64,000 nt of DNA. It comes from Candidatus Poribacteria bacterium. GTDB taxonomy: Bacteria > Poribacteria > WGA-4E > WGA-3G. Made by a program: the position numbers and the translations under genes. Location: positions 1 to 64,000 of the forward strand of contig JAJEET010000158.1 of NCBI GenBank assembly GCA_022820835.1, written 5' to 3'. Below are positions 1-64,000 of the stretch, piece after piece. Under the pieces are notes generated by a model that saw nothing but the letters and a program-made list of their open reading frames with translations, was not told the DNA's origin and did not search any database. The stretch's first letter is position 1. Each line of letters begins with the position of its first letter.

Positions 1-1
1 T

Positions 2-1678
2 ACGGATCCGAGATATAACGATGACCATCCGGTTGCGGTTGGCTACAACGTCCGAGGTGGCAACGATCAGGCACTCGGTCTTGGTGATGACGCGCCGCGC
101 TATGTGGTTACAGATTTTGCTGGAAACGGTCTACCGGACGATGGTGAATTCGTGTTGGTCCTCCGTACTTCTAAAGATGGTGGACGTGGTGGTGATGAGG
201 GCTATCCTAACGCAAAAGGCGGCCAGGGTAATATCAGTGACGCTGTTGGGTATGACTCGGATTTGGCATCTACAAATCATCCGCTTTATACGAGGCTCTG
301 GCCCTTCAAGGTCCGTGGTGCTCCGCATGTGCATAATAAGATAACGCCGGAGGCAGTCCATTACCGTCAACATCGGATAGACCCAGATGAGTGGACACAT
401 GGCGATAAAGGTCCTGAGCATTTGGCACTACGGGATGCTTATTATACCGGTGTTGGTTATAAACGGTTTGCGACTCTGCGTAATCCGGCACACTTTGGTA
501 CGCCTGGCTACGATCACACAGATTTGATAAAGACCCAGACACCTCATGTTGGTGGCGGCGGTGTCGTAACCATCAGTGAGATTATGTTGGATCAAGGTGA
601 TGGTCGCTATCCGCAGTGGATTGAACTCTATAACAGTTCTGATTCCCCTGTGAACCTTCATGCCGATGCCGGGTGGAGGCTCGTCATTCAGAACTACGAT
701 GATGCCAATGATGCGGGTGTTGCTGCCAGTGACGCGATCCCAGTAGGGAGGTTGTCAGGAACACTTAATTTCAATACCAGCGAGGTCAAGACGATTCTAC
801 CACAGCAGACGGTGATAGTCGCTTCGACGCGTGCGAGAAATTCAGGGAGTGCGTTCTTTGATACGAGCGTTGTCTTCCCGCCAGCTCGCGTCTTCTCGGT
901 TTATGACGATGCCCGCGGTGTATTGGATGTGAACCACACCACGGATCCGATGCTCAGCACACGAGGTTTCTACATTGAGTTGATTGACGGCAAAGGTAAC
1001 ATCTCAGATGGCGTAGGTAACCTTGTCGAGTCTCCGAATCGTCGTGTCGCGGCTGAGATTGCATGGGAGTTGTCCGAGATCACAGGCGAAATGATGGAAG
1101 ACGCGCCGCGTAGTTCCATACTCCGTCGCTATCGTGAACCTAAGGGCGGCGATTCCAGAAAGTGGGAAGCGTATCCTGCCGATGAACTTCTGAAGATGGG
1201 TATCAAAGCAGAAGGATGGGTCCTTGCCTCTATGACGAGCTTCCGTGAAGTTCGCCAGACGTGGTTTGGTCATCAGACGGATGTCGGTTCACCCGGTATC
1301 ACTGGTGGACGTGTCCTGCCTGTCAGTTTGTCTAAGTTCCGTCCGGAACGACTTGACGATGGCACAGTCGTTATCCGCTGGATCACCGAATCTGAGTTGG
1401 ACAACGCAGGATTCAATATCCTCCGTAGCGAGACCCGTACCGGTGAATTCACGCAGATAAACCCGAAATTGATCGCAGGTCATGGTACAACGAGTGAGCG
1501 TAATACTTACGAGTTCACCGATACATCTGCGAAACCCAATGTCGTCTACTATTACCAGATTCAGGATGTCTCCATAGATGGTGATATCCAGACCTTACGG
1601 ATAACGCACCTTCGTGGTAACGTGTCCGCGGCTGGTAAACTCACAACGACATGGGGCGAACTGAAATTACAAGATTAA
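2..1678 (+). CDS. Secreted lamin-tail-domain protein with FnIII-like C-terminus (5' partial)
   Basis: The frame is open at the left edge, so the N-terminus lies outside the window. Two lamin-tail-like (LTD) beta-sandwich segments can be seen: a partial one at the start, and a clearer one beginning near nt 563 (ISEIMLDQG...PQWIELYN). These are followed by a fibronectin-III-like segment (about nt 1318-1600, with VIRWITESELDNAGFNILRS). The protein ends in GKLTTTWGELKLQD, a short polar tail that recurs on two other secreted proteins in this window (24744-25391 and 25412-26065). LTD domains are common in exported bacterial surface proteins; the ligand or function cannot be told. A strong hairpin terminator follows 30 nt after the stop. 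Confidence 0.75.
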   Translation, partial: TDPRYNDDHPVAVGYNVRGGNDQALGLGDDAPRYVVTDFAGNGLPDDGEFVLVLRTSKDGGRGGDEGYPNAKGGQGNISDAVGYDSDLASTNHPLYTRLWPFKVRGAPHVHNKITPEAVHYRQHRIDPDEWTHGDKGPEHLALRDAYYTGVGYKRFATLRNPAHFGTPGYDHTDLIKTQTPHVGGGGVVTISEIMLDQGDGRYPQWIELYNSSDSPVNLHADAGWRLVIQNYDDANDAGVAASDAIPVGRLSGTLNFNTSEVKTILPQQTVIVASTRARNSGSAFFDTSVVFPPARVFSVYDDARGVLDVNHTTDPMLSTRGFYIELIDGKGNISDGVGNLVESPNRRVAAEIAWELSEITGEMMEDAPRSSILRRYREPKGGDSRKWEAYPADELLKMGIKAEGWVLASMTSFREVRQTWFGHQTDVGSPGITGGRVLPVSLSKFRPERLDDGTVVIRWITESELDNAGFNILRSETRTGEFTQINPKLIAGHGTTSERNTYEFTDTSAKPNVVYYYQIQDVSIDGDIQTLRITHLRGNVSAAGKLTTTWGELKLQD

Positions 1679-1707
1679 CTCAGGGATATTCTAACTAACC
1701 TACCCAA

Positions 1708-1749
1708 AGCCACAGGCGATGAACTTTAGTTCATCGCCTGTGGCTTTTT
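1708..1749 (+). terminator. Rho-independent terminator
   Basis: An 18-bp inverted repeat (AGCCACAGGCGATGAACT and its complement) with a 2-3 nt loop is followed by TTTTT. It lies directly downstream of the lamin-tail gene. Confidence 0.9.
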
Positions 1750-1805
1750 AAGGGTTGTCAGTACGCAGTACGATTTTATCGTCCTGCGTAATTAACGATT
1801 CGCAC

Positions 1806-1834
1806 TTGCATATTTCCTGACAAAATGGTATAAT
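1806..1834 (+). promoter_or_regulatory. Sigma-70-type promoter of the split coiled-coil gene
   Basis: TTGCAT (1806-1811), a 17-nt spacer and TATAAT (1829-1834). It points to a small open frame that starts with ATG at 1893 after an AAGGA-type ribosome site and runs only five codons (MKGIA) before the TnpB element's left end. I infer it was the promoter of the coiled-coil gene now resuming at about 3277. Confidence 0.6.
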
Positions 1835-1974
1835 ATATGCATATTAGAACATCCGATTGTTTTATCGAAGACCAAGAAAGGACGAGCAAATAATGAAGGG
1901 AATTGCCTAACAATCCCACTGCTTTATCTGTGGGTCCAACCCCGTCAACCCGTGCCTTCTTTGCTAAAAAAGAT

Positions 1975-2004
1975 TTGACAAACACAGTGATTTTGTGATA
2001 TAAT
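1975..2004 (+). promoter_or_regulatory. tnpB promoter
   Basis: Consensus TTGACA at 1975-1980, an 18-nt spacer and TATAAT at 1999-2004. It lies 90 nt upstream of the tnpB start and inside the inferred element. Confidence 0.75.
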
Positions 2005-2011
2005 TAAGTCA

Positions 2012-2067
2012 CCTAATCAGTGGTGGGTACTGTTAATACCTGCCACACCTTTAACAGAGGGATTAGG
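2012..2067 (+). promoter_or_regulatory. Structured 5' leader of tnpB
   Basis: CCTAATC (2012-2018) pairs with GATTAGG (2061-2067). Inside this, GTGG pairs with CCAC and GGTA pairs with TACC around a small loop. The nested hairpin occupies most of the mRNA between the -10 box and the tnpB start. It could affect tnpB translation or transcript processing; that role is inference. Confidence 0.45.
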
Positions 2068-2093
2068 AAACTTCAGATTAGGAATACCACAAA

Positions 2094-3185
2094 ATGGCCT
2101 TAAAATCACATAAAATAGCGTTACGTCCGACCGATGCCCAGCGTCAATGGTTTGCCCAGCAGTGCGGTTATGCGCGTTTTGCCTATAATGCTGCATTGTC
2201 TGACTTCAAATCAGGATTAGAGTTGGATGACTGGCGTTCATTCATAGACCTCAACAACCGATTCAATCAATCGAAAAAAGCGTTTGACTGGACGAAGGCA
2301 ATGGATCAACGTGCTGCGTTGTATGCGATCCGAAACCTGTCAGAAGGCGTGAAGCGTTGGAAGGATAAGTTAAACGGCTTTCCGAAGTTCAAAAAACGCG
2401 GCAGTCGTCAATCCTACACCACAGACGAACAATCGGTAAAGGTCGAAGGTAAACGTATCAAGTTGCCCAAGATTGGTTGGGTAAAAATGTTTCAGGATTT
2501 ACGTTTTGAAGGTAAGATAATCAAGGTTGTGATTTCAAGGACTGCCCATCGTTGGTTTGTCTCTATCACTGTTGACACGGGAATACCTCATGCTCCCCGT
2601 GATACACGCGGACTCCCTGCTGTTGGCGTTGATGTGGGCATCAACTCACTGGCAACACTTGATAACGGCACGCATTACGAAAATCCGAGACCTCTAAAGC
2701 GTTTTGAGCGGAAACTCGCACGTGAACAACGCAAGCTAAGTCGCAAGGTTTTTCTGTCGGAGAACTGGTATAAGCAGAAGCGGAAAGTGGAACGTATCCA
2801 CTATAAGATTGTTTGTATCCGTCTTGACGCACACCATAAGGCAACAACTAAGATCGTCAATAACGCATCGGCTATTGGTATTGAGACACTTAGGGTTACC
2901 AACCTGCTTAAGAATAAGCGATTAGCAAAGGCACTGTCGGATAGTGCGTTAGGTGGTTTCCTTGAGAAACTGCGGACGAAAGCCGAGTCTCTCGGTATAC
3001 CGATTGTGCAAGCCCCACAATTTTTCGCATCTTCAAAAACATGTAGTAACTGTGGAGAGAAAAAGGAAGATTTATCACTGTCAGATGTGCCGTATCATTG
3101 CAGCAGTTGTGGGTATACAGAGAATAGAGACGTAAACGCTGCTATCAACTTAAAACAACTCGCGGTAGGGCATACCGAGAGATAA
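2094..3185 (+). CDS. tnpB: TnpB RNA-guided nuclease (IS605 OrfB family)
   Basis: The protein is 363 residues, a normal TnpB length. It has an N-terminal HTH/REC-like part (KIALRPTDAQRQWFAQQCG), a RuvC-like split catalytic triad at Asp180 (VGVDVGINSLATL), Glu264 (IGIETL) and Asp346 (DVNAAINL), and an intact zinc ribbon, CxxC at 317/320 and 336/339, before the last aspartate. By family knowledge TnpB is a programmable DNA nuclease guided by an RNA from the element's 3' end, cutting next to a target-adjacent motif and helping the element persist. All key residues are present, so it may be active. The ATG at 2094 was chosen although no strong ribosome site precedes it. Confidence 0.93.
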   Translation: MALKSHKIALRPTDAQRQWFAQQCGYARFAYNAALSDFKSGLELDDWRSFIDLNNRFNQSKKAFDWTKAMDQRAALYAIRNLSEGVKRWKDKLNGFPKFKKRGSRQSYTTDEQSVKVEGKRIKLPKIGWVKMFQDLRFEGKIIKVVISRTAHRWFVSITVDTGIPHAPRDTRGLPAVGVDVGINSLATLDNGTHYENPRPLKRFERKLAREQRKLSRKVFLSENWYKQKRKVERIHYKIVCIRLDAHHKATTKIVNNASAIGIETLRVTNLLKNKRLAKALSDSALGGFLEKLRTKAESLGIPIVQAPQFFASSKTCSNCGEKKEDLSLSDVPYHCSSCGYTENRDVNAAINLKQLAVGHTER

Positions 3186-3276
3186 AACGCTTGTGGAGTT
3201 TGTGTAAGTCCTCCATTTGCGGGAGGCGATAAATGAAGAAGCAAGAATCCCACTCCTTTAGGTGTGGGAGTGTCAA
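3090..3276 (+). ncRNA. Candidate omega (reRNA) guide RNA of TnpB
   Basis: For this family the guide RNA scaffold overlaps the 3' end of tnpB and runs to the right end of the element, with the guide being the flanking DNA. Here the non-coding tail 3186-3276 holds a hairpin CCTCC-ATTTGC-GGAGG and then the CCCAC..GTGGG right-end hairpin. The guide would begin around AATAATAACGATCC. The 5' boundary is a guess. Confidence 0.55.
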
Positions 3277-3640
3277 TAATAACGATCCTATTACCAAAGG
3301 CGACCTGCAAGCACTTAGAGATTTCATCAGACAAGAAAACAGAGACCTTGATAATAGTATTGATAGGAAAATCAAAGGCATCGAAAAAGATGTGGCCAAT
3401 CTTGGAAACAAGGTTGATAATCTTGAAAACAGGGTGGCCAATCTTGAAGACAAGGTTGATAATCTTGAAGACAAGGTTGATAATCTTGAGGGCAAGGTTG
3501 ATAATCTTACAGATGCCGTCGTTGAAGGTTTCAGTAATACCGAGCAGATACTTTCGGATTGGGAAGGTAAACCTGTAGATCTCATTTCGCAACAAACAAA
3601 GACCCAATTACAAGCATCAAAAAAGCAAAAACCGCTCTAA
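3233..3640 (+). CDS. Small coiled-coil protein, probably interrupted by the TnpB element
   Basis: The frame encodes about 135 residues dominated by a heptad repeat (KVDNLEDKVDNLE and variants), which is 21-nt tandem repeats at the DNA level, so a parallel coiled coil is likely. Its present ATG lies inside the IS right end: the first 14 residues (MKKQESHSFRCGSV) are encoded by IS sequence. The native part seems to begin near NNDPITKGDLQALRDFI. The promoter and start at 1806-1904 (MKGI) are in phase to be the original beginning. Function is not recognised; it may be expressed from an IS-supplied start or be broken. Confidence 0.5.
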   Translation: MKKQESHSFRCGSVNNNDPITKGDLQALRDFIRQENRDLDNSIDRKIKGIEKDVANLGNKVDNLENRVANLEDKVDNLEDKVDNLEGKVDNLTDAVVEGFSNTEQILSDWEGKPVDLISQQTKTQLQASKKQKPL

Positions 3641-3704
3641 CAGTTGCATCCTCTCCTGTTGTTGCCTCTCCGTTGCAGGCGAGGTTTGTCCCCTCGCCCT
3701 CTAA

Positions 3705-3882
3705 TGTAGGTTGGGTTGAGTGGCAAGTTTCAACTGCCTGTCGTATTTCCGAAGGATGTTGTTCGGGAATATCCTGTCTGGAGGAACCCAAAATGCGTTG
3801 GGTTTCACGATTTCTGCGTTGTCTGTGATTTTTATTTTCTCTCAGATTGGTTCTTTGTGTGCGTCGTTCAACCCAACCTACA
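3705..3882. repeat. MITE-like repeat, family B (TGTAGGTTGGGTTGA ends)
   Basis: About 178 bp bounded by the inverted ends TGTAGGTTGGGTTGA and TCAACCCAACCTACA. Internally it holds the segment TGCGTTGGGTTTCACGA and a CTCAGATTGGTTCTTTGTG core shared with the copies at 5589-5815. It has no coding capacity and lies immediately upstream of the promoter of the AAA ATPase gene. Confidence 0.75.
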
Positions 3883-3887
3883 ATAAT

Positions 3888-3916
3888 TTGACTCTCGTCC
3901 GCAAATCTGTTATACT
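3888..3916 (+). promoter_or_regulatory. Promoter of the AAA ATPase gene
   Basis: TTGACT (3888-3893), a 17-nt spacer and TATACT (3911-3916), 30 nt before the ATG at 3947. It begins 6 bp after the end of the family B repeat. Confidence 0.7.
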
Positions 3917-3946
3917 TATCAGTAAAACGAGCGATGGACAAAAGCG

Positions 3947-5569
3947 ATGCGACACTTCGGCACCCACGGTCCCGTCAACAGAATAGATAACTACGTCGTT
4001 GCGCGAACCGAGCGGCTTCACGACTTCATCAGACGCCTCAAACTCGGACGCTACATCGTGCTGTTCGCGCCACGCCAGACCGGTAAGACGACCTTCTTCC
4101 AAGACGCGATGACGACACTCGAAACCGAAGGGACAGACTACTTCCCTATACACCTCAATTTTCAAATCTGCAAAAACCTCTCCACCGCCGATTTCTACAG
4201 CTATCTCTACAGAAGGAGTTGCACCGAAATCGGTAACGTCTGCCAACAACGCGGGACACCCCCGTCAACAACACTTGAAGACTTCCTAAAGCGCACATCT
4301 GTAACCGATCATGTCTCGATGCTGGAGTTCTTTGAGCAGCTTCCGAACCACCTTCCGGGCGCGGACACTGCAGAGGCTACGCCGAAACTTGTCCTCATTA
4401 TTGATGAATTCGATGGCATTCCGCAGCTCGCCCTCAGCGACTTTCTCTACACACTCCGCCAGATCTACCATACGCCTGCTGAAGCCCGATGCCCCTATAG
4501 TATCGGTATCGTCGGTGTCAAGAGCATCGCACATCTCAACTATGACCGCTCCATCTCCCCGTTCAACATCCAAGACGAATTCACACTGCCAAACTTCACA
4601 CTTGATCAGGTCAAAGAACTCCTTTCGCAATATACAACCGAAGTCGGACAACCCTTCGCGCCCGATGTCATTGAGAAACTCTATCACCAGACCGCTGGTC
4701 AGCCGTTCCTCGTCAATAGGCTTGCGCAGCTCCTCACCGAAGAACTCGGTATCCCTAAGACCGAGACGATCCAGATGCGGCACTTCTCCGAAGCACAGGC
4801 GCGGCTCCTCACCGAGCGGAACACCAACATCGAGCATCTCATTACGAACATCCGCAGAGATCCACGTTTTGAGAAAACGCTGATGCGTATCGCTTTTTAT
4901 GGAAGCAATATCCCGTTTACGCTGCATAACGAAGTTATCAGTGAGCTCGCAACGTATGGTATCCTCACAGACGGCGGCGATGGAATGTGTCATATCCAAA
5001 ATCCGATCTATCTCCAGTGTATCATTCAGGCGTTTAAACCGATCATCAACGGACTCGAAGACGAGTACCTCCCTGAAGGCGGTCCGATCGACTTTACGGG
5101 ATATGTCACAGAAACGGGGCATCTTCAAATGGCGACGCTCATAGAGAACTTCAAAAACTTCATCGCCCGTGCCGGTTTCAGGATCCTTCAAGTCCCGGAT
5201 ACCCCGCAAGAATTCGTTGGGCAATACCTTCTGTTTGCGTATCTTGATGAGTTCGTCAGGATGGTGGGTGCGACGATGCACTTAGAGGTGCCGACGGGTA
5301 GAGGTCGAACGGATCTGATCATCGGGTATAAAGGTCGTCAATACATCGTTGAGACGAAAGTGTGGCGGAACGCGCGGGTCTATGAAGCGGGCAAGCAGCA
5401 GTTGGCAGCGTATCTCAGATTAGAAGGCGAGAGGGAGGGATATTATATCGTATTCGACTATCGTCAGAAGTCGGAGCCGCGCGTCGAAACCGATAGTGTT
5501 GATAGCTGCACCATTCGGAGTTATGTCATCCCGATTTTGCAGGAAGTTCCCTCCGCCCTCCCGGAATAG
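3947..5569 (+). CDS. AAA-family ATPase with C-terminal PD-(D/E)XK nuclease-like domain
   Basis: The protein is 540 residues. The N-terminal half is an AAA-type domain with Walker A APRQTGKTTF (near residue 45) and Walker B KLVLIIDEFDGIP (near residue 150). The middle is helical, like AAA/winged-helix ATP-binding proteins. The C-terminus has GRTDLIIGYKGRQYIVETKVW, which fits the D...ExK core of a PD-(D/E)XK nuclease fold (DUF1703-like). This architecture is widespread and often multi-copy in Bacteroidetes and environmental phyla; its role is unproven, and a defence or mobile-element role is possible. It is monocistronic, with its own promoter. The start was set at the ATG 30 nt after the -10 box; no strong ribosome site is visible. 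Confidence 0.8.
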   Translation: MRHFGTHGPVNRIDNYVVARTERLHDFIRRLKLGRYIVLFAPRQTGKTTFFQDAMTTLETEGTDYFPIHLNFQICKNLSTADFYSYLYRRSCTEIGNVCQQRGTPPSTTLEDFLKRTSVTDHVSMLEFFEQLPNHLPGADTAEATPKLVLIIDEFDGIPQLALSDFLYTLRQIYHTPAEARCPYSIGIVGVKSIAHLNYDRSISPFNIQDEFTLPNFTLDQVKELLSQYTTEVGQPFAPDVIEKLYHQTAGQPFLVNRLAQLLTEELGIPKTETIQMRHFSEAQARLLTERNTNIEHLITNIRRDPRFEKTLMRIAFYGSNIPFTLHNEVISELATYGILTDGGDGMCHIQNPIYLQCIIQAFKPIINGLEDEYLPEGGPIDFTGYVTETGHLQMATLIENFKNFIARAGFRILQVPDTPQEFVGQYLLFAYLDEFVRMVGATMHLEVPTGRGRTDLIIGYKGRQYIVETKVWRNARVYEAGKQQLAAYLRLEGEREGYYIVFDYRQKSEPRVETDSVDSCTIRSYVIPILQEVPSALPE

Positions 5570-5588
5570 TTCATCTCCATTCATCTAA

Positions 5589-5815
5589 CGAAACCCAACA
5601 ATCGGCTGTGAAGCGTCAAAATGCGTTGGGTTTCACGAGTTGTGTGTTGTCTGTGAGTTTGATTTTCTTTCAGATTGGTTCTTTGTGTTCGCCGTTCAAC
5701 CCAACCTACAATTCAGATAATTCCTCATGCGTTGGGTTTCACGAGTTGTGCGTTGTCTGTGATTTTTATTTTCTCTCAGATTGGTTCTTTGTGTGCGCCG
5801 CTCAACCCAACCTAC
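5589..5815. repeat. Tandem pair of family B repeat units
   Basis: Two units of about 88-90 bp (5622-5710 and 5728-5815) run from TGCGTTGGGTTTCACGAG to CAACCCAACCTAC, preceded by a partial AACCCAACAATCGGCTG end. The two units are nearly identical and also match the inside of 3705-3882. Confidence 0.75.
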
Positions 5816-5863
5816 GGGTCTTTTATGATGGACTGCTGACAACCATCTTACCGACAACTTGAT

Positions 5864-5892
5864 TTGACTTTTCCGAAAAAATATGCTATACT
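5864..5892 (+). promoter_or_regulatory. Promoter of the redoxin-monooxygenase gene
   Basis: TTGACT (5864-5869), a 17-nt spacer and TATACT (5887-5892), 35 nt upstream of the ATG at 5928. Confidence 0.7.
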
Positions 5893-5927
5893 AAAACTGT
5901 AAGAAAAACGAATCAATGGAGGTCCGT

Positions 5928-7766
5928 ATGAAACCGTACGTAACAATATTACTATTGATATTCACGTTGCCGCTCGTCTTACAGGCAGCACCCGATTATA
6001 CGATCACAAATAAACATCGCGTCATCCAAGAGGTATCGCTCAACCAGAACACCGTTCCCATCGGCACCGAATTGCCGCGCCTCAACTTTACGACGCTCAG
6101 CGGCGACACATACACCTTAGACAGTCTCACCGAAAAGGGACCTATCGTTGCCGTATTCCTTGCTACCCGATGTCCTGTCGCGCAACGCTATACCATGCGC
6201 TTGAAACGGCTACACACCGAATTCACTACAAACGACAAGCACACCACCTTCGTCGGTATCTACGCCAACGAAGAGGACACGCTTGAAGATGTGAAAGCAT
6301 ACATCCAGAAGGCAGAATACACCTTCCCCATCGTCAAGGACACTACCGGCTACCTTGCCGAATTGCTCGGTGCTACCATGACACCGCAGGCGATGCTCAT
6401 TGACACGAGTGGTATCCTACGCTACCGCGGTGCCATTGACGATAACCGCTACGAGACCCGTATCAAAGAGAACTACCTACGCGATGCCCTCCTCGCAACG
6501 CATACTGGTGATGCTATTCCGCTGCAAGAGGCACCAGCGTTCGGATGCACCATCCATCTCCCTGAAGCGAGTCTCCCGTCCGACGTTACCTATAGCGGAC
6601 ACATCGCTGCGATACTCCAGAACAATTGCCAAGCCTGCCATCGTCACGGCGAAGTCGCACCCTTCACGCTGACCGACTACGGCGACGCGAAAGCGTGGGC
6701 AACCGAGATCGCTGTTTACACGGAATCGCGGCTCATGCCGCCTTGGAAACCCGCACCGGGATACGGACACTTCAAGAACCAACGACGGCTTACAGATAGC
6801 CAGATCGAACTAATCGCACGCTGGGTAGACGCAGGCGCGCCCCCCGGCGACCTCAACGCTGTACCAACCGCACCCGAATTCCACGATGGGTGGGCACTCG
6901 GGAAACCCGATCAGATCTTTGAGATGCCCGTCGAATACGAAATCGACGCTGAAGGCGAAGACGAATACCGGCAGTTTATTATACCCACCAACTTTGAGAC
7001 CGACATGTACGTCCAAGCTGTTGACGTACAACCCGGCAACCGTAAGACTGTCCACCATGTTATCCCGTATCTCGATGTCAACGGCGAAGCGCGCAAACTC
7101 GACGCACAGGACCCGAAACCCGGATACGTCACCGACGGCACCGGGCCAGGGTTTGACGCTGTCGGATCGCTCGGTGGTTGGGCACCCGGTGTCACACCGT
7201 CCGTCTTACCCGAAGGTGTCGGCTATCTCTTACCGAAGGGTGCCGATATCGTTATGCAGGTACACTACTATCGGACGGGACACATCGAATACGATCGTTC
7301 GCGGCTCGGTCTCTATTTCTCGAAAGTTCCAGACACAGCACCGCTCCACATCGGCAGTGCCATTAACTCCGAATTCGTGATCCCACCCGGCGAGGCATGG
7401 CATGAGGTCTTAGCCTCTCGGAAGGTCAAGGAGGATGTCTATCTCTTAGGGACGATGCCGCACATGCATCTGCTCGGACGCGACATGCGAATCGTTGCGA
7501 AGACCCCGGAAGGTGAAGCGCACGATCTCATTTGGGTCAAGGATTGGGACTTCAATTGGCAGGATGCCTATCACTATCAGGCACCACTATTCTTACCGGC
7601 TGGTACGACGGTTGACCTCGTTGCGCACTTCGACAACTCCGCAGAGAACCCAGCCAATCCACATACGCCTCCCGTTCCAGTAGGCTGGGGCGAAAAAACC
7701 ACAGACGAGATGTGTATCGGGTTCTTCTACTACGTAAAAGCGAGCCAATTCTCGCCGAATGATTGA
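5928..7766 (+). CDS. Exported redoxin / cytochrome-c-like / Cu monooxygenase-like fusion
   Basis: The start is ATG 5928 because GGAGGT (5918-5923) sits in front of it; the upstream ATG at 5916 overlaps that site. The product of 612 residues has an N-terminal signal peptide. It has a thioredoxin/AhpC-like domain (about 35-190) with a single conserved Cys82 in ATRCPVAQ. A c-type heme motif CQACH follows (Cys234, Cys237, His238), and then a C-terminal half resembling copper type II ascorbate-dependent monooxygenases (about 320-605, with MQVHYY and the HxH motif at His512/His514 in MPHMHLLG). Similar modular proteins are known in Planctomycetes-type genomes; the substrate is unknown. Periplasmic electron transfer is inferred from the heme motif and signal. 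Confidence 0.78.
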   Translation: MKPYVTILLLIFTLPLVLQAAPDYTITNKHRVIQEVSLNQNTVPIGTELPRLNFTTLSGDTYTLDSLTEKGPIVAVFLATRCPVAQRYTMRLKRLHTEFTTNDKHTTFVGIYANEEDTLEDVKAYIQKAEYTFPIVKDTTGYLAELLGATMTPQAMLIDTSGILRYRGAIDDNRYETRIKENYLRDALLATHTGDAIPLQEAPAFGCTIHLPEASLPSDVTYSGHIAAILQNNCQACHRHGEVAPFTLTDYGDAKAWATEIAVYTESRLMPPWKPAPGYGHFKNQRRLTDSQIELIARWVDAGAPPGDLNAVPTAPEFHDGWALGKPDQIFEMPVEYEIDAEGEDEYRQFIIPTNFETDMYVQAVDVQPGNRKTVHHVIPYLDVNGEARKLDAQDPKPGYVTDGTGPGFDAVGSLGGWAPGVTPSVLPEGVGYLLPKGADIVMQVHYYRTGHIEYDRSRLGLYFSKVPDTAPLHIGSAINSEFVIPPGEAWHEVLASRKVKEDVYLLGTMPHMHLLGRDMRIVAKTPEGEAHDLIWVKDWDFNWQDAYHYQAPLFLPAGTTVDLVAHFDNSAENPANPHTPPVPVGWGEKTTDEMCIGFFYYVKASQFSPND

Positions 7767-7781
7767 TTCGCGTAATTGAAT

Positions 7782-7850
7782 GGCGGGGTTGCAAACCCCG
7801 CCTGCAAACTGGGGTGCGTTCTATTGAGTGGCGGGGTTTCAAACCCCGCC
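7782..7850. repeat. Two copies of the GGCGGGG palindrome
   Basis: Copies lie at 7782-7802 (centre TTGCAAA) and 7830-7850 (centre TTTCAAA), each GGCGGGG...CCCCGCC and each followed by TGCAA. They sit between the convergent ends of the redoxin-fusion and yihY genes. There is no T-run, so a simple terminator role is unlikely. Confidence 0.8.
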
Positions 7851-7906
7851 TGCAAGAATGGGAAAATTTGAGGAAATGGGAATATCAAAAAATAGCCGAA
7901 ACGACA

Positions 7907-9148
7907 TCACATCAAAGAACTAACCGTGACTTTCTCCAAATGTGCACGCTGCGATGCCGCCAGCATACCCAACACGCGGACACCTGACTCCGACGATACG
8001 CTCGCAACGAAATGTGCCGTCATTTCACCCTCAACCGCCGAAACCAACTCCGACAACGTGATGTCCGACAACGCTCGCGCCGGCAGGTATCCCGCCGTAT
8101 CACCGGCGACCTCGTAGATCAAACCCGCCGATTTGAAACGCTCGAAGTTTAACTGCACCACATCCTGTGAGACACCCGCGCGTGCTGCCACCTGCTCTGC
8201 CGTGCAAGCACCTTCACCCTTCGAGAACCGTTCCGCTACAATCAGGAACAGCGCAATAACACCTGCACTGTTCACATAACCGTTGCTATTGTGTTGCGGC
8301 GACAGACGCTGTGCATTTTCCTTACCAAAATGCTGGAACGCATTTGCAACCTCCGCGCCCAGCAGGATCACCACCCACGTCACATACGTCCAGATCGCGA
8401 AGACGATCAAGAGTGCCAGCGCACCGTAGATGTCGCTATAATTTTTCCAGACAATGCCGAAGTAGCTTCCGAACGCGATCCGCGCCAACTGGAACAACGT
8501 CCCCGCGACCAACGCACCGAGCAGCGCGGCACTCCACTTCACCGCAGTATTCGGCATCGCGAGGTATATCAGGAAGAGTAGACAGTAGACCAGCAGCCAC
8601 GGGAAGATATGCGCGAACACCCAGTTCTTCGCAGTTAAAAAGAACAGCGAGATAAGCAGCGGCCCCACCGTTAGCAACGTATAGAAGACAGCATATTTCT
8701 GGAAGGCTTGCACGATCGGTAACCGGCGCCGCGCACTCCAGATGTCGTTAAGATGCTGCTCCACCGAAATGAAAAGCAGCGTTGAGACGAGGAGGAACAA
8801 CAAGAAACCACCGATACCCAGACCCCCAAGATTTCTGTTGGCAAATGCCGAAAGTTCTGCTACAATTTCCTCGGCACCGTAGCGCGGTAGGAAATTATCA
8901 CGAAGTGCTACGACCAAAGGCGAATTCGCATCCGTGACAGCACCGAACGTCTTCAACAGGAAGAGCGCGACAGCAGATAACGGTACCAGACACAGCAGTG
9001 TATGGAACGCCAGCGACGACGCTTGCTGAAGGCATTTATCATCAACGAATTGATGCCAAATCTTCGCAACTAACTGCGCAGCGGATGTCCATAAATCGCC
9101 AAGGTAACCTACATATTTTTCCGAAAGGTTGTTGATAACCATACGCAT
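7907..9148 (-). CDS. YihY/BrkB-family membrane protein with C-terminal winged-helix-like region
   Basis: The protein has about 413 residues. The N-terminal two thirds carry some six hydrophobic segments with the family signature ASSLAFHTLLCLVPLSAVALFL (UPF0761/YihY, formerly called ribonuclease BN). The C-terminal about 110 residues (RFSKGEGACTAEQVAARAG...FERFKSAGLIYEV) look like an Rrf2-type winged helix, as in other two-domain YihY proteins. It is probably an inner-membrane protein of unknown transport or envelope role. The start is uncertain: ATGs at 9148 and 9142 are both possible and neither has a clear ribosome site. It is divergent to, and nearly overlaps, the methyltransferase. Confidence 0.8.
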   Translation of the reverse strand: MRMVINNLSEKYVGYLGDLWTSAAQLVAKIWHQFVDDKCLQQASSLAFHTLLCLVPLSAVALFLLKTFGAVTDANSPLVVALRDNFLPRYGAEEIVAELSAFANRNLGGLGIGGFLLFLLVSTLLFISVEQHLNDIWSARRRLPIVQAFQKYAVFYTLLTVGPLLISLFFLTAKNWVFAHIFPWLLVYCLLFLIYLAMPNTAVKWSAALLGALVAGTLFQLARIAFGSYFGIVWKNYSDIYGALALLIVFAIWTYVTWVVILLGAEVANAFQHFGKENAQRLSPQHNSNGYVNSAGVIALFLIVAERFSKGEGACTAEQVAARAGVSQDVVQLNFERFKSAGLIYEVAGDTAGYLPARALSDITLSELVSAVEGEMTAHFVASVSSESGVRVLGMLAASQRAHLEKVTVSSLM

Positions 9149-9881
9149 GTCAAACTCGAAACCGGACTTGATTGCACGTATCAAGCGCAGACTCAGACAA
9201 AACCGGTTCTTATCCTATCTTATTGGATGTCCGTATCCTGCGCCGCGCTGGAACCGATGTGTCGGACGATTAATCCGTCAACTCGGTCCTGACGCGAACA
9301 TATTAGACCTCGGTGCCGGCAACCGCCGACACGCCGCTAACGTCATCAATCTCGAAATTGAGGCGACCCCGGAAGTCGACATCATTGCTGATGGGCATTT
9401 TTTGCCGTTCAAGGACAACGCTTTCGATGCTGTCATTTCTGAAGCCGTGCTTGAGCATGTCCACTCGCCGACCCGCGTCGTCTCCGAAATCTATCGTATT
9501 TTGAAACCTGGCGGCTATATCTGTATAGCCGTGCCGTTTCTACAAGGCTACCACGCCTCACCACACGATTACCAACGATGGACGGTGCCAGGCATTGTTC
9601 AACTCTGTACCGAATTCTCGGAGATAGAGAGCGGCGCATGTGCCGGCCCGACAACTTCTTTACACTGGATCCTCCGAGAATATATCGGGCTTATCTGTTC
9701 TTTCGGTAGCCTCCTCGTCGCGAAGGCTGTCTCTTTACTTATCGGTTGGCTAACGTTCCCCTTGTTACTCATAGATGTATTGCTCTCGCGCCACAAGCAT
9801 GCCCATATTTTAGCATCAGCCGTCTATTTTTTCGGCAAAAAAGAGTCGGATAGTTATCAGTCCCGTTCCTCTGATAACTGA
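9147..9881 (+). CDS. Class I SAM-dependent methyltransferase (type 11-like)
   Basis: The protein has 244 residues. The SAM-binding motif I is NILDLGAGNRRHAANVINLE and the acidic/motif II-III region is PFKDNAFDAVISEAVLEHV...RILKPGGYICI, typical of Methyltransf_11. A hydrophobic C-terminal segment (LIGWLTFPLLLIDVLL) suggests membrane association. The neighbourhood gives no clue to the substrate. The ATG at 9147 shares the CATG palindrome with the divergent yihY start; ATG 9129 is an alternative. Confidence 0.8.
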   Translation: MSNSKPDLIARIKRRLRQNRFLSYLIGCPYPAPRWNRCVGRLIRQLGPDANILDLGAGNRRHAANVINLEIEATPEVDIIADGHFLPFKDNAFDAVISEAVLEHVHSPTRVVSEIYRILKPGGYICIAVPFLQGYHASPHDYQRWTVPGIVQLCTEFSEIESGACAGPTTSLHWILREYIGLICSFGSLLVAKAVSLLIGWLTFPLLLIDVLLSRHKHAHILASAVYFFGKKESDSYQSRSSDN

Positions 9882-9882
9882 G

Positions 9883-10419
9883 TTAGGCACCATTCTGAAA
9901 AGAAGCCAATGTTTGCATAAAATTCTCGAGGTGTTCTGCCTCTGACGCTTCATCCATTAGTTGACTAAGATGTTGTAAGTCGTCAATGTCTTCCAACGAA
10001 GGGGTCAAAGTGTCAGCCATGGGTATGTTGAATCGGCGGTTGAGTAAATCGCGGATCCGTTGGATAGCAAATTCCTTCGCTCCAAGCCTTTTACCTTGTT
10101 CGATGCCTTGTTCGATGCCTTGTTCGATGCCTTGTTCAATAATCATTTGATAAACAGGTGAATTTTTCATGATGTCCTCCGGAATTAATGATGATAGATT
10201 TTGTCGGTCGTGTGCTAAACCGCTCATTACCCATAATTCTACCAGTAGATTATTCCGCTTTATAGTATCCAGTTGTAATGACTGGGTTACTTCGGCGCAA
10301 CGGGTAGTCCACTCTTCAGGGAAGACATGAAACGGATTCTTTGCTACAATATCAAATTGTTGGTGCGGTAAGGTAACCGCGTCGGATGTAGGCTGTTCAC
10401 CGTCCTTATTATTTTCCAT
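9883..10419 (-). CDS. Rpn/PD-(D/E)XK-associated C-terminal-type protein with EQGI repeats
   Basis: The protein has 178 residues. It resembles the C-terminal half of Rpn-family (PDDEXK transposase-like) or DUF4351 proteins: WTTRCAEVTQSLQ, LVELWVMSG, then a glutamine-rich repeat IEQGIEQGIEQG and KRLGAKEFAIQRIRDLLNRRF. No nuclease core is present, so it may be a truncated relative. The repeat is three to four 12-nt units at 10095-10138. ATG 10419 was chosen because the promoter -10 box lies 7 nt before it, which would give a leaderless mRNA. Confidence 0.6.
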   Translation of the reverse strand: MENNKDGEQPTSDAVTLPHQQFDIVAKNPFHVFPEEWTTRCAEVTQSLQLDTIKRNNLLVELWVMSGLAHDRQNLSSLIPEDIMKNSPVYQMIIEQGIEQGIEQGIEQGKRLGAKEFAIQRIRDLLNRRFNIPMADTLTPSLEDIDDLQHLSQLMDEASEAEHLENFMQTLASFQNGA

Positions 10420-10425
10420 ATCGGT

Positions 10426-10455
10426 ATTATATCTTATTTTGTTATAAAATGTCAA
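10426..10455 (-). promoter_or_regulatory. Promoter giving a leaderless transcript
   Basis: On the minus strand: TTGACA (10455-10450), an 18-nt spacer and TATAAT (10431-10426). The ATG at 10419 follows after six bases (ACCGAT), so transcription would start at or next to the A of the start codon. Confidence 0.6.
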
Positions 10456-10488
10456 AAGAAATCAGGACTTACGCATGCTGCTCTTCGG

Positions 10489-10521
10489 AAAAAAAAAACG
10501 GCGAGGTTTTCCAACCTCGCC
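10489..10521 (-). terminator. Terminator of the rpsU-dsRBP operon
   Basis: The hairpin GGCGAGGTT-TTCC-AACCTCGCC lies at 10500-10521. On the minus strand it is followed by a run of about ten T residues. It lies 35 nt after the dsRNA-binding protein gene. Confidence 0.9.
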
Positions 10522-10555
10522 AACGAGAAATATGTTATAGACAACACACACGACG

Positions 10556-11083
10556 CTACCGAAATGTAATCTTATCCGCTTCCGCTTCCGTAAGCAGATT
10601 CCTCACGATCTTCAGTGTTAATTTAGAAAGTTTATCTGAAAACTCCGCGTCCGTGAGTGTCCGATACCGCGACGGCTGTGCTGATGTGAGCCGTTCATTC
10701 GCAATTGTTAATGCGGTTGACAGTAGCGGCATAGGGACTTCAATCGGTTCGGATGCACTGAGAGACAGGTCTTCTCCCGCAGCTGCCGATACCGTTGTTA
10801 TTTCTACACTTTCACCTGCCAAAAAACTTTCGCGTCGCGACTCGATTTCAGCTAACACCTGCTGTGAAGCGATTTGGTGTGCAAACTTTTTGGAACCGGA
10901 AACAGGCTCCGGGGTCTCGTGAACATGGTTACCGTAGGATACTTTTACCTGCCATTGGGGGGCATCCGATGAACCAATTTGCGTTTCGGTATATATCGGC
11001 TGATCCAGTCCACGTTCCTGACAGTATTGAATCAAAAGTCCTTTATAATTTTCCGAAGCTCCACCATTCGCCGTATTTGTCAT
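10556..11083 (-). CDS. Double-stranded-RNA-binding motif protein
   Basis: The protein has 175 residues. Residues 12-80 (NYKGLLIQYCQERGLDQPIYTE...HVHETPEPVSGSKKFAHQIASQQVLAEIE) match a dsRBM: the alpha1 start with YKGLLIQYCQ, the beta strands, and the SKKFAHQIASQQVL helix 2 carrying the lysines. No RNase III catalytic domain is present. The rest (95-175) is low complexity and helical. It begins 20 nt after rpsU, and both end at one terminator, so the operon suggests a role around ribosomes or translation; this is inference. Confidence 0.75.
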   Translation of the reverse strand: MTNTANGGASENYKGLLIQYCQERGLDQPIYTETQIGSSDAPQWQVKVSYGNHVHETPEPVSGSKKFAHQIASQQVLAEIESRRESFLAGESVEITTVSAAAGEDLSLSASEPIEVPMPLLSTALTIANERLTSAQPSRYRTLTDAEFSDKLSKLTLKIVRNLLTEAEADKITFR

Positions 11084-11103
11084 ATATGCGTCCCTTTGTT
11101 ACC

Positions 11104-11334
11104 TTAATAGGATCCGCGTCCATTATAGCTATTTGAATGATCGCCTGGTTTGCGCGGTTTAACTTTTCGCTGCCGTTTCATTTCGATTCTACGACGCTTC
11201 TCGCTCGGTTTCTCATAGAAACTCCGTTTTTTGATTTCTGTAACGATACCGGCTTTACCGCACGTCTTTTTAAACCGTGCCAACGCACGATCAAACGATT
11301 CTCCAGGTGCTACGCTTACTTCTACTTGTACCAT
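11104..11334 (-). CDS. rpsU: 30S ribosomal protein S21
   Basis: The protein has 76 residues, normal for S21: [29 protein letters not shown], then a basic tail ending in [16 protein letters not shown]. The start at 11334 has GGAGG nine bases upstream. S21 helps translation initiation near the anti-Shine-Dalgarno. It is the first gene of a two-gene operon with the dsRNA-binding protein. Confidence 0.97.
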
Positions 11335-11382
11335 TGCTTTAAGCCTCCGTTGTGAATCTGGGATTGTGGAAATACTGTGTAT

Positions 11383-11411
11383 ATTATACCACATTCTAAA
11401 GTTGATGTCAA
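11383..11411 (-). promoter_or_regulatory. rpsU promoter
   Basis: On the minus strand: TTGACA (11411-11406), a 17-nt spacer and TATAAT (11388-11383), 48 nt upstream of the rpsU start. Confidence 0.85.
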
Positions 11412-11429
11412 ATATTTCTGGCAGAGAAG

Positions 11430-11545
11430 TTATCGGTTAACAGTACTCAGTTTTCAGTTAAAGAGACATCTGATGAATCACAGCATCTCTTAACTGAGGA
11501 TTGACAACTGAAAGATTTTTCGCAGAAAAATCCTACTGACAACTC
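11430..11545. repeat. Dispersed CAGTT/TCGCAGAAAAATC repeat copy
   Basis: A cluster of CAGTTNNCAG and TGACAACTGA motifs ends in the small palindrome GATTTTTCGCAGAAAAATC. The same arrangement recurs at 12358-12635, 22978-23085, 24583-24684 and 26263-26378. Confidence 0.65.
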
Positions 11546-11546
11546 C

Positions 11547-11575
11547 TTGACAATTTACCTAAAACCCGTTATACT
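11547..11575 (+). promoter_or_regulatory. Promoter of the TauE-like gene
   Basis: TTGACA (11547-11552), a 17-nt spacer and TATACT (11570-11575), 26 nt before the inferred start. Confidence 0.75.
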
Positions 11576-11601
11576 CATCACACAAAAAAGGAGGCAGTAC
11601 T

Positions 11602-12357
11602 ATCTACGAAATTCTTATCCTCTGTTTCGGGGCATGGCTCACTGGTGTCAGCAAAGCCGGTTTCGGTGGTGGGATCGGCATGATCGTTGTCCCGATGTTC
11701 ACACACTTCCGAAGTGCACGAAACGTCATCGGACTGATGCTCCTGCTACTCTTTTCGACGGATGTCTTCTCACTCCGACACTACTGGCGACGTTGGCACC
11801 AGCAAAGCGTCACACGACTCGTCATCGGCTCGGTCCTCGGTATCGTCTTGGCAAGCCTAATTTTAAAAGACATCTCCGATGCTCATCTGAAGAAGGTGAT
11901 CGGCGGAGTCGCCTGCCTATTTGCGATTTTGGAGTTTATGCGTCCGTACTGGCAACCGTTGCTCGGAGATGTGCATCCATCCATGCCTGCAGCACTCCAA
12001 TTCAAGGTGTGGCAAGGGCTGCTGGCAGGGCTGCTGGCAGGCGTGTTCTCAACGCTTGCACACATGGGAGGACTCGTCGTCGTCATGTATCTCCTCCCGC
12101 AACGTCTCAGTAACACTGCTTTCGTCGCCACGACAACTGCCACTTACTTTATGTTGAATCTCATCAAAATACCGTTCTATTATCGTCTTGATCTTTTCTC
12201 TTGGGAAATCCTAATTGAAGCCACCGCACTTTTGCCCTTCATCGCACTCGGTGTACTAACGGGCATCGCACTGAACAACCGCGTTCCTGAACGCCTTTTT
12301 TCCAGAATTGTGCTCTTTTTTCTTTTCGCCACAGGCTTGCATCTACTTTTTAGTTAG
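11602..12357 (+). CDS. TauE/SafE-family exporter, apparently starting at ATC
   Basis: The protein has about 251 residues and seven to eight hydrophobic segments. The family's N-terminal signature (GAWLTGVSKAGFGGG) is encoded upstream of the first ATG (11680), so translation must begin earlier. The only ribosome site is AGGAGG (11590-11595); seven bases later stands ATC (11602-11604) TAC GAA ATT, aligning with the usual MYEI-type start. No ATG, GTG or TTG lies in this frame between the ribosome site and 11680. Family members export sulfite, sulfonates or other organic anions; the substrate here is unknown. A sequencing error (ATG to ATC) would also explain it. Confidence 0.8.
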   Translation: MYEILILCFGAWLTGVSKAGFGGGIGMIVVPMFTHFRSARNVIGLMLLLLFSTDVFSLRHYWRRWHQQSVTRLVIGSVLGIVLASLILKDISDAHLKKVIGGVACLFAILEFMRPYWQPLLGDVHPSMPAALQFKVWQGLLAGLLAGVFSTLAHMGGLVVVMYLLPQRLSNTAFVATTTATYFMLNLIKIPFYYRLDLFSWEILIEATALLPFIALGVLTGIALNNRVPERLFSRIVLFFLFATGLHLLFS

Positions 12358-12635
12358 TTGTCAGTTGTCAGTTAACAGTGCTCAGTACGCTGCGCTTTCA
12401 GGGAATTAGTTATCAGTTTTCAGTACGCTGCGCTTTCAGTTCTCAGAGGGAATAGTTATCAGTACGGAATCGGGTCCGATTCCTTTCAGTTATCGGTTAT
12501 CAGTTAAAAGAGGGTTGTGATAGTTCTACAAGTCTCTTTCTGACGACTGAAAGGTTTTTCGCAGAAAAACCGTACTGAAAACTGTTAACTATTAACCGAA
12601 AGATTTTCGCAGAAAAACCGTACTGATAACTATAA
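12358..12635. repeat. Array of CAGTT/TCGCAGAAAAACC dispersed repeats
   Basis: The 345-bp gap between genes holds only this repeat family: TTATCAGTTTTCAGTACGCTGCGCTTTCAG units and two copies of TTTTCGCAGAAAAACCGTACTGA (around 12550 and 12603). No coding frame of interest is seen. Confidence 0.7.
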
Positions 12636-12640
12636 ACCCC

Positions 12641-12669
12641 TTGAGATATTTCCCGTAACCCTATATAAT
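12641..12669 (+). promoter_or_regulatory. Promoter of the Gfo/Idh/MocA gene
   Basis: TTGAGA (12641-12646), a 17-nt spacer and TATAAT (12664-12669), 34 nt before ATG 12703. Confidence 0.7.
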
Positions 12670-12702
12670 ACATTCCAAACACACAAACGAGGTCAAAAAA
12701 CA

Positions 12703-13683
12703 ATGCTTTTAAAATGGGGTGTGCTCGGCGCGGGAAGCGTTGCCCAACGTCGTGCTATGCCAGCGATCCAAAAAGCAGAAGGCGCGGAACTCTACGCCCT
12801 CCTTTCACGAGACACCGAACGCGCGGAACGACTCGCGCACGAACACGGCGCAACCAACGCCTATACTACCGTTGACGCGCTCCTTGCAGACGACGCACTC
12901 GATGCAATCTACGTCTCAACACCTGTCCATCTTCACTGTGAACAGGTCGTTGCCGCAGCAGAACGCGGTTTACATGTACTTTGTGATAAACCTATGGCAC
13001 TCACGCCGCGCGAATGTCGGGAGATGATCGCCGCTTGCGATGCCAACGGTGTACATCTGCAGGTCTGTTTCCTCTTCCGATTCCACTCCTGTTTCCAGCA
13101 GATCCGAACATGGGTAGATGATGGACGGCTCGGACAAATCGTCCACGGACGGATGCCGTTCCTTAAATATTACGAACTTGCCCCCGACGAATGGCGCGCA
13201 CAACCTGAACTCGGCGGCGGCGGGTGCTTCATGGATCTCGGTCCACATAGTATTGATCTGCTACGGTATCTCATTGGCGAGGTAAACGCTGTCAGCGCAT
13301 TCTATAGTCGGGCGACGCAAGGCACACCTGTTGAAGATACCGGTGGTATCTTCATGCGTTTCGATAACGGTGCACAAGCGTTCACAGACCTCAGTTTTTC
13401 AGTTTCACAGTGCGACATCGTACTCGAACTCTACGGAACAAGCGGTGCTGTCTGGGTTTACAACGACGATGGTTGGAAGATGAAAACCTATTTCGGAGAA
13501 GAGAAGCAGTTGATCCCCTCTCAATACGAGGACCTCTATCAGTCCCAGTTCGAGCATTTCGCCGATTGTGTTGAACGCGGTGTCCCAGCAATCGCCCCCG
13601 GTGCAGACGGGTTACGCGCCAGCGAGATAATCGCCGCCGCCTACCGTTCCGCCGAAACCGGGCGCACCGAGCAAGTTGGTTAA
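12703..13683 (+). CDS. Gfo/Idh/MocA-family oxidoreductase
   Basis: The protein has 326 residues. The N-terminal Rossmann fold has LKWGVLGAGSVAQRRAMPAI (GxGxxA-type NAD(P) motif) and the family DKP signature (HVLCDKPMALTPRE, with the conserved lysine). The C-terminal alpha/beta domain carries GGGCFMDLGPHSIDLLRYL, with the catalytic-type Asp/His pair. The family oxidises or reduces sugars, inositols and similar polyols with NAD(P). The substrate is not indicated; the gene stands alone with its own promoter. Confidence 0.9.
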   Translation: MLLKWGVLGAGSVAQRRAMPAIQKAEGAELYALLSRDTERAERLAHEHGATNAYTTVDALLADDALDAIYVSTPVHLHCEQVVAAAERGLHVLCDKPMALTPRECREMIAACDANGVHLQVCFLFRFHSCFQQIRTWVDDGRLGQIVHGRMPFLKYYELAPDEWRAQPELGGGGCFMDLGPHSIDLLRYLIGEVNAVSAFYSRATQGTPVEDTGGIFMRFDNGAQAFTDLSFSVSQCDIVLELYGTSGAVWVYNDDGWKMKTYFGEEKQLIPSQYEDLYQSQFEHFADCVERGVPAIAPGADGLRASEIIAAAYRSAETGRTEQVG

Positions 13684-13714
13684 TGGTTGTCAGCCGACAG
13701 CCAAAAAACACCTA

Positions 13715-13791
13715 TGCCAAAATGGCACATATTGTCCGTCTATATCTTGATGGCGACAATATGTCGCAATCAAAAACCTGCCAAAATGTCA
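13715..13791 (+). promoter_or_regulatory. Palindromic sites upstream of groESL, candidate enhancer-binding-protein sites
   Basis: Inverted repeats are closely spaced: TGCCA-AAA-TGGCA (13715-13727), an imperfect GGCACA-TAT-TGTCC (about 13724-13738), GCGACA-ATA-TGTCGC (13753-13767) and TGCCA-AAA-TGTCA (13779-13791). They lie about 45-120 bp upstream of the sigma-54 -24 box, the usual place for sites of bacterial enhancer-binding proteins. The regulator is not in the window. Confidence 0.6.
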
Positions 13792-13832
13792 CGCTTTCCA
13801 AAACAACCTTGATAATATAAGGGTTTTAGGCA

Positions 13833-13850
13833 TTGGCATGAAACTTGCTT
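13833..13850 (+). promoter_or_regulatory. Sigma-54 promoter of groES-groEL
   Basis: The sequence reads TTGGCAT-GAAAC-TTGCTT. The -24 GG (13835-13836) and the -12 GC (13847-13848) are separated by exactly 10 bases, as RpoN requires. The groES start lies about 120 nt downstream. No CIRCE-like inverted repeat was found in this leader. Confidence 0.75.
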
Positions 13851-13971
13851 ACATAATTGTTGAAGAATCTTAGGACGGTATTTTATTGCCGTTTTCTGAT
13901 AAAACAGATAAGGCGGGGTAGACGCGCCTCGCCTACAACTTTCATGCTAAACTATGGAGGAATTCAACTAC

Positions 13972-15901
<1,930 letters not shown>

Positions 15902-15918
15902 ACCGCTGAATCCCAATC

Positions 15919-15950
15919 AAAAGGCGCGCTTCATAAGCGCGCCTTTTTTA
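15919..15950 (+). terminator. groESL terminator
   Basis: GGCGCGCTT-CATA-AGCGCGCC followed by TTTTTT, 20 nt after the groEL stop. Confidence 0.95.
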
Positions 15951-15953
15951 TTT

Positions 15954-16069
15954 TATAGTAAAGCCCGAAGATATGTGGACACTTTAGAAAACACAAAACT
16001 CGTCCTTGCAGGCGGGGTTTGAAACCCCGCCAATCTTTGGGTGTCCAATTAATTGTGGGCTTTACGATA
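15954..16069. mobile_element. MITE family A, 116 bp, copy 1
   Basis: The ends are inverted repeats: TATAGTAAAGCCC at 15954 and GGGCTTTACGATA ending at 16069. A GGCGGGG...CCCCGCC palindrome (16011-16031) lies inside. It is the same length and design as the copy at 31358-31473. TA at both outer edges is consistent with an IS630/mariner-type TA target, which is inference. Confidence 0.8.
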
Positions 16070-16194
16070 AGCGGTGGATAGGGGATCCTCCGCTTTCGCG
16101 TGAGTTATTTCGGTTGAGAAAGATGTTGTTCTACACCTAAGAAAACAAAACACCCGGAAACATTTAACGGCATTGCGTTTCAAATAGTGTTAAA

Positions 16195-16407
16195 TTACGA
16201 TGAAGGTTCGCTTTCCGAGTTTAATATTTCTTTTTTGTACTTTTCAATGAGTTCTGACTCAAAGTCCTTCCAGACTTCAAGCTTACGCCAACTCGACACA
16301 GTTGCCTCGGTGAAACCGAATTCGATTGCGATTTCGCGGTTGCTTTTACCTTCAAATGACATCTGGCAGGCGATAAGAATCTGTTTCGTACTGACACGTT
16401 TCGGCAT
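16195..16407 (-). CDS. Small helix-turn-helix protein
   Basis: The protein has 70 residues. It has a clear HTH: QILIACQMSFEGKSNREIAIEFGFTEATVSSWRKLEVWKDFE, in which the second helix reads like resolvase, transposase or phage small-terminase HTH domains. The ribosome site GAGGGA lies eight bases before ATG 16407. It stands alone in an AT-rich area. It may be a transcription factor or a remnant of a mobile element; no partner is present. Confidence 0.65.
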   Translation of the reverse strand: MPKRVSTKQILIACQMSFEGKSNREIAIEFGFTEATVSSWRKLEVWKDFESELIEKYKKEILNSESEPSS

Positions 16408-16440
16408 GTGAATTTCCCTCGTTTGTTAAAATTATCAGTT

Positions 16441-16468
16441 ATAATACGCTATTTTCTATATTTATCAA
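16441..16468 (-). promoter_or_regulatory. Putative promoter of the small HTH gene
   Basis: On the minus strand: TTGATA (16468-16463), a 16-nt spacer and TATTAT (16446-16441). The surrounding 16410-16560 is strongly AT-rich and holds no gene. Confidence 0.5.
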
Positions 16469-16631
16469 GTAAAAACCGATAAAGTCTATATCTGACTATA
16501 AATTATATGATTTTTTCTAAAAAAAAGCAAATTATTTTTAGATATATGTAAAAGTGTTGTCACAACATTTGGGTTTACGCATAACCGAAATATTCTCAAT
16601 GGAACGGATGGAAGGATGGAAGAACCGAAAC

Positions 16632-17756
16632 TTACGCCAAAAACTGCTCACATTCCCGAAGTACGCTCTCGATGCCAATCGTCCACATACATGGCGATGT
16701 CCCATCTGGTAACGCCTGACAACCGTATTCAAACCCTAAATTCAGACACGGGCTGCACGGTATCTCTGCGCGAACGATACCCGTCTGACGGCTCCAAGGC
16801 CCCCACTGCGCCGGGTTCGTCGGACCGTGTAACCCGATGACCGGTGTTCCTGTCGCCGCTGCGAGATGCATCGGACCGCAGTTCCCGCTCACCACCAACG
16901 CTGCATCCGAAAAAAGTGCCGCAAGTTGATTAACGTCTGTTCTACCTGTGAGCATAACCGCACGGTGTTGTGTCTGTGCTGCGATCTGTTCAGAGGTGTT
17001 GACCTCATCGGGCGCGCCTGTCAATACGATCTGCACACTGAACCGTTCGACGAGTACGTCTGCTAAGGCGGTATAGTTTTCTGGGGACCACCGTCTACGC
17101 GGTTCACCGCGTCTCCCTGCCTCTGGGTGTAAGACTACGAGCGGCATATCAGGCGGTACCTGTTCCTGAATCAATGTTTCACGTACCCACGTCCGCGCTG
17201 CCGAATCGCACCACACTTCGAGATCAAACGCCTGTACTGGACACGCCAGTCGTGTTGTGATCTCCAAGAAGTTCCGGACTTCGTGTCGTCCGCGAATATG
17301 TGGTACGGTCTCTGTGAAGAGGAAATGACGGTGCTGACCTTCCGTCCGAAACCCGATACGCACTGGGGCACCTGTGGCATAAGTGAGCAGCGCACTCAAT
17401 CGGGGCCAGTGTTCCAAGTCGATTGCCCAGTCGAACCTTTCGCGACGCAGTAGAGAAAGCATCCGATGCACCGGCTCCTTGAACAGGATACGTTTATCAA
17501 TGTATGGACAGTTTGTGAGATAGTTCAGATTGGTCCGCGACGCTAACATCGTAATCTGAGCGTCTGGGAAAGCCTGCCGGATGGCACGGATAGTCGGAAC
17601 TGCCAAGATCGTGTCTCCCAATGCGGAGAGTTGAATGAAGAGAATCTTTTGCGGGGAGGGACGGGTCCGAACGCGTCTGCAAAACAGGCTCAGCAGAACG
17701 CACAGCGGGATACCCACGTAACGGTCTAAGTATTGTTGAAAACGGTTGGATTGCAT
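16632..17756 (-). CDS. Glycosyltransferase family 9 (heptosyltransferase-like)
   Basis: The protein has 374 residues. Its N-terminal domain has ILFIQLSALGDTILAVPTIRAIR, the GT9 acceptor-domain signature. The C-terminal donor domain has PLVVLHPEAGRRGEPRRRWSPENY and ALVVSGNCGPMHLAAATGTPVIGLHGPT, including the family's D/N-GPMHLA motif. GT9 enzymes such as WaaF transfer heptose from ADP-heptose to the LPS inner core at the cytoplasmic face. This supports an outer membrane with an LPS-like glycolipid. It is the last gene of a minus-strand run. Confidence 0.88.
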   Translation of the reverse strand: MQSNRFQQYLDRYVGIPLCVLLSLFCRRVRTRPSPQKILFIQLSALGDTILAVPTIRAIRQAFPDAQITMLASRTNLNYLTNCPYIDKRILFKEPVHRMLSLLRRERFDWAIDLEHWPRLSALLTYATGAPVRIGFRTEGQHRHFLFTETVPHIRGRHEVRNFLEITTRLACPVQAFDLEVWCDSAARTWVRETLIQEQVPPDMPLVVLHPEAGRRGEPRRRWSPENYTALADVLVERFSVQIVLTGAPDEVNTSEQIAAQTQHRAVMLTGRTDVNQLAALFSDAALVVSGNCGPMHLAAATGTPVIGLHGPTNPAQWGPWSRQTGIVRAEIPCSPCLNLGFEYGCQALPDGTSPCMWTIGIESVLRECEQFLA

Positions 17757-17779
17757 AGGAGTTGGCTAACGGTTAATTG

Positions 17780-18445
17780 CTAATCGCTGCCAGTTGTCGC
17801 GTATCCATATAACTCAATCTCTGCGATCTTTGCGAGTGCTGTCGTCGGACCTTTGATTTTGTAGACATAACGTCCGCGTCGTGTATTTCCGTCTCGGGTT
17901 GGCATATTTTCTCGATCGAGTTGTAGGTTCTCTCGGCGTGCCGCCGCATCGTCTGTCGTCTGTCGGACCAATACCTTGATACTCGCCGTAGTAACGACCT
18001 TATTGAGTCGGATATCGATGATACGCTCCTTGTTCGTTCGTTGATCATAGATTTCTTCCCATTCTCCGAGCGAGTTCAACGCTTGCACCTCGAACTCCAG
18101 TAGGTTTGAAGAATGGATGACGATCCGATAGATTGACCGTTTCTCCGGTAAATGAACGAGTGCCTCTGATGGTATATCAAGCGTCGCCGCCTGGAGTGTA
18201 TTACTCTCTTTGCGTTGCGACTGTCCGACGGTCTTTATATTGCCATCGATGAATGATGGGTCACTGGCAGCAACACCGGGTTGGCGCGCGTAGTTCTCGC
18301 TCCACTGCTGCCCGAGTACGCAACTGTAACAGATGCACATCAATCCAAACAACGGTAATATGTAAAACAACCGCAAACTTTTTTGCTGTCGAGGTTTCTG
18401 CCACCATTTTCTATAAATATCTCTGAATTTGAATTGATTACGCAT
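17780..18445 (-). CDS. Membrane-anchored protein with discoidin-like C-terminal region
   Basis: The protein has about 221 residues. It has a basic N-terminus, one membrane segment (LRLFYILPLFGLMCICYSCVLG) and a periplasmic domain. In that domain SDPSFIDGNIKTVGQ, a beta-rich region and AKIAEIELYGYA resemble an F5/8 type C (discoidin) carbohydrate-binding module. ATG 18445 was preferred because AGGAG lies six bases upstream. It is 28 nt downstream of the metallopeptidase gene, so probably the same operon. The domain call is tentative. Confidence 0.6.
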   Translation of the reverse strand: MRNQFKFRDIYRKWWQKPRQQKSLRLFYILPLFGLMCICYSCVLGQQWSENYARQPGVAASDPSFIDGNIKTVGQSQRKESNTLQAATLDIPSEALVHLPEKRSIYRIVIHSSNLLEFEVQALNSLGEWEEIYDQRTNKERIIDIRLNKVVTTASIKVLVRQTTDDAAARRENLQLDRENMPTRDGNTRRGRYVYKIKGPTTALAKIAEIELYGYATTGSD

Positions 18446-18473
18446 CTTCATCTCCTATTTTTGTAACCGACGC

Positions 18474-19529
18474 TCACCTTCGCCGCCGATTCTGATTCGA
18501 TTGCCGCCGATTCTGATTCAATCCTTCAACGTATCTAATAATATCTGCTTTAGTCAATTGTCGAACATCATTAAAATAGAGTTTTCTAAAGAACGGTACG
18601 AGGTCTTCACCGGCCGCTTCGCTGAGATAGTAAACGAGTATGCTTGTCGGCATCAAGTCCTCTAATTGTTGGTGAAGTCCATCGGCTTCCATCAATTCAA
18701 AGACTTTGATGTAAAAGTCGGCACCGTATCGTTCCCACAACTCAGCCACAAGTGTATAGGCGTACCGATACCGCCATTGTGTCAGTGGGCTGTTTTCCGT
18801 ATGTCCACCCCAATTTTCGAGTTCATTCTTACCGTTGATATCGATGCGGGCATCAGCCTTAAGACTATCGTATTTCCGATGTAAGCCGCCTTTCGCGTAT
18901 TCTGTCTGAATTAAAACAGCGATGCCTTCCGAGAACCAGACCGGGATATAATAAATATTTGTGAATGCGTGTGTGAGTTCATGTGCTCGAACCCCGTGCT
19001 TTTCGTACATTTGCATCGGGAAGTCCATGCTTATGCCTTCAATAGATTTCACGTACCGTCCGTTTATCATACCGCGACGGTACTGTGTCGTCGTAAATGC
19101 GCCGAGTCTACTATCTCTAAAGGTATCGTGTAATGTTACATGGATTTTATGCTCCGGATGGAACCCGAAGAGTTCGTGCATTGCATCGTAAAGACTCTCC
19201 ATATAGCCGAGGGCACCGAGGATGAATTCCTCGCGTTCGTCGATTTCATCAAACGCTGGCAGCTGCTGTAAATCTTCAGCAAATTTAATCGTATAGTGAT
19301 CGCTCTTACCGAACAGCCCATCTTCTGTGATGTTATCGGGATCAATTTCGGATTTCGGAGTCTTGAGCATCAGCGAACTCGCGTTCCGTTCTTCAAGGAG
19401 CCGTTTCTCACGACGCTGCCGTGCCTCTTCAAGCGCGGTGCACCCATTGAAAACGAGTGCCGCAACAAGCAGCATCGGTATCAGGTGCCAAAAGTTTGCA
19501 ACAATGGGTCGTCTCTTTTTCCCTCTCAT
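18474..19529 (-). CDS. HExxH zinc metallopeptidase lipoprotein (peptidase MA-like)
   Basis: The protein has about 351 residues. A lipobox (VFNGC) ends the signal peptide, so it is a lipoprotein. The gluzincin motif HELTH lies in GVRAHELTHAFTNIYYIPVWFSEGIAVL; WFSEGIA supplies the downstream Glu, the third zinc ligand in the peptidase MA/DUF1570 type. The C-terminal half is helical. ATG 19529 has a GAGGTG ribosome site. The substrate is unknown. It lies directly after the sulfatase-like gene. Confidence 0.78.
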   Translation of the reverse strand: MRGKKRRPIVANFWHLIPMLLVAALVFNGCTALEEARQRREKRLLEERNASSLMLKTPKSEIDPDNITEDGLFGKSDHYTIKFAEDLQQLPAFDEIDEREEFILGALGYMESLYDAMHELFGFHPEHKIHVTLHDTFRDSRLGAFTTTQYRRGMINGRYVKSIEGISMDFPMQMYEKHGVRAHELTHAFTNIYYIPVWFSEGIAVLIQTEYAKGGLHRKYDSLKADARIDINGKNELENWGGHTENSPLTQWRYRYAYTLVAELWERYGADFYIKVFELMEADGLHQQLEDLMPTSILVYYLSEAAGEDLVPFFRKLYFNDVRQLTKADIIRYVEGLNQNRRQSNQNRRRR

Positions 19530-19542
19530 GATGCACCTCGCT

Positions 19543-20910
19543 TTAGAGTGGTACCGCCTTCGATTTATCACCGATGCGGCGCATGGTAATCTCTTGTTGA
19601 ACCGTCGGATCGGGGAGTCCTGTCTCAGTGAGTCGGCGTTCCAAGAAAGCCGTCATCTCCGCTTTCAGGCGCGCAACGACCTCATCCGCCTCCTCAGCGA
19701 GATTATAGACCTCGTCGGGATCCTCCTCAAGGTCGTAGAGTTCCAAATCCGGCGTGTTATAGACAGCAGGTGTGCCACCGGTCTCAACGATGAGTTTCCA
19801 TTTCCGCGTCTGCCATCCCCGTTTCTTCATCCACCCGCACTCTGTCAGATAGACCGCCTCTGTTGTACCGTCGTCCGTGCCGTTTTCCATCAATGGACGC
19901 AGACTTATGCCTTCCATCTTTTCACGTTCCGAGACGGATTTTAAACCGGCGTAATCGAGAACCGTCGGCGCGATGTCCGTGAGACGCACGAGACCCTCGA
20001 GACGCTGCCCTGCCGGGACGAGTGCCGGACAGTGGACAATCAACGGCACATGGCAGTTCGTTTCATAAAGTCCGTGGTGATCGTACCAGAGTTCATGTTC
20101 GTCGAGCTCTTCACCGTGATCCGCCGTAATGATGAGCAGCGTCTCCTCAAGTTGACCGGAGTCCTGTAAATACCGGAAAAGCTGTGCAAGACAGGCATCC
20201 AGATAGGCGATCGAGGCATCGTACTGCGCGTTGACATACCGTCGATCTCGCCAGAGCCGTTTTTTCGCAATATTTTCTGCGTCTGCGGGGTCCGGCGTAC
20301 ACATCCACTGCCGGAAATAGTCCGTGAAAGGTTCGCAGGCATAGACAGCATCCATACTCCGGTTGTTCGGATCACATTCATCGCCACTATAGAACATCCG
20401 TTCAAACGGAAGCGGTGGATGATACGGTGTATGGGGGTCCCAGTAATGAAGGAACGCGAACCACGGTTTATCCTGCGCCTGCGCGAGGTCTAACAGTTCC
20501 ATCGCTGTCTGATTGACAGCCTCCGCCTTTCGTGCTTTGCGGAAACCGCTTTCCCATTGGTAACCTCGGTACTGACCTTCAGGGAAACCGCGCTGGAACC
20601 AGCGTCCCAAATTGTCCGCAGCGACAGTGAAGTACCCCGCCTCATTCAGTAGCTCCGGTGTCGTCTTAATATCCGTCGCTAAATTCAGTTTGCCACCCTG
20701 TGTGATAATTTGGTGCGACAAAACATCCTTACCCGTGAACATCGTTGTATGTGCAGGATGCGTCGGGATATGTGGACTGATACATTTCTCAAAAAGCGTC
20801 GATTTTTCCGCCAACGCATCAAGATGCGGCGTTGTTAGGTTAGCGTGCCCGTAACAACTCATACTTGATGCCCGGAGGGTATCCAGTGAGATAAGAATAA
20901 TATTCCGCAA
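19543..20910 (-). CDS. Sulfatase-superfamily hydrolase lacking the formylglycine cysteine
   Basis: The protein has 455 residues and the alkaline-phosphatase-superfamily fold: metal-binding IILISLDTLRASSMSCYGH at the start and ADHGEELDEHELWYDHHGLYE in the second half. At the nucleophile position the expected C/S-x-P-x-R reads T-H-P-A-H (in PTHPAHTTMFTG), so Thr replaces the Cys/Ser that becomes formylglycine. Thr nucleophiles are known in phospho-transfer members of this superfamily (LtaS, phosphodiesterases). It is therefore better called a sulfatase-like phosphoesterase or transferase than a sulfatase. No signal peptide is evident. Confidence 0.8.
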   Translation of the reverse strand: MRNIILISLDTLRASSMSCYGHANLTTPHLDALAEKSTLFEKCISPHIPTHPAHTTMFTGKDVLSHQIITQGGKLNLATDIKTTPELLNEAGYFTVAADNLGRWFQRGFPEGQYRGYQWESGFRKARKAEAVNQTAMELLDLAQAQDKPWFAFLHYWDPHTPYHPPLPFERMFYSGDECDPNNRSMDAVYACEPFTDYFRQWMCTPDPADAENIAKKRLWRDRRYVNAQYDASIAYLDACLAQLFRYLQDSGQLEETLLIITADHGEELDEHELWYDHHGLYETNCHVPLIVHCPALVPAGQRLEGLVRLTDIAPTVLDYAGLKSVSEREKMEGISLRPLMENGTDDGTTEAVYLTECGWMKKRGWQTRKWKLIVETGGTPAVYNTPDLELYDLEEDPDEVYNLAEEADEVVARLKAEMTAFLERRLTETGLPDPTVQQEITMRRIGDKSKAVPL

Positions 20911-20930
20911 CGGTTCGCTCCTCTTTTCTT

Positions 20931-21767
20931 TTAATTTCCGAGATGCCCTGCGATCAGGACAAGGTCTTGAATATTAATCTTTCCATCGTCGTTGACATCC
21001 GCAGCCTTGTTGGCATCGGTGACGGGTTGCCCGAACTTGCCTGCGACGAATACCAGGTCTAAAATGTTAACCGTGCCATCGCCGTTCACATCTGCAGCCG
21101 ACCTTCCCGCTGCGTCCGTAGTATTTACAGTTATCAAACTCTCTTGGAGGGTACTTTCCAACGGCGCATCATCGGTATCGGAGAGGTTGATTCCCAGCAA
21201 TGTAATACCGGCGGGTTTCGCTTCAATAACTTCAAAGGTAAGCGTCGCAAGCGTCCCATCACCATCCACAGATACTGGTTTTGTATCGGCACCGAGCGGC
21301 GATGAAGCCAAAATGGAGAGCAACGAATACTCACCGCTCGGTAATCTAAGGTCGGGCGGCACCTCTGGAATCTCAGACAACATATCGTCTATTGAGAGTT
21401 GTGTTGAAGGGTCCAGTGGAAAGGACACGGACTTGCCCGATGTCGTTGAATCCCCGATAGTGAGTGTGACTTCATAACTCCCATCATCACCTAACCGCGG
21501 GCTTATCCAAATGCCGCCTGCCGGAAGGTAGGCACCACGCGTTGCCCCGATATACTTGAGTGCCCCCGAATCAAAGGCGAGGAGCGGGGCATACCCCGCA
21601 ACACCTTTGCCGTCCATGATTTTAATATCAATTGTCACTTGCTCACCAACGGCTGCAGCGGCGATGTCAGTGGTAGGTTGTAAAGAAACAACGGTTTCAC
21701 TATAAGCAGTTGTTGTAAATCCTAATGCTATGACAGTTGTGAGTAAAGCAAAAAGTTGATTTTTCAT
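20931..21767 (-). CDS. Secreted cohesin-domain protein with a dockerin tail
   Basis: The protein has 278 residues. It has a signal peptide (MKNQLFALLTTVIALGFTTTAYS), then a cohesin-like domain of about 150-170 residues (VGEQVTIDIKIMDGKGVAGYAPLLAFDSGALKYIGATRG). It ends in a type I dockerin with two calcium-loop repeats: AADVNGDGTVNILDLVFVAGKFGQ and AADVNDDGKINIQDLVLIAGHLGN. In cellulosomes cohesin and dockerin are normally on partner proteins; having both in one small protein suggests self-assembly or chain formation. It starts 12 nt after the aminotransferase stop, so co-transcription is likely. Confidence 0.85.
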   Translation of the reverse strand: MKNQLFALLTTVIALGFTTTAYSETVVSLQPTTDIAAAAVGEQVTIDIKIMDGKGVAGYAPLLAFDSGALKYIGATRGAYLPAGGIWISPRLGDDGSYEVTLTIGDSTTSGKSVSFPLDPSTQLSIDDMLSEIPEVPPDLRLPSGEYSLLSILASSPLGADTKPVSVDGDGTLATLTFEVIEAKPAGITLLGINLSDTDDAPLESTLQESLITVNTTDAAGRSAADVNGDGTVNILDLVFVAGKFGQPVTDANKAADVNDDGKINIQDLVLIAGHLGN

Positions 21768-21778
21768 TTTTTCCTTCT

Positions 21779-22909
21779 TTAACTTGTTTGGGAGCACTGC
21801 GCCGCGCGAATCGCCTCACACAGATACGTAATTCCTTCAGGAACATCGTTGACGTGGCAGTATGCGTACGCCAACCGGATCGCTTTCACCGGTTCGTTCG
21901 CATAGTGAAAAGCACTTCCGTTGCTATAACCGACCCCTTTTTCAGAAGCCAGCTGTTGCAACTTCTGCATATCCGTCGTTTCCGGCAGGTCTATCCAGAG
22001 GAACAATCCACCCCGCGGACGCGTCCATGTACAGATGTCGCTGACGTGTTTTTCAAGCGTATCCGTCACTGCCCGACACTTTGCGCCGACAGCAGCGTTC
22101 GTCTTCACAAGGTGTACCTCGAGGTGTTCCATAAAGAACTCAGCAACGATCGCGCTCGCCAATGCACTCGTCCCGCCGTCCCATCGGTTCTGGTGGATCT
22201 GACTGTAATACGGTTGTCTCGCCACAAAATAGCCTTGCCGTACACCTGCACCTAAGATTTTAGAAAACGTTGCAATGAAGATCACCCGATTTGCCGTGTC
22301 CAATTTAAAGAGCGATGCCGGTGTTGGTGTCGATGTAAAGTCTATATCGCCGTAGCAGTCGTCCTCGACAATCAAGGTATCGTATTCTTCAGCGAGTGCC
22401 AGCATCCGTTCCCGCCGTTCCAACGAGAGGATGGCACCCGTCGGGTTCTGATGGTTCGATGTCGTATAGATCAAAGATGGACGGATATTTTTGGCTTTCA
22501 GTGCCTTGAGTTTCGATGCCAGCGCGTCCATATCCATCCCGTCGATATAGTCCATCGACACGCCTTCAATGTTCGCCTTGAAGTGCCGCATGATACCTAA
22601 AGTGCCGCTGTAGGTATATTCCTCTGTTAGCACAGTGTCACCCGGATTGATGAGCGTCCCAAGCACGAGTTCGAGTGCCTGCATGGAACCAGAGGTGATT
22701 GAAATATTATCAATCGGCAGAGGTACACCTTCACGCCGTTCAAACCGCATTGATGCCAACTCACGCAGTCCGCGATACCCAGATTCACCCGGATAGTTGA
22801 CCAAATCGCCGCCCAATTTTCGCAGTGCTTTCTCACTCGCAGCGATAAGTCCCTCTGTCGGGAACGTATATGGATCCGGACGACCCCCTGTAAAAGCAAA
22901 ATCCTTCAT
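21779..22909 (-). CDS. PLP-dependent aminotransferase, class I/II (2-aminoadipate aminotransferase-like)
   Basis: The protein has 376 residues. SITSGSMQALELVLGTLINPGD, YTTSNHQNPTG, VEDDCYGDIDF and the PLP-lysine region FIATFSKILGAGVRQGYFVA are typical of fold-type I aminotransferases close to LysN/MocR catalytic domains. No GntR DNA-binding domain is attached. The substrate is probably an alpha-amino acid. It is the first gene of the minus-strand group leading to the cohesin protein. Confidence 0.9.
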   Translation of the reverse strand: MKDFAFTGGRPDPYTFPTEGLIAASEKALRKLGGDLVNYPGESGYRGLRELASMRFERREGVPLPIDNISITSGSMQALELVLGTLINPGDTVLTEEYTYSGTLGIMRHFKANIEGVSMDYIDGMDMDALASKLKALKAKNIRPSLIYTTSNHQNPTGAILSLERRERMLALAEEYDTLIVEDDCYGDIDFTSTPTPASLFKLDTANRVIFIATFSKILGAGVRQGYFVARQPYYSQIHQNRWDGGTSALASAIVAEFFMEHLEVHLVKTNAAVGAKCRAVTDTLEKHVSDICTWTRPRGGLFLWIDLPETTDMQKLQQLASEKGVGYSNGSAFHYANEPVKAIRLAYAYCHVNDVPEGITYLCEAIRAAQCSQTS

Positions 22910-22977
22910 AACAAAACCTTCCTATAGACGCATTCCTTTTATTGAAAATTATAGCAGACTTCACCGAAAAAAGCAAA

Positions 22978-23085
22978 TGGTTGTCGGTGCTCAATTAACA
23001 GTTTTCAGTACTCGGTACAAGGCTACTGACAACTGCGTCCTGAAAACTGAAAGATTTTTCGCAGAAAAATCGTACTAATAACTGA
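22978..23085. repeat. Dispersed CAGTT/TCGCAGAAAAATC repeat copy
   Basis: TTGTCGGTGCTCAATTAACAG, CAGTACTCGG and the palindrome GATTTTTCGCAGAAAAATC with CGTACTAATAACTGA. Same family as 11430-11545. Confidence 0.65.
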
Positions 23086-23098
23086 TAGCCTCGAATCC

Positions 23099-23128
23099 TT
23101 GACATCAATTCCGGCACTATGCTATACT
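23099..23128 (+). promoter_or_regulatory. Promoter upstream of rimI
   Basis: TTGACA (23099-23104), an 18-nt spacer and TATACT (23123-23128). A family B repeat lies between this promoter and the rimI start, giving a leader of about 190 nt. Confidence 0.65.
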
Positions 23129-23162
23129 TGACGCTATCTTAACGTGAGTTTGATAAAAGTGG

Positions 23163-23271
23163 GATGTTGGGTTTCGCTACCGCTATTTATGCGGAAAGTG
23201 CCTTGAAAAGCGGCATATTTGTCTAAATTATACAATTTTTAGTGTATATTTACCGCTCAACCCAACCTACA
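23163..23271. repeat. MITE-like repeat, family B, short copy
   Basis: The left end is GATGTTGGGTTTCGC and the right end TTTACCGCTCAACCCAACCTAC, the same right end as the copy at 48016. It is inserted in the rimI leader. Confidence 0.65.
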
Positions 23272-23322
23272 GATTTATTTTTAAGTTCACGTTATCTTAG
23301 AATCTTGTGCCGATGGAATGAT

Positions 23323-23808
23323 ATGACGACCCAAAACCCGCGCTCTAACCTCATATTTGAACCGATGCGTATGGACGACCTGCAGCAGGTCTTAGCCATC
23401 GAAAACCAGTGCTTCGAGGACCCGTGGAGTGATACCTATTTCAGGCTGTCCTTGAAGCGACCGCGATCGTACGAATATTTTTACATTGCAAGGCGCGAAC
23501 AGACCGTCGTCGGCTACATAATATTCTATATCCTTCACGAAGAAGCGCAAATCTCGAATATTGCCGTATTGCCTGCTTGTCAGGGGCAAGGTGTCGGCAA
23601 ATACCTGCTCGCCTCAGCCTTGGAGATAATACAGGAAACCGATGGCGAACGCGAGGTCCTCTTGGAAGTCGCCGTCAGCAATCTACCGGCGCAATATCTC
23701 TATCGACAGTTCGGGTTCCGCATCTGTGGCATCCGAAAAGACTACTACGGACGCTATAAAGACGCTTACGTTTTACGCAAAGGAGTTGAAGAAGACGATG
23801 CTACTTAA
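23323..23808 (+). CDS. rimI: Ribosomal-protein-alanine N-acetyltransferase-like GNAT
   Basis: The protein has 161 residues. The GNAT fold has the acetyl-CoA motif ISNIAVLPACQGQGVGKYLL and the RimI-type ending FRICGIRKDYYG-RYKDAYVL. The N-terminal MRMDDLQQVLAIENQCFEDPWSD is also RimI-like. It acetylates N-terminal amines of proteins, classically S18. The stop overlaps the start of the next gene by 11 nt, suggesting translational coupling. Confidence 0.85.
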   Translation: MTTQNPRSNLIFEPMRMDDLQQVLAIENQCFEDPWSDTYFRLSLKRPRSYEYFYIARREQTVVGYIIFYILHEEAQISNIAVLPACQGQGVGKYLLASALEIIQETDGEREVLLEVAVSNLPAQYLYRQFGFRICGIRKDYYGRYKDAYVLRKGVEEDDAT

Positions 23809-24577
23809 CCTCTTAAGCCACACAATTTCAGCGGTACCAACGTTATCACTCTCAACCCGACGACAGGAGGCGCGAACTGTCGGAAGAAACGGTTGGCGCG
23901 TCATTGAAGAAGAAGTGCACTGGAATCCCGCTGAGACAGCCATTGTTGTTGTCGATATGTGGAACGAGCACTGGTCGTGGGGCGCAACTGAACGCGTGAA
24001 TGTGATGGCACCTCGTATGGACATCGTGCTCGGACGCGCAAGACAGAACGGCGTGCAGATTATCCACGCACCTTCCGACACCATGGATTATTATGAGGAA
24101 CACCCGGCGCGACGGTGGGTACTCGAACTCCCACACGCCGAAACTCCCGCCGAACGAGAGATGCCCGACCCGCCACTACCCGTTGATGCCTCCGACGGCG
24201 GTTCTGATACCGGCGAAGCCGATAGTTACAAAGCATGGCACCGACAGCACCCTATCATCGAAATCCACGACACAGATGCCATCAGTGACGACGGGCAGCA
24301 GGTCTACAACCTACTCCGCTACAAAGGTATCCAGAACCTCATCTTCATGGGGGTCCACACGAATATGTGTGTACTCGGACGCTCTTTTGCGATTAAACAG
24401 ATGGTGCGCTGGGGGTTCAACGCCGTCCTCGCACGCGACCTCACGGATGCGATGTACAACCCGTTCAAGCCACCCTACGTTAGCCACGAAGAAGGCACGC
24501 AGCTGATAATTGAATACATCGAGAAATTCTGGTGCCCAACAATCCTCAGCGGTGACCTGACAACACCGAAAGCATGA
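23798..24577 (+). CDS. Isochorismatase-family cysteine hydrolase
   Basis: The protein has 259 residues. It has the Asp of the triad in TAIVVVDMWNEHW and the nucleophile cysteine in GVHTNMCVLGRSFAIKQM, with the expected cis-peptide region before it; a Lys is expected between them. The family cleaves isochorismate, nicotinamide or ureido/amide bonds; the substrate is unknown. ATG 23798 overlaps the 3' end of rimI. A bidirectional terminator lies downstream. Confidence 0.85.
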   Translation: MLLNLLSHTISAVPTLSLSTRRQEARTVGRNGWRVIEEEVHWNPAETAIVVVDMWNEHWSWGATERVNVMAPRMDIVLGRARQNGVQIIHAPSDTMDYYEEHPARRWVLELPHAETPAEREMPDPPLPVDASDGGSDTGEADSYKAWHRQHPIIEIHDTDAISDDGQQVYNLLRYKGIQNLIFMGVHTNMCVLGRSFAIKQMVRWGFNAVLARDLTDAMYNPFKPPYVSHEEGTQLIIEYIEKFWCPTILSGDLTTPKA

Positions 24578-24582
24578 GATAG

Positions 24583-24684
24583 TGGTCAGTTTTCAGTACA
24601 GTTTTCTGCGAAAACCTGTCAGCCGTCAGTTGAGAGGTTTCTGATGAACCCAACACCTCTTGCTGGGGGCTGACGGCTACAGAC
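24583..24684. repeat. Dispersed CAGTT repeat copy, inverted orientation
   Basis: CAGTTTTCAGTACAGTTTTCTGCGAAAAC, then CTGTCAGCCGTCAG and GGGGGCTGACGGCTACAG. The palindrome here is the reverse of the other copies. Confidence 0.55.
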
Positions 24685-24690
24685 AAACAA

Positions 24691-24723
24691 AAAGCCCACG
24701 GTGCCAAAGATACCGCGGGCTTT
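24691..24723. terminator. Bidirectional terminator between convergent genes
   Basis: AAAGCCCACGGT...ACCGCGGGCTTT, with T-rich tails on both strands, lies between the isochorismatase-type gene and the first malectin gene. Confidence 0.85.
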
Positions 24724-24743
24724 CTTATATTTAACATGGACGC

Positions 24744-25391
24744 TTATTGACGGTCGTCTTTCAGCGCACCCCACATCGTCGTGAGTTTCTGCTTCGGATC
24801 CACAGCAGTCCCCACAGCAGGTACAACTTCTAAAGCACTAAACATTGCGTTGAGATCACCCGCGCCAGTCTCTCCGTTTCCAGCGAGGTTGACATCGAGG
24901 GCACCATCGCTGACCTCAATACCGGGATAAGTTTTGATGTCAATTTCATGACTACCCGGTGTTACATAGAGCGGTTCAACGTTCTCTTCTTCAATGAAAA
25001 TATCGAAGCCGCGGTTATTCGGGGACCAGTGCTCACCGACGAGGTACGTCACATCAAAAGTACCGTTACCAGTCTTGAACTGATACTTAATCGTATCCGG
25101 GAACTGTGCCCAACTGACGGCATAGAAGAGATCCACGTCGTAGCCAGCATCTGCCGCTTGTGCTTGTGCATCTGCTGTCAACTCTTGCACCTCAGCTGTC
25201 CGCGGCTCCGTTTCAATCCAACCTCCCCATGATTGGTCGGTCTGCTGCGCCCCGCGCCAGACGCGTCCCTGTGAATCAGTGAAGTCATCTGTCTTACCAC
25301 CCCACACACGGAATTCCTCCGCCGGTAGTAGCGTCGGTAGTGCGAACATAGATAGAAAAAAAACTATTGCCAAAACACTAAACAATCTCAT
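24744..25391 (-). CDS. Secreted malectin-domain protein with LTTMWG tail, paralogue 1
   Basis: The protein has 215 residues. After the signal peptide (about 24 residues, ending LLPAEE) a malectin-like carbohydrate-binding domain fills the chain: FRVWGGKTDDFTDSQGRVW, DLFYAVSWAQFPDTIKYQF, VTYLVGEHWSPNNRGFDIFIE and NAMFSALEV. It ends in DPKQKLTTMWGALKDDRQ. GGAGG precedes ATG 25391. It is a tandem paralogue of the next gene upstream on this strand, separated by 20 nt, so they form an operon. Its function is probably binding di- or oligosaccharide at the surface. Confidence 0.8.
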   Translation of the reverse strand: MRLFSVLAIVFFLSMFALPTLLPAEEFRVWGGKTDDFTDSQGRVWRGAQQTDQSWGGWIETEPRTAEVQELTADAQAQAADAGYDVDLFYAVSWAQFPDTIKYQFKTGNGTFDVTYLVGEHWSPNNRGFDIFIEEENVEPLYVTPGSHEIDIKTYPGIEVSDGALDVNLAGNGETGAGDLNAMFSALEVVPAVGTAVDPKQKLTTMWGALKDDRQ

Positions 25392-25411
25392 CAAAAATTA
25401 CCTCCATCTGT

Positions 25412-26065
25412 TTATTGATTTTGCCGTTCCGATTTCAGGGCACCCCATGTCGTAGTGACCTTCTGTTTCGGGTCAACGGCTAATGCGGGGATGACCTCTA
25501 TCCCGCTAAACATCGCGTTCAGGTCTCCGGCACCAGTCGCCGCGTTGCCAGCAAATTCAAGGCTCATCACCTTGTCTTTAACCTCAATACCTTCATATCG
25601 CTTAATATCTATCTCGTTATTACCCGGTGTCACATATTCCTCTTCAACGATCTCATCTTCGATAATAATATCGAAACCTCGATTGTTCGGCGACCAGTGC
25701 TCACCGACGAGGTAAGTAACAGTGAACGTGCCTTTGCCGGTATTCAGGTCCATCTTGACCGTATCAGGGAACTGTGCCCAACTGACAGCGTAAAAGAGTT
25801 CCTTATCATAGCCTTCATCTTTCGCCAGTTTTTCGGCATCATTCGTGAGTTGTTGGACCTCAGCTGTCTGCGGTAGCTTTTCGATCCAGCCACCCCAATC
25901 TTCCTTCTCGTTCTGTCCACCGTGCCAGATACGACCCTTGGAGTCTTTGAAATCTTCCACTTTGCCACCCCATACGCGAATCTCTTCGGCGGGAATAGCG
26001 TCATAAACGATCGTTACCGTAGCGAATATGGCAAGCAACGCAACTGAAAATAGACTTCGTAGCAT
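25412..26065 (-). CDS. Secreted malectin-domain protein with VTTTWG tail, paralogue 2
   Basis: The protein has 217 residues. It aligns over its whole length with its neighbour: IRVWGGKVEDFKDSKGRIWHGG, ELFYAVSWAQFPDTVKMDL, VTYLVGEHWSPNNRGFDIII, and a tail DPKQKVTTTWGALKSERQNQ. There is an N-terminal signal peptide and an AAGGAG site seven bases before the ATG. The strong similarity indicates a recent tandem duplication. The tail motif is shared with the lamin-tail protein at 2-1678. Confidence 0.8.
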   Translation of the reverse strand: MLRSLFSVALLAIFATVTIVYDAIPAEEIRVWGGKVEDFKDSKGRIWHGGQNEKEDWGGWIEKLPQTAEVQQLTNDAEKLAKDEGYDKELFYAVSWAQFPDTVKMDLNTGKGTFTVTYLVGEHWSPNNRGFDIIIEDEIVEEEYVTPGNNEIDIKRYEGIEVKDKVMSLEFAGNAATGAGDLNAMFSGIEVIPALAVDPKQKVTTTWGALKSERQNQ

Positions 26066-26107
26066 AATTTTCTCCTTAAGTCAGGACTTGCGCAAACCAG
26101 TTTGCAG

Positions 26108-26178
26108 TCGGGATTTGTAACCCCGCTGGACTGAGGGATCGTTCCCCCGCTTTGCAGTCGGGGTTTGTAACCCCGACT
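26108..26178. repeat. Two GGGG-palindrome copies upstream of the malectin operon
   Basis: A degenerate copy (CGGGATTTGTAACCCCG, 26109-26125) and a full one (AGTCGGGGTTTGTAACCCCG, 26156-26175, then ACT). They lie 40-110 nt upstream of the malectin operon start. Confidence 0.7.
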
Positions 26179-26262
26179 GTCCTATTTTTAAATTCTACGC
26201 AATAGATACAAGTACCTTAAAAAATAACACATATATCTCATAAATTCAAATCTTTTTTTTCA

Positions 26263-26378
26263 AAGTTTTCAGTTAACAGTTGTCAATGCTCAGTTTTCAG
26301 AGAAAACTTTGCGAGTAACGTTTCTTCTGACAACTGACAACTGAAAGATTTTTCGCAGAAAAATCGTCCTGAGTACAA
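26263..26378. repeat. Dispersed CAGTT/TCGCAGAAAAATC repeat copy
   Basis: TTTTCAGTTAACAGTTGTCAATGCTCAG units and GATTTTTCGCAGAAAAATC. Together with 26108-26178 it fills the intergenic space; no gene is seen. Confidence 0.65.
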
Positions 26379-26381
26379 CAA

Positions 26382-27992
26382 CTATTCTGCCTCTTCAACA
26401 ACAATCCGCTGATTCACTTGTATATCCATCAGTGTCTGCACGATACCGCTCGGCCACTGGATGACGATCTCATCTACTTGTGTGTGATGTGCAAGCCCGA
26501 ATTCAACATCGAGACTGTTCTGTGAGAGATAGCTCTCGCCGGCTGTTACTTGCTGCACCTGATGCAGATCGCCTGCGCGCACTTTAACAACCGCGCCGAC
26601 ACCGTCCCGATTGCTCACCGTGCCGACCGTACGAATCTGAAGCCAATGCTGCCGATTACCACCGTCGTTTCGGAGCAAACTCGGTTTCGCACCACTGTTA
26701 ACAACGAGCAGATCCAGATCGCCATCCGCGTCGTAATCCGCGACGGCGACCCCCCTGCCGACACCATAAGAATCCGACTCGCGGAGACCGACAGCCTCGG
26801 AAACATCCGTGAAAGTGCCGTCCCCATTGTTCTCAAGAAAGACATCCGCTTGTCCGTGTGCTTCCCATGATGCCGGATCGATATGTCCTGCCGAGAAGAA
26901 GATGTCCAGATCGCCGTCGTTATCTGCATCAAAGAATGCCGTCCCCCAACATGTTTTGCCTAACCCCGATGCGAAGACCCCGCTCTGCGCTGATACGTCA
27001 CTAAAAGTCCCGTCCCCGTTGTTGCTATAGAGGACATTGTTTTCGTCCAGCCAGTTCGTTATGAAGATATCCAAGTCGCCATCTTTATCGTAATCTCCCC
27101 AAGTAACCCCCATCCCGCTTCGGATGTCGCCAGTCCGGCTTCTTGCATCTGGATGGTTCGTATTCGTGAACGTTAGTTCGCCGTCGTTCCGATAGAGGAT
27201 ATTCTGATCCGTATCGTTCGCGAGATAGAGGTCGAGATCACCGTCAGCGTCGTAATCCGCCGCACTGACACCGAGCGTCAAATGGAACCCACCGTTCACC
27301 TTCGCAGCGTTCGTGATGTTGATGAACCCGCCGTCCCCTTTGTTCAGATAGAGAATGTTTGCCTGTCCAAAAAAATCGTAAGGGAAGAAAACCTCGTCGC
27401 CTTGTGGAACTTTGCTATATTCGATATAGTTACCGATGTAGAGGTCGAGGTATCCGTCCGCATCATAATCTCCCCATGCGATGCCAGCCCCGAAACCGTC
27501 GTCTCCGATCCCGCCTGCCCCAGACGAGAAGCGTTTGAAAGTACCGTCACCGTTATTCCGATAGAACACATTCGCCTTATAGTTCGTGACGTACAGGTCG
27601 GCATCGCTGTCGTTATCGTAATCCGCGAAGGCGCATCCCATCCCCCAACCCGTATCACCGACACCCGCAGCATCCGTTACATCGCTGAAGGTGCCGTCTC
27701 CGTTGTTTTGATAAAGCGCGTTCTTCGGTAGCACAGCATCCGGTGTCGGTCGTACCAAAGCACTATTGACGATATAGATATCCAACCTACCGTCGTTATC
27801 ATAGTCTCGCCACGCCGCACCAGAACCGACGAGTGCCGGTACGACACGGTGATCAATTCCACCAACATGTGTAAAGTTGATACCTGTTTGTTCAGTAACA
27901 TCCACAAATCGGATATCGGCTGCGTAGCTGCCCGTGCTTGATATAAGTATGAGCATAAAAACCGCAATCACGTTCCGCAATCTATTCTGCAT
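26382..27992 (-). CDS. Secreted CRTAC1-type FG-GAP/VCBS repeat protein with ASPIC/UnbV domain
   Basis: The protein has 536 residues. After a signal peptide (about 24 residues) there are at least seven FG-GAP/VCBS repeats with calcium-loop signatures (WRDYDNDGRLDIYIVN, FADYDNDSDADLYVTN, WGDYDKDGDLDIFITN and others), forming a beta-propeller. The last about 80 residues (HWLQIRTVGTVSNRDGVGAVVKVRAG...VDEIVIQWPSGIVQ) are an ASPIC/UnbV domain. Such proteins are exported and bind calcium; their role is not known. Confidence 0.9.
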   Translation of the reverse strand: MQNRLRNVIAVFMLILISSTGSYAADIRFVDVTEQTGINFTHVGGIDHRVVPALVGSGAAWRDYDNDGRLDIYIVNSALVRPTPDAVLPKNALYQNNGDGTFSDVTDAAGVGDTGWGMGCAFADYDNDSDADLYVTNYKANVFYRNNGDGTFKRFSSGAGGIGDDGFGAGIAWGDYDADGYLDLYIGNYIEYSKVPQGDEVFFPYDFFGQANILYLNKGDGGFINITNAAKVNGGFHLTLGVSAADYDADGDLDLYLANDTDQNILYRNDGELTFTNTNHPDARSRTGDIRSGMGVTWGDYDKDGDLDIFITNWLDENNVLYSNNGDGTFSDVSAQSGVFASGLGKTCWGTAFFDADNDGDLDIFFSAGHIDPASWEAHGQADVFLENNGDGTFTDVSEAVGLRESDSYGVGRGVAVADYDADGDLDLLVVNSGAKPSLLRNDGGNRQHWLQIRTVGTVSNRDGVGAVVKVRAGDLHQVQQVTAGESYLSQNSLDVEFGLAHHTQVDEIVIQWPSGIVQTLMDIQVNQRIVVEEAE

Positions 27993-28174
27993 TCAGCTGC
28001 CTCTCTGTGTGCCTTCAGGGATATTGTTCAAACATATTATACACTAAATTTGACGTTAGGTGAATCTTAATTGTTAGTTCTTCAGAGAATCGTTATCAGT
28101 TGCAGCCGACGGCTGTTGACTAATTGCTGATGGAGACCGATGGCGGACAACCAACAGTCGTATGCCACTTTTAG

Positions 28175-28203
28175 TTGCAATTCACCTAAAAATGTGTTAA
28201 AAT
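28175..28203 (+). promoter_or_regulatory. Promoter of the HNH-rnpA operon
   Basis: TTGCAA (28175-28180), a 17-nt spacer and TAAAAT (28198-28203), 45 nt before ATG 28248. Confidence 0.6.
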
Positions 28204-28247
28204 AATAGAATGTAATCTGGTAAGAGCCAATCTTCAAGTTAGAGGGC

Positions 28248-28766
28248 ATGCAAGTGGAAATTTCTGTCTTAGTACTCAATGCAAGTTACGAAGCGATAAA
28301 CGTTTGCAACCTCCGGCGTGCTATGAAAATGGTTTTCAAAGGCACCGCACAGACGGAAGAAGTCTCAGATGTCGAAATTAATACACCAAGTACTGCGGTG
28401 AAAGTACCGCATGTCATCCGTTTGGTGAGATATGTTCACGTCCCACGGAGCGTCGTCAAGTTCTCGCGTCGGAACGTTCTTGTCCGCGACCAGTACACAT
28501 GCCAGTACTGCCGCAGGGAGTTTCCGACCGTTCAACTGACACTTGACCATGTTGTACCGATCTCCCGTGGTGGTGAGACCACTTGGGAGAACGTCGTAAC
28601 AGCGTGCAAAAAATGTAATAACAAAAAGGGGAGCAAAATGCTCTATGAGACGCAGCTAAAACTTGCACGCCAGCCCAAAACACCTTCTATCTTGACGTAT
28701 TTGCAGCTCAACCGCCATTTTCGCGGGTGCCATCCGTCCTGGAGGAAATACCTATATATCAACTAA
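28248..28766 (+). CDS. HNH endonuclease family protein
   Basis: The protein has 172 residues. The N-terminus (VEISVLVLNASYEAINVCNLRRAMKMVFKG) is typical of stand-alone HNH proteins of the McrA-like group. The HNH motif is complete: CQYCRREF, LDHVVPISRGGETTWENVVTACKKCNNKKG, with two CxxC zinc-binding pairs. It has no RuvC domain, so it is not IscB or Cas9. It ends 3 nt before rnpA, in the place where rpmH is usually found, so it is probably co-transcribed with rnpA-yidD-yidC. Its physiological target is unknown. Confidence 0.87.
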   Translation: MQVEISVLVLNASYEAINVCNLRRAMKMVFKGTAQTEEVSDVEINTPSTAVKVPHVIRLVRYVHVPRSVVKFSRRNVLVRDQYTCQYCRREFPTVQLTLDHVVPISRGGETTWENVVTACKKCNNKKGSKMLYETQLKLARQPKTPSILTYLQLNRHFRGCHPSWRKYLYIN

Positions 28767-28769
28767 GCC

Positions 28770-29123
28770 ATGCAAGACCCCGATAAACTGAAAAAGCGTT
28801 CGGAATTCCAGCGCGCCTATCAGAACGGGCGTAAGTATTGGAACCGAAACTTTGTGATATACGTCCTAAAAACCGACTTCAATGCCCTCCGGTTCGGGAT
28901 AACCGTCAGCAAAAAAACCGGAAAAAGCGTCCAGAGGAATCGAGTCAAAAGGCTAATCCGTGAATCGTTTCGGCAATTACGTCCAAAAATGAAAATAGGA
29001 TACGATGTCGTTGTCGTCGGTAGAACACCCGCCTCCCGGCTCACATGTCAGGAAGCGCAGAGCGCATTGGCGAACCTGTTCCAGAAAGCAGCAATCTTGA
29101 TCCGCAAAAACCAGAATCATTAA
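28770..29123 (+). CDS. rnpA: Ribonuclease P protein component
   Basis: The protein has 117 residues. The RNR signature is present (KSVQRNRVKRLIRESFR), with LRFGITVSKKTGKS before it and YDVVVVGR after. It is the protein cofactor of RNase P for tRNA 5' maturation. It lies in the conserved rnpA-yidD-yidC-jag-mnmE order, without rpmH upstream in this window. Confidence 0.95.
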   Translation: MQDPDKLKKRSEFQRAYQNGRKYWNRNFVIYVLKTDFNALRFGITVSKKTGKSVQRNRVKRLIRESFRQLRPKMKIGYDVVVVGRTPASRLTCQEAQSALANLFQKAAILIRKNQNH

Positions 29124-29255
29124 TGGCGCAGTTTGCTTAACGGTTGTGAGTATCACTATCTTTACAAGGAAATAGGCGTGGCACATTGTAGACAGCATCT
29201 GAAAGATGTCGAACAACTTGATAAACAACGGACAGACCGTCCATCGGATGGAAGG

Positions 29256-29459
29256 ATGATATTCATTTATCCGATCCGCTTCTATAGACGCTTTATCTCA
29301 CCCCTATTTCCTCCCTCGTGCCGCTTCTACCCGTCATGCTCACAATACACAATCGAGGCGTTAGAACGGTACGGGATACTCAAGGGATGCTGGCTAGCAA
29401 TTAAACGACTTGCAAAATGCCACCCTTATCACCCAGGGGGCTTCGATCCGCTCGAATAG
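29256..29459 (+). CDS. yidD: Membrane protein insertion efficiency factor YidD
   Basis: The protein has 67 residues. The motif [34 protein letters not shown] and the ending [12 protein letters not shown] are diagnostic. ATG 29256 with GGAAGG just upstream was chosen over a longer frame starting at TTG 29133. It assists membrane protein insertion with YidC, the next gene. Confidence 0.94.
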
Positions 29460-29498
29460 CAAATGTAAAAACACACGAAATGAGGAGCACCTATCTCA

Positions 29499-31355
29499 AT
29501 GGGCGCACGCTACGTTCTCGCACTGGTTCTGATGATTGTTGTCATGGTTGCATGGAGCATATTCTACGGCGACCGATTCGCACCAGAACCCGGTGACTCT
29601 ACAACGACCGAACAGACACCCGATACATCCGACACAGACGAAGTAACCATCGATCCGGCAACACAAGTAACATCCGACGGAACCACTGAACCCCTGAGCC
29701 CTGATCTCTTTAAACAGGTTGAGGAGAGCCCGGACGATTCAATGGTCAGTGTCCAGACCGATAACTATAGTATCGTTTTTAACGAAAAACTCGGGATCGC
29801 TAAGCAGTGGCGACTCAACCGTTTTCCAGACCGAGCAGACCCCGAAGGCGCTCCTTTGAACCTGATCCCCGAAAGCGCGCTCAACTGCCTTGCTCTAAAA
29901 TTCGGGAGCGCGCAACTCACACTTGATGCACTTCGAGCGACTTGGAAAGCTGATAAATCCGAAATCGATATTACAGGTGGACAAAACGCCGAGACGCTTA
30001 CCTTTACCACAACGATCGGAGACAAATTACGGGTCGCGAAGCAGTTCGTCTTCCATCCAAATACCTATTTCGTTGATATGACCGTCGTTTTCCAGAATGT
30101 CTCCGACGCACCGTTCCTGATGGGCGGCAACGAACCCGCTAACGGATATGAACTTCAGTGGGGACGCGGTATCAACGCCGATCTGCTCCCTTATGAAAAA
30201 AGAAGCGGGAAACGTGGACGGCACGGCAAGGAAGGCGCGAAGGCTTATATCGGGAACGGTGGCCCCAAACGACAACTCAAACCGGAGAGAGCATTAGAGA
30301 CCGTCCTCTGGGCAGGCATGGATAGCCAGTATTTCAGCGCACTCATGATCCCTGACCCGCAGATCGCAGCAACATATCGGCTAACAGAGACACCGCAGGC
30401 AAACACAGCATCCGATATGACGCTTATCGCACCGACAGAGACCGCATCACTCGTTGTACCCGGTTTTTATTTGCAACCGCAAACGAAACAAGCTAACGAA
30501 TTCCGACTCTATGTCGGTCCGAAGGACGATACAATTCTAAAGACGATAGAAGCACCGAATGGCTCGGAGACACCAGAAAGTGCCTTAAACCTATCTAAAA
30601 TTATCGACTTCGGATTCTTCTCACCCATCGCATGGGGGATGCTCTGGGTGTTCAAAGGCGTTCACAACATTTTCGGGAACTACGGCATCTCGATTATCCT
30701 ATTGACCGCACTCGTGAAGATCTTCTCTTATCCATTCACGCATAAGGCGCATAAATCGATGAAGAAGATGCAGAAACTCCAGCCGCAGCTCCTCGAATTG
30801 AAGGAGAAGTACAGAGACGATCCGCAGAAACTCAACCGCGCAACAATGCGCGTCTATAAAGAGAACGGTGTCAATCCGCTTGGTGGATGTATCCCGTGGC
30901 TTCCACAAATCCCGATCTTCTGGGCACTCTTCGCACTCTTAGGCAGCGCGGTCGAGCTGCGCGGCGCACCTTTCATGCTCTGGATTGATGACCTCTCGGC
31001 ACCAGATACGCTCATCGATCTGCCTTTCACAATCCCGTTAATTATCACACAGATAGATGCGGTACGCCTGCTGCCGATTATCAACGGGTTGACAACATGG
31101 CTTCAACAGAAATTCGTCGGGAACATGACCCCCACGACCGACAACATGCAAGCAAAATTGATGCAATTCATGCCCCTCATCTTCATCTTTATCTTCTACA
31201 ACTGGGCATCCGGGTTTGTACTTTATTGGTTATGCAACAACGTATTCACGGTCGCACAACAGTACATACAAAACAGATACGCAACCGCTGAAGACGAGAT
31301 CGTAGTCGTTGATGCAAAAAAACGGAATAGTGCTAAACAGAGACGGGATTCATAA
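29499..31355 (+). CDS. yidC: Membrane protein insertase YidC
   Basis: The protein has 618 residues. It has an N-terminal TM anchor, a large periplasmic domain (about 60-370) as in Gram-negative YidC, and the conserved five-TM insertase core from FFSPIAWGMLWVFKGVHNIFGNYGISIILLT, including the C1 loop KMQKLQPQLLELKEKYRDDPQ and the last TMs GFVLYWLCNNVFTVAQQ. The C-terminus is basic (AKKRNSAKQRRDS). It inserts proteins alone or with SecYEG. Confidence 0.97.
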   Translation: MGARYVLALVLMIVVMVAWSIFYGDRFAPEPGDSTTTEQTPDTSDTDEVTIDPATQVTSDGTTEPLSPDLFKQVEESPDDSMVSVQTDNYSIVFNEKLGIAKQWRLNRFPDRADPEGAPLNLIPESALNCLALKFGSAQLTLDALRATWKADKSEIDITGGQNAETLTFTTTIGDKLRVAKQFVFHPNTYFVDMTVVFQNVSDAPFLMGGNEPANGYELQWGRGINADLLPYEKRSGKRGRHGKEGAKAYIGNGGPKRQLKPERALETVLWAGMDSQYFSALMIPDPQIAATYRLTETPQANTASDMTLIAPTETASLVVPGFYLQPQTKQANEFRLYVGPKDDTILKTIEAPNGSETPESALNLSKIIDFGFFSPIAWGMLWVFKGVHNIFGNYGISIILLTALVKIFSYPFTHKAHKSMKKMQKLQPQLLELKEKYRDDPQKLNRATMRVYKENGVNPLGGCIPWLPQIPIFWALFALLGSAVELRGAPFMLWIDDLSAPDTLIDLPFTIPLIITQIDAVRLLPIINGLTTWLQQKFVGNMTPTTDNMQAKLMQFMPLIFIFIFYNWASGFVLYWLCNNVFTVAQQYIQNRYATAEDEIVVVDAKKRNSAKQRRDS

Positions 31356-31357
31356 TC

Positions 31358-31473
31358 TATAGTAAAACCCAAAAATAAATCAACACTTTAGAGAATAGCA
31401 AACCTACCCATCGCGGGCGGGGTTTGTAACCCCGCCTTCCATAGGTGCCTCGTTAATTGTGAGTTTTACTATA
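31358..31473. mobile_element. MITE family A, 116 bp, copy 2, between yidC and jag
   Basis: TATAGTAAAACCC at the left and GAGTTTTACTATA at the right, with a GGCGGGG...CCCCGCC palindrome at 31416-31436. It has the same length and layout as the copy at 15954-16069. It begins 2 nt after the yidC stop. A partial palindrome (about 31491-31508) and an extra CTACTATAAG follow before jag, so this may be a compound insertion. Confidence 0.85.
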
Positions 31474-31555
31474 AATCCGATGTTTCTTCAGGGTTTGAAA
31501 CCCCGCCCATTGTAAAAGTAATTACCGGATCTACTATAAGAGGAGGACACCACCT

Positions 31556-32179
31556 GTGCAACACTATATTGAAACTGAAAGCGAAACAGTAGAGGAAGCA
31601 ATTGAAAACGCACTCAGCGAACTTGAGGCGACACGCGAACAGGTTACAATCGACATTATCAGTGAGCCGACAAAAGGGATATTGAACTTCGGAGCAAAAC
31701 CTGCGAAAATTAGAGCAACGCTTAAACAAGATGTCTCCGCCGCACCTGAGACAATCCTTAAGGAAATCCTAACTCGGATGGGGGTGGACGCAAAAGTTGA
31801 AGCGAACTACGTTGACGGAAGCACGCACCTGAATATCCTCACCGACAGTCCCGCCTTACTTATCGGGAAACATGGACAGACCCTTGACGCGATTGAGCGT
31901 ATCCTCAATTGTATCGTCAATAAAGTTTCGCTCGCGAAAAAACGGGTCTTTGTTGATACCGAAGGCTACCGAGAACGACGAGAAGAACGACTCATTGAAA
32001 TGGCGAACCAAGTCGCAGATAAGGTCAGATATACCGGTAGGGATGTTGTCCTCGCACCTATGTCGGCACGCGACCGACGCGTCATCCATGTCGCACTAAA
32101 AGCGGATGAGATCATCTCTACTTACAGCCAAGGTGAAGGGGATATGCGACGCGTCATCGTTACATCACAACGACTGTAA
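31556..32179 (+). CDS. jag: Jag/KhpB RNA-binding protein (Jag-N, KH, R3H)
   Basis: The protein has 207 residues and a GTG start with GAGGAGG nine bases upstream. The Jag-N domain (1-52, ESETVEEAIENALSEL...GILNFGAKPAKI) is followed by a KH domain with the GxxG loop (LLIGKHGQTLDAIERIL) and an R3H domain (MSARDRRVIHVALK). It is an RNA-binding protein, usually encoded next to yidC, linked to cell-envelope and division regulation. Confidence 0.95.
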   Translation: MQHYIETESETVEEAIENALSELEATREQVTIDIISEPTKGILNFGAKPAKIRATLKQDVSAAPETILKEILTRMGVDAKVEANYVDGSTHLNILTDSPALLIGKHGQTLDAIERILNCIVNKVSLAKKRVFVDTEGYRERREERLIEMANQVADKVRYTGRDVVLAPMSARDRRVIHVALKADEIISTYSQGEGDMRRVIVTSQRL

Positions 32180-32201
32180 TCATCTACCAAGTATCTGCAG
32201 T

Positions 32202-32220
32202 CGGGGTTTGTAACCCCGCC
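32202..32220. repeat. GGGG palindrome between jag and mnmE
   Basis: GCAGTCGGGGTTTGTAACCCCGCC-type copy in the 53-bp jag-mnmE gap. Confidence 0.75.
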
Positions 32221-32232
32221 TTTGATAAGAAA

Positions 32233-33621
32233 ATGAAATTTCACGACACGATCGCAGCCATTGCAACCGCACGCGGTGAAGCCGGTATCGGTATCGTCCG
32301 AGTCAGCGGTTCGCTTGCACTACCGATCGCTACCGAATTGTTTCGATCACCGCGCGAAGTACCGCCGACAGAACTGCCGACGCATACCCTAACGTACGGG
32401 CATGTCGTCGATACATCGGCATCCGATGCAGTTATTGACGAAGTACTGCTCGGTGTCATGCGTGCACCGAAAACCTACACAGGCGAAGATATCGTCGAGT
32501 TCAACTGCCACGGCGGAATCGTACCGCTCACGTCTGTCTTAGACCTCGTGGTGAAAAGCGGCGCACGGATAGCGGATCCTGGCGAATTTACAAAACGTGC
32601 GTTTCTAAACGGAAAACTTGACCTCGCACAAGCCGAAGCCGTTGCGGAACTCATCGCATCGAAAACCGACCTGAGCCGAAAAATCGCTATTGAGGCACTC
32701 ACTGGAAAACTTTCGGATACTGTCAACGATCTCAATGATCGACTCGCAGCACTCCTCGCAGAAGTTGAAGCGTCTATCGACTTTCCTGAAGAAGACCTTG
32801 ATTTCATGAAGGTGGAGAAACAACTCGAAACCGCACGCTCGGTTCAGAACGACTTAACAACACTCCTTGAAACCGCTGCCGATGGACGACTTATCACGGA
32901 AGGTGTTAACGTCGCGATACTCGGTAAACCGAACGTTGGAAAATCAAGTCTGCTGAATGCACTCGTTGGAACAACCCGCGCAATCGTTACGGATATCCCC
33001 GGCACGACGCGCGATACAATTGAGGAGATGATTAATATTGGTGGTATCCCCCTGAAACTCATTGATACCGCCGGAATCCGAGCCACAGATGATGTCGTAG
33101 AACAACAAGGGGTCGAGCGCAGCAAAGCCGTGCTGGATAACGCAGAACTGCTACTGCTGATGTTTGACGCATCGCAACCACTCAACGATGCCGATCATGA
33201 ACTCTTACACATCGCACAATCCTTGAAGGCGATTCTTATTCTGAATAAGGTTGACCTACCGGTTGTGACAGCGGCAACAACACTCCTCACGCACTGCCCG
33301 AAAAAACGGGTCGTCGAGACGGTGATCCCCGATGGCAAAGGACTTGACAAACTGAAGGCAACTGTCTGTGAGGAACTACTCGGCGGAGAATTCGTCATCG
33401 GCGAATCGCCGATTGTAACGAATGCCCGCCATCAAGAAGCACTCCGACGCGCCGACGAAGCACTTGGTTATGTGGTAGAGAGTCTCGAAAACGGTATGCC
33501 GCCGGAACTCGTCGCTGTCGATCTACGTATCAGTCTTGATGGGCTCGGAGACATCGTCGGCAAAACGACCACTGAAGATATCCTCGATAGGATTTTTGCC
33601 CAATTCTGTGTCGGAAAGTGA
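32233..33621 (+). CDS. mnmE: tRNA modification GTPase MnmE
   Basis: The protein has 462 residues. The N-terminal formyl-THF-binding domain (DTIAAIATARGEAGIGIVRVSGS) is followed by a G domain with GKPNVGKSSLLNAL, DIPGTTRDTI, DTAGIR and NKVD, and a C-terminal helical domain ending in the conserved CVGK. With MnmG it modifies the wobble uridine of tRNAs. It is the last gene of the rnpA cluster. Confidence 0.97.
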   Translation: MKFHDTIAAIATARGEAGIGIVRVSGSLALPIATELFRSPREVPPTELPTHTLTYGHVVDTSASDAVIDEVLLGVMRAPKTYTGEDIVEFNCHGGIVPLTSVLDLVVKSGARIADPGEFTKRAFLNGKLDLAQAEAVAELIASKTDLSRKIAIEALTGKLSDTVNDLNDRLAALLAEVEASIDFPEEDLDFMKVEKQLETARSVQNDLTTLLETAADGRLITEGVNVAILGKPNVGKSSLLNALVGTTRAIVTDIPGTTRDTIEEMINIGGIPLKLIDTAGIRATDDVVEQQGVERSKAVLDNAELLLLMFDASQPLNDADHELLHIAQSLKAILILNKVDLPVVTAATTLLTHCPKKRVVETVIPDGKGLDKLKATVCEELLGGEFVIGESPIVTNARHQEALRRADEALGYVVESLENGMPPELVAVDLRISLDGLGDIVGKTTTEDILDRIFAQFCVGK

Positions 33622-33629
33622 TGGTCAAG

Positions 33630-34180
33630 TACCCAAAGCTAAAGCATTGGGCTTGTTAAGAGTTGCCCAACCTTTTTTCGCTTTGCTGTTCCGCAGTCTT
33701 GGCTCGTAACTTTACCTATCCGCCACTGCACGCCCCAAGCGGGCGTTTAGGAAGATTACTCTACGCTTCCCGGATAGAACCTCAGACACTTCCGACTTCG
33801 GAAGTAGAACGAGCGTCCTAAAGTCTTCGAGTTACTTGGACACGGATATAATCAACGTGTCCCATAAGGCAGACACTTCCGACTTGCCTTTATATATTTA
33901 GACGATTTAGAAACAAAAACGTTTAGGAAAAATGTTGTCCTTTTAGGTTTTTATTACCACAATATATCAGCGGGCTTTCCTCCCAAAGCTAAAGCATTGG
34001 GATTCTCGCCCGAATTCCCTTGAGAGCAAAAAACGACGAAAAAGGAACTTTTCACCTGGGACGGTGTGTCTATTTCTACTCGCTTCAAATGTCGGACAAC
34101 ACTATCGAGCAAACGACCAGCGCAGGCGCACTCAAACAAAACGAAGACGCTAAAACAGAAGAATAACGTCCAAAACCTAC
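33630..34180 (-). mobile_element. Relic of an IS200/IS605-type element with two right-end hairpins
   Basis: On the minus strand the hairpin CCCAATGCTTTAGCTTTGGG occurs twice (around 33985-34004 and 33633-33652). The first is in the context GAATCCCA..TTTAG..TGGGAG, which matches the right-end form of the complete TnpB element at 3249-3269. The 330 bp between them hold strong small hairpins (CGCCC-CAAGC-GGGCG near 33730; CTTCCGA-CT-TCGGAAG near 33789) and a repeated GACACTTCCGACTT. No tnpB domain survives; a short minus-strand frame (33954-34184) may be the last codons. It could be a guide-RNA-bearing, protein-less derivative. Confidence 0.45.
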
Positions 34181-34245
34181 ACACTGATTGTTGACAGTTA
34201 ATAGCTGACAGCCATTATTTACTGAAAATCAATAAGGAGAAATCC

Positions 34246-35154
34246 ATGTTTAATTCTGTTTCTCGACGCATCTCACTTGGGGTCTTACTGTTGATGGTAA
34301 GCACAGTGGTGGCAACCGCCGCACGCGCGGAAATTCAGTGGAGCGATTCAGTTGAAGAAAGTCTATCGAAAGCAATAGAGACCGGGAAACCTATAATGAT
34401 GGACTTCTATACCGATTGGTGAGGGTTCTGTGATCGGCTGGATGCCGAAACGTTTACAGATGCCCGAATTATTGAACTCGCTGAGAAGTTTGTTCCCGTT
34501 AAGGTGAACCCAGAGATTACCGAACGTCCGATCAATGAAGAGACGCGGAGCCGATACGGTGTCACAGCTTTCCCGGCAGTGCTGTTTCTCAGTCCTGATG
34601 GTGGGCTCATCCAGAAAGCTTCTGGATTCCTACTCCCCGAACAGTTTTCACCGATTATGGAATCTGCCTTGGAAAAAGAAAAAATCTTCATGAAGCAGAT
34701 CGCTGAACTCGATAAGATGCCGGAAGATGCCAAACTTAACGCACAGGTCGCAATCACTTATCTCGATCGGATGCAGTTTGAAAAAGCACTCCCGATCAGT
34801 AAGAAAACGTTTGAACTTGACCCTAAAAATGGCACAGGGTTGATTCCAAACTTGCACAACCAACTCGGACTCGCTTATGCTGCAAAGGGTGAAACCGCTG
34901 GAGACGCTAAAGAAATGGCGACTTACTATGAAAAGGCGATCCTTCACTTCAAAACTGTGGTAGACGAATACCCGAAAAGCGACCTCAATCAACCCGCACA
35001 GTATTATCTCGGTGTCACGTATGCACTCGGAGAAGATTATGATAGTGCCATCTCCGTGCTTGATAAACTGGTCAATCATACCAGTGACGATATGATCAAA
35101 CGTAACGCTGAAGCGATGTTGACGCGAATAAAACAGTTGGCAGGAGCCAAGTAA
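34246..35154 (+). CDS. Secreted thioredoxin-TPR protein, probable selenoprotein (UGA = Sec59)
   Basis: The frame starts at ATG 34246 after AAGGAG. It encodes a signal peptide (cleavage near ATAARA|E), a thioredoxin-like domain and a TPR-type C-terminus (about 160-302). Codon 59 (34420-34422) is TGA, in MDFYTDW-TGA-GFCDRLDAETF. Relatives have WCGxC here, so the protein would carry a U-G-F-C redox motif. After the TGA the frame runs intact for 243 codons, with the thioredoxin cis-proline region (YGVTAFPAVLFLS). A SECIS-like hairpin follows the TGA. Read with selenocysteine it has 302 residues. Without it translation stops at residue 58; a truncated frame beginning at 34504 would lack the active site. 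Likely a periplasmic thiol/selenol oxidoreductase. Confidence 0.8.
34420..34465 (+). promoter_or_regulatory. Candidate bacterial SECIS element
   Basis: It begins at the TGA. The lower stem TCTGT (34427-34431) pairs with ACAGA (34456-34460), and the upper stem TCGGC (34434-34438) with GCCGA (34444-34448), closing a five-base loop TGGAT with G in its second place. GGG and CCC at the base could add pairs. The loop starts 16 nt after the TGA, close to the 17 nt of E. coli fdhF. Confidence 0.65.
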
Positions 35155-35164
35155 CAATACCGCA

Positions 35165-35185
35165 GGCGGGGTTTGTAACCCCGCC
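35165..35185. repeat. GGCGGGG palindrome between convergent genes
   Basis: A perfect 21-nt copy with centre TTTGTAA, 10 nt after the selenoprotein stop. Confidence 0.8.
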
Positions 35186-35194
35186 TTAAACCCT

Positions 35195-35908
35195 CTACAA
35201 TTCTATTAACGCCGTAACCTCCGACGCGGTCAAAAACCGATACTGCCCCTGTGGAAGGTTCCCCAACCGCAAATTGCCGATCCGTGTCCGTTTCAAACGG
35301 ATTACTGGATGTCCGACCGCTTTGAACATCAGGCGTATCTGCCGTTTTTTCCCCTCGTGAATCGCAACCTCAAGCTGCGTTGATGTTTCGTCTTGGCTCG
35401 TTTTTAGACGTTTAACCTTCGCAGGTGCCGTTTTCCCACTCGGAATTGTAACACCTTGACGCAGTCGTTGAACTGTGGTGTCATTCGGTATCCCCTTCAC
35501 CCACGCCAAGTAGATTTTCTTGATCTCATGGCTCGGATGTAGCAACCGATAGGCGAAATCACCATCGTTTGTAAAGAGGAGCAGCCCTGCTGTCTCTAAA
35601 TCCAACCGTCCGACAGGATAAATGCTATCGGGGAGGTCTGCGACGAGGTTCATGACAGTCGGACGTCCGCGTTCATCGCGACGTGTCGTCACATATCCAG
35701 GCGGTTTATTGAGCATCAGATAGAGGTGTTCCGTCAGCGGTTTGACCGGCTTCCCGTCAAATGCAACGGTATCCGTCTCTACATCAATCGGATGCCCAGG
35801 AACGAAGATAGTTTCGCCGTTGACGGTAACCAACCCTGCGCGAATACTCTTTTTCACCGCCCGACGGGAGGCGATACCTGAGGTGGCGATATATTTTTCA
35901 AGTCGCAT
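35195..35908 (-). CDS. RsuA/RluB-family pseudouridine synthase
   Basis: The protein has 237 residues. An N-terminal S4 RNA-binding domain (MRLEKYIATSGIASRRAVKKSIRAGLVTVNG) is followed by the synthase domain with the catalytic-Asp motif PVGRLDLETAGLLLFTNDG and LNKPPGYVTT. It isomerises a uridine in rRNA; whether 23S (RluB/E-like) or 16S (RsuA-like) cannot be decided. ATG 35908 was chosen as the S4 domain start. Confidence 0.92.
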   Translation of the reverse strand: MRLEKYIATSGIASRRAVKKSIRAGLVTVNGETIFVPGHPIDVETDTVAFDGKPVKPLTEHLYLMLNKPPGYVTTRRDERGRPTVMNLVADLPDSIYPVGRLDLETAGLLLFTNDGDFAYRLLHPSHEIKKIYLAWVKGIPNDTTVQRLRQGVTIPSGKTAPAKVKRLKTSQDETSTQLEVAIHEGKKRQIRLMFKAVGHPVIRLKRTRIGNLRLGNLPQGQYRFLTASEVTALIEL

Positions 35909-35966
35909 TATATCAATCACGGATACTTTCACATCCGTTTTTTTTCTGCCGCGTAGAACCGGTTGA

Positions 35967-36608
35967 TTATTCTACGATCTGCCATCCGTTTTCTTTCGCT
36001 ATTTTCCATAATTTCCTGTCAGGATTAACGGCAACCGGGTGTCCAAACAGTGCCAATTTATGTGCGTCAGTATGATGATTGCCGTAAGCATAGGAACGAC
36101 TGAGATCGAACCCGTGTTCAGCGGCGAGTTGTTCGGCAAGTTTCGCCTTGTTTTCGCCATACGGGTGTAAACTGATCCGCTGTCCCGTAAACCGTCTGTC
36201 AACCGTTTCCAGTTCGTGTGCCACCATCAAATCGGTTTGGAAATGCTCGTGAAAGGAGCGGACGAGGATCGACAACGAACCCGACATCAGGACAACCGTC
36301 CGCCCTTCGGCGCGGTGTGCGTGTATCAATTCGGAGATATGCGGTGCAATGCTTGGACGGAGTGTATCAACGAAACAACGTCGCGTAATCTCGTCGACGC
36401 GTTGCACCGACAAGCCGCGCAAGTAGATTTTGTTCGCTTTCGCCACGGACAGCGACTTAACTTTTAGGAGATAGGCAGTCCATGCGAGTAGATTCGGTAT
36501 CGGGATCTCACCGTGACTGAGTAGAGCTGACAGAAAAACTTGCTCTGAAGAGGTGCGGATAATCGTGCCGTCTAAATCAAAGATGGCACAGGTCTTATGT
36601 GATGTCAT
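35967..36608 (-). CDS. HAD-IB family phosphatase (SerB-like)
   Basis: The protein has 213 residues. HAD motif I is AIFDLDGTII, motif II VVLMSGSLS, and motifs III/IV YGENKAKLAEQL and SYAYGNHHTDAHKLALFGHPVAVNPD. The IB-subfamily ending is typical of SerB-like phosphatases for small phosphomonoesters. Its ATG overlaps the pdxJ stop (ATGA), so it is translationally coupled to pdxJ. Confidence 0.88.
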   Translation of the reverse strand: MTSHKTCAIFDLDGTIIRTSSEQVFLSALLSHGEIPIPNLLAWTAYLLKVKSLSVAKANKIYLRGLSVQRVDEITRRCFVDTLRPSIAPHISELIHAHRAEGRTVVLMSGSLSILVRSFHEHFQTDLMVAHELETVDRRFTGQRISLHPYGENKAKLAEQLAAEHGFDLSRSYAYGNHHTDAHKLALFGHPVAVNPDRKLWKIAKENGWQIVE

Positions 36609-37357
36609 GTTGTCTGCTGCCCCAGTGCCCGTCGATACGCTTTCACAGCAGCTTCCATGCCAATATAGAGGGCGTCTGCCATGAGGTGATGCCCGATAGA
36701 AACTTCAAGAAGTCCCGGCAACTTCTGCATCAACGGTAGGTTGTCGAGGTTCAGATCGTGTCCAGCATTGACACCAAGCCCTAGCTCGGCTGCCTTTGCC
36801 GCTGCAGTCTCCAGCAAAGCAAATTCGCATCGGATCTCCGCCTCCGTTTCTGCCATTGCATAAGGCGCAGTGTAGAGTTCGATCCTGTCCGCACCGATGT
36901 CTCGCGTTCTCGCTATCTGTTCGAGGTCCGTCCCGCTGAACAGGCTCACCCGGATACCTGCATCCTTCAACGCTGCGATGATCGGTTTCAGCAGATCGCC
37001 GTCTTTACGGATATCCCAAACGGTGTGGCTGGTGATCTCGCCCGCGACGACAGGGACCAGCGTACATTGTGTCGGTTTCGTGTGTAGCACCATATCAATA
37101 AGGTCCGGTCTCGGATCGCCTTCAATATTATATTCGATGGTGGGTGTTTTTTGGCTATTGATTTCTTTTAACCGTTCGGCGATGTCCGTAACGTCTTTAG
37201 GTCTGATATGCCGTTCGTCTTCGCGCGGGTGTACAGTGATACCTTGTGCACCCGCGGCGACGCAGGTATCAACAGCAGTAAGCACATCTGGAACATCACC
37301 GCCCCGTGAATTTCTTAATGTTGCGATTTTATTTATATTTACACTTAAGGCTGTCAT
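36605..37357 (-). CDS. pdxJ: Pyridoxine 5'-phosphate synthase
   Basis: The protein has 250 residues. It is a TIM barrel with LSVNINKIATLRNSRGGDVPDVL, GAQGITVHPREDERHI, VSLFSGTD, IELYTAPYA and GLGVNAGHDLNLDNL. It condenses 1-deoxyxylulose 5-phosphate with amino-oxo-propanol phosphate in DXP-dependent vitamin B6 synthesis. ATG 37357 has GGAG upstream. It overlaps by 4 nt with the HAD phosphatase gene. Confidence 0.96.
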   Translation of the reverse strand: MTALSVNINKIATLRNSRGGDVPDVLTAVDTCVAAGAQGITVHPREDERHIRPKDVTDIAERLKEINSQKTPTIEYNIEGDPRPDLIDMVLHTKPTQCTLVPVVAGEITSHTVWDIRKDGDLLKPIIAALKDAGIRVSLFSGTDLEQIARTRDIGADRIELYTAPYAMAETEAEIRCEFALLETAAAKAAELGLGVNAGHDLNLDNLPLMQKLPGLLEVSIGHHLMADALYIGMEAAVKAYRRALGQQTT

Positions 37358-37459
37358 TTTTTCTCCATAAGGGTTGCGCGAACGTCTCACGCTTTTTTGG
37401 TTACCATGCTTGCAAGGATATCGAGAATTTTATTAAAAAATGTGACCTGCCCGTTCGTT

Positions 37460-38881
37460 TTAAGGAAAGATACCCAGCTGCATATACGACTGTGCGATTC
37501 TGTGGATGGCATTAATAAATGCCGCCGTTCGGCAATTCACAGTATCATTTTTGTTTTTGTGTTGCATACGGGTCTCACGGAGTTCATGATAAGCGCGGAT
37601 CATTGTATCCTGAAGTCCGGAGTTCACCAAATCTTCCTCATCGGCACCGTGTATCAACTGCCGCTCGTCGTCCGAGAATTGATAGCCGGTCGCTTTTTCA
37701 ACGGCGTGAAGCAGCGCATGTTGTGTGCTGTCTTCAAACCGTTTGCCGAGGCGTCCGAGTTGCACGTGTGAGAGATTCCGAAGCCACTCGAAGTAGGAGA
37801 CAGTGACACCACCGGCATTGAGGTAGGTATCCGGGATAACCATAATCCCGCGTTCTTGAAGGATTCTATCGGCGGCTGGCGTAGTCGGTCCGTTCGCCGC
37901 TTCCGCGATAAGAGTCGTTTGAATCCGAGGTGCATTCTCCGCTGTGATTTGGTTCTCAAGTGCAGCCGGCACGAGAATGTCGCAGGCTAATTCTAAACCA
38001 GCGTTTGGATTCTCAAGGTGTTCTGCATCCGGGTAACTGCAGATGGAACCGGTTTCCGCGCGATGCGCTGCGACTTTCTCAACATCAAGTCCTTTCGGGT
38101 TATGGATTGCACCGTCTATCTCGATGATCCCGATAACACATGCCTCTGATTCCATGAGAAACTTCGCTGCATGATACCCGACGTTGCCGAAGCCTTGCAC
38201 AACAACAGTTTTACCTTGAAGACCGGGGGTCAGTCCAAGCGATTTCATGTCCTCTGCGATGCTGCAAGCCTCTTCCAAACCGTAGACGACACCACGCCCG
38301 GTCGCCTCTTTCCGTCCCAGAATTCCGTTCTGTTCGATCGGTTTTCCTGTGACGCACGCAATCGCGTTCAGCTTATCGGGTGCCATTGTGATATAAGTAT
38401 CGAAAATCCATGCCATCTCGGTTTCACTGGTTCCAAAATCCGGTGCTGGCACATCTACCCCCGGTCCAATGTAATTTTTCTGGATCAGTTCGTAGGTATA
38501 ACGGCGGGTAATACGTTCCAATTCGCTTTCCGAGTATTGGCTTCTATCCAGCTGGATACCGCCTTTCGCTCCACCGAATGGGACATCGACGATCGCGCAC
38601 TTGTACGTCATCAGTGCCGCGAGTGCCATAATTTCGTCCTCATCAACGAGCGTGCTATAACGGATGCCACCTTTCGTCGGAAGCTTATGATGGCTATGCT
38701 CCGCACGCCAACCGTGGAGCGTCGCAATAGTTCCATCATCCCGCTTCAGCGGAAACGTGAAATGACAGGAACTATTACAGATCTTTATCTGCTCCAATAA
38801 CCCAGGCGGATAGTCGGTGAATTGCGCAGCCTTGTCAAAATCTGTATTCACTTTCTGGAAAAACGAGAGTTTTTCTGTCAT
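37460..38881 (-). CDS. gdhA: Glutamate dehydrogenase (Glu/Leu/Phe/Val family)
   Basis: The protein has 473 residues. The catalytic-lysine motif is CAIVDVPFGGAKGGIQLD and the substrate site KGGIRYS. The Rossmann domain has GKTVVVQGFGNVGYHAAKFL, followed by EAANGPTTPAADRIL. It interconverts glutamate and 2-oxoglutarate plus ammonia. It lies two genes downstream of glnE, giving this minus-strand run a nitrogen-assimilation theme. Confidence 0.93.
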   Translation of the reverse strand: MTEKLSFFQKVNTDFDKAAQFTDYPPGLLEQIKICNSSCHFTFPLKRDDGTIATLHGWRAEHSHHKLPTKGGIRYSTLVDEDEIMALAALMTYKCAIVDVPFGGAKGGIQLDRSQYSESELERITRRYTYELIQKNYIGPGVDVPAPDFGTSETEMAWIFDTYITMAPDKLNAIACVTGKPIEQNGILGRKEATGRGVVYGLEEACSIAEDMKSLGLTPGLQGKTVVVQGFGNVGYHAAKFLMESEACVIGIIEIDGAIHNPKGLDVEKVAAHRAETGSICSYPDAEHLENPNAGLELACDILVPAALENQITAENAPRIQTTLIAEAANGPTTPAADRILQERGIMVIPDTYLNAGGVTVSYFEWLRNLSHVQLGRLGKRFEDSTQHALLHAVEKATGYQFSDDERQLIHGADEEDLVNSGLQDTMIRAYHELRETRMQHKNKNDTVNCRTAAFINAIHRIAQSYMQLGIFP

Positions 38882-38926
38882 AGTGCTTCGACCTTACAAC
38901 GCGTCCTTCGCAGGCACTGTTAACTT

Positions 38927-39787
38927 TTATCGTTGTCGAATGAATTTTTGCAGCCGTGCGTCCGCTTGGACTTCGCCGACGTACATATCACCGTGTGAAT
39001 CCAACCATATCCCGTGTGGGCATGCGAAGAACTCGCCCGGGACGGTGCTCCCGCGTTCGCTTCCCCATTGTGAAATTACCTCGCCATCAAGCGTCATGAT
39101 GCTAATCCGCTGCCCTAACTCAGCGATATAGACCAGATCGTCGGCATCGATATAGATCGTGTCGGGTTGCAGTAGATCACCCCACTCCTCAATATACTCA
39201 CCATCGAGCGTGAAGAATTGAATGCGGTTATTCTCTCGGTCTGCTACCATAAGCCTGTTGCGTGGATCGACCCTGACGCAATGTGGCAGATCAAATTCGC
39301 CGGGACCTGTACCCGGTCGTCCCCACGATTTGATCAGTTCACCATCGGGTGAGTATTTATGAATGCGAGCGTTCCCGTAGCCGTCGCTGATATACATTTC
39401 GCCATCGGGCCCAAGTGCTAAATCTGTCGGTAGGTTGAACGGTTCACCCTCCGCACCGGCGACATCCGGTGTACCGATTGTCATTAACAGTTCGCCAGCG
39501 GTATTAAATTTACGCATGACGTGCGTTTCTCGTTCCGTACAATAGATGTTGTCGTCGGCATCAATAAAGATTCCGTGTGCATCCTTGAGGATGTCATCAC
39601 CCCAAGAATCAATAAAGTTGCCGTCTCGATCGAAAACGACCATCGGATGTTCGCTTCGACTATAGACATAAACGCGATCCTGTGAGTCAACGGCGACGGC
39701 AGGAATCCATCCGAATTCCCAACCTTCTGGAAGCGTCCACCAATTTTCTTCTACAGTATACTGATGTGTTCCTTGTCCAAATACCAT
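38927..39787 (-). CDS. NHL-repeat six-bladed beta-propeller protein
   Basis: The protein has 286 residues. It has repeated NHL blades (VAVDSQDRVYVYSRSEHPMVVFDRDGNFIDSWG, LALGPDGEMYISDGYGNARIHKYSPDGELIKSWG, CVRVDPRNRLMVADRENNRIQFF and others), as in peptidyl-alpha-hydroxyglycine alpha-amidating lyase-like proteins. No signal peptide is evident. Function is not known; these propellers often bind ligands or proteins. Confidence 0.85.
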   Translation of the reverse strand: MVFGQGTHQYTVEENWWTLPEGWEFGWIPAVAVDSQDRVYVYSRSEHPMVVFDRDGNFIDSWGDDILKDAHGIFIDADDNIYCTERETHVMRKFNTAGELLMTIGTPDVAGAEGEPFNLPTDLALGPDGEMYISDGYGNARIHKYSPDGELIKSWGRPGTGPGEFDLPHCVRVDPRNRLMVADRENNRIQFFTLDGEYIEEWGDLLQPDTIYIDADDLVYIAELGQRISIMTLDGEVISQWGSERGSTVPGEFFACPHGIWLDSHGDMYVGEVQADARLQKFIRQR

Positions 39788-39846
39788 AAGTTTTCTCCCT
39801 ACACCGAAAAGGATTCGGTTAAATAGTGATAGACGTGTTTATAGCC

Positions 39847-42800
39847 TTAATCAACCAGAATCTGATTGAAAAGTGAACGCGTCGTCTCTGTCCACTTGCC
39901 GTAATCCTGCAGAAATGCGTCCACAATAGATGTGTCTTCGGTCACTTCGTATCCGAGCCGTCGTGCGAGTTGTGCCAATTCCGTTCGGTTTTTCGGAAGC
40001 GCGTCGAGTGCGCGATCGTGTACAATCCGCAGCGCGTTCTCAACGCGTCGAAGGTATAGATACGCCTCCGACAGTCCATCCCGCTGTGTCGCAGTCAGCA
40101 CGCCGATGTCGTGTAATTTCGCAATCGCGAGCGGTGTGTTTTGTACACGGATAGACGGTGCCTCGCCACCGTGTACAAGTTGAAGCGTTTGCACAGCGAA
40201 TTCGATGTCGACCAATCCGCCGTATCCCGATTTGACATTCGCAATCGGTGTCTGCGTTTTACTGCGTCCTCTGCGTCGGGTGGTGGGCCTGCGTGTCGCT
40301 TGTGCTTCCTTCCGTTTCCGTGTATGTACAATCTGCGCGATCTCCTCAGATGTGAGAGCACCGCCGTAACAAAAGTCGTGTGCAATCTCCAAAAATTGGT
40401 TCCCGACACCTTCTATGTCGCCAGCCACAACACGCGCCCGCGTTAACGCCTGACGTTCCCAGACTTCTGCGCTGTTATCGTAATAATTCTGGTATCCCGC
40501 CAGCGACAGCGCAATCGCACCACCCGCTCCATGCGGACGGAGCCGCAGATCGACTTCATAGATACCCATTCCCTGACTACCAGCAAGCCGATTGACCAAC
40601 TCCAACCCAACAGCCGCAAAGAACTCTACATTCGGCATGCCTTCTGTCGTTTCGCCATCTTCCGAATAGACGTACATCACATCTAAATCGGAGCTGAAGT
40701 TCAGTTCACGGCCCCCGAACTTACCCATCCCAACAATAGCGAAGGTCGCCGGTGTACCGTCCGGATTCAGGGGTGTGCCGTGTACCTCATGCATTTCCGC
40801 TTCAATTTCGGGATAGATCGCTTGCAGGACAGCCTCTGCCAAATCGGAAAGTTCTTCTGTCGTCGTCGGGAGTGTCGCATTGCCGAGAATATTCCTTAAG
40901 GCGATCCGCCAGATCTCGTCGTTCTTGTACCGCCGCAGCATCGGAAAGGATCCCCCTGCTGATGCCTCCGCAACAATTTGTAACGCCTCCGTCTGTTTCT
41001 CAGCGAGCGTCTTAGAACGTTCTATGAGTGTCGGCACCGTTAGTAAGTCGAAAAGTTCGGGACTCGCTATTAGCATATCCGCGAGGTAGAGACTCGTACC
41101 ACAGACACGCGTAAGGGCTTCAAGTGTTGACGGTTTCTCGGCGAACATTGTGTAGTAGCTGCTCCGCGCACCGACTTTATCTGTAAACGCTGAGAGATAG
41201 CGGAGTGCCATATCCGGGTTCGGCGAATCCCGTAAGACGTTTAAAAGGGTCGGGGCAAGTTTGAAGAAGGTACGTCTGACAGTCGGTGAGAACTGGATGC
41301 CATCGCCACCGTTCGCAAGTTGTCTAAGGAGACGCTGCGCGTCCCGCACGTTTTCAAAACGGAACTCACTTAAGAATGTCTCTAACTGTTTCGGGTTCTC
41401 TTCGGACAGCAGGACGCTGGTGTCAAGTCCGTCTTCGGATTCGATCGTCGTTGTGGTAATCTTCTGGAAAATAGAGCGCACGTGTTCGGTATGGCTGCAG
41501 TAGTCCTTCCGAAATGCGACCAAGGCATCTGTATCAGGGGTGTGCTGGTAGCCGACACGTCGCGCAAGTTCACGTTCTTCAGCCTCTTTCTCAGGTACCG
41601 AGTATCGCTGTTGATCCGCCTCAATTTGGATAGCGTTCTCAACGGAACGTAAGAACCGGTACGCAGCCGTGAGCGCGTCTGCATCTTCGACGGTGAGCAG
41701 CTCGTTCTCCTTGAGTGCCGAGATCGTTTCAAGTGTGTTGTGTGAACACAGCGATTTCCGCTTCGCACCGTGAATCATCTGTAAGCACTGAACGGTGAAC
41801 TCAATATCACGGATACCACCCGGACCGAGTTTGACATGTTTTTCGAGATTCGCACCTTCACCGACAAGCCGCTCTTCTATTCGGACTTTAGTACGTCCGA
41901 TGTCCGCCTTAATTTCCCCGAGCGTGACACCGTCCAAATAGCGTTGATACACAAAAGGTTGGATCATACGGATGAACTCCTCACCAAACGCCATATCACC
42001 AGCGACCGGGCGCGCTTTAATTAACGCCTGGCGTTCCCACAGATCCCCCCAACCTTCGTAGTAACTTTCGTAGCTCTCCATCGAACGGATAATCACACCG
42101 GCACTGCTTTCCGGACGCAGACGGATGTCAACTCGAAAGACGTAACCCTCTGGCGTAATCTCGCTCATCGCTTTGATGATGAATTCGCAGAGTCGTGCGA
42201 AATATTCGCTGTTCTCGGTGCCGGTATCCGTTTTCGCGTCGTCCGAGTACACGAAGATAAGATCGATATCGGAGCTGAAGTTCAGTTCATAGCCACCTAA
42301 TTTTCCCATACCGATAATCGCGAAACGGCACGGTGCGTCGCCATCTTCATTGAGTGGCGTTCCGTACCTCGGAAGCATGAGCTGGTCGCGCCCGATCTCA
42401 TAGCAGTGTTGCAACGCTGCCTCTGCAAGATTGCTCAACTCCAAAGTCGTCGTCTTGACATCCACCTCCTTAAGCAGATCGCATAATCCGATACGGAGCG
42501 TCTCGCGCCTTTTGTAACGTCGAAGCACACGGAGTTTCTGCTCAATCGAATCGAAGTACGAAAGTGAGCGCGCAAGTTCTTCGTACATTATCTCGGTAGT
42601 CTTCACGATCCCCATCACATTCGCGTCGATAATATCATAGAAATATTCTGGGTTGCGGATGAGGGTTTCAGACAGGTACGTGGACGCGCCGAAACAGAAA
42701 ATAACTGAATTCAAAAGGAACGGAGCGTCTTGTAGGAGTCGGTAGAGCCATCGACGATTGAACACGACTTGCGCAAATCGGGAAAAATGGTTTAGGGCGG

Positions 42801-43014
42801 TCTCAGGGTCCGGTGAATTGAGGGAGGCTTCTAACACTGGGATGACGATTTCTGAAAAACGGGATTGGGTGTCCGCATCATCCGTAGCGAGTTCTTGTAG
42901 GCTGCGCACTATAGCGTCGTTATCCACGCCACCGGCACGCTCGGCAGCGTTAGACAATATCTTATGAATTTCTTCTTTCTGATCTTGTGGAAGCGGCAAT
43001 GCTGTATAATCCAT
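39847..43014 (-). CDS. glnE: Glutamine synthetase adenylyltransferase / adenylyl-removing enzyme
   Basis: The protein has 1055 residues. Its two tandem nucleotidyltransferase domains show the repeated signature: GMGKLGGYELNFSSDIDLIFVYSD in the N-terminal (AR) half and GMGKFGGRELNFSSDLDVMYVYSED in the C-terminal (AT) half, each with a helical domain after it. It adenylylates and deadenylylates GlnA according to nitrogen status. ATG 43014 was chosen because GAAGGA precedes it. gdhA lies downstream on the same strand. Confidence 0.96.
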   Translation of the reverse strand: MDYTALPLPQDQKEEIHKILSNAAERAGGVDNDAIVRSLQELATDDADTQSRFSEIVIPVLEASLNSPDPETALNHFSRFAQVVFNRRWLYRLLQDAPFLLNSVIFCFGASTYLSETLIRNPEYFYDIIDANVMGIVKTTEIMYEELARSLSYFDSIEQKLRVLRRYKRRETLRIGLCDLLKEVDVKTTTLELSNLAEAALQHCYEIGRDQLMLPRYGTPLNEDGDAPCRFAIIGMGKLGGYELNFSSDIDLIFVYSDDAKTDTGTENSEYFARLCEFIIKAMSEITPEGYVFRVDIRLRPESSAGVIIRSMESYESYYEGWGDLWERQALIKARPVAGDMAFGEEFIRMIQPFVYQRYLDGVTLGEIKADIGRTKVRIEERLVGEGANLEKHVKLGPGGIRDIEFTVQCLQMIHGAKRKSLCSHNTLETISALKENELLTVEDADALTAAYRFLRSVENAIQIEADQQRYSVPEKEAEERELARRVGYQHTPDTDALVAFRKDYCSHTEHVRSIFQKITTTTIESEDGLDTSVLLSEENPKQLETFLSEFRFENVRDAQRLLRQLANGGDGIQFSPTVRRTFFKLAPTLLNVLRDSPNPDMALRYLSAFTDKVGARSSYYTMFAEKPSTLEALTRVCGTSLYLADMLIASPELFDLLTVPTLIERSKTLAEKQTEALQIVAEASAGGSFPMLRRYKNDEIWRIALRNILGNATLPTTTEELSDLAEAVLQAIYPEIEAEMHEVHGTPLNPDGTPATFAIVGMGKFGGRELNFSSDLDVMYVYSEDGETTEGMPNVEFFAAVGLELVNRLAGSQGMGIYEVDLRLRPHGAGGAIALSLAGYQNYYDNSAEVWERQALTRARVVAGDIEGVGNQFLEIAHDFCYGGALTSEEIAQIVHTRKRKEAQATRRPTTRRRGRSKTQTPIANVKSGYGGLVDIEFAVQTLQLVHGGEAPSIRVQNTPLAIAKLHDIGVLTATQRDGLSEAYLYLRRVENALRIVHDRALDALPKNRTELAQLARRLGYEVTEDTSIVDAFLQDYGKWTETTRSLFNQILVD

Positions 43015-43079
43015 CGTTCCTTCTCTATCTGCAACGCTACATTTTAGAGTCCCCAATAAGAAACTTAGATGATTTACTG

Positions 43080-43580
43080 TCAATTATTGATGGCGCGCTT
43101 AATTAATTCTGCATGGCTTTCAAGGAGCCCAAGAGTGCGATTAATTAAGTTTTTATTGGTAGACACCTCTTTTTTAATATTAGACACCTCTTTTTCAATA
43201 TTAGACACCTCTTTTTCAATATTCTCAATGGAGGTTTTGACAATTTGACTGAATTCTTCACGCGCTATGGTTTCGGCATGGATCCTTTCTATAATATTTT
43301 GGGAAAGTTCTCTCTGTTTTAAAAACGCCTTCTCGTTAGCTTGCTCCATCTCTATCTTTGTAGCGTTAAACGCATTTAGAAGTATGTCTTTTTCAAGGGT
43401 TTCTCGATTAAAACCGTTATCCATTTTTGCTTCGACTGCTTCAATCTTATTGGTAATACGGGCAATTTCATTGGCAATCTTGTCGTCCCTTCTTTTCGTG
43501 TTAAAGACCCAGACAATAAAGATGCCGAGACCCGTTGCCGCAACGGATGTTAGAATGGGTAATATGACTGTGTTCCACAT
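43080..43580 (-). CDS. Membrane-anchored coiled-coil protein
   Basis: The protein has 166 residues. One N-terminal TM segment (ILPILTSVAATGLGIFIVWVF) is followed by a long predicted coiled coil, with the repeat IEKEVSNIEKEVSNIKKEVS encoded by about 21-nt tandem repeats at 43160-43225. No family is recognised. It lies 65 bp upstream of glnE on the same strand. Confidence 0.6.
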   Translation of the reverse strand: MWNTVILPILTSVAATGLGIFIVWVFNTKRRDDKIANEIARITNKIEAVEAKMDNGFNRETLEKDILLNAFNATKIEMEQANEKAFLKQRELSQNIIERIHAETIAREEFSQIVKTSIENIEKEVSNIEKEVSNIKKEVSTNKNLINRTLGLLESHAELIKRAINN

Positions 43581-43772
43581 ATCGTTATCCTTTCTTAGAG
43601 CTGTTCAAAATCAAAATGGATGTCATGCTCTCACGCTTTTATCCACTATTGCGTGGAAGACAGACACAGCCAAGCGGTTACGCTTGATATGTCTACCAAC
43701 ATGATACCAATAGTATAGCAGTTTTCCTACAATTTATCAAGAAAAAAGAAGTAAAACTCAGTACTAATCTTC

Positions 43773-43801
43773 TTGATTTATACCTTCAAACCTGCTATTA
43801 T
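43773..43801 (+). promoter_or_regulatory. Promoter of the restriction-modification gene, leaderless layout
   Basis: TTGATT (43773-43778), a 17-nt spacer and TATTAT (43796-43801). The ATG at 43808 comes six bases after the -10 box, and there is no ribosome site, so the mRNA would begin at or beside the start codon. Confidence 0.55.
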
Positions 43802-43807
43802 ATCTGC

Positions 43808-46800
43808 ATGCCGCAACTGAAACTTAAATCCAGTCACAAAGCGATCCGCGACTACTACGCCACGCTGCAACAATACGCACAGCACGACATCACACACGAA
43901 GGTGCAGTTAGCAACCCGTTCGCCTTCTTACTCGATGCCTGTGCCAAACAGGTGGATGCCACGCTCGTTCCGCAATACCCGATGCGGACACCAGCAGGCA
44001 ATCGCATCGTTCTTGACGGCGTGATACTCGACGCATACCGGATCCCGTTCGCTTATTGGGAGGCGAAGGATATAGACGACGACCTCTATCAAGCCGTACA
44101 AGAGAAACGGGATGCAGGCTACCCGTTCGATAACATCTTCTTCCAAACTCCACAGCGCGGTATCCTCTACCAAAACGGGGAGCAGGTCTTTGATGTTGAC
44201 ATTACCGATCCGACACGGCTGATTACAGCACTCCAGTACCTCTTCAGCGCACCCCCTGCTGCACTTGAGAATTGGCACACCGCCGTCGCAGAATTTAAGG
44301 AGATGGTCCCCGCACTCGGCAAGAGACTCGCAGAACTGATCGCCGAGCAGCACGAGACGAACCCGCAATTCGTGACGGCGTTCACCGATTTCTATCAACA
44401 GTGCCGTACAGCAATCAACCCGAACCTCTCCATCGCTGCCGTTGAGGAGATGCTCATCCAGCACCTGCTCACGGAACGCATCTTCCGAACCGTCTTCGAT
44501 AACCCCGACTTCACCCGCCGAAATATCATCGCACGCGAGATTGAGAAGGTCATTGAGGTGCTCATCCGAAACGCCTTCAGTCGCGACGAGTTTCTCAGTC
44601 CACTCAACCCGTTCTACATCGCTATTGAGAACGCCGCAACACTCTGCAAAGACTTCTCTCAAAAACAGCAGTTCCTCAATACCGTCTATGAGCAGTTTTT
44701 TCAGGGGTTCTCCGTGGAAGTGGCAGACACACACGGCATCGTCTACACACCGCAACCGATCGTCGATTTCATGGTGAACAGCGTTGAACAAATTCTCGAA
44801 ACCGAATTCAATCGGTCGCTATCGGATACCGGTGTACATATTATTGATCCATTTGTCGGCACCGGTAACTTCATCGTCCGCCTAATGCAGGACCTCCGAG
44901 CGACGACATTGGCAGAGAAATACCAGACCGAACTCCACTGCAACGAGATCCTACTGCTGCCCTACTACATCGCCAGTCTGAACATCGAACACGAATTCTT
45001 TCAACGGATGCGGACGTATCAGCCATTTGAAGGGATCGCACTTGCGGATACCTTCGAGCTCCTCGAGGAACAGCAGCCGCAACTTTTCACGCAAGAGAAC
45101 ACGGAACGCGTCAAGCGACAGAAAGCAGCGGATATGTTCGTCGTCATCGGCAATCCGCCTTACAACGTTGGACAGGTCAACGAGAACGACAACAACAAGA
45201 ATCGAAAATATAAGGTCATGGATGCGCTGCTGCGAGAAACCTATTCGCAAGACTCAAAAGCGACGAACAAAAATGCACTCTCAGATCCTTATGTAAAAGC
45301 GATTCTATGGGCATCGAAACGGATTGGCAAAGAAGGCGTTGTCGCTTTTGTTACCAACAACGGCTTTCTGGATGGCATCGCGTTTGACGGGATGCGGAAA
45401 CATCTGGCACAGGATTTCAGCAAGATTTATCACATTGATCTGAAAGGAAATGCACGCACCTCCGGTGAGCGCCGTCGTAAAGAAGGGGGCAACGTCTTTG
45501 ATGATCAGATTCGGGTTGGTATCGGAATCAGTTTCTTTATCAAGAAGGCAGAAACGACATCAAAGACAGCGGAGGTGTGGCTCTACTCTGTTGATGACTA
45601 TCTTAAAGCACGGGAGAAGCAGAAACTTTTAGTGGACTTCGCGAATTATACGAATATGCCCACAAAACAAGTCATGATTGATGTAAAGCATACATGGCTG
45701 ACAGAAGGACTCCATGCTGAATTTGATACCTTTATTCCGATCGGAAGTAAAGAGGCGAAAGCAGGAAAAAGTGCGGCGGCAAATGTGATTTTTCACACGT
45801 TCGGCGTTGGCTTTCAGACGAGTAGAGATGCGTGGCTCTATAATTTCAATAAAGACACGCTGATTCAAAATGTAAAACGGACAAGTGATTTTTATAATAC
45901 GCAAGTGCTTAAGTGGAAGGGAATGCCACAAAACGTACGGAACGTTGATGATTTTGTCGAATATGACGACACTAAAGTCAAGTGGAGTTCAGGCTTAAAG
46001 TTGAAACTGCGGCAGGGACGACTTGTTGAGTATACAGAATCAAAACTTCGGGTATCACTCTATCGGCCATTTACAGAAATGAGTCTGTATTTTGATGACA
46101 CTTTAAACCACCGAATGTCTGTGTTTCCCAATACTTTTCCAATTCCTGATACAGAAAAGGAGAATCAAGTAATTTGTGTCAGTGGACCCGGACACGATAT
46201 TTTCAGATGTCATATTGCCAGCAGAATTCCTGAGTACAAATTTTCAAATTCTTCAAATGGTGGTACCCAATGCTTCCCGTTCTACACCTACGACGAAGAC
46301 GGCACAAACCGTCAAGAGAACATTACCGACTGGGCATTGGCGGAATTCCGAACCCACTACGGCGATGACACCATCACCAAATGGGACATCTTTCACTATA
46401 ATTACGGTATCCTGCACCACCCCGACTATCGTGAAAAGTATCAGGCGAACCTCAAGCGCGACCTCCCGCATATCCCGTTTGCCGAGGATTTCCGGGGTTT
46501 CGCCGACGCAGGCGCAGCATTAGCAGACCTCCACATCAACTACGAATCCGTTCCGAAGTATGACCAACTGAAACACATTGAAACACCCGAACTGCCGATA
46601 GACTGGCGTGTTGAGAAGATGAAACTCTCCAGAGACAAGACGCAGTTGGTATACAACGATTTCCTCACACTCGATGGGATCCCCGAGGAGGCGTTTGACT
46701 ATCGGTTGGGAAACCGTTCGGCGTTGGAATGGATCGTAGACCAGTATCGCGTCAAGACAGACAAACGCAGCGGAATCGTGAACGACCCGAACCGTGCCGA

Positions 46801-46891
46801 TCAGCCGCAATATATTGTAGACCTCATCGCCCGCGTCATCACTGTCAGTCTAAAAACGGTGGAGGTTGTGGACAAGTTGCCAACGTTGTAA
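43808..46891 (+). CDS. Single-chain restriction-modification enzyme (type ISP/IIG-like)
   Basis: The protein has 1027 residues. The N-terminal part has a PD-(D/E)XK-like core, RIVLDGVILDAYRIPFAYWEAKD. A helical linker follows, then a gamma-class N6-adenine methyltransferase with SAM motif I IDPFVGTGNFIVRLMQDL and catalytic motif IV VIGNPPYNVG. The C-terminal 400 residues would be the target-recognition domain. No helicase motifs were seen, so it fits a IIG-like or helicase-less type ISP-like enzyme. It should both methylate and cut, so no separate methylase is needed. The neighbours on the right are toxin-antitoxin-like genes. Confidence 0.87.
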   Translation: MPQLKLKSSHKAIRDYYATLQQYAQHDITHEGAVSNPFAFLLDACAKQVDATLVPQYPMRTPAGNRIVLDGVILDAYRIPFAYWEAKDIDDDLYQAVQEKRDAGYPFDNIFFQTPQRGILYQNGEQVFDVDITDPTRLITALQYLFSAPPAALENWHTAVAEFKEMVPALGKRLAELIAEQHETNPQFVTAFTDFYQQCRTAINPNLSIAAVEEMLIQHLLTERIFRTVFDNPDFTRRNIIAREIEKVIEVLIRNAFSRDEFLSPLNPFYIAIENAATLCKDFSQKQQFLNTVYEQFFQGFSVEVADTHGIVYTPQPIVDFMVNSVEQILETEFNRSLSDTGVHIIDPFVGTGNFIVRLMQDLRATTLAEKYQTELHCNEILLLPYYIASLNIEHEFFQRMRTYQPFEGIALADTFELLEEQQPQLFTQENTERVKRQKAADMFVVIGNPPYNVGQVNENDNNKNRKYKVMDALLRETYSQDSKATNKNALSDPYVKAILWASKRIGKEGVVAFVTNNGFLDGIAFDGMRKHLAQDFSKIYHIDLKGNARTSGERRRKEGGNVFDDQIRVGIGISFFIKKAETTSKTAEVWLYSVDDYLKAREKQKLLVDFANYTNMPTKQVMIDVKHTWLTEGLHAEFDTFIPIGSKEAKAGKSAAANVIFHTFGVGFQTSRDAWLYNFNKDTLIQNVKRTSDFYNTQVLKWKGMPQNVRNVDDFVEYDDTKVKWSSGLKLKLRQGRLVEYTESKLRVSLYRPFTEMSLYFDDTLNHRMSVFPNTFPIPDTEKENQVICVSGPGHDIFRCHIASRIPEYKFSNSSNGGTQCFPFYTYDEDGTNRQENITDWALAEFRTHYGDDTITKWDIFHYNYGILHHPDYREKYQANLKRDLPHIPFAEDFRGFADAGAALADLHINYESVPKYDQLKHIETPELPIDWRVEKMKLSRDKTQLVYNDFLTLDGIPEEAFDYRLGNRSALEWIVDQYRVKTDKRSGIVNDPNRADQPQYIVDLIARVITVSLKTVEVVDKLPTL

Positions 46892-46979
46892 AAAGAGGTA
46901 GGGTTCGTAGTCGCGCAATTGCGCCTTGCGTAAGTCCTATCGGTATAGAGTTCCAGAATTTTGGAATTTTGAACTGCGT

Positions 46980-47008
46980 TTGATAATTGTTAGGAGATAT
47001 GTTATACT
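46980..47008 (+). promoter_or_regulatory. Promoter of the MNT-HEPN gene
   Basis: TTGATA (46980-46985), a 17-nt spacer and TATACT (47003-47008). GGAGG (47021-47025) and ATG 47033 follow. Confidence 0.75.
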
Positions 47009-47032
47009 TGATTAATATAAGGAGGTCTCGTA

Positions 47033-47815
47033 ATGGTTACCCGCGAAGAGATTCAAGCGACATGTGACGACATCGTGCGCGAATTCGCACCGCTACAAGT
47101 GATTCTTTTCGGCTCCTATGCATACGGCACGCCGACGGAGGATTCGGACGTAGACCTGCTTATTGTGATGGATGTTCCGAAGTCGGAGTTTACGCGTAAG
47201 GCGATTGAGATACGCCAACGTATCTCATACCGTTTTGGTCTGGATTTGTTAGTCCGTTCACCGGAAGAGATCGCGTATCGTGTATCATATAACGACTGGT
47301 TTCTTCGTGAAGTCACTGAAAAAGGGGAATTGCTTCATGGTTTTGACGCAGTCTGCAATGTTAAAAACCTACAATTCACACATTACGGAATAAACCTTGC
47401 TGAAAACGAAGGGGGCTGCATGAATCCATTGACGCAGGAGTGGGTCCAGCGGGGTGAAGCCGATTATGTCACGGTACAGCAGCTGCTGTCGACAGCGAAC
47501 CCGCTACTACATAATATTATCTGTTTCCATGCCCAACAGTGTATCGAAAAATATCTCAAAGCATGGTTGCAAGAGGCAAACATGCCTGTTCTAAGGACAC
47601 ATAACCTTGAAGAGTTACTGGCGTTAATTGTACCTACGCTACCAGATTGGTCTGCTTGGCAACCGGACTTTAAAATAATCACGAAGTACGCGGTGGAGCC
47701 TCGTTATCCTGGCGATCCGGTGACAGTCGAAAATACGGAACATGCCAGTTCCATTTGCGAAGAGGTGCGTCAAGCGGTTCGCACGCAGTTGAAACTTGGG
47801 ATGTCTGGAAAATGA
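47033..47815 (+). CDS. Fused MNT nucleotidyltransferase-HEPN protein
   Basis: The protein has 260 residues. Residues 1-105 are a minimal nucleotidyltransferase with LFGSYAYGTPTEDSDVDLLIVM (GSx10DxD). Residues 130-258 are a HEPN domain (EWVQRGEADYVTVQQLL, ICFHAQQCIEKYLKAWL, RTHNLEELL). In HepT/MntA type VII toxin-antitoxin systems the two are separate proteins: MNT AMPylates and silences the HEPN RNase. Here they are one chain. An internal ATG (47420, Met130) with AGGGGG just upstream sits exactly where a separate HEPN gene would start, so a second, HEPN-only product is possible. It is next to the restriction-modification gene. Confidence 0.87.
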   Translation: MVTREEIQATCDDIVREFAPLQVILFGSYAYGTPTEDSDVDLLIVMDVPKSEFTRKAIEIRQRISYRFGLDLLVRSPEEIAYRVSYNDWFLREVTEKGELLHGFDAVCNVKNLQFTHYGINLAENEGGCMNPLTQEWVQRGEADYVTVQQLLSTANPLLHNIICFHAQQCIEKYLKAWLQEANMPVLRTHNLEELLALIVPTLPDWSAWQPDFKIITKYAVEPRYPGDPVTVENTEHASSICEEVRQAVRTQLKLGMSGK

Positions 47816-47835
47816 TCCAAAAATGACCGGTTCAT

Positions 47836-48036
47836 ATGGAAACACAAAAGTACATTTATTGGAAAGATGAGGACATGTTTCTTGGCTACCTTGAGGCATA
47901 CCCTGATTATTGGACGCAATCGAAAACATTGGCAGCACTTGAGGAAAATCTTCTTGACCTTTATACGGAACTCACGAGCGGCACTATTCCATATGTCAGG
48001 AAGGTTTCAGAGGACGTAGGTTGGGTTGAGCGGTAA
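47836..48036 (+). CDS. HicB-like antitoxin fragment ended by a repeat
   Basis: The protein has 66 residues. YIYWKDEDMFLGYLEAYPDYWTQSKTLAALEENLLDLYTELTSG matches the HicB-like (partial RNase H fold) antitoxin family. The last six codons (VGWVER) and the stop are the terminal repeat of a family B MITE-like element starting at 48016. The original C-terminus is therefore lost or displaced. No HicA toxin gene is visible beside it. It is probably a decayed antitoxin. Confidence 0.65.
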   Translation: METQKYIYWKDEDMFLGYLEAYPDYWTQSKTLAALEENLLDLYTELTSGTIPYVRKVSEDVGWVER

Positions 48037-48247
48037 AACCACAGGCGCATTTTCGCTATACATAGTTTTCTGTTCTTCAATCAACCGTTGCGGTAGATAA
48101 GTTTAGCGAAACCCAACACCCCAAACGGTGTCGGTATCATAGTGCGTTGGGTTTCACTCGGTTTTTGGTGATTTCAGGGTTCTCTGTTCCGTTGAAAACG
48201 CTGTGCTGTATGCGATTTTTAGTCGGTCTCCGTTCAACCCAACCTAC
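48016..48247. repeat. MITE-like repeat, family B, long copy
   Basis: GTAGGTTGGGTTGAGCGGTAAA at the left and CGTTCAACCCAACCTAC at the right, with an internal GAAACCCAACACC / GTGCGTTGGGTTTCAC inverted pair. About 232 bp, suggesting two nested or tandem units. It provides the stop codon of the HicB-like gene. Confidence 0.75.
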
Positions 48248-48271
48248 GGGACTAATTGCTGACGGCTATTC

Positions 48272-49285
48272 CTAACGGATCCGATACCGCTCAACCGCCT
48301 CCATATCAAGACGGATACCTAATCCGGGTGCGTCTGTCAGGTTGATTGCGCCGTTGGAGAGGTCCATACTCCCGCCAGAGAGATCGTCCACACGGATGTG
48401 TGGGAGTTCGTCAATTGGCATCGTGCAGTTTGATATTGTGCATGCCATGTGTGCGGCGAAAGTCGAAGCGACGCATGAACCGAAAGCGAAAATCTGCACC
48501 CAGATCGGTAGGTCGGCGGCTTCAGCGACAGCAGCACTCTTACGCAGTCCAGCGACGTTCCCTGCCGTATTGATCGCGTCCACCGCGTCCGCGCGGATGT
48601 TCTTTAAAATTTCTTGCCCGCCCCCGATATGCCGTGCAACAGGGACCTCCACCTTCTCCCGCATCTGACGATACCAAGACAAATCCTCAAATCGGATCGG
48701 GTCTTCATAGACTTCAATGTTATACGGGAGCAGCTCCTCTGCGAGCCGGAGTCCGGTCTCTAAGTCTCCGAATTCTGTGTTCGGATCGACACGAATTTGG
48801 AAATCCGGTCCGCACGCCGCTTTCGTTAAGCGCGCCGTTTCGACGATAGTCGCCTTCCGTGCCTTGAGTTTATGCACCCGAAAACCAAGGTTCGCGGCGT
48901 GTTCCGCCTCCGCTGCTGTCACTTCCGGCGGCATCGGGGGCGACCAATAGGCGAGCTCAACGCTGTCACGATGTTTCTCGCCTATCAACTTATGTGCCGG
49001 CACGCCCAACGCCTGTCCCGCCAAATCATAAAATGCCGACTGGAAGGTAAACGACTCCGACGAGAGATCGATATCCCAGAGGTTTTTGCCGACATATCTT
49101 TCAGCGATTGCGTCGGCTTGATCCGTAATATCGCTATGTAGAGAATTGCTCTCACCCAACCCCGTCAGTCCTTCATCTGTATGTACCCAGACTAATGTCG
49201 TCGGATACTCCATGGGCCAGTGTTCTTCTATTGCAGGAATAAATGGGATGGAAACGGTGCGGTATTCAAAGCCTGTAATTTTCAT
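48272..49285 (-). CDS. Enolase-superfamily enzyme (mandelate racemase/muconate lactonizing type), copy 1
   Basis: The protein has 337 residues. The capping domain MKITGFEYRTVSIPFIPAIEEHW is followed by a barrel with the catalytic KxK (FRVHKLKARKATIVE), metal-ligand segments RVDPNTEFG and VYEDPIRFED, and ARHIGGGQEI. It acts on acid sugars or related carboxylates; the exact reaction is not determinable. GGAGGG precedes ATG 49285. Confidence 0.88.
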   Translation of the reverse strand: MKITGFEYRTVSIPFIPAIEEHWPMEYPTTLVWVHTDEGLTGLGESNSLHSDITDQADAIAERYVGKNLWDIDLSSESFTFQSAFYDLAGQALGVPAHKLIGEKHRDSVELAYWSPPMPPEVTAAEAEHAANLGFRVHKLKARKATIVETARLTKAACGPDFQIRVDPNTEFGDLETGLRLAEELLPYNIEVYEDPIRFEDLSWYRQMREKVEVPVARHIGGGQEILKNIRADAVDAINTAGNVAGLRKSAAVAEAADLPIWVQIFAFGSCVASTFAAHMACTISNCTMPIDELPHIRVDDLSGGSMDLSNGAINLTDAPGLGIRLDMEAVERYRIR

Positions 49286-49426
49286 CTGTGTCCCTCCTTG
49301 AAATCCTGTCAACTCTGGTCAACTATAGTCTATGGGGAGGCGCGCTTTGTCAGCGCGCCGGTCAACGGTGTATCAATCATAAAATCGACCTTTCGATGTT
49401 AGTTGACTATTATATCACAGATCTTT

Positions 49427-52339
49427 CTAATGTTTCGCTGAAAATTGAATGTCCCTGTGTATCGCTTCAATTCGACTGATGATAACTGCAACATGTCCGC
49501 TCAGTCGGTTCCGTCTCGCTATGTAAGGAAACTCCTCGCGGAAGGTTTGCCACAACTCCCCGCCACGACTTTTAGCGAGTAGGCAAGTCAGGAGTACAAG
49601 ATCGTCTCCATAAATATCGTGTGTCGAGATGGCTTGTTGGAGTGCCTTATTGTTCCGTGTTGACGGTTTAAGCAAACCTTCTGCGATCAGATGCGCTGTT
49701 TTCATATTGAGGGGCGCGTTGTTATCTACTCGCTTCAACAGAGACGCTGCCAAACCTTTGTCTGCATCCTCTTGCTGCGTGAGTACCGCATACAGTGTGC
49801 TGAGGTAAACGGACGCGGAGTTATCTTGCGGTTTCGCCAGTTTAATTTTAACTGTTTTTGAGAGGACACGATCAGAAAGGGCAGTCAATTCGGCATCGGT
49901 TGGGACTGCTTGTGCTGCCGTGCGGATACACCATGCAGAACGGATGGCAATATACGGATTGCCACCTATAATGACTGTTTCGAGCATCGGGTCTTCCCAC
50001 GCCTTTTGGAGTGTTGTAAGTGCCTTTTTGTCAATTTCGCCATTGATTGCACCTGCCAGAAGCCGCCAAGATGGCACGGTCAGAGACTCCTTTAAAAAAT
50101 CCGGTGGCACAGGATTTTTCTCTGCTTCGGAGCGTATTCGAGTTGCTTCAGAGTTGGCATCGACCTGTAACGCCTCAACAGCCGGACTTCTCTCGACAAT
50201 ATTAGACGGTGCTGTTGACGCAGAAGAGGTCATAGGGGCACTACGTTGTTTTACCATTCGCCCCAGGCTGGAAGCGGCGACCCTTGGACTCTGATTGTAG
50301 AAGCCTCGGTACTCAGTGCCTTCCGGCAATGGCACAGGCACCACAACTTGCCGAGGTGCTTTCGCTTCTTGGTTTATCGGTTGCATGTCATTTTCGTCTA
50401 CAGCGACGAAACTCGTGTATTGCGTCATCAGCCGATGATTAAGCGCAATGTTAGTGATTTCCTCAACGATTTCTGGTGCATCAGCAGCATATAACTGGGC
50501 AGAAATGTCTTCGATTTTCTTACGCGCCCACACTTTTGACAAAACGTCGTGTGCTTGTTGTGCGTCGGGCAGCGTCACATGTAACTTATATTTCAGGGGT
50601 TTACCCTCTGCACTGCCAGATAGTCGGATTTCTCTACGACCGCCTTCCGCATAACGTCCAAACATGATGAGGGGACGACCCGCCCAAAGTTCAGGTATCC
50701 GCCGCGGGTAGGTCTCGTAGACAGAGAGTTCATTCCAATCAATCTGGATTTTGGCGAGTTGTGCGCGATGGATACGCTCAGCAATCTGCGCGACAAGTGC
50801 TCCGGGGTCGGTGTTAAGTTCTATCACGTCTGCCATCCCACCGCCGTGTTTTGCGACACCGTCAATAAGGTAGCGGTTCGGCGATGTGCCGATGCCGATA
50901 GCCGAGAAACGGATCTGATCTCCCGCCCGTCTGTCAATTTCAGCGATGATTTCCGCTTCGTTACCGATGTAGCCATCCGTGAGCATAACGACGATGCGGA
51001 CCCGTTCCGGGTCAACGGGTTCGTTGAGTACCAACTTGATGGCTTTGAGCATCTCTGTACCGCCGCCGCCTTGTATCTGTTCTGTGAAGTTAAGAGCCTG
51101 TTCAATGTTTTCTTGCGTTGCTGGTACCGGTTTTTCAAAGAGTTTCGATGCGAAACCTGCGAAAGTGATAACCTGAACGGTGTCGTTCGGTTTGGTGCGT
51201 CGAAGGAAATGGTGCATCGTCTCTTTCACTTTTTGTGTCGGCGCGCCTCGCATTGAACCTGAAACGTCAACGAGGAAAACAATTTCGCGAGGGGGTGCCT
51301 CGGCAAATTCGGCATCAAGTTTGGGCTGGATCATAAGCATAAAGTAGCCCGCTTCGGATTCCTTGGCGTGTGCTAAAACTGCTATCTCCGGTTTTTCGCC
51401 GACAACGGCGTATTTCATCACAAAATCCTTGTTCGGTATTGAATCAGCAGGTGAAAGCACCGCGGTAGCACCAGACGCGTCAACACGATCCACCTCCGCT
51501 TTGTGATTGACAATCTGGATATCCTGAATCGGCACACCAGCATTAAGCGATACCGCGAGGCTGATGTCGTGTGCTGTACGGTAGCCGGGCTTGAGCACTG
51601 GTGGTGTGATACGCGACGCATCCGGCACGCGATTTGTGTCTGGTGCTACACCTGTCCCTGATGGATCCGCACCGTCGAGGACTCCCTCTAAAGGCACCTC
51701 TAATTCGCCGACTTTCCCTTCTAATTCATCTGGCAACTCAGGCACCTTGGTAATCGGTGTACCGGGAATATATCGCGGACCTACCACCATTGGAAAGTGA
51801 AATTCATAAGTACCCATATCGTAGTCAAGCACATCGACGTAGGAGATTTCGATGCGAACCTCATCCTGTGGTTCGATATTACCTACCGACTGTGTAAAGA
51901 TATTCGGACGTTCCTGTTCCAAAAGGCTCGCTGTTTTTCCTTGTCGGATCGCTTCTTGGTAAAGGGCTTGTGCCTCAGCCCGGCGTTTGATTAATCCGAC
52001 AATCCGACGGTCCCCGACAGTCATCGTCATATCATCTATCGCTGCGGTATGTGGAAGCGGAAAGACGTAGACCGCTTCAATTTTTTCGTCATAAGGGTTG
52101 TGGAAAGTCTGGGTTACGGTGATGCGGGCAATAAAGCCTGCAATGTTTGCTTTAACATCGGTGTGTTTTAGTGGACATTCGACAATCTGTTCATCAACCT
52201 CAACGCGCAATGCCCCTTGTGTGATCTCTTGTTCCATGGGAATTATAGGCTGTGCCGTTTCAGTAAAAGCCGTGCCATTGGAAATACCGAGCATTATCAG
52301 GGCACTCAGTAGGGTCGTTATCCAGTTCCGTTGCTTCAT
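49427..52339 (-). CDS. Exported VIT-VWA domain protein
   Basis: The protein has 970 residues. A signal peptide (about 28 residues) is followed by a VIT domain (about 45-170, PLKHTDVKANIAGFIARITVTQTFHNPYDEKIEAVYVFPLPHTAAIDDM), then a von Willebrand A domain (about 340-520) with an intact MIDAS (FLVDVSGSMRGAPTQ, VVMLTDGYIGNEAEI). The C-terminal about 400 residues are helical and unassigned. Such inter-alpha-inhibitor-like proteins are envelope proteins thought to bind ligands through the metal site. GGAGG precedes ATG 52339. Confidence 0.88.
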   Translation of the reverse strand: MKQRNWITTLLSALIMLGISNGTAFTETAQPIIPMEQEITQGALRVEVDEQIVECPLKHTDVKANIAGFIARITVTQTFHNPYDEKIEAVYVFPLPHTAAIDDMTMTVGDRRIVGLIKRRAEAQALYQEAIRQGKTASLLEQERPNIFTQSVGNIEPQDEVRIEISYVDVLDYDMGTYEFHFPMVVGPRYIPGTPITKVPELPDELEGKVGELEVPLEGVLDGADPSGTGVAPDTNRVPDASRITPPVLKPGYRTAHDISLAVSLNAGVPIQDIQIVNHKAEVDRVDASGATAVLSPADSIPNKDFVMKYAVVGEKPEIAVLAHAKESEAGYFMLMIQPKLDAEFAEAPPREIVFLVDVSGSMRGAPTQKVKETMHHFLRRTKPNDTVQVITFAGFASKLFEKPVPATQENIEQALNFTEQIQGGGGTEMLKAIKLVLNEPVDPERVRIVVMLTDGYIGNEAEIIAEIDRRAGDQIRFSAIGIGTSPNRYLIDGVAKHGGGMADVIELNTDPGALVAQIAERIHRAQLAKIQIDWNELSVYETYPRRIPELWAGRPLIMFGRYAEGGRREIRLSGSAEGKPLKYKLHVTLPDAQQAHDVLSKVWARKKIEDISAQLYAADAPEIVEEITNIALNHRLMTQYTSFVAVDENDMQPINQEAKAPRQVVVPVPLPEGTEYRGFYNQSPRVAASSLGRMVKQRSAPMTSSASTAPSNIVERSPAVEALQVDANSEATRIRSEAEKNPVPPDFLKESLTVPSWRLLAGAINGEIDKKALTTLQKAWEDPMLETVIIGGNPYIAIRSAWCIRTAAQAVPTDAELTALSDRVLSKTVKIKLAKPQDNSASVYLSTLYAVLTQQEDADKGLAASLLKRVDNNAPLNMKTAHLIAEGLLKPSTRNNKALQQAISTHDIYGDDLVLLTCLLAKSRGGELWQTFREEFPYIARRNRLSGHVAVIISRIEAIHRDIQFSAKH

Positions 52340-52635
52340 GATATCCTCCAAATAGTGAGTATTGTACTGGCTTTCAGTGGCTACTATATTGTTTACAGTA
52401 ACACACTATAACGACAAAAAGGTTGCAAATTGTATTGATTTTCGGTGTCTGGCACAGTTCTATTTTCCTTATCCTTGAGGTGAACGTCAGCGTATTCAGA
52501 TGCAGTGTCGTCTGTAGTTGTGAAAATAATAACACATTGCGGAAAAAATAAAAAAAATAAACCTGAGCCTGATAACCAATTGCTGACGGTTTCCAATGGC
52601 TACTGGCTGATGGCTGATGGTTTCTGGCAGCTAAC
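52340..52635. other. Intergenic region without a gene
   Basis: It separates the divergent VIT-VWA and epimerase genes. It holds a degenerate CAGTT-family stretch (CTGATAACCAATTGCTGACGG...GGCTACTGGCTGATGGC, 52568-52632). No coding frame or RNA gene was recognised. Confidence 0.6.
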
Positions 52636-52761
52636 TATAGTAAAATCGGAAAATAAATGAACACTTTTACGAAGCTAACCCCCCTAACCCCCCTTATCAG
52701 GGGGGATAAGATGTGAATCGCTTCGATTTGATGTGTTTCAATAATTATGGGCTTTACTATA
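52636..52761. mobile_element. MITE family A, 126 bp, copy 3
   Basis: TATAGTAAAATCG at the left and GGGCTTTACTATA at the right. The middle differs from copies 1 and 2: instead of the GGCGGGG palindrome it holds CCCCCCTTATCAGGGGGG. It ends 11 bp before the -35 box of the epimerase gene. Confidence 0.8.
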
Positions 52762-52772
52762 AAAAATCCTGC

Positions 52773-52801
52773 TTGCTATTAACATCACACTGTGCTAATA
52801 T
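52773..52801 (+). promoter_or_regulatory. Promoter of the epimerase gene
   Basis: TTGCTA (52773-52778), a 17-nt spacer and TAATAT (52796-52801), 31 nt before ATG 52833. Confidence 0.6.
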
Positions 52802-52832
52802 ATCGGTAAAGTTTCAAAGGAGATACACGACT

Positions 52833-53705
52833 ATGTTTAAACTCGGCGTTATCGGCGACGAAGTCTCACAGGACTTTGCCACCGTTGTCAATTTTGTGAA
52901 AGATTTCAACCTACACTCCATCGAAATTCGGTCTGTCTGGGATAAACTCCCGCACGAACTCACCGACACCGACATCGACGAAATGAAACGTCTGCTCGAC
53001 GGCACCGACATCGAAATCATCGGCGTTGCGTCCCCATTTTTTAAATGTGATATGGACAATGCTGAAGAACGGAAAGAGCACCTCGGTATCCTCAAAGGGT
53101 GCATCCGGACAGCAAAAGCGTTTGATGTGAACCTTATCCGTACCTTCGTCTTTTGGGATACCGGTGAGACTGAGGAACGTTGGGACGAAATTATCGCTGC
53201 CTACGATGAACCGCGTCGGATTATAGACGGCGAAGGCATTGTTCTCGGCATGGAGAACGAATCCACTACCTCGCTCAGCACTGCCAAACTCACCGCGGAA
53301 TTTATTGAACAGATTGATTCTCCGAACATCCGTGGCATCTGGGACCCTGCCAACGAAGCGCACGCCAAAGGTGGCGAAACCCCATATCCTGATGCTTACA
53401 ACCGCATGAAACCGACAATGATCCACGCACATCTTAAAGACGCGGGCCCGAATCCCGATACCGGTGAAATGGAATCCGTTCCTGTCGGAGAGGGTGTCAT
53501 CGACTGGCAAGGGCAGCTCCAAGCCTTCGTTGATGACGGCTATGAAGGGCATCTCTGTCTCGAAACGCACTGGCGACCTACGCTCAAAATTGACGATGCA
53601 CTGCTCAATCGTCCGGGTGGACAGGTCTTCTCCGAAGCCGGTGAAGAAGCCTCCCGTATCTGTGTCGAAAAATTAATGGTGATGATTGAGAACTTAAAAC
53701 AGTAG
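52833..53705 (+). CDS. Sugar phosphate isomerase/epimerase (xylose-isomerase-like TIM barrel)
   Basis: The protein has 290 residues. It has FKLGVIGDEVSQDFATVVNFVKDFNLHSIEIRSVW, the metal-site segments GMENESTTSLSTAKL and GIWDPANEA, IHAHLKDAG and HLCLETHW, all typical of the AP_endonuc_2 family. AAAGGAGAT precedes ATG 52833. Adjacent enolase-superfamily and SDR genes on the same strand suggest a sugar or sugar-acid catabolic group. Confidence 0.9.
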   Translation: MFKLGVIGDEVSQDFATVVNFVKDFNLHSIEIRSVWDKLPHELTDTDIDEMKRLLDGTDIEIIGVASPFFKCDMDNAEERKEHLGILKGCIRTAKAFDVNLIRTFVFWDTGETEERWDEIIAAYDEPRRIIDGEGIVLGMENESTTSLSTAKLTAEFIEQIDSPNIRGIWDPANEAHAKGGETPYPDAYNRMKPTMIHAHLKDAGPNPDTGEMESVPVGEGVIDWQGQLQAFVDDGYEGHLCLETHWRPTLKIDDALLNRPGGQVFSEAGEEASRICVEKLMVMIENLKQ

Positions 53706-53800
53706 TCCGTAATGAAATGGTTCTCGCTGCGAAGCAAGATTTAAGAAGAGCCTGTGAAATGGTAATTTTATCTTGTTTAACCGCAAGGAGAATTTAAAAA

Positions 53801-54886
53801 ATGAAAATCCAAGCAGTTCGCACTTCTCTTTACGACATCCCGCCGCAAGTCGAACGTGTTGATGCCATTCAAGCCTTCGTCTCTATGGAGCTCCCTTTCA
53901 TCGAAATAGAGGATGAAGACGGTGTCGTCGGCACCGGGTTTTCCTACACGATCGGCAAAGGTGGCGAGGCGATCAAACAGATTATGGATGCCTACCTCAC
54001 GCCGATCCTCCTTGAAGAGGATGCCGCCAACATTGACCGCATCTGGAATCGGATGTGGATGGAGACGCACTGGGTCGGCAGAGGTGGTATCGTTGGGTTA
54101 GGCATGGCGGCAGTAGATATCGCACTTTGGGACCTCATGGCAAAGCGTGCCGAGTTACCGCTTTACCAACTCCTTGGCGGTGCGAGGTCCGAAGTCCCAG
54201 TCTACAACACCGATGGCGGGTGGCTCCATCTTACCGAAGCCGAACTCGTTGAACAATCCGTAGAATTTGTCGAACAGGGGTTCAAAGGTATCAAGATTAA
54301 AGTCGGACGCGACAGCCTCCACGAGGATGTGGCACGCATCTTCGCCGTCAGGAAAGCGATTGGACAAGACCCCTACCTCATGATTGATGCCAACATGAAG
54401 TGGAACGCACGTGAAGCCATTCAACTCGCATGTCGTGTCGAGGAGGCAGACCTCTTCTGGTTTGAGGAACCCATTGAGGCAGATGATGTGGATAGCCACG
54501 TCGATTTGCGAGAGAAAACCACCATCCCGATCGCTATCGGGGAGACAATTTACAATAAATACGTCTTTAAGGAGTACATTGCCCAAGGCGCAGCGGACAT
54601 CCTACAACCCGATGCCGTCCGTGTCGGTGGTATCTCTGAGTGGATGAAGGTTGCGCATACCGCGGAATGCTTCGGTCTTTCCGTATCGCCACATTTCTTG
54701 ATGGATTTGCACGTGCATCTCTCCGCTGCGGTACCGCATTCGCTCTTTGTTGAATATATCCCGTCGTTTGATCCGGTGCTTGAGGATACTTTGACACTCA
54801 AAGACGGGCACTTCTCACCACCGGAGCGTCCCGGACACGGTATTTTGTTTGATAAAGAGAGACTCGCGGTGTATCAAATTTTTTAA
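53801..54886 (+). CDS. Enolase-superfamily enzyme (mandelate racemase/muconate lactonizing type), copy 2
   Basis: The protein has 361 residues. The cap domain is followed by a barrel with KxK (FKGIKIKVGRDSLHED), MIDANMKW, WFEEPIEADD and IAIGETIYNKY, then LMDLHVHLSAA. It has the Asp-Glu-Glu type metal ligands of acid-sugar dehydratases or racemases. AAGGAG lies just before ATG 53801. It belongs to the same plus-strand group as the epimerase and the SDR. Confidence 0.9.
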   Translation: MKIQAVRTSLYDIPPQVERVDAIQAFVSMELPFIEIEDEDGVVGTGFSYTIGKGGEAIKQIMDAYLTPILLEEDAANIDRIWNRMWMETHWVGRGGIVGLGMAAVDIALWDLMAKRAELPLYQLLGGARSEVPVYNTDGGWLHLTEAELVEQSVEFVEQGFKGIKIKVGRDSLHEDVARIFAVRKAIGQDPYLMIDANMKWNAREAIQLACRVEEADLFWFEEPIEADDVDSHVDLREKTTIPIAIGETIYNKYVFKEYIAQGAADILQPDAVRVGGISEWMKVAHTAECFGLSVSPHFLMDLHVHLSAAVPHSLFVEYIPSFDPVLEDTLTLKDGHFSPPERPGHGILFDKERLAVYQIF

Positions 54887-55108
54887 AGTTTCCTTGCGGT
54901 TAAACAACGCTGGTTTGAACTTTGGTGTCCCTTTCTTAAATCCGCCCTCCATTTTGCGGCGTACTCGCCCATAAGCGATCTGCTTCATTACGGGCTATGG
55001 TTTTGACTGCACAAAAGAGGGCAGCCTGCAACAACGGCGCAGGCGGATATGAATAGAACCTTTGATGAACCAACTACCTAATTTAACACTTTGCGTACAA
55101 TTAAAATT
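54887..55108. other. Intergenic region without a gene
   Basis: 222 bp between the enolase-superfamily and SDR genes. Weak inverted motifs only (CTGCAACAACGGCGCAGGCGG); no terminator, promoter or gene could be assigned. Confidence 0.5.
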
Positions 55109-55819
55109 ATGAAACTTAAAAACCGTATTGCAATTATTACAGGCGGCGGCCGCGGCATCGGTCGCGCAACTGCCATTGCATTTGCTAAAGAAGGTGCCGA
55201 CGTTGTACTCGCTGCACGGACAGACACCGAGATAGCTGCTGTCGCCAAAGAGGTGACGCAACTCGGTAGACGCGCACTTGCTATTACAACCGATGTTCAG
55301 TCGAAAGCCTCTGTTGATGCCATGGTATCCCGGACGCTTGACATCTTCGGGAAGATGGACATCCTTGTCAACAACGCAGGCGTGGCAATCCACAATCCGA
55401 TTCCGAAGATTCGAGAGGAAGATTGGGATTTGACAATGGCGGTCAATCTCAAAGGCGTATTTCTCGGCACACAAGCCGTCTTCAGCCAGATGTGTGAACA
55501 GAAGTCCGGGCACATCGTCAACGTCTCCTCAGTCTCCGGCAAATTCGGACATAATAACGGTGGTGCGTATTGTGCCTCCAAATTCGCCGTTATCGGGTTC
55601 ACCGAGACGACGAACAATGAAGGCAGACCGCACGGCGTGAAAGCCTCAGTTGTCTGTCCCGGTCCTGTGGATACCAAAATGCGCCGCGATAACCATCCTG
55701 ATGATGTGATTGAAAACCTGACGCTTCCAGAGGATGTGGCGGACTTGATCCTGTTTCTCGTAACACAGCCACCCCGCGCACATACGCTTGAAACCGTTAT
55801 CCGAACGCCGCTGATGTAA
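55109..55819 (+). CDS. Short-chain dehydrogenase/reductase
   Basis: The protein has 236 residues. The nucleotide-binding motif is IAIITGGGRGIGRATAIAFAKEGA. NNAGVAIHNPIP, VNVSSVSGKFG (catalytic Ser) and YCASKFAVIGF (YxxxK) complete the active site. The ending VADLILFLVTQPPRAHTLETVIRTPL resembles FabG-like/3-oxoacyl reductase relatives. It probably oxidises an alcohol in the neighbouring sugar-acid group. The start is placed at ATG 55109; there is no clear ribosome site. Confidence 0.9.
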   Translation: MKLKNRIAIITGGGRGIGRATAIAFAKEGADVVLAARTDTEIAAVAKEVTQLGRRALAITTDVQSKASVDAMVSRTLDIFGKMDILVNNAGVAIHNPIPKIREEDWDLTMAVNLKGVFLGTQAVFSQMCEQKSGHIVNVSSVSGKFGHNNGGAYCASKFAVIGFTETTNNEGRPHGVKASVVCPGPVDTKMRRDNHPDDVIENLTLPEDVADLILFLVTQPPRAHTLETVIRTPLM

Positions 55820-55845
55820 TTATTCAGGGCTTACACCTTTTTGCA

Positions 55846-55866
55846 GGCGGGGTTTGTAACCCCGTC
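55846..55866. repeat. GGCGGGG palindrome between SDR and tatD genes
   Basis: Preceded by TTTTTGCA, with one mismatch in the right arm (CCCCGTCC). Confidence 0.75.
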
Positions 55867-55912
55867 CTTCCGCAGGATACCGTAGGTACTTGAATGAACG
55901 ATTCAGAATTTA

Positions 55913-56677
55913 ATGATGTTTATTGATTCACATGCACATGTCCAACTCTCGCAATTCAATCGCGATCGAGACGCTGTGCTAAAACGCGCCCACGAAGCCG
56001 CAGTCTCCAATATCTTGGTCATCGGTTTTGATATGGAAACCAGCCTCGGCGCTGTGGAATTAGCGGAGAAACATACGCACATCTACGCCACCGTTGGGAT
56101 GCACCCACATGATGCCAAATATCTGACCCCCGATGTGCTAAAAACCTTTCGCGAACTCGCTGCACACCCAAAAGTCATCGCACTCGGCGAGATGGGATTA
56201 GACTACTACCGTAACCTCTCGCCGCGTCCAGTGCAAAAAGAGGCTTTAAAAAAACAGTTGGACCTCGCAGAAGAGCTACAGATGCCCATTGTTATCCACA
56301 ACCGTGATGCCTATATGGACATCCTACCTATCTTAGAAGCGCGGCAGGGGAGAATCCGCGGGGTACTGCATTGCTTTACTGGTGATGTCGCGTTGATGCA
56401 GCGGAGCCTCGCGATCGGATTCCATATCGGTATCGGTGGCATCGTAACCTATAAAAACGCAGCGGATGTTCAAGCCGTCGCGCGAGAGGTTCCTGAAGAT
56501 CGACTCCTGATAGAAACGGATTGTCCGTGGCTTGCTCCCCAATTCCGACGTGGCAAACGGAACGAACCGGCTTATGTCCGCGCTGTAGCAGAAAAGATCG
56601 CCGAACTCCGCGGCACTTCTGTAGAGAGGGTCGGTGAATTAACAACCCAGAATTTCAATCTTTTAATGGGCACATGA
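55913..56677 (+). CDS. tatD: TatD-family metal-dependent hydrolase
   Basis: The protein has 254 residues. The metal ligands are HAHV near the start, Glu in IALGEMGLDYYRNLSP, His in PIVIHNRDA and VLHCFTGD, and Asp in LIETDCPWLAP. TatD-type enzymes are 3'-5' DNases or tRNA/D-aminoacyl hydrolases with a TIM barrel. Either of two adjacent ATGs (55913, 55916) could be the start. Confidence 0.93.
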   Translation: MMFIDSHAHVQLSQFNRDRDAVLKRAHEAAVSNILVIGFDMETSLGAVELAEKHTHIYATVGMHPHDAKYLTPDVLKTFRELAAHPKVIALGEMGLDYYRNLSPRPVQKEALKKQLDLAEELQMPIVIHNRDAYMDILPILEARQGRIRGVLHCFTGDVALMQRSLAIGFHIGIGGIVTYKNAADVQAVAREVPEDRLLIETDCPWLAPQFRRGKRNEPAYVRAVAEKIAELRGTSVERVGELTTQNFNLLMGT

Positions 56678-56804
56678 TTTAAGCAACACGCTGTCTTGAA
56701 TAAAGACTTCTTCTTAAGATCCGCAGGCTGCCGTTGTTATTTCTTTGGTTTGAATCGCTCTCAAACAACTTAATTGTGACAAATCGCTTCAAATTCACCA
56801 AAAC

Positions 56805-56881
56805 CCGATTTTTTGACCATCAACTCGACTCCTAACAGTATAAAGAAAGGCACGAGTTGATGATCAAAACGGAAAAATCGG
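56805..56881. repeat. Long imperfect inverted repeat before the ABC permease gene
   Basis: Left arm CCGATTTTTTGACCATCAACTCG (56805-56827 with its inner half ATCAACTCG perfect), right arm from CGAGTTGATGATCAAAAC (56853) to AAAAATCGG (56881), loop about 25 nt. It ends 14 bp before the permease start, so it would form a large hairpin in the leader. Confidence 0.6.
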
Positions 56882-56894
56882 AGCGGAAACCCAA

Positions 56895-58013
56895 TTGTTA
56901 AAAAATCTAAATCTCCGTATGTATGCGATGGTGTTTGCACTCGTCTGCGTCTGGGTGATTTTCACACTGCTGACCAACGGCACCTTCCTCAGCACGCGGA
57001 ACCTGTCCAACCTCTCCCGCCAAGCCGCCGTCACAGCTATCCTCGCTGTCGGCATGACGCTGGTCATCGTCTCTGCGAACATTGATCTGTCTGTCGGTTA
57101 CGGTGCCGGATTGCTTGGTGCAATCGCAGCGATTGTGCACGTGCGGTGGGGACAATCGATTCCCCTAACACTTCTCAGTGTTATCTGTATCGGGACCCTG
57201 ATGGGACTGATGCAGGGTTATCTCGTGGCGTATCAGCGGATCCCAGCGTTTATCGTCACATTAGGCGGGTTTCTGGCGTATCGCGGCTTGATGCTCGCGT
57301 TTACCGGAGGCGAAACGATTTTGCTTCCCAACAATTGGCTCAAAGCCATCGGTAACGCCTACCTCCCTCCGACACTCGGATGGGGGCTTATGGCTGTCGG
57401 GATCGGTATCAGTGGGTATCGCTTCTATCGGCAACGCACCGCACGGCTACGATACGGTACGGAGCAATCATCTGTGCCAGTATTCCTATTAAAACTCGTT
57501 GGGATTTCGGCACTCATCGTTGTGTTCATCACCGTGATGAACATACACAAAGGGGTCCCGTTTCCGGTCTGCATTCTGTTTGGATTGGCATTTGTGTTTC
57601 ATTTCATCGCGAACCACACCCGTTTCGGACGTTACGTCTATGCGGTCGGTGGCAATGCGGAAGCGGCGTACCTTTCTGGGATCAACGTGCGCAGCATTAC
57701 GTTGCGCGTGTTTGCAACGATGGGCGCGTTGATGGCGATCGCCGGTGTTGTCATGACAGCGCGGGTCGGAAGTGCGAGTCCAGAAGCCGGACGCTTATTG
57801 GAGTTAGATGCCATCGCTGCGTGTGTTATCGGTGGCGCAAGTTTAATGGGTGGACGCGGGAGCATCTTCGGTGCAATCTTAGGTGCGTTCGTCATGGAGA
57901 GCCTCAACAACGGCATGAGCATGGCAAATATGGATGCCTCATGGCAGGATATTATCAAAGGTGTGGTACTCGTCGCAGCCGTCGGCTTTGACATGGCATC
58001 ACGACGACGATAG
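56895..58013 (+). CDS. Ribose/xylose-type ABC transporter permease
   Basis: The protein has 372 residues and about nine to ten TM segments. AAVTAILAVGMTLVIVSANIDLSVG and GRYVYAVGGNAEAAYLSGINV are signatures of the RbsC/XylH permease family (BPD_transp_2). The start at TTG 56895 gives the conserved N-terminal TM; ATG 56919 is the alternative. The usual partners (ATPase, periplasmic binding protein) are not adjacent, so it must work with distant subunits or is the end of an operon whose other genes were lost. Confidence 0.88.
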   Translation: MLKNLNLRMYAMVFALVCVWVIFTLLTNGTFLSTRNLSNLSRQAAVTAILAVGMTLVIVSANIDLSVGYGAGLLGAIAAIVHVRWGQSIPLTLLSVICIGTLMGLMQGYLVAYQRIPAFIVTLGGFLAYRGLMLAFTGGETILLPNNWLKAIGNAYLPPTLGWGLMAVGIGISGYRFYRQRTARLRYGTEQSSVPVFLLKLVGISALIVVFITVMNIHKGVPFPVCILFGLAFVFHFIANHTRFGRYVYAVGGNAEAAYLSGINVRSITLRVFATMGALMAIAGVVMTARVGSASPEAGRLLELDAIAACVIGGASLMGGRGSIFGAILGAFVMESLNNGMSMANMDASWQDIIKGVVLVAAVGFDMASRRR

Positions 58014-58114
58014 GAGAAAAAATCGACTCTTTTTATTTTTTTAAACCCTTTCCCCGAAAATTCCCCTCTTTATAACTACAGTTTAATTGGCAAAATCTAA
58101 TTGGGAAGTTATTT

Positions 58115-61100
58115 ATGCGATACGATTCATCGATATATACGGATCTGACAGATGAAGAGCTCATCCAGCGCGTGCAAGGCGGAGATGAAGCAGCGTTTGC
58201 ACAACTCGCATCCCGTCATAGTTCAAGGATATGGCAGATGGTTGTCTCACACTCCCGTCAAATCCGCGATGCTGAAGAGATTTTTCAAGACGTTTGGGTG
58301 GCAGTCTGGGAAAACATCGGAGGCTTACGCGAAGTCGGCAGTTTCGGTGCTTGGCTCCGAAAAATTGCCTACACCACTTGCAGAAGGTACTACGCTGCGA
58401 AGGCACATAACAGCGGCGAAATCCTTCAGAGTGCTGAGAAACTTGCAGAGACGATTGATCGGGATGTGCTTGCCCGTACGCGTGAGATGGAACTTCGCGC
58501 TGCTGTAACAGAAGCCGTGCATCACCTACCGGAACGGGTCCGCGCCGTTGCGGTGTTGTACTACTTAGAATTGTGGACTGTCAACGAAATCGCAGAGGAA
58601 CTCGGTTTGGCGGCTGGGACCGTTAAGACGAGACTCCGCCAGATTCGGTCACTTTTGCGTGAGGAATTTGGCGTTGAAGAAATTAAGAGGGGAACAACTA
58701 TGGCACGTGAGAAAGAGGTATCCAAGCCGATACGAGACAAACTTAAGATTTTCGGGGTCGGCGATGCGGGGGGTAACGTCATCAAACGGATGATGGTGTC
58801 CAGTCGGGAAGAAGTGGAATTTTATGCTGTAAATACAGACGTGGAAGCACTCCGCGCGTGTGAGGGCGCGACGCAGATACAGATCGGAGTTGACACCACA
58901 CAAGGGTTCAGCGCAGATGCGAATCCTGAAATCGGTAGAAGTGCCACTGAAGAAAATTTGGAGACGCTTGATGCTGTGCTCGCGGATGCGCGTCTGGTTT
59001 TCGTTGTCGCAGGCATGGGTGGCGGAACAGGGACAGGTGCCGCACCCGTGATCGCATCCCTTGCACAAGAACACGAGGCTTTGACAATTGGTGTTGTGAC
59101 GCTGCCCTTTGATTTTGAAGGGCAACGCCGCGCCGAACAGGCAGAATACGGACTCTATGAACTCCAGGAGAACAGCGATGCCATTATTGTGGTCCCGAAT
59201 CAACGTCTCCTTGATACTGTTGATGTGGAACTTTCACCGAGTGAAGCGTTCCATCTCAGCAATGAAACTGTAGGACGCGGCATTAAAAGTGTTGCCGATA
59301 TTATTGTGGAATCAGGCGAGATTAACGTGGATTTCATGGATATAGAAAGCATCATGAAGCGTGCTGGCACAGTGTTGATGGGGGTCGGACAAGCGAAGGG
59401 TGAAGATCGTGCGCGAATTGCTGCAGAAAAGGCTGTCGCCTCTCCGCTCTTAGATGGGCGGAAAATGGGTGATGCGCCTGGGTTGATTTTCAACGTCAGC
59501 GCACCACCAGACTTCATGATGAATGAATTGAGTGAGGCGATGGACGTAATCAAAGATGCTGCCCCCGAAGCACAGATTATCTTTGGATTGGTCTATAGGG
59601 ACGATGATCCTGATGAAGACAGCGTTGATGCTACGATCCTTGCAACAGGGATTGAGACACAAAGAGAACCTACTACACCACGCTCCACTCGACGGGATGA
59701 CACCTCTCCTGAAGGCGGTACTTATATTCCTTCCAAAACCGGTTCCGAGTTTGTTCATCTACACAACCATAGTGAATATAGCATGCTCGACGGCGCGTGC
59801 CGCATCGGCGATATGGTAGACTGGGCAGTCGCGCATAGCGTCCCCGCTGTCGCACTGACCGATCACGGCAATATGTTCGGCGCGTGGGAACTCTACAACA
59901 AAGCGACGGATGCCGGTATCAAACCGATCATCGGATGTGAGGTCTATGTTGCACCCGGTAGCCGAAAGACACGTGAGCCGGACCAAGACGGTCCCTATCA
60001 CCTCACGCTACTTGCCGAGGATGCAACAGGCTACCAGAACCTCTTGGAATTGGTGTCACTCGGGTACACAGAGGGATTCTATCGCAAGCCACGTATTGAT
60101 ATGGAAATCTTGCGTGAGCACCGTGACGGCATTATCGCGCTAACAGGGTGTATCCAAGGACAGGTACCGCAACTCATTTGCGCGGGTCGGCGCGACGAAG
60201 CGATCCGACACCTCAAAACACTTATGGAGATCATGGGGCAACACAACCTCTACGTTGAGGTGCAGAACCACTACATTGACAAGGAGTTTGAGGCGTATCC
60301 GGTGATGGCGCAGTTGGCGAAGGAGTTCAATCTTCCGCTCGTCGGCACAAACGACTGCCACTACCTCCGCAAGTCCGATCACGGCATGCACGATGTGCTT
60401 CTCTGCATCCAGACGAAGAAGACCGTCAACGACCAAGACCGGGGGCGGTTCAACAACCACTTTTACTTTAAAAGCGTTGACGAGATGCGAGAAGCCCTCA
60501 AGGATTACCCGCCGGAGACTATCAGCAACACACTTGAAATTACGGATCGGTGTAATCTTGAACTCGACTATCAACGCGACCCGATGCCGAAGTATAAAGT
60601 ACCTGAAGGGTACACGCACGATAGTTATCTTCGAGAATTATGCTACCGAGGCTTGCGCGAAAAATATGGCGAACTCTCTGAACCCATCCGGCAGCGGATT
60701 GATTACGAGTTGGATATTATCAAACAGACCGGACACGCCAACTATTTCCTAATTGTCGGGGATTATGTCGCCCACGCGCACAAACAGGGATATCCGCTCT
60801 CTGCCCGCGGTTCTGCCGCCAGTAGCCTCGTGCTGTACGCACTCGATGTGATCGGTTTCAATCCGATGGATCACGGTTGTCTGTTTGAACGGTTCTTAAA
60901 CCTTGAGCGTCTCGCTCCACCCGATATTGATGTCGATTTCGCCGACCGCGCCCGTGCGTCCATAATTGAGTATCTGGCGAAAAAGTATGGTGCGGATTCC
61001 GTCAGTAAAATCGCTACCTTTGCAACGTTGGGCGCGAAAGCCGCTATCAAGGATGTCGGTCGCGCCCTTGAAATGCCTCTTGAAAATGTCCAAAAGTTAG

Positions 61101-62377
61101 TAGATTTGATTCCTTCGTTTCCCGGAGTCACACTTGATGAGGCTTTGGACCAGGTACCGGAATTCCAAGCACTCGCTGAACTCCCTGAGAACAGGGAGTT
61201 GATTGAGATAAGCAAAGCCGTCGAAGGTATGAAACGACACGTTTCTTGTCATGCATCTGCAATCGCAATTTCAGACGGTCCCCTGACAAATTACGTTCCA
61301 CTCTTCAAGGATAAACACGACCAAGTAGCAACGCAGTTTGAAGGCAAAACCGTTGAAAATGTCGGTATCGTCAAATTTGATTCCCTCGGTCTACGGAGCC
61401 TTAGTGAAGTACACGACTGCCTCCAGATGATTAAGGCGAATCACGGCACCGACGTTAAACTTGAAGATATTCCGTTTGACGATGAAGATACCTATTCACT
61501 TCTTGGCAAGGGGCTCATTGATGGATTGTTCCAATTGGAAGCCTCGGGTGGTATGTATCGGGTCGTCACGGGACTCAAACCTGACAATTTTGAGGAGTTC
61601 TCAGCAATCGCTGCACTCTATCGTCCGGGACCAATGGAAGCTGGGGACCTCCAAGACTACATAGATCGGAAGAATGGGACCCAACCGATAATATACGGAC
61701 ATCCTTCGTTTGAGGAAGCACTCAGAAGCACCTACGGCGTGTGTATCTATCAGGAGCAGGTGATGCAAATCGCACACGATGTGGCAGGCTTTACATTCGC
61801 TGAGGCGGATGTCCTCCGCAGTGTGATAGGGAAACGAAATGAAGTGTTGATTGAAGAACAGCGTGAAAAATTCGTTGAGGGTGCGGTGGAAAAAGGGTTC
61901 GCTAAAGAGGAGGCAGAAACAATATTTGGGCTGCTTGAACCGTCTGGGAGCTATGCCTTCAACAAATCGCACACTGTCGCTTATTCTATGTTGGCATACC
62001 GTATGGCATACCTGAAAACGCACTACCCGCGCGAGTTCATGGCAGCGATGATGACCGGCGAGTCCTTTTCTGCCGAGAAAATCGCACGCTATCGATCCGA
62101 ATGTGGGAAACTTGCGGATTTTCTGCGTGTAGAAATTGAGCTGCTCGCGTTGGATATTAACAAGAGTGAGAAAGGGTACACGGTGGAAGGGAACGGTATC
62201 CGCGCTGGGTTTGTCGCCGCTGAGCGGATTGGAGATGAAACGATAGATAAAATTTTAGCGGAGAGAGAATCCAGAGGTGTTTTCACCTCACTGCAAGATT
62301 TCCGTGCGCGGGTAGACGGCGTAGACGAACAGATTATTGCAAGTCTCGTTAATAGCGGCGCGTTTGACGCTGTTTGA
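58115..62377 (+). CDS. ECF sigma factor - FtsZ - DNA polymerase III alpha fusion
   Basis: One open frame of 1420 codons. Residues 1-190: ECF sigma factor with region 2 (EEIFQDVWVAVWENIGGL...FGAWLRKIAYTTCRRYY) and region 4 (HHLPERVRAVAVLYYLELWTVNEIAEELGLAAGTVKTRL). Residues 196-515: FtsZ with FGVGDAGGNVIKRM, AVNTDVEAL, the tubulin loop GGGTGTG (302-308) and the T7-type NVDFMD, so GTP binding and hydrolysis residues are kept; the C-terminal ZipA/FtsA-binding tail is absent. Residues 545-1420: PHP domain (HLHNHSEYSMLDGA, DHGNMFG) and DnaE polymerase core with PPDIDVDF and KFDSLGL aspartates, ending after the HhH region. No start codon suitable for DnaE lies between FtsZ and PHP. A separate FtsZ-DnaE product could start at ATG 58700. 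Confidence 0.85.
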   Translation: MRYDSSIYTDLTDEELIQRVQGGDEAAFAQLASRHSSRIWQMVVSHSRQIRDAEEIFQDVWVAVWENIGGLREVGSFGAWLRKIAYTTCRRYYAAKAHNSGEILQSAEKLAETIDRDVLARTREMELRAAVTEAVHHLPERVRAVAVLYYLELWTVNEIAEELGLAAGTVKTRLRQIRSLLREEFGVEEIKRGTTMAREKEVSKPIRDKLKIFGVGDAGGNVIKRMMVSSREEVEFYAVNTDVEALRACEGATQIQIGVDTTQGFSADANPEIGRSATEENLETLDAVLADARLVFVVAGMGGGTGTGAAPVIASLAQEHEALTIGVVTLPFDFEGQRRAEQAEYGLYELQENSDAIIVVPNQRLLDTVDVELSPSEAFHLSNETVGRGIKSVADIIVESGEINVDFMDIESIMKRAGTVLMGVGQAKGEDRARIAAEKAVASPLLDGRKMGDAPGLIFNVSAPPDFMMNELSEAMDVIKDAAPEAQIIFGLVYRDDDPDEDSVDATILATGIETQREPTTPRSTRRDDTSPEGGTYIPSKTGSEFVHLHNHSEYSMLDGACRIGDMVDWAVAHSVPAVALTDHGNMFGAWELYNKATDAGIKPIIGCEVYVAPGSRKTREPDQDGPYHLTLLAEDATGYQNLLELVSLGYTEGFYRKPRIDMEILREHRDGIIALTGCIQGQVPQLICAGRRDEAIRHLKTLMEIMGQHNLYVEVQNHYIDKEFEAYPVMAQLAKEFNLPLVGTNDCHYLRKSDHGMHDVLLCIQTKKTVNDQDRGRFNNHFYFKSVDEMREALKDYPPETISNTLEITDRCNLELDYQRDPMPKYKVPEGYTHDSYLRELCYRGLREKYGELSEPIRQRIDYELDIIKQTGHANYFLIVGDYVAHAHKQGYPLSARGSAASSLVLYALDVIGFNPMDHGCLFERFLNLERLAPPDIDVDFADRARASIIEYLAKKYGADSVSKIATFATLGAKAAIKDVGRALEMPLENVQKLVDLIPSFPGVTLDEALDQVPEFQALAELPENRELIEISKAVEGMKRHVSCHASAIAISDGPLTNYVPLFKDKHDQVATQFEGKTVENVGIVKFDSLGLRSLSEVHDCLQMIKANHGTDVKLEDIPFDDEDTYSLLGKGLIDGLFQLEASGGMYRVVTGLKPDNFEEFSAIAALYRPGPMEAGDLQDYIDRKNGTQPIIYGHPSFEEALRSTYGVCIYQEQVMQIAHDVAGFTFAEADVLRSVIGKRNEVLIEEQREKFVEGAVEKGFAKEEAETIFGLLEPSGSYAFNKSHTVAYSMLAYRMAYLKTHYPREFMAAMMTGESFSAEKIARYRSECGKLADFLRVEIELLALDINKSEKGYTVEGNGIRAGFVAAERIGDETIDKILAERESRGVFTSLQDFRARVDGVDEQIIASLVNSGAFDAV
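58686..58702 (+). promoter_or_regulatory. Internal ribosome site and ATG before the FtsZ part
   Basis: AAGAGGGG (58685-58692) stands seven bases before ATG 58700, in phase with the fusion. It could initiate a 1225-residue FtsZ-DnaE protein independently of the sigma part. Confidence 0.55.
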
Positions 62378-62429
62378 GTGAGGCTTAGCACAACATACAT
62401 TGAGCATAAATGCCAAGGAGGCACGAATC

Positions 62430-63434
62430 ATGAATTCCAGTTGTGGCTGTTCTGATAATTCCGCAACCAAAGAAATTGTTCGGTTATCGCCACGAGACGA
62501 AGAACGTATCTCATTACCGCATCTTTTCGAGTGGGAGCCGGTAGATGACGCACACGCGTATGTTCTTCTGATTAATGAGGTTAGAGGCACGGAAGCGACC
62601 TATATTAAAGAGACGAAGGAGCCACAGGTTCGCCTTGAAGAAGCAGACCTGAATGTTGGTGAAAACTATCTCTGGCATCTTGAAGTACTTGATGATGCAG
62701 GACGCACCGTCGCTACAACGAAAGGGGGTTGTGGTACACCGCTATCTACCTTCGCAGTCGAATCCACTGCAGCAGCAGATATACCTGCTGCTGATCGGCG
62801 AATCTTGCTCGATTTTTCCCATAATCAATCGGATATAAGAGGACTCGGTGTCTATAATTTCTCGCAGTATACGGCATACGCACTGCTGCGAAAAAACGGT
62901 TTTGAAGTCGGGACAAATGCCGATAGAAAACTATCGGAAGACCTACTTTCTGGTTATGATGTACTGATGCTGCATAGCAAATATGCCGGTCCCATCGTCC
63001 CTTTTGTTTCCAGTGAGGTTGAGGCAATCACCGATTACGTCGCTAATGGCGGAAGGCTATTTGTTTTGTGCTGGGGCAGCGGCGGTTGTGTTGATGGTCC
63101 TGATTTCTATAACCCGTTGTTGAAAGAATTTAACATCGAACTGAAACCGATACCCGACCCAGAATTCAGAAAGGTGGATAATCTCTCGGCAGAGATATTC
63201 CGGGATGTCAGCGAAATAGCACTCCAATGCCCAGCTGAAATCGTTGGGAACGGATACGACGTACTCGGATGTGCCGCTACTGGAGAAGACCTGTTAGTCA
63301 AAACGGACTATGGCGAAGGAGCCGTTTTTGTTTCAGGCATGGGTATGGCGTTTCAAGATTCTTATATGGGTGGCAAAGACGAAAGGGCAATCAATAACCA
63401 ACAAGCTTTCGTCAATTTGATGAAGGCTGTCTGA
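62430..63434 (+). CDS. Cysteine-rich-start protein with beta-sandwich and GATase-like domains
   Basis: The protein has 334 residues. AAGGAGG precedes ATG 62430. The N-terminus (MNSSCGCSDNS) has a CxC. Residues about 25-105 form an FnIII-like segment (FEWEPVDDAHAYVLLINEV...YLWHLEVLDDAGRTVA). Residues about 130-334 resemble ThuA/DUF4350-type class I GATase-like folds (RILLDFSHNQ, YDVLMLHSKYAG, VEAITDYVANGGRLFVLCW). No signal peptide. It starts 52 nt after the fusion gene, so may be co-transcribed. Function unknown. Confidence 0.6.
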   Translation: MNSSCGCSDNSATKEIVRLSPRDEERISLPHLFEWEPVDDAHAYVLLINEVRGTEATYIKETKEPQVRLEEADLNVGENYLWHLEVLDDAGRTVATTKGGCGTPLSTFAVESTAAADIPAADRRILLDFSHNQSDIRGLGVYNFSQYTAYALLRKNGFEVGTNADRKLSEDLLSGYDVLMLHSKYAGPIVPFVSSEVEAITDYVANGGRLFVLCWGSGGCVDGPDFYNPLLKEFNIELKPIPDPEFRKVDNLSAEIFRDVSEIALQCPAEIVGNGYDVLGCAATGEDLLVKTDYGEGAVFVSGMGMAFQDSYMGGKDERAINNQQAFVNLMKAV

Positions 63435-63481
63435 TAAGTCTGTCCAGATCGTGTTTTATAGTGCGAACACTTTCCTTTGCT

Positions 63482-63503
63482 GGCGGGGTTTTCAAACCCC
63501 GCC
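63482..63503. repeat. GGCGGGG palindrome with degenerate MITE-like flanks
   Basis: GGCGGGG-TTTTCAAA-CCCCGCC, flanked on the left by TTTTATAGTGCGAACACTTT and on the right by CCTATAGTATAACCG, which resemble the ends and the ACACTTT segment of MITE family A. Confidence 0.7.
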
Positions 63504-63552
63504 AATCCCTATAGTATAACCGAATTCGCAAAAATGGTGCTATCTAACGAGG

Positions 63553-63999
63553 CTATCTCGCCAGATTCCGTGCTTCTTTGAACTTCTCTTTAGCAAATTG
63601 GCCCCATTCTTTGATTTTCTCGTTTCGGATTTCTGGGTCTTTCCAAGCACCACTCGCCAATTCCATCGCCTCTGCTTCGGTTATCGGCATCTTCGTTAAG
63701 ACCGCAATTGCCGCGTCCCGTTTTGTTGGGTCTTTACTCTTCTCAATCGCTTTCCACGCGTTGACGAGATCCTTATGTGAATCGATGATGAGGATACCGA
63801 AAAGATCGTTGACGATGTTCCAGCGGGTACCCCCTTTGTCTGAGTCGTATTGAAACGGCGAACCTTCCATAGCGAATGGATTTGGAACGATACATCTTTC
63901 ACCGAGTTTATCATAAAGTGTCGGCAGCACGCTGGCGCGGTTTAGACCGCCTTTCCATTTAGGGCCCTCAGAATCCGTGTTGCGAAGCATCCAGAGTTT
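63553..63999 (-). CDS. Unrecognised protein, C-terminal part (5' end beyond window)
   Basis: The frame is open at the right edge (KLWMLRNTDSEGPKWKGG...). The visible about 148 residues have a soluble alpha/beta look (NIVNDLFGILIIDSHKDLVNAWKAIEK) and a charged helical end (KIKEWGQFAKEKFKEARNLAR). They might be the C-terminal lobe of an extracellular solute-binding protein, but this is only an impression. Confidence 0.5.
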   Translation of the reverse strand, partial: KLWMLRNTDSEGPKWKGGLNRASVLPTLYDKLGERCIVPNPFAMEGSPFQYDSDKGGTRWNIVNDLFGILIIDSHKDLVNAWKAIEKSKDPTKRDAAIAVLTKMPITEAEAMELASGAWKDPEIRNEKIKEWGQFAKEKFKEARNLAR

Positions 64000-64000
64000 C

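Follow-up and report, generated by a model that had tools for sequence, protein, structure and literature searches.

A predicted exported thioredoxin-TPR selenoprotein family in Poribacteria

The window analysed here is a 64,000-nucleotide stretch on contig C91 of a Candidatus Poribacteria metagenome-assembled genome (5.43 Mb, 163 contigs). Positions 34246-35154 of the forward strand hold one reading frame of 302 codons plus a stop, which begins with ATG at 34246, ends with TAA at 35152-35154 and is open except for a single TGA at 34420-34422, codon 59. As the sequence-only reading had pointed out, this TGA takes the place of the leading Cys in a thioredoxin motif, W-C-G-F-C. The features of the locus are as follows.

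34191..34218, forward strand: sigma-70-like promoter match, TTGACA-16-CATTAT, 10 of 12 consensus positions (weak evidence)
34234..34239, forward strand: Shine-Dalgarno-like AAGGAG upstream of the ATG at 34246
34246..35154, forward strand: putative selenoprotein gene for an exported thioredoxin-TPR (Trx-TPR) protein, 302 aa, Sec59 (TGA), TAA stop
34246..34329, forward strand: predicted signal peptide MFNSVSRRISLGVLLLMVSTVVATAARA, AxA-type cleavage site, no lipobox Cys, read off the sequence
34330..34665, forward strand: thioredoxin-fold domain, DsbD-gamma-like, active site D-W-U-G-F-C (U59, C62)
34420..34422, forward strand: UGA codon, predicted to be read as selenocysteine (Sec59); TGA in 74/74 poribacterial relatives, Cys outside the phylum
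34423..34465, forward strand: candidate bSECIS stem-loop directly after the UGA, -21.3 kcal/mol, z -4.05
34434-34448, forward strand: apical hairpin UCGGC-UGGAU-GCCGA, 5-bp stem, loop beginning 16 nt after the UGA
34666..35151, forward strand: C-terminal TPR-like helical repeats (TPR_6 and TPR_19 models), with model helices between residues 131 and 301

The AAGGAG motif also precedes the ATG of the relatives, and an RBS-like motif lies at most 22 nt from the start in 63 of 75 genes. Promoter-like sites, which were called by consensus match only, number 5 in the region against 1.9 expected. The protein reads as a single unit across the TGA: the Pfam models Thioredoxin_2, Thioredoxin_7, DsbH-like and Thioredoxin all span the codon, and the TPR models follow downstream, which bears out the earlier view that the frame is intact and domain-consistent on both sides. 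The best Pfam match is PF13098 (Thioredoxin_2; 47.6 bits against a cut-off of 27), with the motif UGFC (UxxC), and the invariant P110 is the candidate cis-Pro of the thioredoxin domain. An AlphaFold2 model of the chain has a pLDDT of 91.2 and a pTM of 0.84, low confidence being limited to residues 1-26 in the signal peptide. Automatic calling loses the N-terminus, as anticipated; the ORF caller returned only 34504-35154, a 216-aa product with a GTG start, and most or all poribacterial copies probably carry a similarly truncated annotation that omits the active site.

That 216-aa call is what would be expected if the TGA were a true stop or a sequencing error and the gene a pseudogene or a pair of short proteins, and in-frame stops most often arise by nonsense mutation. 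The relatives argue strongly against this explanation. The family is present in 73 of 85 poribacterial genomes (a raw tally of 74 counts G076, whose sole match is a long DsbD-like frame). After removal of duplicates, the distinct poribacterial genes that cover the position carry TGA in 74 of 74 cases and Cys in none. These genes come from the genus itself, from further genera of its family, from three more families of the order and from a single, more distant member of the class (G052). They diverge to less than 40% identity, and with few exceptions their frames are otherwise uninterrupted up to a normal stop; a conserved protein persists in frame on both sides of the TGA. The codon also recurs in independent assemblies, including the single-contig genomes G005, G010, G022 and G028, whereas errors cannot recur across independent assemblies. 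Altogether we regard a stop or an error as very improbable. Most loci long enough to display gene order share the arrangement yidC-jag-mnmE-gene-rluB-HAD-pdxJ. Some genomes hold two copies, both with TGA (L103; L101 and L102 of G065), and one genome (G047, C6:53593-54363) has a 799-aa open frame with a 30% match and no stop.

The sequence-only reading had named selA, selB, selC and selD as the genes to look for, and all four are present in the source genome. The tRNA-Sec (C114:49610-49699) scores 76.4 bits against a cut-off of 47, and selB (C114:49874-51769) adjoins it on the same strand with 361 bits against a cut-off of 242. selA (C1:2007-3365) scores 601.6 bits, and selD (C116:26443-27366) scores 360.9 bits. 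The selD gene has its own in-frame TGA in CAGUASK (locus L119, G000:C116:25000-29500, about 1444-2470), a Sec-containing form that we take to be a known SelD variant. It is thus probable that the Sec machinery is used by two genes or more. In the surroundings of selB and selC (L118, G000:C114:46000-56000), dapB-like genes and signal-peptidase-like genes each occur as an adjacent pair, and both pairs, judged by eye from the translations, look like tandem duplications.

Readthrough of the UGA in this gene could also be explained by genome-wide reassignment of the codon (codes 4 and 25, with Trp or Gly, are examples), with a residue other than Sec at position 59. Yet of 59 long frames in the window, 18 stop at TGA; the codon also terminates the selA frame and serves as the stop codon of six genes of the Trx-TPR family itself. 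Because TGA still terminates other genes, the genetic code is not reassigned. Moreover, the gene has a single in-frame TGA, always at the position held by Cys in outside homologues, and the genome encodes a tRNA-Sec and a SelB dedicated to Sec. Reassignment is therefore even less probable than a stop or an error.

Eight gene-bearing genomes have no tRNA-Sec match, of which four have a full selA and G034 has selA fragments. Searches for tRNA-Sec and selA in G030 (96% complete), G065 (81%) and G068 (73%) found neither, and all three hold an intact gene with the TGA. Incompleteness of the assembled genomes is the simple explanation for such gaps; for these three, either contigs are missing or the Sec system was lost recently.

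The RNA that follows the UGA has the properties of a bacterial SECIS element. When folded from the UGA onward, none of 200 shuffled sequences was as stable as the -21.3 kcal/mol of the native one. The loop of the apical hairpin, UGGAU, has G at position 2, and the hairpin satisfies the published bSECIS model, whose constraints were taken from PMC13188914. Across the 74 genes, the four inner stem pairs form in 68, 73, 73 and 74 cases. Codons 64-67 are under the strongest synonymous constraint within the gene. The Leu65 codon is CTG in 73 of 73 genes (entropy 0), against 0.48-2.29 bits in 17 other conserved Leu columns; Arg64 is CGG in 64 of 65 Arg codons; and the Arg64, Asp66 and Ala67 columns are the least variable for their respective residues. 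Thus, the hairpin overrides the synonymous freedom of codons 64-67. The second stem pair also covaries, being G-C in 65 genes and A-U in 7, with no mixed case among 72. In the seven A-U genes, CGG has become CAG (Arg to Gln) together with a change of GCC to GCT, and these genes are interleaved on the tree with CGG/GCC genes. By parsimony, as counted on the tree, roughly three coordinated switches, or else gene conversions, are required to produce this pattern.

The lower stem is poorly kept among the relatives, with a mean folding z of -1.24 over the 74 genes, and G052, the most distant relative, has a weak stem. Because the extended lower stem is not conserved, we claim constraint for the apical hairpin only. 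RNAalifold (44 sequences) proposed a second helix in which a region upstream pairs with the UGA (columns 15-35); it shows no double changes, and since bSECIS elements sit downstream of the UGA, it was set aside.

Outside Poribacteria, the homologues that align with the greater part of the Trx-TPR profile carry Cys instead of Sec, in the motifs WCPPC (L125), WCGYC (L128, L129, L132 and L134) and WCGWC (L130 and L133); a Leptospira homologue of the same Trx-TPR layout has WCSYC. The proposed alignment of homologues at this codon thus gave a clear division, with UGA in the poribacterial genes and Cys in the rest. When a maximum-likelihood tree was built with 12 Cys homologues, the Sec genes of Poribacteria clustered together with support (100/98), although several long branches join near the base of this cluster. 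In a search of the phylum of the Aminicenantes relative, the loci read had only Cys at the aligned position, and the TGAs reported there lie at other places. The genome labelled Aminicenantes (G085, L047) is 10.4 Mb in size and may be a mixed bin, so its Cys homologue needs care.

Insertion of Sec at the UGA is predicted from sequence evidence for every step and would occur almost certainly; that the gene as a whole encodes a selenoprotein has, in our estimate, a probability of about 0.93. The sequence-only reading had proposed a probable new selenoprotein. Its selenocysteine part gains from the machinery, the conservation and the SECIS element, whereas its novelty narrows to a new family and architecture, because the UxxC kind is known. 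A 2026 inventory of prokaryotic selenoproteins includes a UxxC thioredoxin, a PF13098 thiol:disulfide interchange protein and a Trx7/PDZ protein (CxxU) (PMC13188914). Neither TPR nor Poribacteria occurs in the text of that inventory (PMC13188914), and Poribacteria were unmentioned in the further open-access selenium literature searched, an earlier mention in a subscription paper being possible. Enrichment of SelA and SelB in sponge symbionts had already been noted (PMC5649159). Against NCBIfam (June 2026), no model reaches its cut-off with the window protein among the matches listed. The predicted exported Trx-TPR protein is therefore a new family among known Trx-fold UxxC selenoproteins, and no new mechanism is involved. 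It adds a well-supported selenoprotein family to Poribacteria, a phylum with many marine-sponge members.

Several known systems share parts of this design. The PF13098 thiol:disulfide interchange selenoprotein (PMC13188914 Table 1, PMC9312934) has the same Thioredoxin_2 domain and UxxC motif, with Sec replacing the N-terminal Cys of the active site, but its inventory entry (representative WP_011366075.1), by whose description the two were compared, mentions no TPR domain. The best NCBIfam match is the C-terminal Trx-like part of the TsoB rhodanese/DsbD fusion-like selenoprotein NF045694 (E 6.6e-20), which is matched by all 31 members; however, the score is 70.7 bits against a cut-off of 805, the match is confined to residues 428-569 of 572, and the TsoB motif is UxxxxU with two Sec (PMC13188914). 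The Trx7/PDZ selenoprotein NF041199 likewise joins a Sec-bearing domain of the Thioredoxin_7 type to an interaction domain, but it combines CxxU with PDZ rather than UxxC with TPR, and scores 25.6 bits against a cut-off of 300. In both sequence profile and fold, the C-terminal (gamma) domain of DsbD is one of the closest solved structures. DsbD-gamma relies on two Cys and belongs to a membrane protein, in contrast to a soluble, predicted exported protein with Sec and TPR; the membrane beta and alpha domains of DsbD were sought on the 302-aa chain and are absent. CnoX/YbbN shares the Trx-then-TPR layout and is the top fold match, but it is cytoplasmic, has SxxC in E. coli, has no signal peptide and differs in domain orientation. 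Among plasmids, a DNA similarity search found nothing, and a protein similarity search returned 18 weak records, with thioredoxin family, DsbD and DUF255 annotations among the matches listed.

We propose the following mechanism. SelB, tRNA-Sec and the stem-loop just downstream would recode UGA 34420-34422 to Sec, yielding a 302-residue pre-protein with a signal peptide, a DsbD-gamma-like Trx domain bearing U-G-F-C for C-G-x-C, and a TPR domain. In the periplasm, Sec59, which is very probably redox-active, would attack client disulfides or oxidised thiols as the nucleophile, the mixed bond would be resolved by Cys62, and the TPR domain would recruit a client or partner. The membrane reductase DsbD probably re-reduces the protein. 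A separate Cys-type DsbD-like protein, roughly 620 residues long and bearing WCAAC in the gamma part, was recognised by layout and profile match; it is encoded on contig C40 and could supply periplasmic electrons. Because the Trx domain is near DsbD-gamma and the genome has a separate DsbD, we favour a periplasmic Sec-dependent thiol-disulfide reductase or isomerase fed by DsbD, with the TPR domain binding a client or partner. This best guess, to which we give somewhat better than even odds, includes a putative periplasmic location and catalysis, a presumed coupling to DsbD and a supposed client.

Alternatively, client binding may be the main job, and the protein may be a Sec-containing periplasmic chaperedoxin whose TPR domain holds unfolded clients while the Trx domain protects or repairs their thiols. 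Consistent with this, the top whole-chain Foldseek match is E. coli YbbN/CnoX (3qou), CnoX combines holdase activity with redox protection, and Caulobacter CnoX keeps CxxC (PMC8129009). However, the global superposition on CnoX is poor (TM 0.27, rmsd 21.8), the Trx domain is nearer DsbD-gamma, and CnoX passes its clients to GroEL in the cytoplasm, whereas the window protein has a predicted signal peptide. On balance we consider a chaperedoxin unlikely. A stricter version, in which the phylum as a whole has a Sec-dependent periplasmic Trx-TPR folding factor that is never swapped to Cys, is more doubtful still; if true, it would be a candidate reason why most Poribacteria keep the Sec machinery.

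Domains of the DsbD-gamma type hand on electrons to specific partners, and TPR domains are partner-binding modules. Such behaviour would also suit a protein that docks through its TPR domain and specifically donates electrons to another enzyme, be it a periplasmic peroxidase, a methionine sulfoxide reductase or one of cytochrome c maturation. The gene stands alone, however, and its neighbours mnmE, rluB and pdxJ suggest no partner, which leaves a dedicated donor a rather improbable alternative to the DsbD-fed reductase or isomerase. Among the 74 poribacterial genes Sec is never exchanged for Cys, although proteins of this layout with Cys are found outside Poribacteria; therefore, what Sec gains over Cys is testable on natural pairs.

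Variants of the gene were also observed. In one sister genus, some genomes have two Trx-TPR selenoprotein genes (in tandem in L103 of G069; L101 and L102 in G065), and in the second copy the Trp that precedes Sec is gone (D-S-U), with unusual motifs such as UDFC or UYWC. In L105 (G062:C50) and in L045, of the same kind, a diverged paralogue combines the lipoprotein-type signal LLSSGC with TGA at the Sec codon; its frame ends early downstream, and it is possibly a decaying or frameshifted copy. Within the window, further in-frame TGAs lie at 43246-43248 and 47813-47815 on the forward strand and at 10462-10464 on the reverse strand, each in a frame that is open on both sides and overlapped by no other long ORF.
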